DNA of 51,617 nucleotides from Eubacteriales bacterium. GTDB lineage: Bacteria; Bacillota; Clostridia; Lachnospirales; Lachnospiraceae. Shown here one piece after another: positions 1-51,617 of this stretch. The stretch's first letter is position 1. The number at the start of each line of letters is the position of its first letter. The notes under the pieces are model-generated. The model was not told the DNA's origin, ran no database searches, and worked only from the letters and a program-made list of their open reading frames with translations. Where the stretch lies: contig JAUNHA010000014.1 in the NCBI GenBank assembly GCA_030524135.1, forward strand, positions 1-51,617, in the 5' to 3' direction. Made by a program: the position numbers and the translations under genes.

Positions 1-375
1 TGCGCAGCCGTTGTTATAACGCTGCCGCTGACATTTAAGCTGTACGGACTGCAGGCGGATACGATGCATCTCGCACTGATTCTTATCCTGATTCATAACT
101 GCTCGGCAATTTTCCTCTGGCCCTCAGCGTTTACCCTCAGCAATGTGCTTCGTGCGGCCAATGATGTGACCTTCCCCATGATCGTTTCCATCGCTTCCAT
201 GATCATTGTGAGACTGGGCATGGGATATCTGCTGGCGTTCCATTTTAATCTGGGCGCAATCGGCGTGTGGGTCGCGATGATCCTTGACTGGATCGTACGG
301 ATCGCTTTTTTTGCGACGCGCTACCGGAGCGGCAAATGGAAGACTTTTTATCATGCGGATGCCGATGCCATTTAA
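1..375 (+). CDS. MATE family efflux transporter, C-terminal part
   Basis: The reading frame is open from the first base, so the gene starts before the window; only the last 124 residues are seen. They hold about four hydrophobic membrane segments, and the stretch around residues 50-110 of the fragment (LRAANDVTFPM, then GYLLAFHFNLGAIGVWVAM) looks like the last helices of MATE-type (NorM/DinF-like) cation-coupled drug or metabolite exporters, where 'LRAAGD' and 'GVW.A' patterns are typical. MATE proteins exchange protons or sodium for organic cations across the cell membrane. The substrate cannot be told from this fragment. The gene ends on a basic cytoplasmic tail, and an inverted repeat overlaps its stop codon (ATGCCATTT...). 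Confidence 0.8.
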   Translation, partial: CAAVVITLPLTFKLYGLQADTMHLALILILIHNCSAIFLWPSAFTLSNVLRAANDVTFPMIVSIASMIIVRLGMGYLLAFHFNLGAIGVWVAMILDWIVRIAFFATRYRSGKWKTFYHADADAI

Positions 376-387
376 AATGGCAGGCAT

Positions 388-416
388 TTGCATTCTGTTC
401 CTATATTTGATAAAAT
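388..416 (+). promoter_or_regulatory. sigma-A promoter for the HD-domain gene
   Basis: TTGCAT at 388-393 and TAAAAT at 411-416 are 17 bases apart, and the -10 has a TG extension (TGATAAAAT). The expected start of transcription near 423 leaves a short leader with an AGAGAGG ribosome site before the ATG at 459. Confidence 0.55.
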
Positions 417-458
417 GAAAGAAATCTGCGCAAAGAGAGGATATGAGAAACGGACAAT

Positions 459-992
459 ATGGATCAGACCAGAATAAGCGAAAAAAGAGAGGCTGCAAGA
501 CAGCGCTTTTTCCGCAGAAATGCGGAAATTGAAAATCTCGTCCTGCTTTACGGAGCGGATATTCTTGCATCTCCGGGCATGCAGTCGGAGAAGCTGTTTA
601 TGCAGCACGGAAGCGTTTCCGTATTTGAGCATTCGCTGAATGTGGCATGCATGTGTCTTTGGCTTGCGATGGTTTTTCACCTCTCGGTCAATTATATATC
701 ACTTGTGCGCGGCGCGCTTCTGCATGATTATTTTCTGTACGACTGGCACGTTCCGGACCGGTCCCACCGCTGGCACGGCTTCACGCATCCGAAATGCGCG
801 TTGAGGAATGCAGAACGGGAATTTGCGCTTACCGCAATTGAGCGGGATATGATCGTAAAGCATATGTTTCCGCTGACGCCGTGTCCGCCGAAATACGCTG
901 AAAGCCGTATTCTGTGTATTGCCGACAAGATCTGTGCCTGTCAGGAGACAGCAGCGGGCCTCTGCCCGAAGGCACTCCTGCCGCAGGCGTAA
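459..992 (+). CDS. HD-domain phosphohydrolase-like protein
   Basis: A 177-residue soluble protein. Metal-binding residues of the HD superfamily are visible: His58 (FEHSLNV), the His89-Asp90 pair (ALLHDYFLYDWH), a later His in IVKHMFPLTP, and an Asp in CIADKICA. This matches small HDIG-like proteins of Lachnospiraceae that are annotated as HD-domain phosphohydrolases; their substrate is not known to me. It has its own promoter and is followed after 17 bases by the aldo/keto reductase gene on the same strand, so the two may share a transcript. No membrane segment or extra domain is seen. Confidence 0.8.
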   Translation: MDQTRISEKREAARQRFFRRNAEIENLVLLYGADILASPGMQSEKLFMQHGSVSVFEHSLNVACMCLWLAMVFHLSVNYISLVRGALLHDYFLYDWHVPDRSHRWHGFTHPKCALRNAEREFALTAIERDMIVKHMFPLTPCPPKYAESRILCIADKICACQETAAGLCPKALLPQA

Positions 993-1009
993 ATAAGAAG
1001 GGAGAAAAG

Positions 1010-1999
1010 ATGTATCAGGCTGATCGGGAGCGCTATGGGCGCATGAACTATGAGAGGACCGGAGAGAGCGGGCTGAAGCTGCCGCGTATCTCCTTTGGAC
1101 TGTGGCATAATTTTGGGGATACCGGGTGCTATGATGCCATGAAGGCGCTGTGCTTTACGGCATTTGACAACGGTATTACGCACTTTGACCTCGCGAATAA
1201 TTACGGACCGCCTTATGGCAGCGCGGAGATCAATTTCGGGCGCATTATGAGAGAGGAGCTTTCTGCCTACAGGGACGAGCTGATCATCAGTACGAAGGCC
1301 GGATATGATATGTGGGAAGGCCCTTACGGCAACTGGGGCAGCCGGAAATATCTGCTGGCAAGCCTTGATCAGAGTCTCAAACGCATGGGACTTTCCTATG
1401 TGGATATTTTCTATCACCACAGAATGGATCCCGAAACGCCGCTGGAAGAGACGATGGGAGCTCTGGCGCAGGCTGTTTCAAGCGGAAAAGCGCTTTACGT
1501 CGGACTGTCAAATTATGACGGTGAGACGATGGAACGCGCTGCTGCGATCCTTAAGGACCTTCGCTGCCCGTTTATCATCAATCAGAACCGTTATTCCCTT
1601 TTCGACCGCAAGATCGAGGAGAATGGATTAAAGGCAAGTGCCGGGAAACTGAAAAAGGGCATTATCGCGTTCAGTCCGCTGGCACAGGGACTGCTTACGG
1701 ACCGGTATCTGAATGGCATCCCGGAGGACAGCCGGATGCGTAAGGATGGACGGTATCTCAAAAATGAAGCTCTGACGGATCAGAAGCTGTCTCAGATCAA
1801 AGCGCTGAACGGACTTGCAGCGGAACGCGGACAGACGCTCGCTGAGATGGCGCTTGCATGGGTGCTGAAGGACAGTGTTGTGACGAGCGTCCTCTGCGGC
1901 GCGTCAAGACCCGCACAGATCATTGACAATATCAAGGCGGCGGAGAATACCGCTTTTTCAGAAGAGGAGCTTCGGCGGATTGAAGAGATCCTTCGCTGA
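1010..1999 (+). CDS. aldo/keto reductase, L-glyceraldehyde 3-phosphate reductase type
   Basis: A 329-residue (beta/alpha)8 NADPH-dependent reductase. The AKR catalytic tetrad is present: Asp60 and Tyr65 (HFDLANNYGPPYGSAE), Lys96 (ISTKAGYDMW) and His136/137 (DIFYHHRMDP). The long near-identity pattern SGLKLPRISFGLWHNFGD and WGSRKYL is that of the YghZ/GpR subgroup (AKR14), which reduces L-glyceraldehyde 3-phosphate and methylglyoxal and is thought to detoxify reactive aldehydes. I take the ATG at 1010, behind a GGGAGAAAAG site, rather than an in-frame ATG at 914 that lies inside the HD gene. The physiological substrate here is inferred from family. Confidence 0.88.
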   Translation: MYQADRERYGRMNYERTGESGLKLPRISFGLWHNFGDTGCYDAMKALCFTAFDNGITHFDLANNYGPPYGSAEINFGRIMREELSAYRDELIISTKAGYDMWEGPYGNWGSRKYLLASLDQSLKRMGLSYVDIFYHHRMDPETPLEETMGALAQAVSSGKALYVGLSNYDGETMERAAAILKDLRCPFIINQNRYSLFDRKIEENGLKASAGKLKKGIIAFSPLAQGLLTDRYLNGIPEDSRMRKDGRYLKNEALTDQKLSQIKALNGLAAERGQTLAEMALAWVLKDSVVTSVLCGASRPAQIIDNIKAAENTAFSEEELRRIEEILR

Positions 2000-2042
2000 T
2001 CCCTGATCTGCGGAAGTAACTGCCGGCCTTAAGGCAAAGAGG

Positions 2043-2381
2043 ATGGACTGTCTTACATTTCGGAAAAATATCAATGCATATATCTCGGATGAACTCACGG
2101 ATGATGAGCTGAACGAATTTCTCGAACATCTGTCATCCTGCGAAAAATGCAGAGAGGAACTCGAGATCAATTATATTGTAAACGAGGGCATCAGCCTCCT
2201 CGATGAAAATGACAGGCATGACTATAACATCAGTCATGCCTATGAGGAAGCGCTTAAAAGCGACAGGCGTCATATCCGCCTGATCTACGTACTGCGGCTT
2301 TTTACTTATTCCATCGATACACTGGTGTTCTGGAGCGTGCTTTTCTGTGCGCTCATTTTCCTGCGTATTCTGCTGTTCTGA
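2043..2381 (+). CDS. small membrane protein with zf-HC2 (anti-sigma-like) zinc finger
   Basis: A 112-residue protein. Near the N-terminus it has Cys3 and a later His-x3-Cys-x2-Cys (EHLSSCEKC), the zinc-binding pattern of ZAS/zf-HC2 domains found in many anti-sigma factors. Residues about 85-110 form one hydrophobic membrane helix at the very C-terminus (LRLFTYSIDTLVFWSVLFCALIF, split by few polar residues). No ECF sigma factor gene lies next to it, so the partner is unknown. It stands between the aldo/keto reductase and polA. It may be an orphan anti-sigma factor or simply a zinc-binding membrane protein. Confidence 0.65.
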   Translation: MDCLTFRKNINAYISDELTDDELNEFLEHLSSCEKCREELEINYIVNEGISLLDENDRHDYNISHAYEEALKSDRRHIRLIYVLRLFTYSIDTLVFWSVLFCALIFLRILLF

Positions 2382-2388
2382 ACAGCAG
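2370..2388. repeat. perfect 9-bp inverted repeat over a stop codon
   Basis: CTGCTGTTC, one central T, then GAACAGCAG. It covers the stop codon (2379-2381) of the zinc-finger gene and lies 38 bases before polA. There is no run of T after it, so it is not a standard terminator. It could be an operator or an mRNA hairpin. Confidence 0.5.
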
Positions 2389-2425
2389 GCGCGCATAACG
2401 ATCTATATAAAAAACGGAGATACTC

Positions 2426-5116
2426 ATGAAGGATAAACTGCTGCTGATTGACGGGCACAGCATTCTGTCACGTGCATTTTACGGGATTCCGATGCTGACA
2501 AATACGGAAGGCACGCATACCAATGCGGTATATGGCTTCCTCAATATCATGTTCAAGGTGATCGATGAGGAGGGGGCAGACCACCTTGCGGTAGCGTTTG
2601 ACCTGTCCCGCCACACCTTCCGTACGGATATTTACGAGGCATATAAGGGTACGAGAAAACCCATGCCGGAAGAGCTTCGGGAGCAGGTGCCGCTGATCCA
2701 GGAAGTGCTTTCCGCGATGAATATACCGATTCTTACGCTGGAGAATTATGAGGCTGACGATATTCTCGGAACGGTCGCGAAAAGGAGCCAGAAAGAAGGT
2801 GTTTCAGTCACGGTTCTTTCCGGTGACAGAGATCTTCTGCAGCTTGCGGATGCGGATATCAAGATCACGATTCCGAAGACCTCCAGGGGTCGGACGGAAG
2901 TGTTTCACTATTATCCGGAGGACGTGAAAAATGAATACGGCGTAACACCGCTCGAATTTATCGATATGAAAGCGCTGATGGGAGATGCCTCGGATAATAT
3001 TCCCGGGGTGCCGTCCATTGGAGAAAAAACGGCGCGCGCCATCATCGAGCAGTACCACAGCATTGAAAATGCACATGCGCATGTCCAGGAGATCAGACCG
3101 CCGCGAGCACAGAAGGCACTTTCGGAACACTATGATATGGCGGAGCTTTCAAAAACGCTGGCAACGATCATCACGGATACGCCGATTGCGTTTACATTTG
3201 CAGATGCAGCGGTTTCCGATATGTACAATGAAAAAGCGCTTGAACTGATCAAAAAACTGGAATTCAAGACGATCGCCGCCCGGTTTGCAAAGGCCGGTGA
3301 GCTCCGGACGAAGGAGACGCTTTCCATTCCGGAGCCGAAGGTCGTAAGGGACAAATTCCTGGCGGGAATCGCATTGAAGGATGCCGTATCGGAAAAGCAG
3401 ATCGGCTTTTGCCTGTATGAAAACGGGGAAACGGCTGCTGCAGGGCTTTGTCTTTCCGGAGACAGACTGTATGTGATTTTATCCTCGGAGCGCTATCCGG
3501 CGCAGGAGCTTAAGAATGACCTTTCTGAGATGCTTTCTGCTTCCGGAAAGGCGGGCGCGCGAATCTACACGATCACTTTAAAACGGCAGCTTTCCGGGCT
3601 CTCTATCCGCCGGAGCGGTGCGCTCGCGGATCTTTCAATCGCTGCCTATCTTTTAAATCCGCTCAAGGACAGCTATGATTATGAGGATATCGCGAGAGAC
3701 TATCTCGGCGCAGCACTTTCTTCCAGGGAAGAGCTGCTGGGAAAGCATACGGTTCTGGATGCGGCTTTTTCTGAGGAGCTTTTCGGGAATGCGGTAAAAT
3801 CGATCGGTACAGAGGCCGCTGTCTCATTTCAGGCAGGGAAGCCCCTTATGAAACGCCTTAAGGATGAGGGAATGGCAAAGCTTTTTGAGGAAGTGGAAAT
3901 GCCGCTCATCTACAGCCTCAGGGATATGGAACGGGAAGGAATCCGCATTGACAAGGCAGCGCTCGATGCGTATGCTTCCGATCTGAAGGAAAAGATCGAC
4001 GCGATCTGCGCGGAGATTTTTTCCGAGACGGGAGAGGAATTTAATTTGAACTCTCCGCAGCAGCTTGGTGTTATTCTATTTGAAAAAATGGGCATCAGGG
4101 GCGGAAGAAAGACGAAGACGGGGTACTCCACAGCGGCGGATGTTCTGCAGAAGCTCGCTCCGGACTATCCGGTCGTCAACAAGATTCTCCGCTACAGGGC
4201 TCTTAGCAAACTTTATTCTACCTATGCCGTCGGACTTTCTGCGTTTATCAGGAAAGACGGAAGGATACACGGGACGTTTAATCAGACGATCACGGCGACA
4301 GGAAGAATTTCCTCCACGGAACCGAACCTTCAGAACATACCCGTACGGACCGCAGAGGGAAAGGAGATCCGTAAGGTATTTATTCCGGCGGAAGGCTGCA
4401 CCTTCGTGGATGCCGATTACAGCCAGGTTGAGCTAAGGATTCTGGCGGCGCTTTCCGGCGATGAAAAGCTGATCAGCGCTTACCGCGATGCTGTAGATGT
4501 TCACAGCCTTACGGCTTCGGAAGTATTCCATGTACCTCTTTCGGAAGTAACGCCGGAGATGCGCCGGAATGCAAAAGCGGTAAACTTCGGAATTGTCTAC
4601 GGTATTTCCGCCTTTGGTCTCGGCGAAGGCCTAAGCATCGGGAGAAAAGAGGCGCAGGAATATATTGACAGATATTTCAGCACCTACCCCGGCGTCAAAA
4701 AATATCTCGACGAGCAGGTTGCGCTTGCGAAAGAGCAGGGCTTTGTACGCACTTATTTCGGCAGAATCAGGCCGATTCCGGAGATCCGGTCGTCGAACTT
4801 TATGCAGAGAAGCTTCGGTGAGCGCGTCGCTATGAATTCTCCGATCCAGGGAACCGCTGCGGATATCATGAAGATCGCCATGAACAGAGTAAATATGGCG
4901 CTCTCAGGCCTTAACAGTGACGGCGAAGCGATACAAAAGCCGATGAAGTCGCGGATCGTACTGCAGATTCACGACGAGCTTCTGATTGAAACCGTACCGG
5001 AGGAGCTTGCAGAAGTAAGGCAGATGGTTAAGGATATCATGGAGCATGCGGCGAAGCTTTCAGTAAAGCTTTCCGTGGAAGCTGAGGCGGGAGATAACTG
5101 GTATGACTGTCATTAA
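2426..5116 (+). CDS. polA: DNA polymerase I
   Basis: An 896-residue family A polymerase, the usual length. It fills gaps in repair and removes Okazaki primers. The N-terminal 290 residues are the 5'-3' nuclease (KGTRKPMPEEL, SGDRDLLQL, GVPSIGEKTA). The middle segment (about 300-470) has the place of a 3'-5' exonuclease but I see none of the DxE-type acidic motif, so proofreading is probably lost as in many Firmicutes. The polymerase domain is intact: motif A with Asp664 (DADYSQVELR), motif B with Lys717 and Tyr725 (RRNAKAVNFGIVYG), motif C with His849-Asp850-Glu851. It starts behind ACGGAG and overlaps the next gene by 14 bases. Confidence 0.97.
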   Translation: MKDKLLLIDGHSILSRAFYGIPMLTNTEGTHTNAVYGFLNIMFKVIDEEGADHLAVAFDLSRHTFRTDIYEAYKGTRKPMPEELREQVPLIQEVLSAMNIPILTLENYEADDILGTVAKRSQKEGVSVTVLSGDRDLLQLADADIKITIPKTSRGRTEVFHYYPEDVKNEYGVTPLEFIDMKALMGDASDNIPGVPSIGEKTARAIIEQYHSIENAHAHVQEIRPPRAQKALSEHYDMAELSKTLATIITDTPIAFTFADAAVSDMYNEKALELIKKLEFKTIAARFAKAGELRTKETLSIPEPKVVRDKFLAGIALKDAVSEKQIGFCLYENGETAAAGLCLSGDRLYVILSSERYPAQELKNDLSEMLSASGKAGARIYTITLKRQLSGLSIRRSGALADLSIAAYLLNPLKDSYDYEDIARDYLGAALSSREELLGKHTVLDAAFSEELFGNAVKSIGTEAAVSFQAGKPLMKRLKDEGMAKLFEEVEMPLIYSLRDMEREGIRIDKAALDAYASDLKEKIDAICAEIFSETGEEFNLNSPQQLGVILFEKMGIRGGRKTKTGYSTAADVLQKLAPDYPVVNKILRYRALSKLYSTYAVGLSAFIRKDGRIHGTFNQTITATGRISSTEPNLQNIPVRTAEGKEIRKVFIPAEGCTFVDADYSQVELRILAALSGDEKLISAYRDAVDVHSLTASEVFHVPLSEVTPEMRRNAKAVNFGIVYGISAFGLGEGLSIGRKEAQEYIDRYFSTYPGVKKYLDEQVALAKEQGFVRTYFGRIRPIPEIRSSNFMQRSFGERVAMNSPIQGTAADIMKIAMNRVNMALSGLNSDGEAIQKPMKSRIVLQIHDELLIETVPEELAEVRQMVKDIMEHAAKLSVKLSVEAEAGDNWYDCH

Positions 5117-5453
5117 AGACGAATACATCAGCAGGGATATTACGATTCATGACGTGCTTCCGCTGTCTTTCCTGAAAAAATCCATGTATACGGGCTCGAA
5201 GGGCGGCATGCGCTTTTCGATGGAAAAGGCGGAAGTGCCGGAAGAGGTGGAGGCTTCTGCCTCTTTGGAGGGCGCGGAACCCCCGAAACGGACGGTGCTC
5301 TTATGCTGTGTCTGGCCGGAACCATATGCGAGGTCTGAAACGGACGAAGAACTGATCCGGAAGAAAGAATTTCCGTTTTCCAATGAGGGAATCGAAGCAT
5401 CCATTGTCTGGATGAATGAAGAAAAATCAGGTTTTTTGGATGGAAGGGCTTAA
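5103..5453 (+). CDS. conserved hypothetical protein between polA and coaE
   Basis: A 116-residue soluble, acidic protein of no function known to me. Its start overlaps the end of polA by 14 bases and its stop lies 2 bases before coaE, so it is translationally coupled inside a polA-coaE operon. The N-terminal half (ITIHDVLPLSFLKKS, then YTGSKGGMRF) looks ordered; the middle is rich in Glu and Ala (residues 43-62); the end has an alternation typical of alpha/beta folds. A short protein with this N-terminal pattern sits at this place in related clostridia as far as I recall. No catalytic motif is visible. Confidence 0.7.
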   Translation: MTVIKDEYISRDITIHDVLPLSFLKKSMYTGSKGGMRFSMEKAEVPEEVEASASLEGAEPPKRTVLLCCVWPEPYARSETDEELIRKKEFPFSNEGIEASIVWMNEEKSGFLDGRA

Positions 5454-5455
5454 AA

Positions 5456-6124
5456 ATGACGGAAGAAGAACAAAAAACGGAGAAACCGGCATGCGCTTCG
5501 GGCGCTTTTGTACTGGGCGTGACAGGGGGTGTAGGGAGCGGGAAATCTTCGGTGCTCTCGATGCTGAAGGAGGACTTCGGGTTTAAAATACTGCAGACAG
5601 ATCTCCTTGCAAAGGAGCTTATGCAGCCCGGAACCGTGTGCTTTGAACGGCTGAAAGAAGCGTTTGGCACGCGTATTCTCGCACCTGACGGAACCATTGA
5701 TAAAAAAGCGTATGCGGATCTGATCTACGGGGATGAGAGGCTTCAGAAGCTCTCCGACGCAATTGTGCATCCCGCCGTATGGGAAGCAGCAAAGGAACGG
5801 ATCGCTTCAATTTCGAAAACGGGGATTCGGGCGCGCATTGCGCTTGAAACAGCGCTTCCCTCCCGGGAATACAAAGAGCTGTGTACAGCTGTGCTCTATG
5901 TATTTGCGCTAAGGCCCGTTCGCATTACGCGTCTTATGGAGAGCCGCGGCTACAGTTACGAGCGCTGTCTTGAGATCATGGAGAGCCAGCCGGCTGAGGA
6001 CGGTTATATGGCATATGCGGATGCGGTGCTGGATAACGGCTCGGGTCTTATGGAGAGCCGGGAGCGGCTTTCAGAAATTCTCAGGTGTCTGACCCGATCT
6101 CAGGAGCCTGATCTGAAAAAATGA
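5456..6124 (+). CDS. coaE: dephospho-CoA kinase
   Basis: A 222-residue P-loop kinase that phosphorylates the 3' hydroxyl of dephospho-CoA with ATP, the last step of coenzyme A synthesis. The Walker A motif is at 24-31 (GGVGSGKS), followed by the family's Asp-rich start of the substrate site (LQTDLLAKELMQPG) and the LRDVR-like 'HPAVWEA' helix. The sequence has about 16 extra residues before the P-loop. The ATG at 5456 follows a GGAAGGG site in the end of the previous gene. Position directly behind polA is common in clostridia. Confidence 0.92.
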   Translation: MTEEEQKTEKPACASGAFVLGVTGGVGSGKSSVLSMLKEDFGFKILQTDLLAKELMQPGTVCFERLKEAFGTRILAPDGTIDKKAYADLIYGDERLQKLSDAIVHPAVWEAAKERIASISKTGIRARIALETALPSREYKELCTAVLYVFALRPVRITRLMESRGYSYERCLEIMESQPAEDGYMAYADAVLDNGSGLMESRERLSEILRCLTRSQEPDLKK

Positions 6125-6182
6125 TTAAAAAAATTAAGTAAAACCTGATATATAAACTTGACGATAAGGAATAACAGACAGA

Positions 6183-7037
6183 ATGATTTTTGCAAGTCTT
6201 GCAAGCGGAAGCAGCGGAAACTGCACTTTTTTATCCTGTGACACAGCCAACATACTGATCGACTGCGGAATCAGTGCAAAAAAAATTGACGAGAGCCTCA
6301 GGGCTCTCGGTTTTTCTGCCGATGGGCTGGATGCGGTTTTTCTGACACACGAGCATACGGACCATATTAAAGGTCTGAAGCGGCTGATGTCGGCATACGG
6401 CATACCTGTATTTGCCTCTGCCGGTACGCTTTCGGCGTTATCTGCTGCACTTAAGGATGAATACTTCAGTTTTGCCGGAAAGTCTCTTATGTATGAGCTT
6501 CAGGCTGACCGGCCGGTTCACATAAGGGGGATGCAGATCACCCCGTTTCGCATTTCGCATGACGCGGCACAGCCCTTTGCCTACCGGATCGACGCGGCAG
6601 AGGCATTGTCCCTGTTTACGGAGGAGATGGGAGACGACGGCTGTCATACCGTGCACGCGGCAGTCGCGACGGATATGGGATATTTTGATGATGAGATCAG
6701 AGACCACCTGATGGGACTGGACGCGCTCCTGATCGAAGCCAATCATGACAGGGGCATGCTCGCGAACGGACCATACCCGCTGCGCCTGAAAAGAAGAATC
6801 ATGTCCAGAGAAGGACACCTCTCAAATGTGAGCTGCGGGCAGCTCCTTTCGGAGATCATGCATCCGGGGCTTAAGTATGTGCTGCTCGGTCATCTTTCAA
6901 AGGAAAATAATACGCCGGAAGCGGCGTTTGAGACCGTGACGGGAGAGCTCTGCAGCCTGCTTCACGCAAAAAAAGAGGAGCTTCCGCATATCAGCGTGGC
7001 TCCTCCGGACAGACCTTCCGAGGTGTTTGAATTATAA
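6183..7037 (+). CDS. metallo-beta-lactamase-fold hydrolase, WalJ/YycJ-like
   Basis: A 284-residue MBL-fold protein. The zinc motif HxHxDH is at 56-61 (LTHEHTDHIKGL), with later ligands in ISHDA and in the ATDMGYFDDE and LIEANHD stretches. The opening FASLASGSSGNC is a signature of the YycJ/WalJ group, which are thought to be exonucleases or related hydrolases linked in many Firmicutes to the WalRK two-component system. No walRK genes are nearby here. It has a weak ribosome site (AAGGA 13 bases upstream). Convergent with tmcAL, 29 bases between the stops, without an obvious strong terminator. Confidence 0.85.
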   Translation: MIFASLASGSSGNCTFLSCDTANILIDCGISAKKIDESLRALGFSADGLDAVFLTHEHTDHIKGLKRLMSAYGIPVFASAGTLSALSAALKDEYFSFAGKSLMYELQADRPVHIRGMQITPFRISHDAAQPFAYRIDAAEALSLFTEEMGDDGCHTVHAAVATDMGYFDDEIRDHLMGLDALLIEANHDRGMLANGPYPLRLKRRIMSREGHLSNVSCGQLLSEIMHPGLKYVLLGHLSKENNTPEAAFETVTGELCSLLHAKKEELPHISVAPPDRPSEVFEL

Positions 7038-7066
7038 TTGCTATCTTTTCGTATATGCGGCCGGTT

Positions 7067-8308
7067 CTATGGTGTAAACGGACTGACGATCTGACGTTCG
7101 TATTCATTGGGGACCGGCTTTCCGTTTGCAACAAGCAGAGAATAGTAAAGGTTTGAAATCCGGATCTCTTCAGACAGCACGTCCCTTGCAGCTGCCGCAT
7201 TTGTAAGCACGGGAACCTTTGCCGCTTCTTTTAAAAGCGGAAGAAGTGCTCTGCCGTTTTCTGAAAATCCGAGAAGCCGAAGCCAGGGCACATAGTCCTT
7301 TGCCTTTAATTCCGCGCACATTTCCTTTGTGATTCCAAGGTAGATATGAAGCAGAGCGCGGGAGATCCGGCTTCTGGTATACTGCTTCGTCCATAGCCTC
7401 CTGATTCTGTCCTGGAAGCCCAGAAGCTCATCCGCACTGCGCGAGATTCTGTTCGCAAGTTCCTCAGAAACATCGGAAAAGCGGGAAAAGCCCTGACTGC
7501 GCTGATTGAGAAGCACGTAAGAAAGGGCGGCTCCGAGGACGTCCTGCCGGGCAGGGTAAAGAGACGTTTCTCCGGTAATCAGATGTTCATACTGCGGCAG
7601 AAGATTCTGCGGCACATAAGGAGTAAGTGCGGACAGGCTCCTTTCCTGCAGAATACCGCGAAGCGCGGTCGCAGAGGTAAAGGAAGCGTCTTCCGGAACC
7701 GGTGCATGATAGCCGTCTCCGCTTCTCGCAAGTGTCTCTGCTTTGATCACGGAGCTCCGCTCGGAAAGTGCCGCGAGGTATTCGAGCGCGAGGATATTAT
7801 TCGGAGAGGAAAGCGCTGCAAGCTCCTCATTTCCGGAAAGTACGGCAGAAAGCGCTGCTTCCCTCGCCTTCGGATACGTTTTTCCGCCTTTCAGCTCCCG
7901 GCTTAAAATGGCGGAAAATTCAGGACTTTCCATGGAGATGTGTTTTGAGGCCTCTCTCAGAAACGGAAGAGATACAGATCCTTCCGTGCCAAAAAGGAGC
8001 GTGTCAGTAACGCCTGTCTTTTCGAGAAGCGATACGCCCGCGCGGGCAAAGTCCCCCGCGGCGGCACACGAAAAAGCCGCGGGGAGCTCAAATACGAGAT
8101 CCGCCCCCGAGGCAACTGCCATTCTGGTACGTGTGAATTTGTCCGTGACTGCCGGCTCGCCGCGCTGTACAAAATTGCCGCTCATCGCGATTATTACGTG
8201 ATCTGCGTGAAGCGCTTCCCTTGCATAATCGATCAGGCGTCTGTGCCCGTTGTGGAAGGGATTGAATTCGGCGATGATGCCGACGACTTTTTGTTTTTTC
8301 GTTTGCAT
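7067..8308 (-). CDS. tmcAL: tRNA(Met) cytidine acetate ligase
   Basis: A 413-residue protein of the YlbM/TmcAL family, which uses ATP and acetate to make N4-acetylcytidine at the wobble base of elongator tRNA-Met. The nucleotidyltransferase-like N-terminus shows GIIAEFNPFHNGH at 10-22, with the HxGH-type His pair (19, 22), followed by SGNFVQRGEPAV and FELP. It is the only gene on the minus strand in the first 24 kb. No ribosome site precedes the ATG, while a promoter sits immediately upstream, so the mRNA may be leaderless (see the promoter entry). The use of acetate fits with acetate kinase encoded nearby, but that link is only an idea. Confidence 0.92.
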   Translation of the reverse strand: MQTKKQKVVGIIAEFNPFHNGHRRLIDYAREALHADHVIIAMSGNFVQRGEPAVTDKFTRTRMAVASGADLVFELPAAFSCAAAGDFARAGVSLLEKTGVTDTLLFGTEGSVSLPFLREASKHISMESPEFSAILSRELKGGKTYPKAREAALSAVLSGNEELAALSSPNNILALEYLAALSERSSVIKAETLARSGDGYHAPVPEDASFTSATALRGILQERSLSALTPYVPQNLLPQYEHLITGETSLYPARQDVLGAALSYVLLNQRSQGFSRFSDVSEELANRISRSADELLGFQDRIRRLWTKQYTRSRISRALLHIYLGITKEMCAELKAKDYVPWLRLLGFSENGRALLPLLKEAAKVPVLTNAAAARDVLSEEIRISNLYYSLLVANGKPVPNEYERQIVSPFTP

Positions 8309-8314
8309 GAGTGA

Positions 8315-8343
8315 ACTTTAACATAATTTTATACCTCGGTAAA
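8315..8343 (-). promoter_or_regulatory. candidate leaderless promoter of tmcAL
   Basis: On the minus strand TTTACC (8343-8338) and TAAAGT (8320-8315) are 17 bases apart, and the -10 carries a TG extension (TGTTAAAGT). The expected start point falls within 1-2 bases of the ATG at 8308. There is no Shine-Dalgarno match upstream. Confidence 0.4.
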
Positions 8344-8358
8344 GTAGATTTTTGTTGC

Positions 8359-8373
8359 TTTTTATGCTATCAT
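8359..8373 (+). promoter_or_regulatory. possible extended -10 promoter of darA
   Basis: TGCTATCAT (TATCAT at 8368-8373) is an extended -10; the -35 region (TAGATT at 8345-8350) is weak. The leader up to the darA start at 8409 contains a full AAAGGAGG ribosome site. Confidence 0.35.
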
Positions 8374-8408
8374 TCATTATATAGGCAACAGCCAAAGGAG
8401 GTACGCAT

Positions 8409-8741
8409 ATGAAACTGATTTATGCGATTATCAGAAACGATAACGAGGATGATGTGGTTTCCGCGCTGAACCGTGAAAAATACAGTGTGACCAAGCTTGC
8501 CACGACCGGCGGTTTCTTAAGGAAGGGCAATGTAACGCTCATGATCGGTACGGATGATGACCGGGTGGAACCGGCGATCGAGCTGATCCGCAGGGAATGC
8601 GGGCACCGGCAGAATATTACGGTCAATATGCCGTATATTTCCGGTACGAGCATGGTAAACTATGCGACGATGCCGATGAATGTAGAGGTAGGCGGCGCGA
8701 CGATCTTTGTCGTTAACGTGGACAGATTTGAAAAGTTCTGA
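8409..8741 (+). CDS. darA: cyclic-di-AMP receptor protein (PstA/DarA family)
   Basis: A 110-residue PII-like protein. Its sequence follows the DarA/PstA (YaaQ) family along its whole length: TKLATTGGFLRKGN at 28-41, the GTDDDRVEPAI stretch, and the closing VEVGGATIFVVNVDRFEKF. Family members form trimers that bind cyclic di-AMP at subunit interfaces; the downstream target is not firmly known. It stands alone between tmcAL and ackA with its own strong ribosome site (AAAGGAGG) and a terminator behind it. In many Firmicutes this gene sits next to tmk and holB; that is not the case here. Confidence 0.93.
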   Translation: MKLIYAIIRNDNEDDVVSALNREKYSVTKLATTGGFLRKGNVTLMIGTDDDRVEPAIELIRRECGHRQNITVNMPYISGTSMVNYATMPMNVEVGGATIFVVNVDRFEKF

Positions 8742-8767
8742 TCACGGTAACCGTTCGTAAGAAATGT

Positions 8768-8795
8768 TCCGCGGGCGCATGCCGCGGATAAAAAA
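8768..8795 (+). terminator. terminator after darA
   Basis: TCCGCGG (8768-8774), a 7-base loop and CCGCGGA (8782-8788) form a perfect GC stem followed by TAAAAAA. The downstream strand is A-rich rather than T-rich, so it is a weak terminator on the plus strand. Confidence 0.4.
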
Positions 8796-8802
8796 GTGTA
8801 AA

Positions 8803-8830
8803 AACCAAACTGGTAGAAGCCAATTAGGTT
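8803..8830. repeat. imperfect inverted repeat in the ackA leader
   Basis: AACCAAACTGG (8803-8813) and CCAATTAGGTT (8820-8830) pair at 9 of 11 positions around a 6-base centre, ending 27 bases before the ackA start. It could be an operator or a leader hairpin. I do not recognise a known regulator site. Confidence 0.3.
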
Positions 8831-8857
8831 TAATATAAAAAAAGGGGAAAGATTCCA

Positions 8858-10060
8858 ATGAAGATTTTAGTTCTGAACTGTGGTAGTTCATCTCTGAAGT
8901 ACCAGATCATCGACATGAGCACGAAGGACGTTATGTGCAAGGGCCTTTGCGAGCGTATCGGCATCGAGGGCTCCAAGCTTACGCATAAGGTTCCGGGTAA
9001 GGACGACTATGTAGTAGAAGAGTCCATGCCGGATCATACGAAGGCTGTCCGCATGGTTATGGACGCGCTTACGGATGCTGAGCATGGCGTTCTTAAGTCT
9101 GTAGACGAGATCGATGCAATCGGACACCGCGTACTTCACGGCGGTATGAAGTTTAACAAGTCCATCGTGGTTACCGAAGAGGTTAAGGAGACGATCAGAG
9201 AGTATTTCGATCTCGGACCGCTTCACAACCCGGCAAACCTTATGGGCATTGAGGCTGCAGAGGCAGCTATGCCGGGCAAGCCGAACGTAGCAGTATTCGA
9301 TACCTCTTTCGGTATGGGTATGGAGCCGAAGGCTTATACCTATGCGATTCCGATCGAGTATCTTGAGAAGTACAGCCTGCGCCGCTATGGTTTCCACGGC
9401 ACCTCTCACGATTATGTATCCCATCGCGCGATCGAGTTTGCAGGTCTTGATCCGAAGACCGCAAAGGTTATCGTATGCCACCTCGGAAACGGTGCATCCA
9501 TTTCCGCATCCATCGGCGGTGTCTGCGTTGATACCTCCATGGGCCTTACGCCTCTTGAGGGACTGATCATGGGAACCCGTTCCGGTGACGTTGATCCGGC
9601 AGTCGTTCAGTATATCTGCACTCATGAGGGCAAGGATGTCAACGAAGTGCTCAACATGCTCAACAAGAAGTCCGGTATTCTCGGCATGAGCGGCGGCATT
9701 TCTTCTGATTTCCGTGATGTAGAGGCTGCAGCGAACGAAGGCAACGAAAAGGCAGAGGTAGCACTCGAGGCATTCCGTTACAGAGTAGCAAAGTACATCG
9801 GCGCTTACACGGCAGCGATGAACGGCGTTGACTGCATCTGCTTCACTGCAGGTGTGGGCGAGAACGACAAGCACGCAAGAAAGCTTATCTGCGACGAGTA
9901 TCTTGGATATCTCGGCGTTAAGATCGATGATGCCAGAAACGATGTAAGAGGACAGGAGGCGGTTATTTCCGCTGATGATTCCAAGGTCAAGGTTCTTCTG
10001 CTCCCGACAAACGAAGAGCTCAAGATCGCTATGGATACACAGGCTCTGGTAACAAAATAA
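8858..10060 (+). CDS. ackA: acetate kinase
   Basis: A 400-residue ASKHA-fold kinase that makes ATP and acetate from acetyl phosphate and ADP, the energy-yielding end of acetate fermentation. Signatures are complete: LNCGSSSLKYQ at the start, GHRVLHGG, FDTSFGMGM, YGFHGTSHDYVS and HLGNGAS, then GTRSGDVDP. Codon choice is strongly biased to a few codons (for example AAG, GGC, CTT), which suggests high expression. The usual partner gene pta is not adjacent. The gene starts behind AAGGGG, has an imperfect inverted repeat in its leader and a good terminator after it, so it is probably a single-gene unit. Confidence 0.97.
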   Translation: MKILVLNCGSSSLKYQIIDMSTKDVMCKGLCERIGIEGSKLTHKVPGKDDYVVEESMPDHTKAVRMVMDALTDAEHGVLKSVDEIDAIGHRVLHGGMKFNKSIVVTEEVKETIREYFDLGPLHNPANLMGIEAAEAAMPGKPNVAVFDTSFGMGMEPKAYTYAIPIEYLEKYSLRRYGFHGTSHDYVSHRAIEFAGLDPKTAKVIVCHLGNGASISASIGGVCVDTSMGLTPLEGLIMGTRSGDVDPAVVQYICTHEGKDVNEVLNMLNKKSGILGMSGGISSDFRDVEAAANEGNEKAEVALEAFRYRVAKYIGAYTAAMNGVDCICFTAGVGENDKHARKLICDEYLGYLGVKIDDARNDVRGQEAVISADDSKVKVLLLPTNEELKIAMDTQALVTK

Positions 10061-10094
10061 GATACCGGACGCAATACAGGATGCATATTTTCGG

Positions 10095-10127
10095 CTGGTG
10101 CGGCAAAAACGCCGCATCAGTCTGTTT
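10095..10127 (+). terminator. terminator after ackA
   Basis: CTGGTGCGGC (10095-10104), AAAAAC loop and GCCGCATCAG (10111-10120) pair with one G-T wobble, followed by TCTGTTT. Confidence 0.7.
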
Positions 10128-10155
10128 ACAGGCAAAAGCTGACAATAAAAAATAC

Positions 10156-10184
10156 TTGACAGCACAATATCTTGTGAGTATAAT
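10156..10184 (+). promoter_or_regulatory. perfect-consensus sigma-A promoter of the rpmF operon
   Basis: TTGACA (10156-10161), 17 bases, TATAAT (10179-10184): exact consensus in both boxes. Transcription should begin near 10191 and leave a leader of about 115 bases before rpmF, which contains the palindrome TCCATATGGA and a small hairpin with a CGCC/GGCG stem (about 10253-10267). Confidence 0.85.
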
Positions 10185-10306
10185 ATTGCATGTTGCGAAT
10201 TGACGGAGTTTCCATATGGATTCCCGCCATCAGATAGACAGGCAGAGAGATGACGCCTCTTACGGCGAAGCTCATGCTATAAATTCAGCCAAAAGGAGGT
10301 GTAGAC

Positions 10307-10489
10307 ATGTCAATCTGTCCTAAGAACAGGTCATCCAGAGCAAGACGTGATTCCAGAAGAGCAAACTGGAAGATGAGCGCACCGAATCTTGTAAAGTGCA
10401 GTAAGTGCGGAGCATTGGTTATGCCTCACAGAGTTTGCAAGAGTTGCGGTTCCTACAACAAGCGCGAGATCATCAAGGTAGAAGACTAA
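10307..10489 (+). CDS. rpmF: 50S ribosomal protein L32
   Basis: A 60-residue zinc-binding ribosomal protein. The four zinc ligands are kept: Cys31, Cys34, Cys44 and Cys47 (KCSKCG and CKSCG), so this is the zinc-containing form. A strong ribosome site (AAAGGAGGTG) precedes it. In most clostridia a DUF177/YceD gene lies directly upstream in the same operon; here the 246 bases before rpmF hold only a promoter and leader. A terminator-like hairpin follows before plsX, which should lower but not abolish expression of the lipid genes. Confidence 0.96.
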   Translation: MSICPKNRSSRARRDSRRANWKMSAPNLVKCSKCGALVMPHRVCKSCGSYNKREIIKVED

Positions 10490-10535
10490 GACTGATCTCA
10501 GGGAATTATGTATATGAATTAACCCGCATAATAGT

Positions 10536-10568
10536 AAGGCTCTCTTGGGATATCCCGGAGAGCCTTTT
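10536..10568 (+). terminator. terminator/attenuator between rpmF and plsX
   Basis: AAGGCTCTC (10536-10544) and GAGAGCCTT (10558-10566) pair perfectly, and the loop itself contains GGGATATCCC, so one long stem is possible. A short TTTT ends it. Read-through would feed plsX. Confidence 0.75.
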
Positions 10569-10592
10569 GCGTAAGAAAAAAAGGAGCGGAAT

Positions 10593-11618
10593 ATGATTAA
10601 GGTCGCATTGGATGCAATGGGCGGCGACAACAGCCCCCAGGAGATCGTAAAGGGTGCCGTGGAGGCGCTTTCTAAGAGCGCGGAGCTTTCCGTGATCCTG
10701 ACAGGTCCGAAGGAACGGATCGAAAATGAGTTAAAGCAGTATACCTTCGATAAAAGCAGGCTTCGGATCGAGGATGCGCCGGAAGTTATTACGCTTGATG
10801 AATCACCTGTCGCAGCGATCCAGAAAAAGAAGGATTCCTCCATCGTGCGGGGGCTTATGCTCCTGAAAACAGGAGAAGCGGATGCATTTCTGTCCGCAGG
10901 CTCTTCGGGCGCCGTTCTTGCAGGCGGCCAGCTTAAGATCGGCCGGATAAAGGGCGTGGACCGCACGCCGCTTGCCACCCTCATTCCGACGGAGACGACA
11001 CCGTCCCTGCTCCTTGACTGCGGTGCGAACGTGGATGCAAAGCCGCAGTGGCTTCTGCAGTTTGCCCGTATGGGACAGATCTATATGTCCGAGGTCTGCG
11101 GCATCAGTAATCCGTCCGTAAAGCTTGTAAATATCGGGCTTGAGGAAGAGAAGGGAAACAACCTCATAAAAGAGACAAAGCCGCTCATTGAGGCGCTTCC
11201 GGAGCTTAATTATCAGGGCTATATCGAGTCACGGGAGATCCCGCATCACGGTGCGGATGTCGTCGTGGCAGACGCTTTTACCGGCAATGTTATCCTGAAG
11301 CTCTATGAGGGTGTCGGAAGCACCCTGATCAGCGCTGTCAGGAAAGGTCTCATGACGGATCTCAGGACAAAGATCGGCGCGCTGCTCATCAAACCGGCAC
11401 TGAAAAAGACCTTGAGACGCTTTGGCACCGAGGATAACGGCGGAGCTCCGCTTCTTGGACTTAAGGGTCTCGTGATGAAGTGCCACGGAAACGCGACGCA
11501 CGTTGAAATATCCAACGCGCTCCTGCAGTGTGAGAGCTTTGTAAAGCTCGGAATCAATGATAAGATCAGTGAAGCGCTTCTTAAGGATAAGAAAATTTTC
11601 GAAGTTAATGAAAATTGA
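10593..11618 (+). CDS. plsX: phosphate acyltransferase PlsX
   Basis: A 341-residue enzyme that turns acyl-ACP and phosphate into acyl phosphate, the first committed step of phosphatidic acid synthesis with PlsY. Family patterns are clear: VALDAMGGDNSP at the N-terminus, AFLSAGSSGAVLAG, LLDCGANVDAKP, and VVADAFTGNVILK. Length is standard. It starts behind AAGGAG and belongs to the rpmF-plsX-acpP-rnc-smc order known from clostridia. I see no FapR-type operator in front of it. Confidence 0.95.
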   Translation: MIKVALDAMGGDNSPQEIVKGAVEALSKSAELSVILTGPKERIENELKQYTFDKSRLRIEDAPEVITLDESPVAAIQKKKDSSIVRGLMLLKTGEADAFLSAGSSGAVLAGGQLKIGRIKGVDRTPLATLIPTETTPSLLLDCGANVDAKPQWLLQFARMGQIYMSEVCGISNPSVKLVNIGLEEEKGNNLIKETKPLIEALPELNYQGYIESREIPHHGADVVVADAFTGNVILKLYEGVGSTLISAVRKGLMTDLRTKIGALLIKPALKKTLRRFGTEDNGGAPLLGLKGLVMKCHGNATHVEISNALLQCESFVKLGINDKISEALLKDKKIFEVNEN

Positions 11619-11630
11619 TTTCGTCTATAT

Positions 11631-11664
11631 AAAAAAAGCCTCTTGATTTCATTCGGCTTTTTTT
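11631..11664 (+). terminator. terminator after plsX
   Basis: AAAAAAAGCC (11631-11640) pairs with GGCTTTTTTT (11655-11664) around a 14-base loop. The stem is mostly A-T, so it is moderate in strength. The acpP promoter lies inside it. Confidence 0.6.
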
Positions 11665-11671
11665 ATACAAT
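11643..11671 (+). promoter_or_regulatory. promoter of acpP inside the plsX terminator
   Basis: TTGATT (11643-11648), 17 bases, TACAAT (11666-11671). The -35 lies in the loop and the spacer contains the 3' arm of the terminator hairpin. It would give acpP, whose product is needed in large amounts, its own transcript. Confidence 0.55.
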
Positions 11672-11714
11672 GCAGAATATCAGAAACTATCATTCATTAG
11701 GAGAGGAAACAGGT

Positions 11715-11942
11715 ATGGAATTCGAAAAATTACGCACGATCATTGCAGACATTCTCAACATCGGTGAAGACGAGATCACGGAGGAAAGCACCTTTGTGGA
11801 TGATCTTGGCGCGGATTCACTTGACATCGCTCAGATCATGATGGGAATCGAAGACGAATTCGGAGTGGAGATTCCGTCCGAAGCTGCCGAAGGAATCGTT
11901 TCAGTAGGAGATGCTGTAGAACAGATCAAAAAGGCAATGTAA
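11715..11942 (+). CDS. acpP: acyl carrier protein
   Basis: A 75-residue acidic four-helix carrier for fatty acid chains. The phosphopantetheine site is Ser35 in GADSLD. The ATG at 11715 is chosen because it gives the normal length and follows GGAGAGGAAAC; an in-frame ATG at 11643 would add 24 residues in a region that holds a terminator and promoter. CoA for the prosthetic group comes from the pathway ended by coaE in this window. The rnc gene follows after 5 bases. Confidence 0.96.
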   Translation: MEFEKLRTIIADILNIGEDEITEESTFVDDLGADSLDIAQIMMGIEDEFGVEIPSEAAEGIVSVGDAVEQIKKAM

Positions 11943-11947
11943 GCCAC

Positions 11948-12637
11948 ATGAATACAGAAACGGATATTTTAGAGGATACGGTCGGATACCGCTTCCGCGA
12001 TAAAGATCTCCTGAAACAGGCTCTTACGCATCCCTCCTATTCGGGAGAGATGCGCTGGGGCAGAGAGCGCTCAAACCAGCGCCTCGAGTTTCTTGGGGAT
12101 GCGGTGCTTGAGATGATCGTATCTGATTACCTTTACCGCACGCATCCGCAGGTGGAAGAGGGGGAGCTTACCAGAATGCGTTCCTCTCTTGTTTTTGAGG
12201 CTGCGCTTACGGTCTGTGCGAAGGATATCGGACTGGGTGACTTTATCTACCTCGGAAAGGGAGAGGATATTTCCGCAGGCAGAGAAAAGCCGTCTATTCT
12301 TTCAGATACGTTTGAGGCCCTGATCGGTGCCATTTTCCTTGACGGCGGATATGAGGAGGCAAAGCGGTTTATCTATGAACACATCATCGATGATATTGAT
12401 GAGCTAAGTCTCCTGAACGACGGAAAGAGCGTGCTTCAGGAATATACGCAGAAAGCCGAAGGAATGGTGCTCCGCTACAATACCTTTTCACTTGACAGCC
12501 CGGAGCATAAGAAGAGCTTTTGCTCGGAGCTTTACATCAATGAAAAGCTGATCACGAGCGGAACGGGACATTCCAAAAAAAGTGCCGAACAGGAAGCGGC
12601 GCTCAAGGCCATTCGGATCCTTGGCGTCAAAAAGTAG
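11948..12637 (+). CDS. rnc: ribonuclease III
   Basis: A 229-residue double-stranded RNA endonuclease that processes rRNA precursors. The signature NQRLEFLGDAVLEMIV with its acidic residues is at about 37-52, the second catalytic patch is DTFEALIGAIFLDGG, and the C-terminal third is a dsRNA-binding domain ending in KKSAEQEAALKAI. It is packed between acpP (5 bases) and smc (3 bases), which implies one transcript. Confidence 0.96.
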   Translation: MNTETDILEDTVGYRFRDKDLLKQALTHPSYSGEMRWGRERSNQRLEFLGDAVLEMIVSDYLYRTHPQVEEGELTRMRSSLVFEAALTVCAKDIGLGDFIYLGKGEDISAGREKPSILSDTFEALIGAIFLDGGYEEAKRFIYEHIIDDIDELSLLNDGKSVLQEYTQKAEGMVLRYNTFSLDSPEHKKSFCSELYINEKLITSGTGHSKKSAEQEAALKAIRILGVKK

Positions 12638-12640
12638 CCT

Positions 12641-15600
12641 ATGTATTTAAAAAGTATAGAAATTCAGGGCTTTAAGTCCTTTGCAAACAAGACCGTGCTC
12701 CAGTTCCATCAGGGCGTAACGGGTATTGTAGGACCGAACGGTTCGGGAAAATCAAATATAGCCGACGCGGTTCGCTGGGTACTCGGCGAACAGAAGGTAA
12801 AAAGCCTGAGAGGCGCATCCATGCAGGATGTCATCTTCGCCGGCACACAGTTAAGAAAGCCACAGGGGTTCGCCCATGTGGCTATTACGCTTGATAACAG
12901 TGATAAGGTGCTTCCGGTTGACTACACCGAGGTGACGGTTTCCCGCAGGCTGTACCGTTCAGGTGAATCGGAATACATGATCAACGGACAGGCTGTGCGT
13001 CTTAAGGATGTGCAGGAGCTCTTTTACGATACCGGTATCGGCCGGGAGGGTTATTCCATTATCGGACAGGGACAGATCGACGCGATCTTAAACGGCCGTC
13101 CGGAAGAGAGAAGAGGCCTGTTTGATGAAGCGGCTGGTATTGTCAAGTTCAAACGCCGCCGTCAGATCGCGGAGAAAAAGCTTGAGGCGGAGCGCGCGGA
13201 TCTTACGCGCATTACGGATATCCTGAGCGAATTATCCAGACGCGTGGAACCGCTTCGCAGACAGTCGGAAAATGCCAGAGAGTATTTGCGGCTTAGGGAT
13301 GAGCAGAAGCTTTATGATCTCAATCTGTTCTTAAGGGAAACCGAGGCGCTGCTTATGCGCATGGAAGAGACGGAAGAAAAGCGCAAAACCGTATCCGGCG
13401 ATCTTGAAACGGCAAAGGAAGAGGCGGAAAAGCTTAAATCACATTATGAAAAGCTGGACGAATCCCTTCTTTCACTGGAAACAGAATTAAGCGAAAAAAA
13501 GGAAGCGCTGCAGAAGGCAGGGCTTCTTACCAATAACCTCGAAAATCAGATCAGTCTTGCAAATGCGCAGATCGAAGCGGAAGAGCGCAGTGAGCGGCAG
13601 TCTGCGGAGCGCCTTCGCCAGCTTTCCGCCTCTATCGCGGAAAAGAAGGAGCTTGCGCTGTCCTACCTTCGCTCGCTTAAGGCACTCTCGAATCAGCTCC
13701 TCCTCGTTGCGAAAAAGCAGGCGGAGGAATCAGCGGAGCTTCTGCCTGTCGCTTCGGGAGAGCTAAACGCGCTCCGTGAAAAAACGGAAACCTTTTCAGA
13801 ACGCATTCAGACGCTTCTGGGACTTTCGGACGAGGCGCTCCAGGCTGCACTTTCTGAGGAAGCTACTGCAGAAAAAAAAGACGGCGCAGAAGCAGAGGAC
13901 GACGAGGAGACGGAAGAGCCTGAGTGGCTGCGGGAAATCCGTTCGAAGCAGAGTGAGCTTAACGGTATTTCCGACCGCGAGACACGCATTCGCGGATGGC
14001 TGTCCCGCTCCCGTGAGGAGCTTGAGGCCAGGAAGCAGGAGCTTCGGGATTTAAACAGGAGTTTAAATGACCGCCAGCAGGCATACCATACCGCAGCGAC
14101 AAAACGCGAATCCCTTAAAAACATAGCGGAGCGCTACGAAGGCTATGGCCAGAGCATCCGCCGTGTCATGGAGGTCAGAGACCGTGTGCGCGGCATTCAC
14201 GGCGTCGTCGCGGATCTGATCAAGACCAAAAAAGAATATGAAGTCGCTGTGGAAACAGCACTCGGCGGAAGCATCCAGAACATCGTAACCGACTCGGAGG
14301 AGACGGCAAAGGTGCTGATCGAGCATCTTAAGAAAAACCGTTTTGGACGCGCAACCTTCCTGCCGCTTTCTGCGATCCGCGGAAGGGGACAGAAGGAGTA
14401 TGAGGCCGCGCTTTCGGAACGCGGCGCGGTGGGACTTGCTTCATCGCTCACTGAGACGAAGGACACGTACCGGGAACTGAACGAGTATCTGCTTGGCCGC
14501 TGTCTTGTTGTGGACAGTATGGATAACGCGATCGCCATCGCAAGGAAGTTCAAACACAGTCTCAAAATCGTTACGCTCGACGGTGAGCTCTTAAGCCCTG
14601 GCGGATCCATTTCCGGCGGAACCTATAAAAACAGTTCAAGCCTGATCGGGCGCCAGCGTGAGATCGATGAGCTGAAAGAACGTATGGACGAAGCGCTCCG
14701 CGAGGTAGATAAGCTAAATGTCCGAATCGTTGAAACCCAGGGAAAGATATCGGAAACAGAGGAAGAAATCCGGTCCTTTGAAGAAGAGCTGAGAGAGATC
14801 GGCCTCGAGAAGAACAGCCTGACGCTCGGTATCATGAGCGATATGAAGCTGCAGTACAGCGGACTTTCGCAGAAGACCGAATTTATTGCCGAAAATATCG
14901 GCCGGCTTGAGACCGAGCTTCTGCAGCACGAGGAAGAGCGCGACAGACTGATGGCCGAGCGGAAAAATGCCGTATCCGGTATTGAGCAGCAAAGAGTGCA
15001 GATCGAAGAGCTAAAGGCACATATCGGGCGTATCGGTGCGGAAACGGAGAAGCTCTCTGCAGAAATCGAGGCGCTTGGCGGAAAGCGGGATTCGCTGTCA
15101 TCAGACAGACGCGGATTCTTTGAGCAGCGTGAGGAGCTTTCGCGCCGCACGGTGGAACTCGAAAAAGAACTCATGCGTATCGAGAACCAGAAAGAAAAGG
15201 AACAGCAGCGGTTTGATTCTCAGACGGAGTACATCTGGAACGAGTACGAACTGACGGCCTCCGCAGCGAAGGAATGGTATCGCGAAGACCTTGGAACGAC
15301 AGCAGAGCTTAAGTCAAAGGCGCAGGCTGCGAAAAATGCGATCAGGGCGCTCGGCCCTGTGAATATTCAGGCGCTTGAGGAATATAAGGAAGTAGCGGAG
15401 CGGCATGAGTTCCTCAAGGGACAGCATGAGGACCTTGTAAAATCAGAACAGGCCATCCTTTCCATCATTGAAGAGCTTGATGCCGGCATGAAGCGGCAGT
15501 TCAATGAGAAATTTGCACAGATCAAAGAGCAGTTCAACGAAGTTTTCAAGCTTTTGTTCGGCGGCGGACAGGGTACGATCGAGCTTGTGCGGGAAGAAGG

Positions 15601-15967
15601 GGATGACGTGCTCTCGGCAGGTATCGCCATTATCGCGCAGCCGCCCGGAAAGAAGCTTCAGAACATGATGCAGCTTTCGGGAGGCGAAAAAGCCCTTACC
15701 GCGATCGCCCTCCTGTTTGCGATCCAGAACCTGAAACCTTCGCCGTTCTGTCTGCTTGATGAGATCGAGGCGGCACTCGACGATTCCAACGTATCGCGCT
15801 TTGCCCAGTATCTGCATAAGCTGACGGAGCACACGCAGTTTATTCTGGTTACGCACAGGCGCGGCACCATGGAGGCGGCGGACAGACTGTACGGCGTTAC
15901 CATGCAGGAAAAGGGCGTCACGGCACTTGTGTCCGTTGATCTTGTGAGCGATCAGCTGGAGAATTAA
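12641..15967 (+). CDS. smc: chromosome segregation SMC ATPase
   Basis: An 1108-residue SMC protein, somewhat shorter than the usual ~1180. It forms a ring with ScpA and ScpB that organises the chromosome. Walker A is at 31-38 (GPNGSGKS); the N-terminal coil follows; the hinge covers about 505-660 (IHGVVADLI ... GGSISGGTYKN); the C-terminal head has LSGGEKALTAIALLF and the Walker B LLDEIEAALDD. Residues about 407-430 interrupt the first coil with a very acidic stretch of Glu, Asp and Lys (encoded near 13858-13925), unusual in a coil arm. In relatives ftsY usually follows directly; here a terminator and a 10.8-kb accessory block come next. Confidence 0.96.
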   Translation: MYLKSIEIQGFKSFANKTVLQFHQGVTGIVGPNGSGKSNIADAVRWVLGEQKVKSLRGASMQDVIFAGTQLRKPQGFAHVAITLDNSDKVLPVDYTEVTVSRRLYRSGESEYMINGQAVRLKDVQELFYDTGIGREGYSIIGQGQIDAILNGRPEERRGLFDEAAGIVKFKRRRQIAEKKLEAERADLTRITDILSELSRRVEPLRRQSENAREYLRLRDEQKLYDLNLFLRETEALLMRMEETEEKRKTVSGDLETAKEEAEKLKSHYEKLDESLLSLETELSEKKEALQKAGLLTNNLENQISLANAQIEAEERSERQSAERLRQLSASIAEKKELALSYLRSLKALSNQLLLVAKKQAEESAELLPVASGELNALREKTETFSERIQTLLGLSDEALQAALSEEATAEKKDGAEAEDDEETEEPEWLREIRSKQSELNGISDRETRIRGWLSRSREELEARKQELRDLNRSLNDRQQAYHTAATKRESLKNIAERYEGYGQSIRRVMEVRDRVRGIHGVVADLIKTKKEYEVAVETALGGSIQNIVTDSEETAKVLIEHLKKNRFGRATFLPLSAIRGRGQKEYEAALSERGAVGLASSLTETKDTYRELNEYLLGRCLVVDSMDNAIAIARKFKHSLKIVTLDGELLSPGGSISGGTYKNSSSLIGRQREIDELKERMDEALREVDKLNVRIVETQGKISETEEEIRSFEEELREIGLEKNSLTLGIMSDMKLQYSGLSQKTEFIAENIGRLETELLQHEEERDRLMAERKNAVSGIEQQRVQIEELKAHIGRIGAETEKLSAEIEALGGKRDSLSSDRRGFFEQREELSRRTVELEKELMRIENQKEKEQQRFDSQTEYIWNEYELTASAAKEWYREDLGTTAELKSKAQAAKNAIRALGPVNIQALEEYKEVAERHEFLKGQHEDLVKSEQAILSIIEELDAGMKRQFNEKFAQIKEQFNEVFKLLFGGGQGTIELVREEGDDVLSAGIAIIAQPPGKKLQNMMQLSGGEKALTAIALLFAIQNLKPSPFCLLDEIEAALDDSNVSRFAQYLHKLTEHTQFILVTHRRGTMEAADRLYGVTMQEKGVTALVSVDLVSDQLEN

Positions 15968-15985
15968 ATTATTTATCGAGTTTTT

Positions 15986-16017
15986 AAGGAGCCATGTATT
16001 TGCGTGGCTTCTTTTTT
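15986..16017 (+). terminator. terminator after smc
   Basis: AAGGAGCCA (15986-15994) pairs with TGGCTTCTT (16005-16013) with one G-T wobble, followed by TTTT. It ends the rpmF-to-smc unit. Confidence 0.7.
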
Positions 16018-16277
16018 GTTATCTGCTGTAAATTAATAAAAAAAGGAGCCAGAAGGCAGATTAAATTGATAAATTCCTTGTAAATCACTTTTAAAAGATA
16101 TATAGTAGAGTAAATGTATACAGTCTGCATTAAAAAGGTGCGTTGTGCTGTGAATGTCTCGTCAATTTGCATATAAGCCGCTATAAAAATTGAAATACAG
16201 TTCACTCAGACACGAAGTCCATCATTTTAGATATGTCAGAAATATATTGTATACGAAATATTTTAGGAGGGACAGAG
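16018..16277 (+). promoter_or_regulatory. AT-rich promoter and leader region of the surface protein gene
   Basis: This stretch has no gene. It is clearly richer in A and T than its surroundings. TTGTAA (16078-16083), 17 bases and TATAGT (16101-16106) make a plausible promoter, which would leave a leader of about 165 bases. The leader ends with a strong ribosome site TAGGAGGG at 16264-16271 placed 6 bases before the ATG. I see no known riboswitch in it. Confidence 0.45.
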
Positions 16278-19200
16278 ATGACAAAGCTACGAATTCACAA
16301 ACAGAAATGTAATCGGATGCTGGCAGCATTGTGCGTGTGCCTCCTGACATTGAGTCCGTGCACAGAAGCACTTTATGCATTTGGATACCCGGGGGGGGGT
16401 ACTGATGTAACGGTATCTTCCACAGTATCTGATGCAGAGCGGGAGCATGATCAGGAGAACAGGGAAGAGAACAAGGCAACAGCTTCTGAAGGAACACATG
16501 TCACAGATTCTTCGGCAGAGACAGCTGAGCAGGAAAGTGATGCCACATCCTCAGTGCCGAAGCGTTACCCGGCATTTTCCCATGAGGAAGAATTTGACGG
16601 AGTGACCGTAAAGCTTTCTGCAAAACGCGGAGTGCTTCCGGAAGGAACAACGGCGGAAATCTATGAACTTGACCGTTATGAGCTTAATACAGATGAGGAT
16701 ATAGATCTGGCTTTTGATATTAAGCTCTATGACGAAGACGGCAACGATCTTGGGGACAGCTGGAAAGATCGTGGAGAGGTGACGGTGAAATTTACCGGGT
16801 CACGTATTGATGAGCTGAAAGAGAACGCTGAAACAGTTGAAATTCTGCATATTGCCGATGACGCTGAAGAGCTTGTGAAATCGGTTGATACGTCCGCGAA
16901 CGCAGGTCGCCGAACCGGACTATCTTTTGATGCAGAACATTTCTCTGTTTATGCGCTGAAGGCGGTCGCGGCGGCAGCGGAAAACGCGGAATATGATGCG
17001 GATACGAAAACGCTTACGATACATTCTGTAGAGGGAATGACGTTTTCCATGAATGGTAAAAATCCATGGCCAGACGGGTCAGATCAGGCGGTAAAAGTAG
17101 TTATTAATGTTGGGGATGAAGAACTACCGAAATATACTTTAAATTCCCAGAGAAAAGCAAAAACAATTATAATTGAACGCTGTGGCAATATAAATGAAAA
17201 TTTCTTCAATCTTTTATCTCCGGAAACGATAGAAATTGAACGCTGTGGAGATATTTTGGGAAAGATGGCTGCATCCGGAAATAGGACAGTTACTTCAATA
17301 ATAATAAACGAATGTGGGTCAATAGGAAACGGCGCATTTAGCGGATTTCGAGGCCTGGAAACCTTAAAGATTAATGATTGCGGTGATATTGGAAACAGTG
17401 CCTTTTCAAACTGTAATGCACTTGAGAACGCAGAAATTTCCCAGTGCGGTAATATTGGGAGTTCCGTATTTTCTTCAACTGCGCTGAAAGACCTTACCTT
17501 AAATTGCGGCGATATTAAAAGCGGTGCTTTTAAAAGTACACCATCCATAGAGAAACTCATTATTCAGAAAGCTGGAAACATAGAAAATCGAGCTTTTTTG
17601 GGTATGACCGGGTTAAAAACTATAGAGATTAATGAGTGTGGAAGCATAGGAAATGAAGCTTTCAGTGCATATATTTATGATACAAATACGAGTAAGCCAT
17701 GTGAAAACTTGGAAACCGTTAAAATTGGAAGCTGTGAGAGCATTGGAGATTCTGCATTTAAAGAATTGACCAAAATAAATGTTCTCGAAATCGAGTCTTG
17801 TAAAAAGATCGGTAAGATGGCATTTAATAATACTGGAAACGAAAACCGTCCAATTACTAAGTTGGAGTTAAAAAATTGTGTGATTGGCGATTCTGCATTT
17901 TATATGTCACATATTTCAGAGATCATGCTACAGGATATTCCTGAAATTGGAGACGATGCTTTTTACTGTGTGGAGGCAAGTGATGTTACCCTGTCAAATG
18001 TTGCACAAATTGGGAAAAATGCTTTTGCCGGGTCTCGAAAGCTGAACAAGCTTTCAATTGAGAACATAAAGAGTATTGAAGACAATATGTTTAAAACGTA
18101 TGATTCGGACAAAAACTATGTTACTACAATTACTCTCAAGAACATAGGATATATTGGGAATTACGCTTTTGAAAATTTCCCATTGCTCGAAAACGTTATA
18201 ATAGAGGGAGACTGTCAGTACATCGGCGCACATGCATTTACTGGATCTAAAAACCTTAAGACAATCGACATTTCTGACACAACCAGACTGGGATACAGTG
18301 ATTCGTTTGTCAAAGTAACAGATTCTAAAGATCCATCCGTTCATCCGATCTATAATCGTGTGAAAGCAATCTTGTCGGGTAAGTTTGGTCTTATCAATCC
18401 CGAGACAGAGGTTGATGCGATTTCTCCGGATGGGTGGACATCCTACCGTACCGGAATCAAGAACAGCACGGATAAGACCGGCAGTACGCAGCTTACCAAG
18501 GAAGCAAGGTGGAGTGATGCGGAAAAGACGGTTGCCGATGTACAGATCAAAGCATATTACACACTGAACCGGCAGATGGATTTCATCTTTGTCGCGGACT
18601 GCTCAAATTCCATGTCAGGCATTGGCAGCAACGATGCTATGAATTCGAATTTCTACAACATGCAGTCGAAGATGATGGATGTGACGGAGAAACTGCTGTC
18701 TGATACAAGTGAGCTGGATACCCGTGTTGCATTCGCGACCTTCGGCGAGGAAGAATCCTCTGTTTCCGATTTCTTTGTAAAAGGGGATGAGGCGAAGGCA
18801 GAGACGTACATCTGGAATGATATCGTCAATTATTATTCTAACACCAACTATAGTGTAGGTTTAGAGAAGGCATCTGAGCTTGTAAAACAAAACCGCGCAG
18901 CAGGACGCAATACGACCGTTATCTTCATATCTGACGGGCAGCCGTACTATGATGGCAAGGTTGAAAATATTCCGCCCGAATACTATGGCACAGAGCAGGC
19001 AGAAGCGATCCGCGCAGACGGCGCGAAACTGTTTGCGGTCCTGCAGCAGGTTCCTGAAGATGAGTTGGAATCTTCACAGGCAAATATGCTGAAACTGACG
19101 GCAGATGAGGGCAATATCTTCTCATCGACAGACCTGGATGGCTTCAGCCATGCAATCAACGATGCAATCGAGTACGCTTATACGAATTTCCAGCTGACAG

Positions 19201-20642
19201 ACGTAGTAGATCCTGCGTTTGAGCTCGATGAGACAAGCATTAACGTTACAGGCGGAACTGTTACCCTTGGAACGAATGCGGCGGGACTTACGACCATTAC
19301 CTGGACGTTTCATCAGAGTACGGAACCGTTTAAGGAATATATCCTTACATTCCAGGAAAAATTAAATCCGAACAGTGACGGAAGCTATCCGGATGGAAGC
19401 TTTGATACAAATGAAGGAGACGCCGTTTTTGAAGCAGACAAGGTTCCGGTCAATCAGGTAAAAACCCCTGTTCTGGAAAGAGAAAATGAGAAGAAAACAG
19501 GCGATCTTATCGTAAAGAAAACAGTCAGCGGCAACAATGCGAACAGAAATTATGCATTTACCTTCCGCATTGAAGCGGAGGAAGCAGGAACGCCCCTTTC
19601 GGGAAGCTTTGGAGATGTTACGTTTACAGACGGCGAAGGAAGCTTCACGCTGAAGGCAGGGGAGCAGGCAGCCGTTACCGGGCTTCCTGAGGGAACGTCA
19701 TACAAAGTACAGGAAACCGACGGGGTTCGTATGGGATATACGGTAACCGTTAATGGTACAAAAACAGATACTGCAGAAGGCAGCGTGGTTTCCGGTGAGA
19801 CGGCCATCGAAACCTTCAATAACCACAGAACGAGCGGCGGCTCCTCCGGCGGTGGCGGTGGCGGCGGCGTAGTGCCGGGAAAACCTTATCATCCGGAAAC
19901 GAAGGATCCACTAATTCCGGAAGGCGAGACAGCTGAATCAAGCAGTTCTCCGCATCCGGAGATCAACTCCCTGCCGATCATGGGCGTGGCAGGTCCGGCA
20001 GAAGAGATACAGGACGCTTCTGACAGCGGAGCACAGCCTCTGGAGAATAAGAGCCTTAGCGTTATTGAAGCGCTGCAGGCAAAATACACACAGAATCCGG
20101 ACCTCGGCGGCTGGCTTACCGTACCGGGTACAGGCAGCGGTTATCCCGTTATGTACTCCGCCTATAGCTGGGAATACTACCTGCATCATGATTTTAACAA
20201 GCAGAGCAGCAACGTCGGCGTACCGTTTATGGGCGAGGCTACAGAGATCGGCGGCGACAATACCCTGATCCACGGTCACAACATGAATGGCGATCTGCAG
20301 TTTGGATGGATCTGGAATTATCTCTATCCGGAATTCCGTGAAAAGCATCCGACAATCGATTTTAAGACGATCTATGATGCGGACGGACAGTACGAGGTTA
20401 TGGCAGTCTTTATCGCACCGGTCTATGCCGCGGAAGATACGAATGTATTTAAGTGGTATCAGTATGTCGGAAAGCTGAATAAAGCACAGTTTAATTATTA
20501 CGTTGAAAATGCAAAGGCGAACTCACTCTATGATACCGGTGTAACTGCGGAATACGGAGACAAGCTGATCACGCTTGAGACCTGCGCGAGCAGCACGACA
20601 AACGATCGTCTTGTGGTAGTTGCCAGAAAGAAAGCCTTGTGA
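16278..20642 (+). CDS. surface protein with LRR, vWA, Cna-like and C-terminal class B sortase domains
   Basis: A 1454-residue exported protein. Residues 1-34 are a signal peptide (basic start, hydrophobic LAALCVCLLTL, then EALYA). Residues about 290-675 are BspA-type leucine-rich repeats of about 23 residues with the recurring pattern 'CGxIGNxAF'. A von Willebrand A domain follows (about 765-970) with an intact MIDAS Asp774-x-Ser776-x-Ser778 and ISDGQP. Residues about 1075-1185 look like a Cna-B/SpaA-like stalk domain, then a Gly-Ser linker. The last 195 residues are a class B sortase: His1334 (IHGHNM), Cys1436 (LETCAS) and Arg1444 (NDRLVVVA). There is no C-terminal anchor. A G9 tract at codons 38-41 may switch it on and off. 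An adhesin joined to its own transpeptidase is unusual; the bound ligand is unknown. Confidence 0.88.
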   Translation: MTKLRIHKQKCNRMLAALCVCLLTLSPCTEALYAFGYPGGGTDVTVSSTVSDAEREHDQENREENKATASEGTHVTDSSAETAEQESDATSSVPKRYPAFSHEEEFDGVTVKLSAKRGVLPEGTTAEIYELDRYELNTDEDIDLAFDIKLYDEDGNDLGDSWKDRGEVTVKFTGSRIDELKENAETVEILHIADDAEELVKSVDTSANAGRRTGLSFDAEHFSVYALKAVAAAAENAEYDADTKTLTIHSVEGMTFSMNGKNPWPDGSDQAVKVVINVGDEELPKYTLNSQRKAKTIIIERCGNINENFFNLLSPETIEIERCGDILGKMAASGNRTVTSIIINECGSIGNGAFSGFRGLETLKINDCGDIGNSAFSNCNALENAEISQCGNIGSSVFSSTALKDLTLNCGDIKSGAFKSTPSIEKLIIQKAGNIENRAFLGMTGLKTIEINECGSIGNEAFSAYIYDTNTSKPCENLETVKIGSCESIGDSAFKELTKINVLEIESCKKIGKMAFNNTGNENRPITKLELKNCVIGDSAFYMSHISEIMLQDIPEIGDDAFYCVEASDVTLSNVAQIGKNAFAGSRKLNKLSIENIKSIEDNMFKTYDSDKNYVTTITLKNIGYIGNYAFENFPLLENVIIEGDCQYIGAHAFTGSKNLKTIDISDTTRLGYSDSFVKVTDSKDPSVHPIYNRVKAILSGKFGLINPETEVDAISPDGWTSYRTGIKNSTDKTGSTQLTKEARWSDAEKTVADVQIKAYYTLNRQMDFIFVADCSNSMSGIGSNDAMNSNFYNMQSKMMDVTEKLLSDTSELDTRVAFATFGEEESSVSDFFVKGDEAKAETYIWNDIVNYYSNTNYSVGLEKASELVKQNRAAGRNTTVIFISDGQPYYDGKVENIPPEYYGTEQAEAIRADGAKLFAVLQQVPEDELESSQANMLKLTADEGNIFSSTDLDGFSHAINDAIEYAYTNFQLTDVVDPAFELDETSINVTGGTVTLGTNAAGLTTITWTFHQSTEPFKEYILTFQEKLNPNSDGSYPDGSFDTNEGDAVFEADKVPVNQVKTPVLERENEKKTGDLIVKKTVSGNNANRNYAFTFRIEAEEAGTPLSGSFGDVTFTDGEGSFTLKAGEQAAVTGLPEGTSYKVQETDGVRMGYTVTVNGTKTDTAEGSVVSGETAIETFNNHRTSGGSSGGGGGGGVVPGKPYHPETKDPLIPEGETAESSSSPHPEINSLPIMGVAGPAEEIQDASDSGAQPLENKSLSVIEALQAKYTQNPDLGGWLTVPGTGSGYPVMYSAYSWEYYLHHDFNKQSSNVGVPFMGEATEIGGDNTLIHGHNMNGDLQFGWIWNYLYPEFREKHPTIDFKTIYDADGQYEVMAVFIAPVYAAEDTNVFKWYQYVGKLNKAQFNYYVENAKANSLYDTGVTAEYGDKLITLETCASSTTNDRLVVVARKKAL
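16391..16399 (+). repeat. run of nine G, candidate phase-variation tract
   Basis: Nine G residues lie 113 bases into the coding sequence, just behind the signal peptide, encoding Pro-Gly-Gly-Gly (38-41). With ten G the frame reads TAC TGA; with eight it reads GTA CTG ATG TAA. Both end at once. Such a tract is what slipped-strand mispairing switches look like. Confidence 0.75.
19834..19874 (+). repeat. Gly-rich linker coded by GGC/GGT repeats
   Basis: A run of GGC and GGT codons interrupted by two serine codons encodes a flexible Gly-Ser linker between the Cna-like domain and the region leading to the sortase domain. In-frame length change by triplets would be tolerated. Confidence 0.5.
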
Positions 20643-20665
20643 AACGCATCTGAGTTCGATATAAT
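20638..20665 (+). promoter_or_regulatory. possible promoter of the coiled-coil gene
   Basis: TTGTGA (20638-20643) and an exact TATAAT (20660-20665) with a 16-base spacer straddle the stop codon of the surface protein gene. No terminator is seen between the two genes. Confidence 0.4.
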
Positions 20666-20709
20666 TCCTTTAAAGTAATTTTGGTTTTTAAGTATGAAAA
20701 GGAGTTATT

Positions 20710-21234
20710 ATGCAGTATACATCATCGGAAGCGGCAAAGCTTCTTCAGAAGCTGAACGAGGAACTTGGCGATATCCAGAGAATGGAATCGATGTCATCTT
20801 CATTTAACGCGGCACTCGGCGAGGACATCGAAAGTGTAAGACCGGAGTATGATTTTGAGACGGTCCAGGATCGGATCGCAGAGCTTCAGGAGAAGATCCG
20901 CAGGGTAAAGCATGCCATCAATGTGTTTAACTGCTCACAGGTGGTCCCGGGCTTTGATATGACGATCGACCAGATTTTGATCCTGATCCCTCAGCTTAAC
21001 AGAGAGAAGGCAAAGCTTGACGGGATGGCGGGAACGCTTCCGAAGGTCCGGGAAACTGCCATGGGCGGTTTCCGCGGCGGCTCCTCACCGGTCATCGACT
21101 ACAGATATACGAACTATGAGATCGCGGATGCAAAAAAGGCGTTTGAGGCGGTGTCAGACAGGCTTGCGAAGGCCCAGATGGCACTCGACCGTGTGAACAC
21201 GACGGAACGCTTTGAGATCGATCTGGAAATTTAA
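20710..21234 (+). CDS. coiled-coil protein, DIP1984-like
   Basis: A 174-residue soluble protein made mostly of charged heptad-like helices (residues 1-80 and 130-174). The order 'RIAELQEKIRRVKHAIN' then 'DQILILIPQLNREKAKLDGM' then 'YTNYEIADAKKAFEAVSDRLAKAQMALDRVN' resembles the DIP1984 family, sometimes labelled septicolysin-like; in that family a paired helix region is followed by a variable loop and a final helix ending in an acidic tip. The loop here is Gly-rich (MGGFRGGSS, near residues 118-126). Function is not established. It follows the surface protein gene by 67 bases behind an AAAGGAG site and has its own terminator. Confidence 0.55.
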   Translation: MQYTSSEAAKLLQKLNEELGDIQRMESMSSSFNAALGEDIESVRPEYDFETVQDRIAELQEKIRRVKHAINVFNCSQVVPGFDMTIDQILILIPQLNREKAKLDGMAGTLPKVRETAMGGFRGGSSPVIDYRYTNYEIADAKKAFEAVSDRLAKAQMALDRVNTTERFEIDLEI

Positions 21235-21253
21235 ATACTGTTTTACTTAATCG

Positions 21254-21293
21254 GCACATACGATGAATGGTTTATTTGTCGTATGTGCTTTCC
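21254..21293 (+). terminator. terminator after the coiled-coil gene
   Basis: GCACATACGA (21254-21263) and TCGTATGTGC (21279-21288) pair perfectly around a 15-base loop, followed by TTTCC. Confidence 0.65.
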
Positions 21294-21686
21294 GTCATTC
21301 ACGGAACCATTCCAAACTTTTAACAGGATGAACGTGGTTTAAGGTTGATTGTTATCGTTATCCGTTTTTCTCCGGTTATTTGTTATGGTTTAAGACAAGA
21401 GCATATATCATATGATTTTCTGGAAGGTTCCGGGTTTGAGAAAACCCGCCGGTATCCGTGCCGGCCTGCAGGAGGGTTCGGTTTGAGCCTGCATTATTCA
21501 CTATTCACTATTCACTATTCTTCATAATTCAGACACTTCCCTTACGGTTACATTAAACCTTTTTTAAAGCCCTGTTATTTCCTTTCCCGTTTTGTTAGAA
21601 TAGCCTCGTCCTGAGATAAGCCGTGTGAGTTCGGCGACAGGATCATTTACGCTCCGGCAATCCGGAGCGATCGGGAGGAGATTTTT
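21294..21686. other. gene-free spacer with clustered hairpins and short tandem repeats
   Basis: No supported gene lies here; a 60-codon frame at 21345-21527 has no ribosome site. Three hairpins stand close together: CGGGTTT/AAACCCG with a GAGA loop (21431-21448), GCCGG/CCGGC (21448-21465) and TGCAGG/CCTGCA (21467-21493). They are followed by three copies of ATTCACT (21496-21516). The strand just before the lipoprotein gene has a GGGAGGAG ribosome site. Confidence 0.45.
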
Positions 21687-22271
21687 ATGAAGAAAAGAGC
21701 ATTTACAGCAGCAGTCGTTCTTGCGGCAGGACTTGCGGTAACGGCATGTTCCGGACAGGGCGCACAGGAAAGCTCTGCAGCGGCGGAAACGACCGCGGAA
21801 GAGATTGGAGCGGATGAAACCACGGTATCCGCAGCAGAGACAGAAGAGACTTCCAAAGAGGCTGCTACGGAAGCGTCCACTGACGCGATCGAGATCAATT
21901 CTGACGAAAGCAGCGCGACAGGAGATGAACTCACGGGTGTAGAGCTTAAGGCTTTGTATCAGGGATTTGGCGAGTCGGTTCAGATCGCAGTAAAGGATAA
22001 AAGTCTTGAGGAGCTTGCGGAGCTCATGACCTATCCGTCCTACATCGGTGTTGACGGCGGTGTGACCGTAAACGACGAGGCACAGCTTTCCGACATCGGA
22101 GCCGATAAGATCTTTACGGACGAGCTTGTTGCGGCAGTTGAAAACGCTGATATTGCCTCCATCGAGGTTTCTGAGGCCGGCTTTGTGATCGGCGATCCTT
22201 CCGGCAAGCCGAATATCACGCTTGGGCTCGGTGAGGACGGCACGATGGGCATCACCGGAATCAACTATTAA
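21687..22271 (+). CDS. lipoprotein of unknown function
   Basis: A 194-residue exported lipoprotein. The signal peptide runs to Cys21 in a good lipobox (LAVTAC). Residues 22-75 are a low-complexity spacer of Ala, Glu, Ser and Thr that should hold the domain away from the membrane. The globular part, about 80-194, starts with GVELKALYQGFGESVQIAVKDKSLEELAELMTYP (split here over many residues) and ends with GLGEDGTMGITGINY, a pattern of a small alpha+beta domain seen in lachnospiral lipoproteins; I do not know its job. It stands alone between a spacer and a strong terminator, behind a GGGAGGAG ribosome site. Confidence 0.75.
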   Translation: MKKRAFTAAVVLAAGLAVTACSGQGAQESSAAAETTAEEIGADETTVSAAETEETSKEAATEASTDAIEINSDESSATGDELTGVELKALYQGFGESVQIAVKDKSLEELAELMTYPSYIGVDGGVTVNDEAQLSDIGADKIFTDELVAAVENADIASIEVSEAGFVIGDPSGKPNITLGLGEDGTMGITGINY

Positions 22272-22357
22272 CTGCTAAACGAATTACCGGATTTTTCCAG
22301 CCCGTTTTTCAGTGCGGATTACAAAAACGTCCTGAAGCATAAAGCCAGGCATTGCGG

Positions 22358-22402
22358 CAGTTCCCGTATTTTCCTCTGGAAATGTACGGGAACTGTATTT
22401 TT
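22358..22402 (+). terminator. strong terminator before argH
   Basis: CAGTTCCCGTA (22358-22368) and TACGGGAACTG (22385-22395) pair perfectly; the inner TTTCC/GGAAA extends the stem. The tail is TATTTTTTT. It ends the lipoprotein transcript. Confidence 0.9.
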
Positions 22403-22435
22403 TTACATAAAATTGGATTATTTTGCATAAAATGC

Positions 22436-22465
22436 TTGACAATATACAGAAAAATGAATAAAAAT
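22436..22465 (+). promoter_or_regulatory. argH promoter with a candidate ArgR/AhrC box
   Basis: TTGACA (22436-22441) is followed after 17 bases by TAAAAA (22459-22464). The -10 lies inside ATGAATAAAAAT (22454-22465), which equals the core of the ARG box known from Bacillus AhrC. Just upstream TTTTACATAAAAT and TTTTGCATAAAAT form two direct copies. Arginine repression by blocking the -10 is the simplest reading. Confidence 0.5.
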
Positions 22466-22491
22466 AAGTCTCAGAAAGGATGGATAGAATT

Positions 22492-23880
22492 ATGGCAAGT
22501 TTGTGGGGCGGACGTTTTGAAAAGGATATGGATGACATTGTAAAGGAATTCAATGCGTCGATCGGATTTGACAAACGGATGTACAATGAGGATATTGATG
22601 GAAGCATCGCGCATGTAACCATGCTTAGTGCACAGGGAATTGTGTCCGAGACCGAAAAGGATGCGATCATAGATGGGCTTGAGGCGATCAGAAAAGACAT
22701 TTCGGAAGGAAAGATTCAGTTTACCGTGGAGGATGAGGATATCCACATGGGAATTGAGAGCCGCCTGATCGAGCGTATTGGAGATGCAGGTAAAAAGCTG
22801 CACACGGCGAGAAGCCGCAATGATCAGTGCCAGGTGGACGGAAGGCTTTATCTTAGAAAGGAACTTCTGGAGATCCGGGACAGCCTTTGTGCGCTTGAAT
22901 CCGTTATCCTTGAGAAGGCTTCGAAGTATGCGGATCAGATCGCGATCGGCTTTACACATCTGCAGCACGCACAGCCGATCACGCTTGGCTTTGTGTTCAT
23001 GGCTTATTTTCAGATGTTTAAAAGGGATATCGAGCGTCTTACCGATACCTATGAACGACTGAACCTCTGCCCACTTGGTGCCTGTGCCCTTGCCGGAACG
23101 ACGCTTCCGATCGACAGGCAGAAGACGGCTTTGCTTCTCGGTTTTTCTGCACCTACTGAAAATGCGATGGACAGTGTGAGTGACCGCGATTACAGCATTG
23201 AATTTTTAAGTGACGCAGCCATTTCCATGATGCATCTTTCCCGCTGGGCGGAAGAGTTTACCTGGTGGAATTCTTCGGAGTTCTCCTATATTGCGATCGA
23301 TGACAGCTTCTGCACCGGAAGCAGCATCATGCCCCAGAAGAAAAATCCGGATATGGCGGAGCTTCTGCGCGGAAAGGTCGGCAGGATTTACGGCGATCTG
23401 ATGCAGCTTTTGACCGTGATGAAGGGAACCCCGCTCGCTTATAATAAGGACTTCCAGGAAGACAAGGAAAGTCTTTTCGATGCTATTGATACCTGGAAGA
23501 CCAGTATCCGTATCTTCGCAAAAATGCTGGAAAAGACGGAATTCCGCACGGATATGATCGAGCATCAGCTTAAAAACGGATTTTTAAACGCAACGGACAT
23601 TGCAGAGCACTTTGCAAAGCAGGGCATTCCGTTCCGGGAGGCGCATTCCATTGTCGGACACATGGTAAAGGCATGCGAAAATAAGGGATGCGATTTTGAA
23701 GATCTCACCGAAGAAGACCTGCAGGCGATTGATCCGCGTCTGACAAAGGAACTTCTCGGAGACATCAGCATGAAAGCCTGTGTGGATGCAAGGGTATCCT
23801 TTGGCGGCACCGCGCCGGTCGAAGTGCGCCGTCAGATTGAAGTTGGAAAGTCGTGGCTTTCCGGATATGCGCCGGTTTAA
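22492..23880 (+). CDS. argH: argininosuccinate lyase
   Basis: A 462-residue enzyme of the fumarase/aspartase superfamily that splits argininosuccinate into arginine and fumarate. It shows the opening SLWGGRFEKDMD, the HTARSRNDQ motif, THLQHAQPI, and the superfamily signature GSSIMPQKKNPD with the active Ser in the mobile loop. The ATG at 22492 is preferred over one at 22480, since AAAGGA stands at a workable distance only from the former and family proteins start MxxLWGGRF. No argG or other arginine gene is nearby, so it is an orphan in this accessory block. Confidence 0.95.
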   Translation: MASLWGGRFEKDMDDIVKEFNASIGFDKRMYNEDIDGSIAHVTMLSAQGIVSETEKDAIIDGLEAIRKDISEGKIQFTVEDEDIHMGIESRLIERIGDAGKKLHTARSRNDQCQVDGRLYLRKELLEIRDSLCALESVILEKASKYADQIAIGFTHLQHAQPITLGFVFMAYFQMFKRDIERLTDTYERLNLCPLGACALAGTTLPIDRQKTALLLGFSAPTENAMDSVSDRDYSIEFLSDAAISMMHLSRWAEEFTWWNSSEFSYIAIDDSFCTGSSIMPQKKNPDMAELLRGKVGRIYGDLMQLLTVMKGTPLAYNKDFQEDKESLFDAIDTWKTSIRIFAKMLEKTEFRTDMIEHQLKNGFLNATDIAEHFAKQGIPFREAHSIVGHMVKACENKGCDFEDLTEEDLQAIDPRLTKELLGDISMKACVDARVSFGGTAPVEVRRQIEVGKSWLSGYAPV

Positions 23881-23937
23881 TAAAAATATCAGGTTCACAC
23901 AGCAGAATAAAACGAAAAACTAATTCATAACAAATAC

Positions 23938-23978
23938 CCCCGCTCATCAGGCAAGCTCTGATGGACGGGGATTGTTTT
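23938..23978. terminator. bidirectional terminator between argH and the beta-helix gene
   Basis: CCCCG-CT-CATCAG (23938-23950) pairs with CTGATG-GA-CGGGG (23958-23970), with a 2-base mismatch in the stem. T-rich sequence follows on the plus strand and a short A/T stretch on the minus strand. The two genes converge here. Confidence 0.65.
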
Positions 23979-23987
23979 CGTTTCCGA

Positions 23988-25244
23988 TTACTGAAAAACA
24001 GCATTTGCAGTATCAATGGGCTGCTCACAGCGGTTATCAATATCCGTTAAATTGTGAGTAAAGACACTGTCGCTGAAATCAAGGCGGACATCCGTGGGGA
24101 CATTCTCCAGAAGGACTGCAGTTTCATTGTTTGTAAATTCATTTTCCGTAAAACGCTCATCGCTCGGAGAACCGTCTACCGCATTAAAGTGAAGACCGGT
24201 TATGTTATTTTCAAATACACAGTTCGTTGCGTTGACCCAGGTTGCTCCGGTGCCGAATGCAAGGATGCCTGTTTTCAGGTTCAGGAAGCGGCAGCCCTTT
24301 GCCCATGCCCGGTTGGAAACGGAAAGTCCAATTCCGCTGCCGTCTCCGATGAAATCAATGTCATTGAAATAGGTGATCCAGGTTCGTTTATAAAACGGAC
24401 GCATCTGAATGCCTGCGGTGAAGACAGGACGCTGCCCGTCTTTTTCAAGACCATAGAAATTAAACGGCCGGTCATGGATGACGATCGTATCCGTATAGGT
24501 AACAGGCGGAAGATAGATGTTTACGATATCGTCGATATCACGTTCTTCCGCCAGCTTGTCAATAAACGCCTGAAGTGCGGCGGCATCAGACAGATCCGCG
24601 TTTTCAGAGCTGTAATTGAAAATTGGACGGAAGGTGATGTAAAAATTCATGCGAAGCCGGATAATATCTCCGTTTTCCATCTCGAGAGTCCAGATGATCT
24701 GCGACTGTTCAGGACTTTGACGGAAAAAATCGATCAGACTGATCTGTGCCGCCTCAGGATAGCCGTCATTCTGCAATGGATCGCTGCAGTTGATCGGTGT
24801 TTCGCTTTCCGGCTGATCGATGCGGACACTTGAGCGCTTTACCTTCTTCATAAAGATGCCGGATGCATCCGCGCCGGTATCCTTATGATTGATATAGAGC
24901 CGCACCGGAAACCGGTAGCGTTCCTCATCCCCATAGGATTGACGGGTTTCGCTCATGACCTGATAACGGTCATTGCTTACATTCATGATGACCTGATAGG
25001 TTCCATCGCTGTCGGTATAGGTGACTTCGCTCATGGAATCATAGGTTTTCGGGCGCGTGTAAATGTAAATACAGATGCCGGCGAGCAAAATAAGAAGGCA
25101 GAAGAGCAGGGCGCGGCGGATTTTGACCGGAATGCGCTTCGGCGGTTTAAGCTCGCTGCGTGAAGAGACTGGTTTGGCACAATGCGGGCAGAAGGATGCT
25201 TCCTTTGGAAGCGGATTGCCGCAGTGCGGACATTTATGGTCCAT
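23988..25244 (-). CDS. zinc-ribbon membrane protein with extracellular beta-helix domain
   Basis: A 418-residue protein with one membrane helix. Residues 4-25 are a zinc ribbon with two CxxC pairs (CPHCG and CPHCA). A basic linker leads to the helix at about 44-62 (LLFCLLILLAGICIYIY). Outside, residues 70-220 are a beta-rich domain, and from about 225 on comes a right-handed parallel beta-helix of the pectate-lyase/NosD type (FNFYGLEKDG, then GIGLSVSNRAWAKGC, and NCVFENNITGLHFN), normally for binding carbohydrates or acting as a spacer. It lies 88 bases downstream of the kinase gene on the same strand and may be its membrane partner. Ligand unknown. Confidence 0.75.
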   Translation of the reverse strand: MDHKCPHCGNPLPKEASFCPHCAKPVSSRSELKPPKRIPVKIRRALLFCLLILLAGICIYIYTRPKTYDSMSEVTYTDSDGTYQVIMNVSNDRYQVMSETRQSYGDEERYRFPVRLYINHKDTGADASGIFMKKVKRSSVRIDQPESETPINCSDPLQNDGYPEAAQISLIDFFRQSPEQSQIIWTLEMENGDIIRLRMNFYITFRPIFNYSSENADLSDAAALQAFIDKLAEERDIDDIVNIYLPPVTYTDTIVIHDRPFNFYGLEKDGQRPVFTAGIQMRPFYKRTWITYFNDIDFIGDGSGIGLSVSNRAWAKGCRFLNLKTGILAFGTGATWVNATNCVFENNITGLHFNAVDGSPSDERFTENEFTNNETAVLLENVPTDVRLDFSDSVFTHNLTDIDNRCEQPIDTANAVFQ

Positions 25245-25332
25245 ATAAAACTCCTTAAACTAGTTTTTGATTTCGGTCTTTTCAGAGCTCATTTTGAATT
25301 CATTCGGATTTATGCAGAATTCAGCCTGAAGA

Positions 25333-26043
25333 TCAGAGTTCGTCCAGAAGATGAAGTACGGTTTTATAGCGCTTTGCCGGATTGACCTGCGTACAGCGGG
25401 TGACAATGCGGCCAAACCGGCCGTCGGCAAGCCTTCGTGACGGGTGTTCTCCGGTAAGCATGACGTTGATAACGATCCCGAGCGCGTAGATATCAGAACG
25501 GGCATCAGACTGGGAGAGGCCGTACTGCTCCGGAGCGGCATAGCCGGTGGTCCCGAGAATCTGTGTATCGCCGCCGCAGTCCGGTTTATGCAGTCTGGCA
25601 GCGTCAAAATCAATAAGTACGGCATCGGAGCCGCGCAAAATGATATTTTCCGGCTTCACATCGCGGTGTACGGCGCCGGCCTGGTGCAGGCCCCACAGTC
25701 CGCTGCACAAGCCTCTTACGATCTGACGGGTCTCCTCCTGCGTAAACAAAGCGCCTTTCAGCATATCCCCCATATTGTCGCCGCGGATATATTCCTCGAG
25801 AACGAGATTCTGATCTCCATCCGCCGCTACCTCGTAGATCTCGGGAAGATTTCTGCAGGTGCAGTTCAAAAGCCTGCGGCAGACTTCCGCGTTTCCGCAA
25901 AAAGAGCGCAGAACAAATTTTTTCTCCGAGGCGCGGTGCTTTATCAGCTCCACGGTTCCCCGGTCACTTTTTTTCATCAGCCGTATCGGCTCAAATTCTG
26001 TTTGAAGCGCTTCTTTCAGCCATGTATAATAAATGAAGATCAC
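25333..26043 (-). CDS. divergent Hanks-type Ser/Thr kinase without membrane segment
   Basis: A 236-residue protein that is just a kinase domain. The C-lobe is well kept: HRDVKPEN with catalytic Asp128, IDFDAA with metal-binding Asp145 in place where DFG is usual, GYAAPEQ, and DARSDIYALG. The N-lobe is odd: the Gly-rich loop is reduced to DRGTVE and the ATP-binding Lys of VAIK is replaced by Arg46 (FVLRSF). It may be weakly active or a pseudokinase. It lacks the TM and PASTA parts of PknB. The start is uncertain: GTG at 26043 is almost touching its GAGG site, while the in-frame ATT at 26034 would have better spacing. Divergent from the HTH gene. Confidence 0.78.
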   Translation of the reverse strand: MIFIYYTWLKEALQTEFEPIRLMKKSDRGTVELIKHRASEKKFVLRSFCGNAEVCRRLLNCTCRNLPEIYEVAADGDQNLVLEEYIRGDNMGDMLKGALFTQEETRQIVRGLCSGLWGLHQAGAVHRDVKPENIILRGSDAVLIDFDAARLHKPDCGGDTQILGTTGYAAPEQYGLSQSDARSDIYALGIVINVMLTGEHPSRRLADGRFGRIVTRCTQVNPAKRYKTVLHLLDEL

Positions 26044-26183
26044 CCCTCACCGCGACGTATTCATCGGTTATTTTAAGGCCTTTTTCCGCTAAAGTAAAGG
26101 GATAAGAGCCTTTGAACGGCTGCTGTCGTCTGATTTTTTTGATAATCTGCCTCTGAAACACAAAACACTATGCAGCGAGCATA

Positions 26184-26212
26184 TTGTATGCGGCAGGGAT
26201 GTTCTGTAAAAT
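26184..26212 (+). promoter_or_regulatory. promoter of the HTH regulator gene
   Basis: TTGTAT (26184-26189), 17 bases, TAAAAT (26207-26212). It lies in the 212-base divergent region between the kinase and the HTH gene; the opposite promoter is not clear to me. Confidence 0.5.
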
Positions 26213-26255
26213 ATTTTTATAAGTAAACGACAGCAGGAAAGCAGGGTGAAAAGGC

Positions 26256-26690
26256 ATGAGAATATTTGACGGAAAAGACACCAACAATCTGAAACAGGAG
26301 CTTATGACGGAGGCGGACATCGATTCCTATATCAAAAACAATGAGCGTTATTTTTCAGAGCGCAGCATTACGGATCTGCTGGCAGAGCTTTATGAGCGCC
26401 AGAACATTTCAAAAGCGGAACTTGCACGGCGCGCGGGCATGAGTGAGGTATATCTGCACCAGCTCTTTTCCGGCAGACGGAATCCTTCGAGGGATAAGCT
26501 CCTCTGCCTGTGCGTGGGGATGGGGCTTACGCTTGATGAGACACAAAAGCTTCTGAAGGAAGCAGCGTATGTACAGCTGTATCCAAGGATCAAACGGGAA
26601 GCCGTGATCTGCCATGGAATCATTCACCATACGCCGCTTGGTGAGATCAATGACAAGCTCTTTACGGAAAATGAAAAGACGCTTAGCTGA
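26256..26690 (+). CDS. XRE-like helix-turn-helix regulator
   Basis: A 144-residue protein. The HTH domain covers about 50-90 (ISKAELARRAGMSEVYLHQLFSGRRNPSRDKLL), close to the Cro/C1 type with the second helix SEVYLHQLF. An N-terminal helical part of 45 residues and a C-terminal tail with 'LKEAAYVQLYPRIKREAVI' surround it. HTH proteins of this layout often stand beside Ser/Thr kinase genes in lachnospiral genomes as far as I recall; here it is divergent from the kinase, so it could control that pair or be phosphorylated by it. That link is inference. Confidence 0.78.
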   Translation: MRIFDGKDTNNLKQELMTEADIDSYIKNNERYFSERSITDLLAELYERQNISKAELARRAGMSEVYLHQLFSGRRNPSRDKLLCLCVGMGLTLDETQKLLKEAAYVQLYPRIKREAVICHGIIHHTPLGEINDKLFTENEKTLS

Positions 26691-26709
26691 GCTTTTTCTC
26701 GAAATTCTG

Positions 26710-26738
26710 ATGACACGGCATGAAAATGCGGATATAAT
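26710..26738 (+). promoter_or_regulatory. promoter of ftsY
   Basis: ATGACA (26710-26715), 17 bases, exact TATAAT (26733-26738). It supplies ftsY, which is cut off from smc here. AAGGAG lies at 26760-26765. Confidence 0.55.
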
Positions 26739-26781
26739 AAACACATCATTTTGAGCAGAAGGAGTTTAACAGAGAGAAACT

Positions 26782-27693
26782 ATGGCTGGTTTTTTTGAAC
26801 GCTTAAAGGAAGGACTCACCAAGACCAGAGACAACCTCGTAAATGGTCTTGACAGCGTATTCGGGGATTATTCCCAGGTTGATGATGATTTTTTCGAGGA
26901 GCTTGAAGAACAGCTTGTTATGGCGGATATGGGTGTTCCCACAACGCAGAAGGTTCTGCAGGAGCTCAGAAATAAGATCCATGAACAGCACATTAAGGAG
27001 CCGCAGGCCTGCAGAAGCCTTTTGATCGAGAGCATCGCTGAGCAGATGAAGCCGGCTGAGGATGCGTATTCCTTTGAAAATGAAAAATCTGTCGTTCTTG
27101 TGATCGGCGTAAACGGCGTCGGAAAGACGACATCGATTGGAAAGCTCGCTTCAAATCTGAAGGCTTCCGGTAAAAAGGTGCTGCTCTGCGCTGCCGATAC
27201 CTTCCGCGCAGCCGCGATCGAGCAGCTTGAGGAGTGGGCAAAGCGCAGCGACGTTGATATCATCAGCCAGCATGAGGGATCGGATCCTGCATCCGTTGTA
27301 TATGATGCGATCGCCGCATTCAAAAAGCGCAATGCGGATATTCTGATCTGTGATACCGCGGGGCGGCTTCATAACAAGAAAAATCTGATGGACGAGCTTG
27401 GAAAGATCAACCGCATCATCGAGCGCGAGCTTCCCGGCGTGCACCGTGAGATCCTGCTTGTGCTTGACGGCACGACCGGACAGAACGCACTCATCCAGGC
27501 GAAGGAATTCCTGAATGTGACGGATGCGACCGGAATTATTCTTACGAAGATGGACGGCACTGCAAAGGGCGGCATCGCGGTAGCGATCTCGTCAGAGCTT
27601 TCTATTCCGGTTAAATATATCGGTGTGGGAGAGAAGGCGGAGGATCTGCAGAAATTTGATCCGGAAAGCTTTGTAAAGGCGCTGTTCGACTAG
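26782..27693 (+). CDS. ftsY: signal recognition particle receptor FtsY
   Basis: A 303-residue SRP GTPase that docks ribosome-SRP complexes at the membrane. The N domain (1-95) is followed by the G domain: G1 at 109-116 (GVNGVGKT), DTFRAAA, DTAGRL and TKMDGTAKGG. The long acidic A domain known from Escherichia coli is absent; the protein starts with a short amphipathic helix (AGFFERLKEGL), as in other Firmicutes. It follows the accessory block rather than smc and is followed by nudC after 9 bases. Confidence 0.96.
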   Translation: MAGFFERLKEGLTKTRDNLVNGLDSVFGDYSQVDDDFFEELEEQLVMADMGVPTTQKVLQELRNKIHEQHIKEPQACRSLLIESIAEQMKPAEDAYSFENEKSVVLVIGVNGVGKTTSIGKLASNLKASGKKVLLCAADTFRAAAIEQLEEWAKRSDVDIISQHEGSDPASVVYDAIAAFKKRNADILICDTAGRLHNKKNLMDELGKINRIIERELPGVHREILLVLDGTTGQNALIQAKEFLNVTDATGIILTKMDGTAKGGIAVAISSELSIPVKYIGVGEKAEDLQKFDPESFVKALFD

Positions 27694-27702
27694 GGAGACA
27701 TC

Positions 27703-28602
27703 ATGATACAGGATATTTTTCCGCACAAACTGAATAATCATTATGATCCGGATGCTGTTCCAAATGCGGACAGCATCATTTTATGTTTCACGGAGGAAGG
27801 CATACTCTGCAAACTGCCTTTGGAAACGGATGCAGAGGGTACTGAAAAGGAAGGGGCTGATACCGGAAAGACGGAAGATGCCTTCTTACTTCCACGCCTT
27901 CAGGAAATAACGGATTCCGGAGTTACGACCGCCGGAGATGACTTTCTTTATCTTTTTTCCATGGACCGGACCGGCTATTTTCTGTTCAGAAATGAGAATA
28001 TTCCAAATCTTCATGGTTTCAAAATTCATTCCCTGAGAGCACTCCGGGAGAAAGCCTCGGTGCCGGTGCATCTGATGTTTGCACTCTATACGGGGCGGCA
28101 GCTTGCAGCCTGGTATCGCAATAACCGTTACTGCGGGCGCTGCGGAGCGCTTACGGCGCCTGATGCAAAAGAGCGCGCGATCCGCTGTCAGGCATGCGGA
28201 CAGCTCGTTTATCCGCGCATCAATCCTGCGGTGATCGTCGGTGTTACGCATGAGGACAGGCTGCTTCTGACAAAATACCGCACCGGTTTTCCGCACTATG
28301 CGCTGGTTGCCGGATTTACGGAGATCGGAGAGACGCTCGAGGAAACGGTGGCGCGCGAAGTGATGGAGGAGACCGGCCTTAAGGTAAAAAACATCCGCTA
28401 TTACAAGTCCCAGCCCTGGGGCATCGCAGATGATCTGCTGGCAGGGTTTTACTGTGAAGCAGACGGCAGTACGGAGATCTGCATGGATTCCTCGGAGCTG
28501 AAGCTTGCAGAATGGAAGCGCCGGGAGGAAATTGAGCTGCAGCCTGATGACTACAGCCTGACAAATGAGATGATGCGTCGTTTTAAGGAGGGTTTAGGAT
28601 AA
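27703..28602 (+). CDS. nudC: NAD+ diphosphatase / NAD-cap hydrolase NudC
   Basis: A 299-residue Nudix enzyme that hydrolyses NADH or NAD+ to NMN and AMP and, in studied bacteria, removes NAD caps from RNA. The four-Cys zinc ribbon is at about 144-166 (YCGRCG and RCQACG). The Nudix box is GFTEIGETLEETVAREVMEE followed by TGL, and the NudC marker SQPW is present (YKSQPWGIADDLLAGF), although the usual PFPxS after it is changed to GIADD. It ends in a one-base overlap (TAATG) with the ClC gene. Confidence 0.9.
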   Translation: MIQDIFPHKLNNHYDPDAVPNADSIILCFTEEGILCKLPLETDAEGTEKEGADTGKTEDAFLLPRLQEITDSGVTTAGDDFLYLFSMDRTGYFLFRNENIPNLHGFKIHSLRALREKASVPVHLMFALYTGRQLAAWYRNNRYCGRCGALTAPDAKERAIRCQACGQLVYPRINPAVIVGVTHEDRLLLTKYRTGFPHYALVAGFTEIGETLEETVAREVMEETGLKVKNIRYYKSQPWGIADDLLAGFYCEADGSTEICMDSSELKLAEWKRREEIELQPDDYSLTNEMMRRFKEGLG

Positions 28603-29876
28603 TGGAAAAGTCCGGTTTTTGGCTTTCTCTCAGGCAGTCCAGAGAGGAATTCTATGACAACCTCGTCTTCTTTTTCAAATGGGCTGTATTTGCGTTGATC
28701 GCGGGCTTATGCGGCGGTGTGATCGGGGCGGCGTTTGTGAATCTGATCAAATGGGCGACACAGATGCGGATAAGTCATCCCTGGCTTTTATTCTGCATGC
28801 CGGCAGCCGGCATTCTCATCGTTTTTCTCCACGAGTGTTTTCATGAGAGAGGAAACCGCGGCACCAATCTCGTGCTGGAAGCGGTTACCGGAGATAAACC
28901 GGTAGACAGGCAGATCCCCGCGCTTATTTTTATTTCGACCGTATTGTCGCATCTTGTGGGCGCTTCAACGGGAAGAGAGGGTGCGGCGCTTCAGATAGGC
29001 GGAGGCCTCGGAGGATTCGTGGGACAGCTCCTTAATCTGGATGAAAAAGACCGGAAGGTTGCGGTCATGGCCGGAATGAGCGCTGTTTTTGCGGCTGTCT
29101 TTGGCACGCCCGTCGCAGCGGCTGTCTTTCCGATCGAGGTGATCTCCGTCGGGATCATGCATTTTTCAGCACTGGTTCCCTGTATTTTTTCAGCCTTTAT
29201 TGGATATTATGTATCTGTTTCCTTCGGAATCAGCTTTGAAAGCTTTACCGTTACACAGATTCCCGCGTTTTCAGTCAGCTCCGCGGCGCTCATCATACTG
29301 CTTGGACTTTTATGCGGACTGTGTTCGAAGGTGTTCTGTAAGCTCCTGCATCTTGCAAACCGGCTGTACAGCCGTTATACACCCAATTCCTATGTGCGCA
29401 TTCTTGCGGCTTCTGTTATCTTTATCGTGCTGACGCTCATTTCCGGTACCGATCTGTATGAGGGGACGAGCATGGCGATCATAGAACGCTCGCTTGCGGG
29501 AAGTATCGTATATGAAGCGTTCCTTTTAAAGATGATTTTTACCGCGATCGCGCTCGGCGGTAAATTTAAGGGCGGCGAGATCGTTCCCGTCTTCTGCGTC
29601 GGGGCCGCGCTCGGATGTACCTTTGGAAATCTTGTTGGATTCGCACCGTCCCTTTGCGCCGCCTGCGGGCTTGCGGGTCTGTTTGCCGGCGCCACGAACT
29701 GTCCGGTCTCGACACTTCTGATCGCGCTTGAAATGCTGAGTCCGGAGGCGATGCCTTACTACAGCCTTGCGATCGCTGCGGCGTTCCTGTTCTCCGGATA
29801 TACAAGCCTGTATTCCTCGCAGCGCATCCTGTATTCAAAGACCAGACCGCAGTTTATCAACCGGATGGCAGAGTAA
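28602..29876 (+). CDS. ClC-family chloride channel or anion/proton exchanger
   Basis: A 424-residue membrane protein with about ten hydrophobic segments. The gating glutamate motif is GREGA (usual GREGP), and near the end GGKFKGGEIVP takes the place of GGxFxP. The first selectivity motif GSGIP is not seen; the matching place reads GNRGTNL. This fits a Firmicutes subgroup of ClC proteins whose ion preference (chloride, fluoride or other) I cannot assign. It overlaps nudC by one base. Two bases after the stop codon region begins the ylxM promoter. Confidence 0.85.
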   Translation: MEKSGFWLSLRQSREEFYDNLVFFFKWAVFALIAGLCGGVIGAAFVNLIKWATQMRISHPWLLFCMPAAGILIVFLHECFHERGNRGTNLVLEAVTGDKPVDRQIPALIFISTVLSHLVGASTGREGAALQIGGGLGGFVGQLLNLDEKDRKVAVMAGMSAVFAAVFGTPVAAAVFPIEVISVGIMHFSALVPCIFSAFIGYYVSVSFGISFESFTVTQIPAFSVSSAALIILLGLLCGLCSKVFCKLLHLANRLYSRYTPNSYVRILAASVIFIVLTLISGTDLYEGTSMAIIERSLAGSIVYEAFLLKMIFTAIALGGKFKGGEIVPVFCVGAALGCTFGNLVGFAPSLCAACGLAGLFAGATNCPVSTLLIALEMLSPEAMPYYSLAIAAAFLFSGYTSLYSSQRILYSKTRPQFINRMAE

Positions 29877-29900
29877 TTGTGTGGTGTAAAGAAAAACTAC

Positions 29901-29929
29901 TTGACACCCCTGAACTTTCCCTATATAAT
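29901..29929 (+). promoter_or_regulatory. perfect-consensus promoter of ylxM-ffh, likely leaderless
   Basis: TTGACA (29901-29906), 17 bases, TATAAT (29924-29929). Transcription should start near 29936, four bases before the ylxM ATG at 29940. No Shine-Dalgarno site fits in that space. Confidence 0.8.
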
Positions 29930-29939
29930 AGCGCATGTT

Positions 29940-30188
29940 ATGGAGAAAATTGTACGTCAGGGCATGTTATTTGATTTATACGGGGATCTTCTGACAGAGC
30001 ATCAGAGGTCAGTGTACGGCGAGCTGGTAAACGACGATATGTCGCTTTCCGAGCTTGCAGAGCAGTATGGAATCAGCCGTCAGGGCGTCCACGATCTGAT
30101 CCGCCGTTGTGATAAGATACTCGAGGGCTACGAAGCAAAGCTTCATCTTTTGGAGCAGAAGCTTGCAAAGGAAGAGGAAGCGAAATAA
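29940..30188 (+). CDS. ylxM: YlxM/p13 family HTH protein, SRP accessory
   Basis: An 82-residue helix-turn-helix protein of the UPF0122 family encoded next to ffh in Firmicutes. In streptococci YlxM binds the SRP and tunes its activity. The sequence MEKIVRQGMLFDLYGDLLTEHQ followed by LSELAEQYGISRQGVHDLIRR matches family members from their first residues, so I choose the ATG at 29940 over the in-frame ATG at 29877, which lies upstream of the promoter. This start makes the mRNA practically leaderless. ffh follows after 3 bases. Confidence 0.88.
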   Translation: MEKIVRQGMLFDLYGDLLTEHQRSVYGELVNDDMSLSELAEQYGISRQGVHDLIRRCDKILEGYEAKLHLLEQKLAKEEEAK

Positions 30189-30191
30189 TCT

Positions 30192-31568
30192 ATGGCATTT
30201 GAGAATTTATCCGAAAAACTGCAGAATATCTTTAAAAATCTCCGCGGCAAGGGAAAGCTTTCCGAGGAGGATGTAAAGGCAGCGCTCAAGGAAGTCAAGC
30301 TTGCGCTTCTGGAGGCGGACGTAAACTTTAAGATCGTCAAGAAGTTCATAAAGGATACGGAAGCAAGGGCGATCGGCGAGGAGGTCATGCAGAGCCTGAC
30401 CCCCGCCCAGATGGTGATCAAGATCGTAAACGAGGAGCTCGTAAAGCTCATGGGCGGAGAGCCTGCGGAGCTTAAGCTTAAGCCTGCGGACGAGCTTACC
30501 ATCATCATGATGGCAGGTCTGCAGGGTGCAGGAAAGACGACGACTGCGGCGAAGCTCGGCGCCAAATTCAAGGCAAAGGGCAGAAAAGTTCTTTTGGTTG
30601 CGGGAGATATCTATCGCCCGGCTGCCATTAAGCAGCTTCAGGTAAACGGTGAAAAGCTGGGACTTGAGGTGTTTGCGCCGGGGGCTGATATAAAGCCTCC
30701 CGAGATCGCAAAGCAGGCGGTCGCCTATGCGAAGGACCATTCCTTTAATGTCGTGATTCTTGATACCGCCGGACGTCTCCACATCGACGAGGATATGATG
30801 CAGGAGCTTGAGGACATCAAGGCTTCGGTTCCGGTCGATGTGACGGTGCTGACAGTGGATGCAATGACCGGACAGGACGCAGTCAATGTAGCGACCATGT
30901 TCTCGGAAAAGGTCGGGATCGACGGCATCATCATCACAAAGCTTGACGGCGATACAAGAGGCGGTGCGGCCCTTTCCATCCGTGCAGTAACAGAAAAACC
31001 GATCTACTATGCCGGCATGGGAGAAAAGCTTTCTGATCTTCAGGAGTTTTATCCGGACCGTATGGCATCGCGTATTCTCGGAATGGGAGATATCTTATCC
31101 CTGATCGAGAAGGCGCAGTCCGAAATGAACCTGGAAAAGCAGAAGGAAACGGCCAGAAATCTTCGCAAGGGAGAGTTCAACTACGACGACTTCCTTGATC
31201 AGATGCATCAGATGAAAAAGCTTGGCGGACTTTCCGCGATCATGAGCATGATGCCCGGAATGAACGGCATCAGCACGGATGCGCTGGATGAGAGCCAGAT
31301 GGACCGCGTGGAAGCGATCATTCTCAGCATGACAAAGGCGGAGCGGCAGAATCCGAAGCTTATGAACCCTTCGAGAAAGCAGCGCATCGCAAAGGGATCC
31401 GGCACGGATATTTCCGAGGTGAACCGGATCATCAAGCAGTTCGAACAGATGCAGAAAATGATGAAGCAGATGGGCGGCATGATGGGCAGGAAGGGAAAAG
31501 GCGGCTTTGGCGGCCTCGGCGGTCTTGCCGGAGGAAATCCGTTCAAAGGGCTTAAGCTTCCGTTTTAA
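30192..31568 (+). CDS. ffh: signal recognition particle protein Ffh
   Basis: A 458-residue SRP54 homologue that binds signal peptides and 4.5S/6S RNA and pairs with FtsY. The N and G domains show GLQGAGKTTTAAKL, DIYRPAAIKQL, DTAGRLHIDE and TKLDGDTRGG. The M domain from about 300 on is Met-rich (MSMMPGMNG, then EQMQKMMKQMGGMMG), ending in a Gly-Phe-rich tail. SRP RNA itself is not encoded in the window as far as I can see. Confidence 0.97.
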   Translation: MAFENLSEKLQNIFKNLRGKGKLSEEDVKAALKEVKLALLEADVNFKIVKKFIKDTEARAIGEEVMQSLTPAQMVIKIVNEELVKLMGGEPAELKLKPADELTIIMMAGLQGAGKTTTAAKLGAKFKAKGRKVLLVAGDIYRPAAIKQLQVNGEKLGLEVFAPGADIKPPEIAKQAVAYAKDHSFNVVILDTAGRLHIDEDMMQELEDIKASVPVDVTVLTVDAMTGQDAVNVATMFSEKVGIDGIIITKLDGDTRGGAALSIRAVTEKPIYYAGMGEKLSDLQEFYPDRMASRILGMGDILSLIEKAQSEMNLEKQKETARNLRKGEFNYDDFLDQMHQMKKLGGLSAIMSMMPGMNGISTDALDESQMDRVEAIILSMTKAERQNPKLMNPSRKQRIAKGSGTDISEVNRIIKQFEQMQKMMKQMGGMMGRKGKGGFGGLGGLAGGNPFKGLKLPF

Positions 31569-31669
31569 AGGCAGGGCGTTCCCCCCGCAGCATGAATAAG
31601 CGAATATAGAAGCCGCAGGCTTTTATAGAATATATTACAAACATTTTTTGATTTAAGGAGAGAAAGAGC

Positions 31670-31915
31670 ATGTCAGTTAAGATCAGATTGAAGAGACTGG
31701 GACAGAAGAAGAGCCCGTTTTACAGAGTAGTAGTTGCGGATTCCCGTTCCCCGAGAAACGGACGTTTCATTGAGGAGATCGGCTACTATGATCCGAACCG
31801 TGAGCCGAGCGTGATCAAGATCGACGCTGAGGCAGCAAAGAAGTGGCTTTCCACCGGAGCACAGCCGACTGAGACCGTAGCAAAGCTTTTAAAGATCGCA
31901 GGTATTTCCAAGTAA
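31670..31915 (+). CDS. rpsP: 30S ribosomal protein S16
   Basis: An 81-residue ribosomal protein. It begins [31 protein letters not shown] (family-typical, split by few differences) and has the GYYDPNREP motif. Ribosome site AAGGAGAG. In the 100 bases before it, AAGCC-GCA-GGCTT followed by TTAT is a weak terminator of ffh. It starts the rpsP-khpA-rimM-trmD cluster. Confidence 0.97.
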
Positions 31916-31944
31916 GATAATTTTCAGAGAATACGAGGTGGCTT

Positions 31945-32175
31945 ATGAGAGAATTGCTCGAAGTAATGGCAAAGTCACTGGTTGATTATCCGGATGAGGT
32001 AGAGGTAACCGAAACACAGAAAGAGGACCTTCTGGTGCTCAAGCTTCGCGTTGCCCAGTCCGATATGGGTAAAGTGATTGGGAAATCGGGACGCATCGCA
32101 AAAGCCCTGAGACAGGTGCTCAGTGCGGCGGCATCCAGAGAAAAAACCAAGGTGGTCGTGGACATCGATGACTGA
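31945..32175 (+). CDS. khpA: KH-domain RNA-binding protein KhpA
   Basis: A 76-residue type II KH protein (YlqC). The RNA-binding GxxG loop is GKSG in KVIGKSGRIAKALRQVL. KhpA with KhpB affects RNA levels and cell elongation in Gram-positive cocci. Location between rpsP and rimM is the usual one. Behind an ACGAGG ribosome site. Confidence 0.94.
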   Translation: MRELLEVMAKSLVDYPDEVEVTETQKEDLLVLKLRVAQSDMGKVIGKSGRIAKALRQVLSAAASREKTKVVVDIDD

Positions 32176-32205
32176 TGTATGCGGCTTCCGTGATGGGGAC
32201 GATAA

Positions 32206-32721
32206 ATGAACGCGGATTTAAGAGTAGGCGTTATTACCAGAACTCATGGAATAAGAGGAGAGGTAAAGGTTTATCCAACAACCGACTCTCCTCTTAGATT
32301 TCGTGATCTGGAAGGTGTTTTATTAAAACTTGGAAAGCGCATGCGCGCGCTTACCGTGGACGAGGTCAGTTTCTTTAAAAACCTCGTCATTGTTAAATTC
32401 AGAGAAATTAACACGCTCGAAGAGGCGGAAGTGCTTAAGGGCGGAGAAATCTATATTGACCGCGAGGACGGCGAGCCGCTTGCGGAAAATGAGTATTATA
32501 TCGCGGATCTTCTCGGCATGGAAGTGTATGACGCTGATAACAAAACGCTGCTCGGCACATTAAAGGATGTGCTGCAGACCGGCGCAAACGATGTCTATAT
32601 TGTTGCGAGAGAGGGTCAGAAGGACCTTCTGCTTCCTGCGATCAGAGATTGTATCCGGCAGATCGACGTTGAAAATAACAGAATGGAAGTCCATGTAATG
32701 CCAGGACTTCTGGATCTTTGA
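32206..32721 (+). CDS. rimM: ribosome maturation factor RimM
   Basis: A 171-residue two-domain protein that helps assemble the head of the 30S subunit by binding S19. The N-terminal barrel opens LRVGVITRTHGIRGEVKVYPTTD (family-typical), and the C-terminal PRC-barrel includes EYYIADLLGMEVYD and LLLPAI. Standard length. Its stop lies 5 bases before the trmD ATG. Confidence 0.95.
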   Translation: MNADLRVGVITRTHGIRGEVKVYPTTDSPLRFRDLEGVLLKLGKRMRALTVDEVSFFKNLVIVKFREINTLEEAEVLKGGEIYIDREDGEPLAENEYYIADLLGMEVYDADNKTLLGTLKDVLQTGANDVYIVAREGQKDLLLPAIRDCIRQIDVENNRMEVHVMPGLLDL

Positions 32722-32726
32722 TTATC

Positions 32727-33521
32727 ATGAATTTTTATGTAATGACCTTATTCCCTGAAATGATCATGCAGGGCGTTTCCACGAGTATTACAGGACGCGC
32801 CATGGCAAAGGGCGTGATCGGTGTTGAGGCTGTCAATATCAGGGATTATACAAATGAACGGCACGGCCATGTAGACGACGCTCCCTATGGAGGCGGCGCG
32901 GGAATGGTCATGCAGGCGCAGCCCATTATGGATTGCTACCGTGCACTAACGGATAAGATCGGGAAAAAACCGCGTGTGATCTACCTGACCCCGCAGGGCA
33001 GGGTGTTCAGCCAGAGCTACGCAAAGGAGCTTGCGGCAGAAGAAGAGCTGGTTTTTCTCTGCGGACACTACGAGGGCGTTGATGAACGTGCGCTTTCGCT
33101 TCTGCAGACAGAAAACGTTTCGATCGGAGATTATGTGCTGACAGGAGGAGAGCTTCCTGCCATGGTCATGATCGACTGTATCTCAAGGCTTGTTCCGGGG
33201 GTTCTCGGGAAGGACGAATCCGCCGATATTGAAAGCTTTCACGACAATCTGCTTGAATATCCGCAGTATACACGGCCGGAAGTCTACGAAGGGCTTAAGG
33301 TTCCCGATATTCTGCTTTCCGGACACCATGCGAATGTCGAAAAATGGCGCAGGGAGCAGTCCATTGAACGGACGCTTGCCGTAAGGCCTGATCTTTTGCC
33401 GGATGCGGTGCTTTCAAAGAAGGAGCGCCAGTATCTGGAACGGCTTCTGGCTGAGCAGAAGGCTGCCATGGCAGAAAAAGAGAACATAAGCCCGATGACG
33501 GAGCCGGATGCCTGTCAGTAA
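32727..33521 (+). CDS. trmD: tRNA (guanine-37-N1) methyltransferase
   Basis: A 264-residue SPOUT enzyme with the deep trefoil knot that methylates G37 next to the anticodon to prevent frameshifting. Family signs: MTLFPEM at the start, DDAPYGGGAGMVM, the knot YLTPQGRVF, LCGHYEGVDERAL and SIGDYVLTGGELPAM. I take the ATG at 32727; a TTG start at 32718, overlapping the rimM stop, would add three residues. Ribosome site is weak, so coupling to rimM is likely. Confidence 0.94.
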   Translation: MNFYVMTLFPEMIMQGVSTSITGRAMAKGVIGVEAVNIRDYTNERHGHVDDAPYGGGAGMVMQAQPIMDCYRALTDKIGKKPRVIYLTPQGRVFSQSYAKELAAEEELVFLCGHYEGVDERALSLLQTENVSIGDYVLTGGELPAMVMIDCISRLVPGVLGKDESADIESFHDNLLEYPQYTRPEVYEGLKVPDILLSGHHANVEKWRREQSIERTLAVRPDLLPDAVLSKKERQYLERLLAEQKAAMAEKENISPMTEPDACQ

Positions 33522-33576
33522 AATCATAACTATTTTATATCATTCAAAAGTATTAAAGGAGTATTAAAACAAAATC

Positions 33577-34851
33577 ATGGACGGAGACGCTGCGATACAG
33601 CTCGTTGTAATTATTATTCTGATCGGTCTGTCGGCCTTTTTTTCCTCGTCGGAAACGGCGCTTGTATCCTGCAACAAGATACGCATGAAGAACCTTTCCG
33701 ACAGCGGAGATAAAAAAGCCGCCACGGTGCTTCGGGTGACGGAAAACCAGCCGAAGATGCTTTCCGCGATTCTGATCGGCAATAATATCGTAAATATCAG
33801 TGCATCAGCACTTGCGACGCTGTTTGCAACAAATCATTTCGGAAGCGCCGCGGTAGGTGCCTCCACAGGTGTACTGACGCTTCTGGTCCTTCTTTTCGGA
33901 GAGATCACGCCGAAGAGCGCAGCCTCGGTCAATGCCGATCAGATGGCGCTCGGCTGTGCAAATATCATCGGAACACTCATGACGCTGCTGACGCCGGTCA
34001 TCTGGCTTGTAAATCTGCTGTCGGGGCTTGTACAGAAGCTCCTCCGTATCAATACAGACGGCGGGCAGAATGCCATTACGGAGGAAGAGCTCCGTACGAT
34101 CGTGGATATGAGCCATGAAGAGGGCGTTATTGAAAGCGATGAAAAGCAGATGATCACGAATGTATTTGATTTCGGGGATCAGGCTGCAAGGGATATTATG
34201 ATCCCGCGTGTCGACATGACCTGTGTAGATGTAGAAGCCGGCTATGATGAGGTGATCTCCATTTTCCGTGAGGAAAAATATACCCGTATGCCTGTATATG
34301 AAGACGATACGGACAATGTGATCGGAATCCTCAACATCAAGGATCTGTTCCTGCAGGCTAAAAACGACGGAAGCTTTTCACTCCGCAGCCTGATGCGTGA
34401 GCCGCTCTATGCCTTTGAGCTCAAAAAGGTTTCGAAGCTGATGACGCAGATGCGGGAATCCTCCAGTAATGTGGCGATCGTTCTGAATGAATACGGATCC
34501 TGCGTCGGCATGATCACGCTTGAGGATATGCTTGAGGAGATCGTAGGCGATATTCATGATGAATACGATGCGGAAGAGGAAGAGGAAAACAAGCGCCTTC
34601 GCGTCGGGGAAAATGAATACCTCGTAGACGGTTCGATGAAGCTCGACGATCTGAATGAACTGATGGGCACAAAGCTTGTCTCAGAGGATTACGATTCGAT
34701 CGGCGGATATCTCACGGAGCATTTTGAACACCTTCCGGATCAGGGAGAAGAGCTCACGGAGGGAAATCTTCGTTTTGTCATTGAAGAAGCCAATGACACC
34801 CGTGTGGAGAAAGTACGTATTTTCATTCTTGACGAAGCGAAGAGCGTATGA
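33577..34851 (+). CDS. CNNM/CorC-type membrane protein with CBS pair
   Basis: A 424-residue protein of the hemolysin C/CNNM family, proposed magnesium or other cation transporters. Residues 1-180 are the DUF21 membrane domain with four hydrophobic segments (early ones include FFSSSETALVSCN). A CBS pair follows at about 205-325 (IMIPRVDMTCVD; FREEKYTRMPVYEDD; GMITLEDMLEEIVGDI), then the CorC_HlyC domain (340-420; VDGSMKLDDLNELMG, GYLTEHFEHLP). Adenine nucleotide binding by the CBS pair is typical. It lies between trmD and rplS, an insertion into that usual pair. Confidence 0.9.
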   Translation: MDGDAAIQLVVIIILIGLSAFFSSSETALVSCNKIRMKNLSDSGDKKAATVLRVTENQPKMLSAILIGNNIVNISASALATLFATNHFGSAAVGASTGVLTLLVLLFGEITPKSAASVNADQMALGCANIIGTLMTLLTPVIWLVNLLSGLVQKLLRINTDGGQNAITEEELRTIVDMSHEEGVIESDEKQMITNVFDFGDQAARDIMIPRVDMTCVDVEAGYDEVISIFREEKYTRMPVYEDDTDNVIGILNIKDLFLQAKNDGSFSLRSLMREPLYAFELKKVSKLMTQMRESSSNVAIVLNEYGSCVGMITLEDMLEEIVGDIHDEYDAEEEEENKRLRVGENEYLVDGSMKLDDLNELMGTKLVSEDYDSIGGYLTEHFEHLPDQGEELTEGNLRFVIEEANDTRVEKVRIFILDEAKSV

Positions 34852-34869
34852 TAATATATTAAGGCTGCA

Positions 34870-34972
34870 TTGACGAAAAAACCGTTTTTCGTATGTATCA
34901 GAGATTAAAAGCAGGACGGTCCGCTGGCGCGCCGCGTTAAGAACGTCGGATAATTTTAAGGAGGAAAGAAAC
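34870..34972 (+). promoter_or_regulatory. rplS upstream region: hairpin, possible promoter and leader
   Basis: ACGAAAAA (34873-34880) and TTTTTCGT (34885-34892) form a small hairpin that may end the previous gene. TTGACG (34870-34875) and TATGTA (34892-34897) could be a promoter with a 16-base spacer. The rest (ACGGTCCGCTGGCGCGCCGCG and on) is GC-rich and may be the autoregulatory L19 leader known from Firmicutes, but I cannot confirm its fold. Confidence 0.35.
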
Positions 34973-35323
34973 ATGCAGGAAATCATCAAGAAGCTTGAAG
35001 ACGAGCAGCTCAGAAAAGAAGCGCTCGCTGACTTCAAGGTAGGCGACACCATCAGAGTGCACAACCTCATCAAGGAGGGTAACCGCGAGCGTATCCAGAT
35101 CTATGAGGGAACCGTTATCCAGAGACAGGGAACCGGCGCAAGAGAGACCTTCACCGTAAGAAAGCTTTCCAACGGCGTAGGCGTAGAGAAGACCTGGCCG
35201 ATCCACAGCCCGTTCGTAGCGAAGATCGAGGTTGTAAGACACGGTAAGGTAAGACGTGCGAAGCTGTTCTATCTGCGCGACAGAGTTGGTAAGGCTGCAA
35301 AGGTTAAAGAGCTTATCAAGTAA
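34973..35323 (+). CDS. rplS: 50S ribosomal protein L19
   Basis: A 116-residue ribosomal protein at the subunit interface. It shows [23 protein letters not shown] (family-typical, one block), FEGTVI-like [24 protein letters not shown] and [21 protein letters not shown]. Codon bias is strong. A complete AAGGAGG site precedes it and a clear terminator follows. Confidence 0.97.
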
Positions 35324-35342
35324 TCTAATCGAAACTGATATG

Positions 35343-35371
35343 GGGCCGGCATTTTGCCGGCTCTGTTTTTG
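35343..35371 (+). terminator. terminator after rplS
   Basis: GCCGGC (35345-35350), ATTTT loop, GCCGGC (35356-35361), then TCTGTTTTT. Confidence 0.88.
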
Positions 35372-35471
35372 TATACAGAATGCGCTGCTGAAAGGAATTG
35401 CAGGGAGATCCGGTTATAAACCCTCGGAAATGATCTGTAAGATTTCCGTTATATCATTCGGTCAGCCCGTG

Positions 35472-35480
35472 TGGTAAAAT
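35472..35480 (+). promoter_or_regulatory. extended -10 promoter of the YARHG/PBP lipoprotein gene
   Basis: TGGTAAAAT with TAAAAT at 35475-35480; the -35 (TATCAT at 35452-35457) is poor. The same TGGTAAAAT string precedes lepB and trpS. Confidence 0.4.
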
Positions 35481-35499
35481 GAAACAGGGGTGATGCGCT

Positions 35500-37866
35500 A
35501 TGCGTACGGATAAGGACCATTCACAATTAAAGAGATTGTATGCCTTTGTGCTGCTGCTTAGTACAGCAGTTTTTCTTTCTGCCTGTCAAAAGCCGGAGAA
35601 GCCGGCAGGAAGCTCAGCACCAGTTGCGCAGAGCACTTCAGAATCACCGAATGCAGAAGCTTCTCCGGCAGAAACCGATCCGAATACCACAGGCGCTGAG
35701 AGCGCCGCAGGAGAAGTGATTTCGCATCCGATCGGCAGTATGGAGGATGATTACATCCTTCCCGATGCCTCCGTCTATGCCTACCCGGAAGAGCTTCTTT
35801 CATCACTCAGCAGCGAAGAACTCAGAGTTGCCAGAAATGAGCTCTATGCCCGGCATGGACGCGCATTCCGGGACGAAACGCTCCGCGCTTATTTTGAAGG
35901 AAAAGCGTGGTATCAGGCGAAAGCATCAGCAGTGTCAGATGACAGCATACTGAATTCTTTCGAAAAAGAAAATTTAAAACGTATTCTCAGGACAGAGCAG
36001 CGTCGGATCCCGCTTCAAATTCCGGAATTTTCCAGAGAGGAGTTTCCGGTGCTTGACGGCTCGACCGCAACACTGCCGATCTCCCAGGCGCTCTACCGGC
36101 TTGTGACGGATTCCTCACAGGAAGAAGCAGAGGATGCAATCTACCATTCCAAAACAACGAGCTCTTACCGGAGGCTGGCAGAAAAGGATCCTTACGACGA
36201 AGCTTATCCGTCTCTCGTCATTGCATACGAGCCTTCAGAGGAGCTCTATGCGGAGCTTTCCGAGGACGGTGACCCGCTCCTCATAGAACCTGTCGGAAAA
36301 GACGCGCTTGTATTTATGTCAAATGCAGAAAACCCGGTAACATCGCTTACTGAGGAACAGCTTGTAGACATCTATGCGGGCAAATCGCGGTTCTGGGAAG
36401 GAACCGACGGCAGCACTCCGATCGTGGCTTTTCAGCGGCCTGAAGGGTCAGGCAGCCAGAATCTCATGGAAAAGCTTGTCATGCAGGGAACGCCCATGGC
36501 GAAAGCCCCTTCCGACCAGATCTTTTCGGAAATGGGTGACATTCTGGAAGCGCTCTCTTCTTATGACAACAGTAAAAATGCAATCGGCTATTCTGTATAC
36601 TATTATGCCAGGAACATGTATGAGATCCCGGATCTGCGTTTCATGGCGGTGAATCAGATATTGCCCGACAATGATACGATCAGGGATGGCAGCTATCCAT
36701 ACGTCAATGAGTTCTATGCAGCGATCCGGAAAGACGAGCCGGAAGGCTCTCCGGCCCGCGTGTTATTCGACTGGCTTACGTCAGACGACGGGCAGGCGCT
36801 CATCAATGAGCTTGGATATGTGGGCATGAAGGATGTCAGAAGAAAGCTTCCGGATGGCTTCCTTCCTGAGGATGAATACGGGACAGATTCTCAAAGTGTT
36901 TCCGAAGAAACCGGCAAAAGTCCTGTTGTTTCACTGAAAAAAGACCAGGTGCTGCTTGCTGACGGCAATAATTTCCGGGGACAGTCGGGGACCGTCATTT
37001 ACGATGCAGCCTTTAAAGAGCTTGACTTTCTTCCTGACATTGCAACAGATGGAATGCCGCTTCTTGCGGCATGGGATCAGAAGGAACTGATCCGGATGCG
37101 GGATGACAGCACAAATTTATACGGGATTTATTCGTTGGAAAAGAAAGACTGGGAGATAAAGCCCGTATACAACGGTATTTCTCGGAACAAAAACGGATTT
37201 CTGCTTTACCGTGAGGTGAGCGGAACGGGGAGCGTCGGGAGCATCTACAGCTTTGCGGATCCAGAAGGCAGGATCATGAAAGAGGGCAGGAGTGAAGACA
37301 TATTAAAGCTGTACGAAAAAGGAATTCAGCCTTATCCGGATATGAATGCAGCAGAATTTGCCTCTGCATATCCGGAGCTCATGAAAACATATCATGCATC
37401 CGCAGCAGATATTGACTTCTGGTGGCCGTCGGATTATGATTCACAATCCGTCGCCGTGATTCGTTCAGGAAACGTCTACCATATCTGTAAACTTTCCGGA
37501 GAGCTTCTTTTCTCCATGGATGCCGGGACCTTAATCAAAGAGCTGCAGGTAAGTTCTGAGGAGGCTCCGCTTATTCTTGAAGAATTCAGCTCAAATCAGA
37601 CCGCTCCGGTCACGATTTCTGATGGAATCTACTGTCAGCGCGTCTATTTTTACGCGCCTCTTGACGGTAAATATGAATACTACGGGTGGAAGGCTCTGAT
37701 TTTTGATCACGGGAAGCTTGTGAAAACGCTTAACGGAGACAAACTCGGCGGTCTGATACCGGGTGACGGATTTTATCTGGATATGAGCGGAAATTATATT
37801 TCCGTATACAATTACGAGGATCAGCTTGTAAAACGCGTGCTGAACGGGGATGCACGAAACGACTGA
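35500..37866 (+). CDS. lipoprotein with YARHG, PstS-like binding domain and WG-like C-terminus
   Basis: A 788-residue exported lipoprotein. The lipobox is FLSAC with Cys29, followed by a Ser/Ala/Glu/Pro spacer up to about 75. Residues about 105-165 hold a YARHG segment (NELYARHGRAF, AYFEGKAWYQ). Residues about 180-450 look like a periplasmic-binding-protein fold of the PstS phosphate group: LDGSTATLPISQALYR, the GKDALVFMSNAENPV strand, DIYAGKSRFW, and PEGSGSQNLMEKL. The last 300 residues are beta-rich with WG-repeat-like pieces (NLYGIYSLEKKDWEIKPVYNG). No pst transporter genes are near. It might be a ligand sensor or binder, but the ligand is unknown. Single-gene unit. Confidence 0.75.
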   Translation: MRTDKDHSQLKRLYAFVLLLSTAVFLSACQKPEKPAGSSAPVAQSTSESPNAEASPAETDPNTTGAESAAGEVISHPIGSMEDDYILPDASVYAYPEELLSSLSSEELRVARNELYARHGRAFRDETLRAYFEGKAWYQAKASAVSDDSILNSFEKENLKRILRTEQRRIPLQIPEFSREEFPVLDGSTATLPISQALYRLVTDSSQEEAEDAIYHSKTTSSYRRLAEKDPYDEAYPSLVIAYEPSEELYAELSEDGDPLLIEPVGKDALVFMSNAENPVTSLTEEQLVDIYAGKSRFWEGTDGSTPIVAFQRPEGSGSQNLMEKLVMQGTPMAKAPSDQIFSEMGDILEALSSYDNSKNAIGYSVYYYARNMYEIPDLRFMAVNQILPDNDTIRDGSYPYVNEFYAAIRKDEPEGSPARVLFDWLTSDDGQALINELGYVGMKDVRRKLPDGFLPEDEYGTDSQSVSEETGKSPVVSLKKDQVLLADGNNFRGQSGTVIYDAAFKELDFLPDIATDGMPLLAAWDQKELIRMRDDSTNLYGIYSLEKKDWEIKPVYNGISRNKNGFLLYREVSGTGSVGSIYSFADPEGRIMKEGRSEDILKLYEKGIQPYPDMNAAEFASAYPELMKTYHASAADIDFWWPSDYDSQSVAVIRSGNVYHICKLSGELLFSMDAGTLIKELQVSSEEAPLILEEFSSNQTAPVTISDGIYCQRVYFYAPLDGKYEYYGWKALIFDHGKLVKTLNGDKLGGLIPGDGFYLDMSGNYISVYNYEDQLVKRVLNGDARND

Positions 37867-37901
37867 GTTTTTCCGGTGTTTTCCGCAGCGGTGTCTTCAG
37901 C

Positions 37902-37930
37902 TTGAAAAAGAAATAAAAGATTGGTAAAAT
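37902..37930 (+). promoter_or_regulatory. promoter of lepB, likely leaderless
   Basis: TTGAAA (37902-37907), 17 bases, TAAAAT (37925-37930) with a TG extension. Transcription should start at 37936-37938, right at the lepB ATG (37938). No ribosome site is present. Confidence 0.65.
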
Positions 37931-37937
37931 AATCGCC

Positions 37938-38483
37938 ATGGGATTATACACGTATGAGGACAATTCAATCTTAAGAACAGTCGTGCAGTGGCTTACGAAC
38001 ATCATTGTCACCGTTGCTTTTGCATGGTTTCTTGTTTACGGCGTTCTCGGCCAGGAGATGGTCAGCGGACACAGCATGCTGCCGACCCTGGCAGCGGAGG
38101 ATATGTGCCTTGTAAACCGTCTCTGTTATGACATCGGCAATCCAAAACGCTTTGACGTCGTCGTATTCGAACGCGAGGATACAAAACAGACCAATATCAA
38201 ACGGGTGATCGGACTTCCCGGAGATACCGTCCAGATCGTCGGAGGCTCCGTTTACATCAACAACCGGAAGCTGGATGACCCGCATATCGGTGCTGTATCG
38301 CTTCCGGGCCTTGCGGAGAATCCGGTAGAGCTGCAGAAGGGAGAGTACTTTCTTCTGGGGGATAACGCGGATTCATCTGAGGACAGCCGCTTTGCAAACA
38401 TCGGCAACGTCAAGCGGGAAAATATAAAAGGAAAGGTTTGGTTTCGCCTGAAGCCATTTAAGAATTTAGGGTTTATAGACTGA
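37938..38483 (+). CDS. lepB: signal peptidase I
   Basis: A 181-residue S26 family protease that removes signal peptides outside the membrane. One N-terminal membrane helix (about 19-38) leads to the catalytic Ser46 (SGHSMLPTL) and Lys88 (NIKRVIGLPGD); box E is GDNADSSEDSR. It is of the short Gram-positive type. It would process the many exported proteins here, including the sortase fusion. The start has no Shine-Dalgarno site. It overlaps rbgA by one base (TGATG). Confidence 0.94.
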   Translation: MGLYTYEDNSILRTVVQWLTNIIVTVAFAWFLVYGVLGQEMVSGHSMLPTLAAEDMCLVNRLCYDIGNPKRFDVVVFEREDTKQTNIKRVIGLPGDTVQIVGGSVYINNRKLDDPHIGAVSLPGLAENPVELQKGEYFLLGDNADSSEDSRFANIGNVKRENIKGKVWFRLKPFKNLGFID

Positions 38484-39382
38484 TGAAAATACAATGGTAT
38501 CCCGGACACATGACAAAAGCAAAACGCAGCATGGTTTCGGATGTAAAACTTGTGGATCTCGTGATCGAGCTGCTGGATGCGCGCGCGCCCCGCTCAACGG
38601 AAAATCCGGATATCCGGAAACTTACGGAGGGGAAGAAGCGGCTGGTTCTTCTCAACAAATCTGATCTTGCAGACGACAGAGCGACAAAGCTCTGGATCGA
38701 TAAATTCCGCGCGGAGCACTGTGAGGTCGTTGCGCTCGATTCAAGACGCAGGGACGGCATCGGCCTCGTGAAGCAGGCGGCGGCCCGCCTTTCCGAAGAG
38801 AAGTGGGAGAGAGACAGGCGCAGGGGAGTACTTCAGAAGCGCGCCGTGCGTGCAATGATCTGTGGAATTCCCAACGTCGGAAAATCCACATTTATCAATT
38901 CGCTTGTGGGAAAGGCTTCCGCAAAGACCGGAGACAAGCCGGGCGTTACAAAAGGAAATCAGTGGCTTTCGGTGAGCAGCGAATTTGTGCTGCTCGATAC
39001 GCCGGGCGTGCTGTGGCCCAAATTCGACGATGAAACGGTTGGAACGCACCTTGCGGTGATCGGCGCGATCAATGATGAGATCATAAACCGTGAAGAGCTC
39101 GCGATGTGCCTTATTTCCATCCTGCTCTCTGATTATCCGGGGCTCCTTGCCGAGCGGTATGCGATCACGCAGGACGCGCTTTCGGAAAAGCGTTCCGAGG
39201 CAGAGGAGAGCGGCGTACTTGGTCTCAATCATGAAGCGCTTGCCTATCTTGATCTGATTGCTGCAAAACGCGGATGCCTGAGGCGCGGCGGCGTACCGGA
39301 TTATGAACGCGCGGCAAGGCTTCTGATCGACGACTTCCGTTCCGGCAGGCTCGGGAAGATCTCGCTGGAGCGTCCGTTATGA
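38483..39382 (+). CDS. rbgA: ribosome biogenesis GTPase RbgA (YlqF)
   Basis: A 299-residue circularly permuted GTPase needed for late 50S assembly. The motif order is permuted: G4 NKSD (LLNKSDLA) comes before G1 GIPNVGKST and G3 DTPGVLWP. The opening IQWYPGHMTKAKR is the family mark, and an ANTAR-like helical C-terminus follows. Its ends overlap lepB (1 base) and rnhB (ATGA, 4 bases), so it is translationally coupled. Confidence 0.95.
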   Translation: MKIQWYPGHMTKAKRSMVSDVKLVDLVIELLDARAPRSTENPDIRKLTEGKKRLVLLNKSDLADDRATKLWIDKFRAEHCEVVALDSRRRDGIGLVKQAAARLSEEKWERDRRRGVLQKRAVRAMICGIPNVGKSTFINSLVGKASAKTGDKPGVTKGNQWLSVSSEFVLLDTPGVLWPKFDDETVGTHLAVIGAINDEIINREELAMCLISILLSDYPGLLAERYAITQDALSEKRSEAEESGVLGLNHEALAYLDLIAAKRGCLRRGGVPDYERAARLLIDDFRSGRLGKISLERPL

Positions 39383-40083
39383 GAAAACTGTCAGAAGAAA
39401 AAATAGCTGCTGAGAGGGAGAGGCTCTCAGCAATGCACGCTGTGGAGAAATCCCTTTACGCACAGGGGTTTGAGTACGTTATAGGCGTGGATGAGGTCGG
39501 AAGAGGACCGCTCTGCGGACCGGTGACGGCTGCTGCCTGTATTCTTCCGAGGGACTGCGAGATTCTTTTTTTGAATGACTCAAAAAAGCTTTCAGAAAAG
39601 AAGCGGGAACTTTTATATGACGAAATAAAAGAAAAGGCCCTTGCCTATGGAATCGCCTCTGTTTCTCCTGCACGGATCGATGAGATCAATATATTGCAGG
39701 CGACGTTTGAAGCGATGCGGGAAGCGGTTTCTACCTGCTGCAGGAGGCTTGTATCAGAAGCTCCCGAAGCGGAGCTTCCGGCAAAAACGGAAGTATCAGC
39801 GATCGTTCTTGTAGACGGGGACAAACAGATTCCAAAGCTCCCCCTGCCCCAGCAGAATCTGATCAAAGGAGACGCAAATGCGCTTTCGGTCGCAGCGGCT
39901 TCCATTCTTGCGAAGGTAACAAGAGACAGACTGATGTATGAGTACGACAGTCTTTATCCCGGATATGAATTCGGAAAGAATAAGGGCTACGGAACAAAGG
40001 CGCATTATGAAGGTCTGAAGACGCTCGGCATTACTCCAATTCATCGCAGAAGCTTTCTCAAGAATCTGGACCTTCATGAATAA
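39379..40083 (+). CDS. rnhB: ribonuclease HII
   Basis: A 234-residue enzyme that removes ribonucleotides from DNA and cuts RNA in hybrids. The GRGPLCGPV motif with the catalytic acids (VDEVGRGPLCG), the conserved DSKKLSEKKR, and the later VDGDK and AAASILAKVTRDR motifs are present. An insertion of about 15 residues near 120-135 (EAPEAELPAKTEVS) extends the loop before the VDGDK strand. Coupled to rbgA and yraN. Confidence 0.95.
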   Translation: MRKLSEEKIAAERERLSAMHAVEKSLYAQGFEYVIGVDEVGRGPLCGPVTAAACILPRDCEILFLNDSKKLSEKKRELLYDEIKEKALAYGIASVSPARIDEINILQATFEAMREAVSTCCRRLVSEAPEAELPAKTEVSAIVLVDGDKQIPKLPLPQQNLIKGDANALSVAAASILAKVTRDRLMYEYDSLYPGYEFGKNKGYGTKAHYEGLKTLGITPIHRRSFLKNLDLHE

Positions 40084-40468
40084 TTTATACGGACAGAACA
40101 ATAAGGAAAACCAAAACCGCAGGGCGGTCGGAACCTGTTATGAAACGGCTGCCATGCGGTTTCTTGAAACGCAGGGCTACCGGATTCTCTGCAGAAACTA
40201 CAGAACAAGGCGCGGGGAGATCGATCTGATCGCACTTTGCGAGGACGGGAGAACGCTCGCGTTTATTGAGGTAAAATACAGAAAAACTGCGCGCTGCGGC
40301 ATGCCTTCAGAAGCGGTTGATGTCAGAAAACAGATCCGGATCCGGAATACGGCAGAACAATATCTTCTGGAAAACGCGCTCTTTGATGCCGCAGTCCGTT
40401 TTGATGTGGTGGAAATACTCGACAATAAAATCAGGGTGATCAAACATGCATTTACAGCTTATTTATAA
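40076..40468 (+). CDS. YraN family nuclease-like protein (UPF0102)
   Basis: A 130-residue protein of the UPF0102 group, which has the fold of Holliday-junction-type endonucleases. The motif RRGEIDLIALCEDGRTLAFIEVKYR carries the D-ExK type acidic and lysine residues. The cellular role is not settled. It overlaps rnhB by 8 bases and pgeF by 23 bases, usual for this cluster. Confidence 0.9.
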   Translation: MNNLYGQNNKENQNRRAVGTCYETAAMRFLETQGYRILCRNYRTRRGEIDLIALCEDGRTLAFIEVKYRKTARCGMPSEAVDVRKQIRIRNTAEQYLLENALFDAAVRFDVVEILDNKIRVIKHAFTAYL

Positions 40469-41387
40469 AAATGATAAGGATGTGTTTTTTCTTCATGAAG
40501 ACGCTGTCCCGTATCTGAGCTTCCGCGCGCTGGATGAAACAGGTATGTTTCCAAACGCCTTTTCAACAAGGCTTGGCGGCGTATCGGAGGGGCATCTTGC
40601 TTCCATGAACCTGACCTATGCGAAAGAGGGAGAAAAGCCGGAACATGTGCTTGAGAACTACAGGCGGTTTGCAGCCTCAGCCGGATTTGACATCGGGCGG
40701 ATGGTCGTATCCCAGCAGACACATACGACCAACGTGCGCGAGGTTACGGAGGCTGATGCAGGCATGGGAGTGCTGCGTGAACGCAGCTACACCGATGTGG
40801 ACGGGCTTGTGACAAATACGCCGGGGCTTACGCTTGTGACCTTTTACGCGGACTGTGTGCCGCTTTATATTGCCGATCCCGTACACCGGGCGATCGGGCT
40901 CAGCCACAGCGGATGGCGCGGGACGGTAAACCGCATGGGAGCGGTTACGATCAGGAAGCTTTCTGCGCTTTACAACAGTGATCCTTCGGAGCTCATCTGC
41001 TGTATCGGGCCCAGCATCTGCAGAGACTGCTTTGAGGTGGGCGGAGAGGTAGCGGCTGAATTTGAAGCTTCGTTCGGCTTTTCCCGCAGAAGTGAACTCA
41101 TTTACAGGATCGATCAGAAAAACGGTACGGAGGAAGGCGCGGTTCCCGAAGGCAAAACAGCTGCTTCCCTTACGCCGATCGGTCCGGAAGAGAAAATCGA
41201 TCGGGCGAAGAAATATTATGTCGATCTCTGGCGGGCAAACGAACTGGTATTTCTGGATGCAGGGGTTCTGCCCGAAAACATCCATACGACAAATATCTGC
41301 ACCCGCTGCAATCCGGATGTGCTGTGGTCACACCGGAAATTCGGCACAATGCGCGGAAATCTTGCCGCCTTTCTTTCCATCAAATAA
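40446..41387 (+). CDS. pgeF: YfiH/LACC1-family purine nucleoside phosphorylase
   Basis: A 313-residue member of the YfiH (Cu-oxidase_4) family. Related proteins act as multifunctional purine nucleoside phosphorylases / adenosine deaminases, and Escherichia coli YfiH also clears wrong muropeptide precursors. The zinc ligands are seen in QQTHTTNV, the Cys of ADCVPLY and the His of LSHSGWRG; CIGPSICRDCFEVG follows. A loop of about 40 residues rich in Glu and Gly near 220-250 is longer than usual. Its ATG lies inside the end of yraN. Confidence 0.88.
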   Translation: MHLQLIYKNDKDVFFLHEDAVPYLSFRALDETGMFPNAFSTRLGGVSEGHLASMNLTYAKEGEKPEHVLENYRRFAASAGFDIGRMVVSQQTHTTNVREVTEADAGMGVLRERSYTDVDGLVTNTPGLTLVTFYADCVPLYIADPVHRAIGLSHSGWRGTVNRMGAVTIRKLSALYNSDPSELICCIGPSICRDCFEVGGEVAAEFEASFGFSRRSELIYRIDQKNGTEEGAVPEGKTAASLTPIGPEEKIDRAKKYYVDLWRANELVFLDAGVLPENIHTTNICTRCNPDVLWSHRKFGTMRGNLAAFLSIK

Positions 41388-41393
41388 AGATTG

Positions 41394-41402
41394 TGGTAAA
41401 AT
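41394..41402 (+). promoter_or_regulatory. extended -10 promoter of trpS
   Basis: TGGTAAAAT, TAAAAT at 41397-41402, with a weak TTTCCA -35 at 41374-41379. Only 57 bases separate pgeF and trpS, too short for a T-box. Confidence 0.45.
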
Positions 41403-41444
41403 AGCAGGAAACGATATTATACAGAAAATAAACAGGAGTGACCC

Positions 41445-42551
41445 ATGGCTGAACAGAAGAAAAATATTATCCTGACAGGCGACCGCCCGACCGGACGCCT
41501 GCACATCGGACACTATGTAGGCTCCCTCAAGCGCCGCGTCGCGCTGCAGGAGAGCGGAAAATATGACGAGATCTATGTGCTGATCGCTGACGCGCAGGCA
41601 CTTACGGACAACGCGGATAACCCGCAGAAGATCCGTGACAATATCATTGAAGTTGCACTTGATTATCTGAGCTGCGGTCTTGATCCGGAAAAGACGACGA
41701 TCTGCATCCAGTCAGAGCTTCCGGCACTGACGGAACTCAGCTTTTATTATATGAATCTTGTCACCACAGCGCGCCTCGAGCGCAATCCTACGGTAAAATC
41801 CGAAATCAAGATGCGCGGCTATGACGACGGCGGCGCAGGCATTCCGGTCGGCTTTTATACCTATCCGATCTCCCAGGCTGCGGATATTACGGCATTTAAG
41901 GCGAACTGCGTACCGGTAGGCGACGACCAGATGCCCATGCTCGAACAGTGCAGGGAGATCGTACACAAATTCAATACCGTGTATGGGGAAGTGCTGGTTG
42001 AGCCCCAGATCATGCTCAACGACAACGAGACCTGCCGCAGACTTCCCGGTACGGACGGAAAAGCCAAGATGAGCAAATCGCTTGGAAACTGCATTTACCT
42101 TTCCGATACAAAGGAAGAGCTTCACAAGAAGATTATGTCCATGTATACGGATCCGAACCACATCAATATCACAGATCCGGGACAGGTCGAGGGCAACGCC
42201 GTATTTACCTATCTGACAGCATTTGCTACGGATGCGCATTTTGAGAAATATCTTCCTGACTATCATAATCTGGATGAGATGAAGGAGCACTACAGACGCG
42301 GCGGCCTCGGGGACGTAAAGTGCAAAAAGTTCCTAGAAAAGGTGCTGAACGAAGAGCTTGAGCCGATCAGGGAGCGCCGTGCAAAATGGGCAGCGGATAT
42401 CCCTGCCGTATATGAGATCCTGAAGGCAGGCACGGAAAAGGCCAGAAGGACGACGGAACAGACGCTCGCTGACGTGAAGGCAGCCATGAAGATCAACTAC
42501 TTTGAGGACAGCGCGCTTATTTCCGAGTGGCAGAGCCGCCACGAGGCGTAA
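41445..42551 (+). CDS. trpS: tryptophanyl-tRNA synthetase
   Basis: A 368-residue class I synthetase that charges tRNA-Trp. The HIGH motif is [10 protein letters not shown] and the KMSKS motif is KAKMSKSLG. It is about 30-40 residues longer than Bacillus TrpS, with an insertion after the HIGH region typical of a second clostridial type. A good AACAGGAG site precedes the ATG. No T-box leader is present, unlike many Firmicutes trp genes. Confidence 0.95.
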
Positions 42552-42556
42552 GCTGC

Positions 42557-43087
42557 ATGGCGAACAGGCACGGGCTGCGCGGATCCATGCTCGAAGACAT
42601 GGTGAACCGCAGCAATGAGTTTTACCGGAAAAACGGACTTGCGCTGATACAAAAGGTTCCGACGCCGATCACACCGGTGGAAATGAACCGGAACCGTCAG
42701 ATAACGCTTGCCTATTTTGACCAGAAGAGTACCGTTGACTACATCGGCGTGGTACAGGGGATTCCCGTCTGCTTTGATGCGAAGGAGTGTGCAGTCACCA
42801 CGTTTCCGCTCCAGAATATTCATGCGCATCAGATCAGCTTCATGCAGGAATTCGAGCAGCAGGGCGGTATCGCATTTATTATTCTGTGTTATACAGCACT
42901 TGACGAAATGTATTACATTCCGTTCCGCGAGATCCTGCGCGTGTGGAAACGCATGGAAGACGGCGGCAGAAAATCCTTTACCTATGACGAGATCGACAGA
43001 TCCTTCCCGATCCGTCAGAAAGGCGAATGTCTCTGTCATTATCTGGAACCGCTTTCAGAGGATATCGAAGCGCATGAAGCGCTGTGA
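42557..43087 (+). CDS. recU: Holliday junction resolvase RecU
   Basis: A 176-residue nuclease that resolves recombination junctions in Firmicutes. Visible family features: GSMLEDMVNRSNEFYRKNG, IQKVPTPITPV, the catalytic STVDYIGVVQG and CFDAKEC (Asp, Asp and Lys of the nuclease core), and GGRKSFTYDEI. I use the ATG at 42557, which gives the family's N-terminus; a start at 42527 would lie in trpS. In Bacillus recU is beside ponA; here it follows trpS by 5 bases. Confidence 0.92.
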   Translation: MANRHGLRGSMLEDMVNRSNEFYRKNGLALIQKVPTPITPVEMNRNRQITLAYFDQKSTVDYIGVVQGIPVCFDAKECAVTTFPLQNIHAHQISFMQEFEQQGGIAFIILCYTALDEMYYIPFREILRVWKRMEDGGRKSFTYDEIDRSFPIRQKGECLCHYLEPLSEDIEAHEAL

Positions 43088-43135
43088 GATACAAAGAAAA
43101 AACGGGAAAATAACGAAAATATGGATAAAACATGC

Positions 43136-43250
43136 TTGACAGCGGATATCCGTTTTGCTATTATACATGAGTATGCCGCATAACTAGGTAGAAGTGCGTC
43201 TTTTTTGATGCCACCGAAATTAGCGAGTAATGATGAAGGAGGTACCTTAT
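43136..43250 (+). promoter_or_regulatory. rplU promoter and probable L21 leader
   Basis: TTGACA (43136-43141), 17 bases, TATTAT (43159-43164). The transcript would begin near 43171 and have an 80-base leader. Firmicutes carry an autoregulatory L21 leader RNA at this place; the leader here is of fitting length and position, but I could not verify its fold. The end has AAGGAGG. Confidence 0.6.
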
Positions 43251-43559
43251 ATGTACGCAGTAATTGCAACTGGCGGAAAGCAGTACAAGGTAGCCGTAGG
43301 AGATGTCATTCGAGTAGAAAAGCTTGGCGCTGAGGAAGGCGCAGCAGTTTCCTTTGACAAGGTTCTCTTAATTGGCGGCGATGAGCTTACCGTAGGAAAG
43401 CCGTACGTTGACGGCGCGTCTGTAAAGGCGACTGTTACAAAGAACGGCAAGGGTAAGAAGGTTATCGTTTACAAGTACAAGAGAAAGACCGGATATCACA
43501 AGAAGAACGGTCACAGACAGCTTTTCACGGAAGTAAAGATCGACGAAATTTCCAAATAA
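43251..43559 (+). CDS. rplU: 50S ribosomal protein L21
   Basis: A 102-residue ribosomal protein. It starts [14 protein letters not shown], and ends with the basic [14 protein letters not shown] stretch that binds 23S rRNA. The ATG at 43251 follows AAGGAGG; the longer frame from 43230 would put the ribosome site inside the gene. The next gene is rpmA after 48 bases, with no prp gene between. Confidence 0.97.
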
Positions 43560-43607
43560 TGAACTGTTAAAGGTTCAGCTTGTTACCTGAAAAGGGAGGT
43601 GTTATAA

Positions 43608-43877
43608 ATGGCTCATAAAAAGGGTATGGGTTCTACAAAGAACGGCAGAGACAGTAATTCCCAGCGTCTTGGAGCAAAGCGTTCTGACGGACAGTTCGTT
43701 CTGGCCGGAAACATCCTTTACAGACAGCGTGGTACGCACATCCATCCGGGTGTCAATGTAGGCATCGGCAAGGATGATACCCTGTTCGCAAAGGTTGACG
43801 GAACCGTTAAGTACGAGAGAAAGGGCAGAGACCGCAAGCAGGTCTCCGTATACCCGGAAACCGTTGCTGCTGACTGA
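43608..43877 (+). CDS. rpmA: 50S ribosomal protein L27 without N-terminal extension
   Basis: An 89-residue ribosomal protein whose N-terminus reaches the peptidyl transferase centre. It begins [16 protein letters not shown], the mature form. In most Firmicutes L27 is made with about nine extra residues (pattern MLxxNLQFFA) that the protease Prp removes; here an in-frame TAA stands directly before the ATG, behind an AGGGAGGTG site, so no such extension is encoded. The prp gene is missing from its normal place between rplU and rpmA. Confidence 0.97.
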
Positions 43878-43908
43878 TCTGCAGCGGATTAATAGGATTT
43901 GATGAGAG

Positions 43909-43945
43909 TTGGGACTGTGTTGTATTGAGATATGCACAGTCCCAA
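43909..43945 (+). repeat. 11-bp perfect hairpin between rpmA and obgE
   Basis: TTGGGACTGTG (43909-43919) and CACAGTCCCAA (43935-43945) around a 15-base loop, ending 23 bases before obgE. No T run follows, so it is more likely an mRNA processing or attenuation element than a full terminator. Confidence 0.6.
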
Positions 43946-43968
43946 TGTTCATTCTGAGGAGAATTTAT

Positions 43969-45258
43969 ATGTTTGCTGATACAGCAAAAATTGATATACG
44001 AAGCGGAAACGGCGGAAACGGACACGTTTCCTTCCGCAGAGAGCTTTACGTGCCGAACGGCGGTCCTGACGGAGGAGACGGCGGAAAAGGCGGAGATCTG
44101 ATCTTTGAAGTGGACAAGGGGATGAATACCCTGACAGACTTCCGCCATAAGCGCAGATATTCTGCCCAGGACGGCGAGGAAGGCGGAAAGAAGCGCTGCC
44201 ACGGCAAGGACGGAAAAGACCTTGTCGTAAAGGTCCCGTACGGAACGGTCGTGAGAGAAGCTGAGACAGGACAGGTCATCACCGATATGTCAGGAGACAA
44301 TCTCCGCGAAGTGATACTCAGGGGCGGAAAGGGCGGACTAGGCAATATGCATTTTGCAACGCCGACCATGCAGGCGCCGAAGTATGCCCAGCCGGGAAAA
44401 CCCGGTCAGGCGCTTACCGTAAAGCTGGAGCTTAAGGTGATCGCCGACGTTGGCCTGGTCGGCTTTCCAAATGTCGGAAAATCAACGCTGATCTCTGTCT
44501 GTTCCAACGCGCGGCCGCAGATCGCAAACTATCATTTTACGACCATCCAGCCGCATCTTGGCGTTGTGGAGCTTCCGGGCGACCGGAATTTTGTCATGGC
44601 AGATATACCGGGGCTGATCGAAGGGGCCGCCGGCGGAGCGGGGCTCGGACACGATTTTCTGCGTCACATTGACCGCTGCCGTGTCCTCGTGCACCTTGTC
44701 GATGCAGCAGGAACCGAGGGCCGTGACCCGCTTGATGACATTGAAAAGATCAATGCGGAGCTTGCGGGGTATAATCCCGAGCTTCTAAACCGCCCTATGG
44801 TGATCGCTGCCAATAAGCTCGACGCCTATGTGCCGGAGGAAGGCGCAGAGGATCCTGTAGAACGCATCCGCAGGGTATGGGAGCCGAAGGGCATCAGGGT
44901 ATTCGGCATTTCTGCCGTATCAAGACAGGGCGTTCCCGAGCTTCTCGAGCATGTTGCAAAGCTTTTGTCCGAGACTGACAGTCACGCGAAGATCTATGAA
45001 AAGGAGTATGACATCGAAGCGCATATGTACGATGAACTTCCGCTCACGATCAGCAAAGTGGATAACGGCTTGTTTGCAGTTGAAGGACCCCGCATCGATA
45101 AGATGCTCGGATATACCAATCTGGAATCGGAAAAGGGATTCAATTTCTTCCAGAACTACATGAAAGAACAGGGAATCATCCGGCGTCTTAAGGAGCTTGG
45201 TCTCTCAGAGGGCGATACGGTAAGAGTTGCCGGAATGGAGTTTGAATATTATGATTAA
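43969..45258 (+). CDS. obgE: GTPase ObgE/CgtA
   Basis: A 429-residue Obg GTPase involved in 50S assembly and stress response. The Gly-rich Obg fold (1-158: RSGNGGNGHVSFRRE, GGDGGKGGD) comes first, the G domain next with G1 at 165-172 (GFPNVGKS), DIPGLIEGA and NKLD, and the OCT domain last (DELPLTISKVDNG). The OCT domain is usual in Firmicutes. I use the ATG at 43969 behind TGAGGAG; earlier in-frame ATGs lie before the hairpin. Confidence 0.97.
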   Translation: MFADTAKIDIRSGNGGNGHVSFRRELYVPNGGPDGGDGGKGGDLIFEVDKGMNTLTDFRHKRRYSAQDGEEGGKKRCHGKDGKDLVVKVPYGTVVREAETGQVITDMSGDNLREVILRGGKGGLGNMHFATPTMQAPKYAQPGKPGQALTVKLELKVIADVGLVGFPNVGKSTLISVCSNARPQIANYHFTTIQPHLGVVELPGDRNFVMADIPGLIEGAAGGAGLGHDFLRHIDRCRVLVHLVDAAGTEGRDPLDDIEKINAELAGYNPELLNRPMVIAANKLDAYVPEEGAEDPVERIRRVWEPKGIRVFGISAVSRQGVPELLEHVAKLLSETDSHAKIYEKEYDIEAHMYDELPLTISKVDNGLFAVEGPRIDKMLGYTNLESEKGFNFFQNYMKEQGIIRRLKELGLSEGDTVRVAGMEFEYYD

Positions 45259-45556
45259 TCTCAGCAGTAAGGCGCGCAGCGCCTTAAAGGGTCTTGCGAT
45301 GAACGTCGATCCGATCTTTCAGCTCGGCAAGGAATCCCTGACCCCTGAATTTACCAAAGCCGTGGATGAGGCGCTCGAAAAGCGTGAACTCATAAAGATC
45401 ACGGTCCTGAAAAATTGTGATGATGATAAAAACGCGCTCGCACAGACGCTTGCAGAACGGACAAATTCTCAGGTAGTCCAGGTAATCGGACGGAAAATCG
45501 TTTTGTTCCGTTATCAGAAGGACGCGAAGAAAAGGAAAATTGAACTGGAGCATTAA
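45251..45556 (+). CDS. yhbY: YhbY/CRM-domain RNA-binding protein
   Basis: A 101-residue CRM-domain protein that associates with pre-50S ribosomes. It starts INLSSKARSALKGLAMNVDPIFQLGKE and has the CRM loop ... NSQVVQVIGRKIVLFRYQ, with GRK as basic patch. The ATG at 45251 overlaps the obgE stop by 8 bases. Part of the ribosome/NAD cluster usual for Firmicutes. Confidence 0.93.
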   Translation: MINLSSKARSALKGLAMNVDPIFQLGKESLTPEFTKAVDEALEKRELIKITVLKNCDDDKNALAQTLAERTNSQVVQVIGRKIVLFRYQKDAKKRKIELEH

Positions 45557-45559
45557 ACA

Positions 45560-46144
45560 ATGGACGGTATTTTTGCGGAACATTTACTGACGATCAGAAA
45601 GGAACTGAAGAAAAAACTGTCCCCATCGCGCTATGAACATACGCTCGGTGTCTCATTTACATCAGCCGCGCTCGCAATGCGCTATGGAGAAAATATTGAA
45701 AAAGCAGAGCTCGCAGGGCTGCTTCATGACTGCGGAAAATATGGCACAGAAGAATCGCTTGTCGAAAAATGCGACAGACACGGTGTCTTTCTGTCAAGGG
45801 AGGATCTCTCAAGTCCTGCCGTAATTCACGGAAAATACGGCTGTTACCTTGCGAAGACCCGGTTTGGCGTGCGGGATGCGGATATTCTGAATTCGATTTC
45901 CTATCATACAACAGGAAGAGCCGGAATGTCTCTGCTTGAAAAAATTGTTTTTATTGCGGATTATATCGAGCCCTCAAGGGACAAGGCGCCCGATCTTCCC
46001 AGCATACGCGAGCTTGCATTTACGGATATCGACAGATGCATGTACGAAATACTGGAAGGAACGGTCGCTTATCTGGAGGAAAAGGGCGTTCACATCCATA
46101 AGGATACCCTGAGCGCAAGAGACTGGTTCAAAAAGAATATGTAA
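45560..46144 (+). CDS. yqeK: YqeK-type HD phosphohydrolase (Ap4A hydrolase)
   Basis: A 194-residue HD-domain enzyme. Family members with di-iron centres cut diadenosine tetraphosphate symmetrically to two ADP. His27 (YEHTLGV), His56-Asp57 (GLLHDCGKY), a His in VIHGKYG and the later SYHTTGRAGMS and ADYIEPSRD are in place. It precedes rsfS directly. In Bacillus nadD stands before yqeK; here nadD comes two genes later. Confidence 0.93.
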   Translation: MDGIFAEHLLTIRKELKKKLSPSRYEHTLGVSFTSAALAMRYGENIEKAELAGLLHDCGKYGTEESLVEKCDRHGVFLSREDLSSPAVIHGKYGCYLAKTRFGVRDADILNSISYHTTGRAGMSLLEKIVFIADYIEPSRDKAPDLPSIRELAFTDIDRCMYEILEGTVAYLEEKGVHIHKDTLSARDWFKKNM

Positions 46145-46155
46145 AGGAGCTTTCT

Positions 46156-46521
46156 ATGGCAGAGAAGGATAAGATCAAAGAACTCGTAAAGATCGCATAC
46201 CATGCGCTTGACGAGAAAAAAGCCTCTGATATCACGGTCATCGACATCAGCGGGGTTTCCGTTGTAGCCGACTATTTTATCGTGGCCTCCGCTGAAAACA
46301 TCCGCCAGACAGCCGCGCTTTCCGACAACGTTGAGGAACAGCTCGGGAAGGCAGGCTATGTATGCCGCCAGGTCGAAGGGCGCGCGGCTGCAAACTGGAT
46401 CCTCATGGATTATAACGACGTGATCATCCATATCTTTGATAAGGAAAACCGTCTGTTCTATGACATCGAGCGGATCTGGCGCGACGGAAAAAAGGTTCTT
46501 GATGTCGAGGCATTAAACTGA
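46156..46521 (+). CDS. rsfS: ribosome silencing factor RsfS
   Basis: A 121-residue protein that binds L14 and keeps the subunits apart when nutrients run low. The pattern DEKKASDITVIDISGVSVVADYFIVASAENIRQ (family block), GRAAANWILMDYNDVIIHIF and YDIERIW is complete. Its TGA overlaps the nadD ATG by one base. Confidence 0.95.
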   Translation: MAEKDKIKELVKIAYHALDEKKASDITVIDISGVSVVADYFIVASAENIRQTAALSDNVEEQLGKAGYVCRQVEGRAAANWILMDYNDVIIHIFDKENRLFYDIERIWRDGKKVLDVEALN

Positions 46522-47174
46522 TGCCTGAAAACGATGCGGAAAGAATAAAAAACAGGCGGCGGATCGGAATCATGGGCGGGACCTTTGATCCGGTCCACAA
46601 CGGGCATCTGTTCATCGCCGCCCGCGCCAGGGAGGAGTACGGCCTTTCGGAAATCTGGTTTATGCCGGCCGGAGAGCCGTATTTCAAGAGCAAAAAAAAT
46701 GTCACGTCCGCCGACATGCGCCTCGAGATGACGAGGCTTGCAGTAGACGGCAGGGAAGGCTTTTCAAGCTCTGATTTTGAGATCAGGAGATGCGGCAGGA
46801 CCTATACGGCGGATACACTCATTCTCCTTACGGATGCTTATCCTGACTGCACCTTTTATTTTATAATAGGAGCCGATTCTCTTTTCCAGCTTGAGAAATG
46901 GGACAGACCGGAAATTATTTTTTCCCATGCGGTCATACTTTGTGCGGGGAGAGACGGGCAGGCGGGTGTCGATGCGGAGATTCTCCGGCTTTCAGATAAG
47001 TTCCGTTCTTCCCGCTGCGATATCCGGCGCATTCATGCGGCGGAGGTGGACATTTCCTCCACAATGATCAGGGAACGGGTCCGGGAAGGAAAGGATATAT
47101 CCGGTTTTGTACCGGCTTCTGTTCTTCAATATATCAGAACGCACCGCCTCTATCTTCCGGAAACCGGGGCTTGA
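46521..47174 (+). CDS. nadD: nicotinate-nucleotide adenylyltransferase
   Basis: A 217-residue nucleotidyltransferase that joins ATP and nicotinate mononucleotide into deamido-NAD. The HxGH-type motif is at 19-29 (GGTFDPVHNGH), and the C-terminal ISSTMIRERV is the second nucleotide motif. About 14 residues precede the usual start. Coupled to rsfS by TGATG. It is placed after rather than before yqeK. Confidence 0.94.
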   Translation: MPENDAERIKNRRRIGIMGGTFDPVHNGHLFIAARAREEYGLSEIWFMPAGEPYFKSKKNVTSADMRLEMTRLAVDGREGFSSSDFEIRRCGRTYTADTLILLTDAYPDCTFYFIIGADSLFQLEKWDRPEIIFSHAVILCAGRDGQAGVDAEILRLSDKFRSSRCDIRRIHAAEVDISSTMIRERVREGKDISGFVPASVLQYIRTHRLYLPETGA

Positions 47175-47246
47175 CAGAAGGGAAATTCAAAACGGCATAT
47201 TTTGTGGTATCAGGGCAAAAAAAGGACAAAATATATCAATTTGTTG

Positions 47247-47275
47247 TTGACATATCTGCCGCTTTTGATGATAAT
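47247..47275 (+). promoter_or_regulatory. promoter of sepF
   Basis: TTGACA (47247-47252), 17 bases, GATAAT (47270-47275). The region behind is very AT-rich with ATTATATGTATGC (47280-47292) and GCATATATAAT (47300-47310) able to pair, apart from a GT bulge; a second TATAAT lies at 47305-47310. Confidence 0.6.
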
Positions 47276-47334
47276 AATAATTATATGTATGCGAAATATG
47301 CATATATAATAAAGTGTTCACAGGAGATACACGA

Positions 47335-47868
47335 ATGAGTATTTTGGGAAAGATCATGGACAGCGTAAAATTCAATCCTGAAGATAACGAGGACGATTAC
47401 TTCATCGACGAATATGGGGATGAAGATGATGATTACGATGATCCGGATGAAGGAAGAAAGGGCGGACTTTTCGGCAGACGCGCTTCTGAGGAGAAATCCC
47501 AGCCTGAGCGCAAATCCGGCGGATTTTTAAGCAGAAAAGTAGTTCCGATCAGGGAAGGAAGAGACGGCGGTATGGAAGTAACAATGATCAAGCCGACAAC
47601 GCTGGAAGATTCCCGCGATATAGTCGATTATCTGCTGGCAGGAAAAGCAGTCGTGCTCAATATGGAAGGGATGAATATGGATATCGCGCAGCGTATCATT
47701 GATTTCACCTCCGGCGCGACCTATTCCATGGATGGAAATCTTCAGATGATCTCCAAATTTATCTTCATCGCAACACCGGGCAGCGTTGAACTTTCAGGTG
47801 ATTTCCAGGATATTCTTTCCGGAGCCGGAAAGGCCCAGACTGTAAGCGGGCTTAACTTCAATGTCTGA
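47335..47868 (+). CDS. sepF: cell division protein SepF
   Basis: A 177-residue protein that links FtsZ to the membrane. An amphipathic N-terminal helix (MSILGKIMDSVKF) is followed by an acidic linker of Asp, Glu and Tyr (18-45), then the SepF core from about 75 (MIKPTTLEDSRDIVDYLLAGKAVVLN in pieces, and RIIDFTSGATYSMDG). I use the ATG at 47335 behind CAGGAG. It overlaps lspA by 8 bases, so division and lipoprotein processing genes are coupled here. Confidence 0.93.
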   Translation: MSILGKIMDSVKFNPEDNEDDYFIDEYGDEDDDYDDPDEGRKGGLFGRRASEEKSQPERKSGGFLSRKVVPIREGRDGGMEVTMIKPTTLEDSRDIVDYLLAGKAVVLNMEGMNMDIAQRIIDFTSGATYSMDGNLQMISKFIFIATPGSVELSGDFQDILSGAGKAQTVSGLNFNV

Positions 47869-48364
47869 TAAACGTGATATCTCAGCCGCAAAATGGATCG
47901 TTATGTATCTGTTTGCGGTTGTTATTCTTGTTCTGGCCGATCAGCTGACAAAGTATCTTGCGGTTCTGTTTCTGAAGGGACAGGATCCGGTTTCGGTTCT
48001 TCCAGGGATACTTTTGTTGTTATACACGGAAAATACGGGAGCTGCTTTCGGGATCTTAAAAGGAAAGCAGTGGTTTTTTTATGCCGTAGCTCTGATCGTG
48101 GTGATCGGCGTGACCTTTTTCTTAAGCAGGCTGCCCAGAAAAAAAAGATATCTGCCGCTTTATCTGGATTTCTGTTTTATCGCGGCAGGCGCGATTGGAA
48201 ACGTGATCGACCGGATGAGACTTGGTTATGTTGTGGATTTTATTTACTTTAAGCCCATCGACTTTCCAGTATTCAATGTAGCGGATATTTATATCACCTG
48301 TGCATGTGCCGTACTCGTGTTTCTTTTTATGTTTTATTACAAGGAGGATGAGCTCCGCTTCTGA
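47861..48364 (+). CDS. lspA: lipoprotein signal peptidase (signal peptidase II)
   Basis: A 167-residue aspartyl protease with four membrane helices that cuts prolipoproteins before the modified Cys. Conserved boxes: ADQLTKYLA, NTGAAFGIL, GNVIDRMRLGYVVDF with the first catalytic Asp, and FNVADIYI with the second. It would process the two lipoproteins in this window. It has a GC hairpin over its stop (48352-48372). Confidence 0.95.
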   Translation: MSDKRDISAAKWIVMYLFAVVILVLADQLTKYLAVLFLKGQDPVSVLPGILLLLYTENTGAAFGILKGKQWFFYAVALIVVIGVTFFLSRLPRKKRYLPLYLDFCFIAAGAIGNVIDRMRLGYVVDFIYFKPIDFPVFNVADIYITCACAVLVFLFMFYYKEDELRF

Positions 48365-48372
48365 TGCGGAGC
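48352..48372 (+). repeat. hairpin over the end of lspA
   Basis: GCTCCGC (48352-48358), 7-base loop, GCGGAGC (48366-48372). No T run of terminator type follows directly. It could affect how much of the transcript reaches rluD, 21 bases on. Confidence 0.5.
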
Positions 48373-48393
48373 GTATAGTTTCTCTTAAAAATA

Positions 48394-49320
48394 ATGATAC
48401 TGAAATTTGATCGTGAAGAAAAAACAAGGCTTGACTCATATCTTTCGGATGCTCTGAAGGATATGAGTCGTTCTCATATACAGAAACTGATCAGGAGCGG
48501 AGAGATCACTGTAAATGGTGCGGCTTCAAAGCCCGGCTGCCTTCTTTCGCCGGGAGACGAGATCGAAATTCCCGAAACAGAGCCATGCGAGCCCGAGATT
48601 CTTCCTGAGGATATTCCGCTCGATATCGTATACGAGGACGCTGATCTGATCGTCGTCAACAAGCCGAAGGGCATGGTCGTACATCCTGCGGCAGGCCATA
48701 ACGGCGGAACGCTTGTCAATGCGCTTTTATACCATTGTAAAGACAGCCTTTCCGGGATAAACGGTGTGCTGCGTCCGGGTATCGTTCACAGAATCGATAT
48801 GGACACAACCGGCCTACTGATTGCCTGCAAAAACGACAGTTCGCACCGTTCGATCGCGGAACAGCTTGCCGTACACAGCATCACAAGACGCTACCTCGCA
48901 CTGGTGCACGGCTGTATCCGGGAGGACGAAGGAACCGTTGACCGTCCGATCGGCCGTTCCGACAAGGACAGAAAAAAGATGTCGGTGGTATCTCCTGAAA
49001 AAGGAAAACACGCGGTCACGCATTACAGAGTGCTCGCCCGCTGTCCGGAAGCGAGTCTTGTGGAATGCAGGCTTGAAACAGGCAGGACGCATCAGATCCG
49101 TGTACACATGGCGTCGATCGGCCATCCGCTCTTTGGAGACTGTGTATACGGTACAAAAAAAGACCGCTATCTCTCTTTCGGACAGTTTCTGCATGCGAAG
49201 GTGCTTGGTTTTGTCCATCCTTCTACCGGAGAATATATGGAATTTTCAGCACCGCTTCCGGATTATTTTCTGGACGTACTGAAAAAGCTGAAACTGACTC
49301 AAGAATTAAGCGAATATTAA
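48394..49320 (+). CDS. RluD-type 23S rRNA pseudouridine synthase
   Basis: A 308-residue enzyme of the RluA/RluD family. Residues 13-60 are an S4 RNA-binding domain (TRLDSYLSDALKDMSRSHIQKLIRSG). The catalytic motif reads HRIDMDTTGLL with the active Asp after RI, and the closing motif is GRTHQIRVHM. Which uridine it modifies is not fixed by sequence; in Bacillus the neighbour of lspA is RluD-like YlyB. The start has no good ribosome site; a GGAGG string lies in lspA, 50 bases upstream. Confidence 0.92.
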   Translation: MILKFDREEKTRLDSYLSDALKDMSRSHIQKLIRSGEITVNGAASKPGCLLSPGDEIEIPETEPCEPEILPEDIPLDIVYEDADLIVVNKPKGMVVHPAAGHNGGTLVNALLYHCKDSLSGINGVLRPGIVHRIDMDTTGLLIACKNDSSHRSIAEQLAVHSITRRYLALVHGCIREDEGTVDRPIGRSDKDRKKMSVVSPEKGKHAVTHYRVLARCPEASLVECRLETGRTHQIRVHMASIGHPLFGDCVYGTKKDRYLSFGQFLHAKVLGFVHPSTGEYMEFSAPLPDYFLDVLKKLKLTQELSEY

Positions 49321-49340
49321 AAAAATTAATAATCGTTATA

Positions 49341-49349
49341 TGCTATAAT
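49341..49349 (+). promoter_or_regulatory. extended -10 promoter of the NlpC/P60 gene, likely leaderless
   Basis: TGCTATAAT with an exact TATAAT at 49344-49349. The start point would fall near 49356, two bases before the ATG at 49358. The -35 is poor and no ribosome site exists. Confidence 0.6.
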
Positions 49350-49357
49350 ATGTACCT

Positions 49358-51617
49358 ATGTTGACAAAAGCGCTTAACAAAAAACAAATCATAATCGTAT
49401 CGGCGGCATCTCTTGCGCTTGTTCTTACAGCTGTAGGTCTTGATATCGCGCGTAAATCCGCACCGCTTCCTGAAGCGAGGGGAGAGGAGGCTACAGTATC
49501 CTCCGCAACGGCATCAGAGCCTGCAAATTTCCTTTACTCCGGTATTTCCTCAAAGCTTACCGAGATCGTCGAGGACAAGCCCTATGAGCCTGCGCCTGAT
49601 GTTTTAAACCTCGCCTATTTCTATCCTGACGGGGCTGACACCTCGGATGTTATCAATTCCTATGCGGGCCGGCTCTATACGGAGCTTACCACAATGGAAG
49701 CGCAGTACATGGCGGATATCTATGACATGAGCGACCGCACACCGCTTTCAGTCGCACAGTCCTTAAATCTGCCGACATCACGGGTAATGGGAAAATACAA
49801 CCCCAACAACGCCTCGCACAACCCGGATAACCCCGCTACATGGATCGTCGGCAGCTTTAAAAATGCCAATGTTGCATTTTATGACGGCGACGGAAACCGG
49901 ATCAACGCGTACTCAGCCGTAAAAGAGATCATGTCACTTGCTTCGGTTTATTCCTATTATCACGGCATGTATGACTATGATTCGATGCGCGATTACGCGA
50001 TCAAGCTCTGGAAGCAGTCGCATCGGTATTCCATCAGTCTCGGAAATGTATATTACTGTTCCGGATGCCTGAATAAGACGATCCAGGAGGAGGCTGAGGA
50101 AGCTGCGGCTCAGGAAAAGGAGCAGCTTCTGCTTGAAGAATCACTCGCAAAACGAACGGCGGCATCATCCGGAGAAACACAGGTCATCTATGCGCCCTCC
50201 GGCACGACCGGAGAGGTAGGACCGGGTGTAACAAGACAGAGTACGGAAGGAAGCCGCGCGGACGAGGCTACTTTATTCTTTGATCTCAATGAAACGCAGT
50301 CTGCAGGTGCATCCGCAGGAGCCTCATCAGAAGCACAGCCTTCGGAAGCCGGAAGGAACAGCGGGAATGAGACAATGATGGTAACTTCTGAGGCAGAGAC
50401 CTCTTTGGAGACCGCTGCAGCAACGCTTCCTGCCGTACCGGCGGAAACAGCGGTTCCGGATACATCAGCTCCTCCGACTTCGACAGCAGCGCCGGAAACG
50501 CAGACAACAGCCGCACAGGAAATCACAGCTGCGGGAGATGAGGCTACCTTTGCTGCCTTTTCAAACGGAAGCGGTGCCCTGGGACTTAGCTATTTTGGAA
50601 AGCAGATGCTCGCCGACAATGAAGAGGCTACGATGTTTGGAGCGGAGGCAGAAACTGTCGCTGAAACAGCCGTAACCGAAGCCGCACAGACAGCTCAGGC
50701 GGAGAGTGAAACGGCTGCAGCAGTTGCAGAGACAGCTCCGGAAACTGCAGCCCAGGTCTCTGAAGCTGCCCCTGAAAGCAGCTCACAGGCAGACGGTCCG
50801 GGGGCATTTCTCGGACAGGACGGACTTCCCGCCGAATCCGGGACGCAAGCCGGGGAGGAGACCACAGCCGCGGTCATGACCTCAGGCGTTTCTTCAAATG
50901 AAAGCACACTTCCGGCAATCGGCGAAACTGCGGAAGATACGCAGGAGACATCTGCAGCCGGAGAAAAGGTAAGTACGACCTGTCCCGGACATATCGATCT
51001 CTATATTACGGTAACGATCTATGGCATCGACGATTCGAACGGACTGATCAAGCTTGATACGATCGGTTCGGACAGCAGTAATTTCAATGATGAATGGACC
51101 GGCTGGACAGATGAAATGCGTGCTTATGCGAACGCGCTGAACGCGGAGGACTGGTTCAAGCGCTATGGTCTTACGATCTCGGCGATCAATGTCAGAAATC
51201 CGCTCACAGAGAGTGAAATTGACAGTTATCTTTCCCGTCTCCCGGCAGATATTTCACAGAGCCGCAGAAATGTGATTGATTTTGCGCTTCATTCGGTTGG
51301 AAAGGTGCCGTATTACTGGGGCGGAAAAGCGTACGCGCCGCGGTATGAGGCAAACAACTTCGGCACGCTGGTTTCTCCGGATACAAAGGGAAGAGTGCTG
51401 AGAGGGCTCGACTGCTCGGGCTGGGTCAACTGGGTATACTGGTCAGCGCTCGGTTCAAGGCTTGGAGGTGAAAGCACCTCCACGCTGATTGGATGCGGAG
51501 AACGGATCTCCCGTTCCGATCTGAAGCCTGGAGATATCATCGTAAGAACAGGTGCTGACGCGCACGTCGTCATGTTCCTTGAATGGGCAGGAAACGGCAA
51601 TATGATCGTTGTGCATG
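49358..51617 (+). CDS. NlpC/P60 cell wall hydrolase with long A/E/T-rich linker, 3' truncated
   Basis: The first 753 residues of an exported protein that runs off the window. An N-terminal helix at about 10-27 (IIIVSAASLALVLTAVGL) is a signal peptide or anchor. Residues 50-240 form a domain I do not know (ELTTMEAQYMADIYDMSDRTPL, WIVGSFKNANVAFYDGDGNRIN in pieces). Residues about 245-545 are low complexity, rich in Ala, Glu, Thr and Ser. From about 645 comes the NlpC/P60 peptidase: PYYWGGK, catalytic Cys686 in LDCSGWVNW, GDIIVR and the His of DAHVVMFLEW. The family cuts peptide bonds in peptidoglycan stems. The third polar catalytic residue should lie near the cut end. Confidence 0.88.
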   Translation, partial: MLTKALNKKQIIIVSAASLALVLTAVGLDIARKSAPLPEARGEEATVSSATASEPANFLYSGISSKLTEIVEDKPYEPAPDVLNLAYFYPDGADTSDVINSYAGRLYTELTTMEAQYMADIYDMSDRTPLSVAQSLNLPTSRVMGKYNPNNASHNPDNPATWIVGSFKNANVAFYDGDGNRINAYSAVKEIMSLASVYSYYHGMYDYDSMRDYAIKLWKQSHRYSISLGNVYYCSGCLNKTIQEEAEEAAAQEKEQLLLEESLAKRTAASSGETQVIYAPSGTTGEVGPGVTRQSTEGSRADEATLFFDLNETQSAGASAGASSEAQPSEAGRNSGNETMMVTSEAETSLETAAATLPAVPAETAVPDTSAPPTSTAAPETQTTAAQEITAAGDEATFAAFSNGSGALGLSYFGKQMLADNEEATMFGAEAETVAETAVTEAAQTAQAESETAAAVAETAPETAAQVSEAAPESSSQADGPGAFLGQDGLPAESGTQAGEETTAAVMTSGVSSNESTLPAIGETAEDTQETSAAGEKVSTTCPGHIDLYITVTIYGIDDSNGLIKLDTIGSDSSNFNDEWTGWTDEMRAYANALNAEDWFKRYGLTISAINVRNPLTESEIDSYLSRLPADISQSRRNVIDFALHSVGKVPYYWGGKAYAPRYEANNFGTLVSPDTKGRVLRGLDCSGWVNWVYWSALGSRLGGESTSTLIGCGERISRSDLKPGDIIVRTGADAHVVMFLEWAGNGNMIVVH

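Follow-up and report, generated by a model that had tools for sequence, protein, structure and literature searches.

A single reading frame in the 51,617-nucleotide stretch of DNA analysed here (the window) joins an adhesin to a sortase, and this fusion is confirmed as real. The encoded surface protein of a gut bacterium appears to hold a cutting signal and a wall-fastening enzyme in one chain, and it may fasten itself. In the reading that we favour, to which we assign a probability of about 0.56, the protein is a self-sorting adhesin, whose sortase would cut its own or a neighbouring chain between Met and Gly of an LPxMG motif, hand the adhesin over to peptidoglycan, and then be released. Several lines of evidence support this reading: the presence of a motif ahead of the sortase in all 19 fused proteins, as against 1 of 70 stand-alone sortases, the invariance of LPxMG and its spacing from the catalytic Cys, the replacement of a substrate and a separate sortase by one fused gene within an operon, the intact catalytic triad and the purifying selection on the sortase, the existence of VPxTG fusions with the same order, the retention of the C-terminal module (93% DNA identity) where the head has changed, the separate sortases that join the fused clade, and the finding that LPxMG occurs in this setting only in the two fusions of the window's genome.

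Domain order of the fusion protein

The fusion gene (16278-20642, + strand) is open from ATG to stop and encodes 1454 amino acids. A second in-frame ATG is located upstream at 16233, and the ribosome binding site AGGAGG, read directly from the sequence at 16265-16270 (+), serves the ATG at 16278. The protein begins with a putative signal peptide region (16278-16376, +) containing its only hydrophobic segment, at residue 14 (19-residue hydropathy, threshold 1.6), and continues with six stretches of BspA-type leucine-rich repeats (LRR_5, PF13306, E = 7e-60, above the curated Pfam cut-offs), the best of which covers residues 556-672 (17943-18293, +). The vWA domain (PF00092, E = 3.2e-9; residues 768-955, 18579-19142, +) contains DCSNS at 774 and ISDGQ at 884, which fit a MIDAS motif. 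It is followed by a CnaB-like stalk (DUF7601, PF24547, E = 1.6e-19; residues 1075-1184, 19500-19829, +), which matches pilus ancillary protein 1 both in NCBIfam, there below the cut-off, and in the PDB. A Ser/Gly-rich linker (19833-19868, +) leads to LPIMG, a putative in-chain sorting motif (residues 1232-1236, 19971-19985, +), which lies 47 residues ahead of the sortase core and is connected to it by a tether of 42 residues (19986-20111, +). The open frame and the Pfam order LRR_5-VWA-DUF7601-Sortase, with each of the four domains scoring above its curated cut-off, confirm the composition given in an earlier sequence-only reading, namely BspA-type repeats, vWA, stalk, Gly linker, and sortase in a single frame; LPIMG had been overlooked there.

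The sortase domain comprises residues 1279-1454 (20112-20639, +). Its match to PF04203 (residues 1281-1451, E = 6.1e-9, 36.1 bits versus a cut-off of 26.6) and the top PDB sequence matches, which fall at the C-terminus and are sortase B structures (5jcv with 2.7e-17, 5b23, and 1ng5), bear out the proposed membership in class B at the level of a class-B-type enzyme. The score against the NCBIfam SrtB equivalog TIGR03064 (84.9 bits) is below the cut-off of 153.75, and the domain is therefore named a class-B-type, SrtB-like sortase and not an equivalog. The catalytic residues His1334 (20277-20279, +), Cys1436 (20583-20585, +), and Arg1444 (20607-20609, +) are found at the positions previously claimed and are conserved in all 89 sortases counted.

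By the same hydropathy criterion (19 residues, threshold 1.6), no membrane anchor is present between stalk and sortase and no hydrophobic segment occurs after residue 14, in agreement with the claim that a C-terminal membrane anchor is missing; a C-terminal hydrophobic segment with positive tail, as in PF00746, is likewise absent from the protein. The earlier view that a transpeptidase occupies the place where a sorting signal is expected holds for the enzyme, which is indeed at the C-terminus, but a sorting-type motif is nevertheless present upstream of it. The fourth position of LPIMG is Met and thus deviates from the Thr of LPXTG, as it does in all 11 fusions of this kind.

Relatives, variable heads, and sortase phylogeny

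The window's genome (G000; 2.23 Mb, 89 contigs, 92% complete) harbours three sortase loci detectable by PF04203: the window fusion, a second fusion on contig C40 (open frame of 1724 amino acids), and a stand-alone sortase on contig C10. With this paralogue and with relatives in other genomes, the idea that the fusion is unique to the window contig was rejected. A search of the genus with the C-terminal 350 residues matched 10 of 25 genomes, stand-alone sortases included, and yielded nine intact module-bearing fusions from four genomes, two in G000, four in G016, two in G019, and one in G023. An alignment of the module (A1) was used for a wider scan of a collection of 84,980 species, each represented by a single genome, which was seeded by two short peptide patterns and missed relatives lacking both. 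The best 80 of 121 relatives represented 79 distinct loci: seven intact fusions (L088-L094), five of them at loci already known, one broken copy (L087, which coincides with L084), and 71 loci with frames of 190-530 amino acids and without LPxMG, which were read as stand-alone sortases, including four that run off their contig (L139, L157, L159, and L161). L088 and L090 were new and raised the number of intact fusions to 11. The contig of L088, labelled Blautia, shares 98% DNA identity with G016 over 2.1 kb and is probably derived from a close relative of that species. In the plasmid collection, 23 and 28 records matched, all with less than 60% identity.

Two relatives, L082 of G016 (1538 amino acids) and L090 (labelled 'Candidatus Enterocloster faecavium', 1570 amino acids), are 46-49% identical to the window protein over about 1360-1375 residues, and the Pfam search for the same architecture, which had been suggested as a check, recovered the order LRR-vWA-DUF7601-sortase in both, the vWA domain of L082 (L082a) scoring just under the Pfam cut-off. 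An assembly join or a frameshift uniting two genes, previously named as a finding that would overturn the fusion, might be suspected in a fragmented assembly of 89 contigs in which two related copies are broken; it is refuted by the full-length proteins of the same order in two other genomes, and with purifying selection acting across the sortase such an artefact has practically no chance of being the explanation. Loss of the Cys in homologues, the other such finding, was not encountered, as this residue is kept. The purifying selection is indicated by dN/dS values of 0.05-0.14 for the sortase domain in five of eight pairs, those in which dS was unsaturated. In the broken copies of G015 (L084:3386-4093) and G001 (L085:6915-7280), the linker with the motif is missing and only parts of the sortase are open.

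The heads of the other fusions differ: LRR-CnaB-DUF7601 is found in L004, SpaA-CnaB in L033c, L036, and L038 (the sortase of L036 being slightly below the PF04203 cut-off with 25.5 versus 26.6 bits), a double DUF7601 in L082b, L035, and L088, and no recognised domain in L034. In L088 and L094 (G016), which represent the same locus, the two upstream genes are 98% identical at the DNA level and the heads give no blastn match to each other; identity resumes at the Gly linker and amounts to 93% up to a point beyond the stop codon. The comparison of L088 with L094 and L082 suggests that adhesin heads have been swapped by recombination at the linker. It is the C-terminal module that stays constant among the LPxMG fusions. 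From the linker onward, the L088 module is 88-89% identical in DNA to two other copies of G016.

A quick tree was built from 90 sortase domains, and several of its branches are long. It contained 70 stand-alone sortases, since four of the 71 (L139, L155, L158, and L161; truncated by a contig end, irregular, or with X) were left out and three from the G genomes were added. The LPxMG fusions and the broken copy L084 form one clade (SH-aLRT 100), with which the separate enzymes from G021 and G009, and also L134, group in a set of 15 rows (support 97). Eight further fusions, in which VPxTG and hydrophobic segments precede the sortase, were found. One of them, L206 of G052 (L206:2746-7668), is a thioester/SpaA protein of 1640 amino acids, the only one of its kind scanned with Pfam, and ends with VPQTGDD, a hydrophobic segment, KKGK, a second hydrophobic segment, and the sortase. 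A search of 397 genomes of the family with the L206 end revealed eight such places in seven genomes with frames of 1644-1670 amino acids; the seven places that were read (from the set of L206 and L215-L221) each contain VP[QR]TGDD and the sortase Cys, and for two of the seven genomes, G059 and G305, a single contig is recorded. Thioester/SpaA-type adhesins with VPxTG, a membrane hairpin, and a C-terminal sortase apparently constitute a conserved family of their own. Outside G000, the only frame of more than 700 amino acids among the matches listed for 295 sampled genomes of the order was that of G052. The thioester-adhesin fusions form a different clade elsewhere in the tree (support 99), and a test that forced the 18 fused rows (11 LPxMG and seven thioester-adhesin) into a single clade gave a p-AU of 0.027, by which a common origin is mildly rejected, with long branches in play.

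The eighth protein, L205 (G016 C1, 932-13912), is a SpaA-repeat giant of 4326 amino acids, and its genome also encodes four LPxMG fusions. Towards its end, VPKTGD is followed by a hydrophobic stretch of shorter length and a run of basic residues, after which come more hydrophobic segments and the sortase, again of class B type. Ten regions were selected in a search for long sortase frames; among the loci from these (L207-L214), L207-L210 and L213 (429-646 amino acids) were rejected as adhesin fusions, since they resemble sortases whose N-terminal parts are of another kind, and no frame above 400 amino acids fitting the sortase pattern was found in L211, L212, and L214. By eye, L207:4804-6663 and L210:988-2700 show odd N-terminal parts (transporter-like, cytosolic-looking) before a membrane segment.

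The active sites were compared in 89 sortases (12 of the LPxMG clade including one broken copy, seven thioester-adhesin fusions, and 70 stand-alone enzymes; L205 was left out). Glu1434 (20577-20579, +), next to the catalytic Cys, is confined to the LPxMG clade (12/12), the other 77 having Ser or Thr at this position, and the giant L205 has a Cys there by eye. His1332 is present in 12 of 12 members of the clade, whereas Tyr predominates among the others (68/77) and His occurs in two. These changes fit a specificity altered towards Met, with one event behind them.

The in-chain motif and the operon

LP[IVT]MG occurs in all 11 intact fusions, 46-51 residues ahead of the sortase core, a count that does not stand for 11 independent events as the LPxMG fusions are one clade. 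In the alignments, LP-x-MG is invariant within a linker that otherwise varies between two subgroups, and the codons for L, P, and G differ synonymously among the fusions. The spacing from LPxMG to the catalytic Cys is 203-208 residues in eight of nine proteins measured; in the ninth, the distance was taken from an LPFMG near the N-terminus that probably stems from a false start, and its module is in register when aligned with the others. When [LVI]Px[TM]G was counted within at most 260 residues before the core, three cores (L136, L138, and L159) being set by length only, the motif was present in 19 of 19 fused proteins (11 LPxMG, seven thioester-adhesin, and the giant) versus 1 of 70 stand-alone sortases, for which the Fisher p of 1.8e-18 is merely descriptive because the rows are related. 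The sole positive stand-alone enzyme was L121, with IPVTG 36 residues before the core. An earlier, narrower count (13/19 versus 0/47) had used a shorter stretch and dropped 23 stand-alone rows without a placed core, and a wider pattern adds the stand-alone sortases L147 (VPESG) and L164 (IPDTG), neither of which is positive in the present count.

In G000, LPxMG gave 23 matches at the DNA level (11 for the control pattern), 14 of which read L-P-x-M-G in frame. The motif precedes a sortase only in the two fusions, and none of the other 12 in-frame occurrences is itself a terminal sorting signal as judged by frame length, stop distance, and hydropathy. The pattern xPxTGD had seven matches (control four), one of them a proper signal, IPYTGD followed by a hydrophobic segment and KRR; its frame spans 544 codons or more and lies on C10, the contig of the stand-alone SrtB. 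A search for PF00746 gave no hit over the cut-off in G000; as it also overlooked the clear IPYTGD signal on C10, its negative result was not used. The stand-alone SrtB on C10 (L005:1487-3582) lies beside a Shp-type heme-binding protein, with the IPYTGD protein about 13 kb away.

An unfused counterpart was found in G021 (L083), where the operon starts with genes for an O-antigen-ligase-like protein (459 amino acids) and an amidase (244 amino acids) and ends with those for a pilin-like protein of 522 amino acids, which carries two DUF7601 domains and VPKTGD followed by a hydrophobic segment and KR, and for a separate SrtB of 271 amino acids. At three related loci, in G016 (L094), in G019 (L093), and on the contig of L088, counterparts of the first two genes (57-63% and 69-76% identity to those of G021) are followed by one fused gene ending in LPVMGD and, further on, SrtB. 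The 522-amino acid protein shares 39-41% identity with two of the three fusions over their bodies, and matches the third over only 75 N-terminal residues (29%). A weaker amidase match (42%) was found in G013. In the 5.9 kb or so downstream of the fusion in G016 (L034), no separate sortase was found; past the fusion, only about 770 bases remain on the contig of L093 and about 216 on that of L088, so that a sortase further on is possible there. This comparison indicates that a normal substrate and a separate sortase have been replaced by one fused gene in the same operon.

Proposed self-sorting, alternatives, and known systems

After export, the sortase Cys would attack the Met1235-Gly1236 bond of LPIMG, either within the same chain or on a neighbouring copy, and form a thioester with the C-terminus of the adhesin. 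A peptidoglycan amine, probably that of diaminopimelate by analogy to C. difficile as described in PMC4155245, would then take over the adhesin. The anchor-free sortase would thereby be set free, and the module would stand in for the usual sorting signal at the C-terminus as well as for a separate sortase in the membrane. An extended tether of 42 residues can span over 100 angstroms, which exceeds the width of a sortase domain; judged by tether length only, it is plausible that LPxMG reaches its own active site in cis. Attachment in cis or to a neighbouring copy had been proposed in the sequence-only reading, and the conserved LPxMG, the VPxTG fusions, and the operon replacement lend support to this proposal and sharpen it; none of the findings concerned the other suggestion made there, a joining of host and bacterial amines. 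Caution is suggested by the stand-alone L121 with IPVTG ahead of its core, by the lack of a membrane anchor, due to which the protein could diffuse away before being anchored, and by the Met at the cut site, which is unusual and counts against cleavage of LPxMG. In a modelled complex of SrtB from C. difficile, a hydrogen bond links the hydroxyl of the Thr at the cut position to the catalytic Arg (PMC5118464), and PMC4155245 reports that LPETG is not cleaved by this enzyme. A more specific version, which we put forward tentatively and hold to be doubtful, is a single-use sortase: an anchor-free enzyme with a private LPxMG and matching residues (His1332 and Glu1434) would join the adhesin to the wall in one turn and be discarded, apart from the xPxTG sortase, and such fusions would have arisen at least twice in gut Lachnospiraceae.

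The same module could act in trans on neighbouring copies and build a fibre, in which the acyl adhesin is passed to a stalk lysine, a pilin-like polymer grows, and the sortase domains are shed. The resemblance of the DUF7601 stalk to pilus ancillary protein 1 and the several fused paralogues per genome (four LPxMG fusions in G016, two each in G000 and G019) speak for this model, which we nevertheless regard as unlikely, given heads that are long and diverse, unlike a major pilin. Still less probable is that the sortase mainly serves other surface proteins, with the adhesin as its holder and LPxMG as a linker feature or release site: the intact triad and the one ordinary sorting signal of G000, IPYTGD, would suit such a role, but this signal shares contig C10 with the stand-alone SrtB, no other LPxMG sorting signal was found in the 92% complete genome, and the motif precedes the sortase in every fused protein. 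Sortases can hydrolyse their substrates where an amine is absent, and the LPxMG fusions have no later hydrophobic segment, so the module might also cut the chain by hydrolysis and shed the adhesin in a timed manner without any anchoring role. We consider this improbable, as the unfused relative in the same operon carries an ordinary anchoring signal and the thioester-adhesin fusions retain motif, hydrophobic segment, and basic residues.

The proposed self-sorting adhesin combines features of several known systems. C. difficile SrtB acts on (S/P)PXTG and cleaves after Thr, and its SPKTGDN peptide context, as given in PMC4155245 and PMC5118464, resembles the LPVMGD found here. Sortase class (by sequence and PDB matches), His-Cys-Arg triad, and motif type xPx(T/M)G are shared with this enzyme; the Met in the motif and the lack of a visible membrane anchor of the sortase are not, and clostridial class B sortases are stand-alone membrane enzymes acting on separate proteins, whereas here enzyme and motif are in one chain. 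Head, CnaB-like stalk, Gly/Pro linker, and xPx(T/M)G recur in adhesins that sortases anchor in the ordinary way and in pilus ancillary proteins (CnaB/SpaA/vWA/TED), which, however, end with a hydrophobic segment and a positive tail (PF00746) in place of a sortase. Engineered self-cleaving sortase fusions (the method of Mao; BISOP) also unite sortase and motif in one chain, from which the sortase cleaves itself off; according to PMC2901362, they are man-made and based on SrtA located N-terminal of the cargo. The present fusions are natural and of the class B type and carry the cargo on the N-terminal side, so that the cargo would be the acyl donor. No natural adhesin-sortase fusion was found as a precedent in a literature search that lay mostly outside subscription journals.

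The missing anchors of many adhesins are named as an open question in PMC8286594. The module, whose motif lies some 220 residues from the end of the protein, would be missed by searches for ordinary terminal signals, and it offers a concrete candidate anchor. If the self-sorting reading is true, sorting would proceed without a membrane-held enzyme, the fusion would be the natural counterpart to engineered self-cleaving sortases, and its enzyme might be a Met-accepting sortase useful for protein ligation. Elsewhere in the window, a gene for a zinc-ribbon/beta-helix protein (23988-26043, - strand) adjoins a Ser/Thr kinase-like gene.
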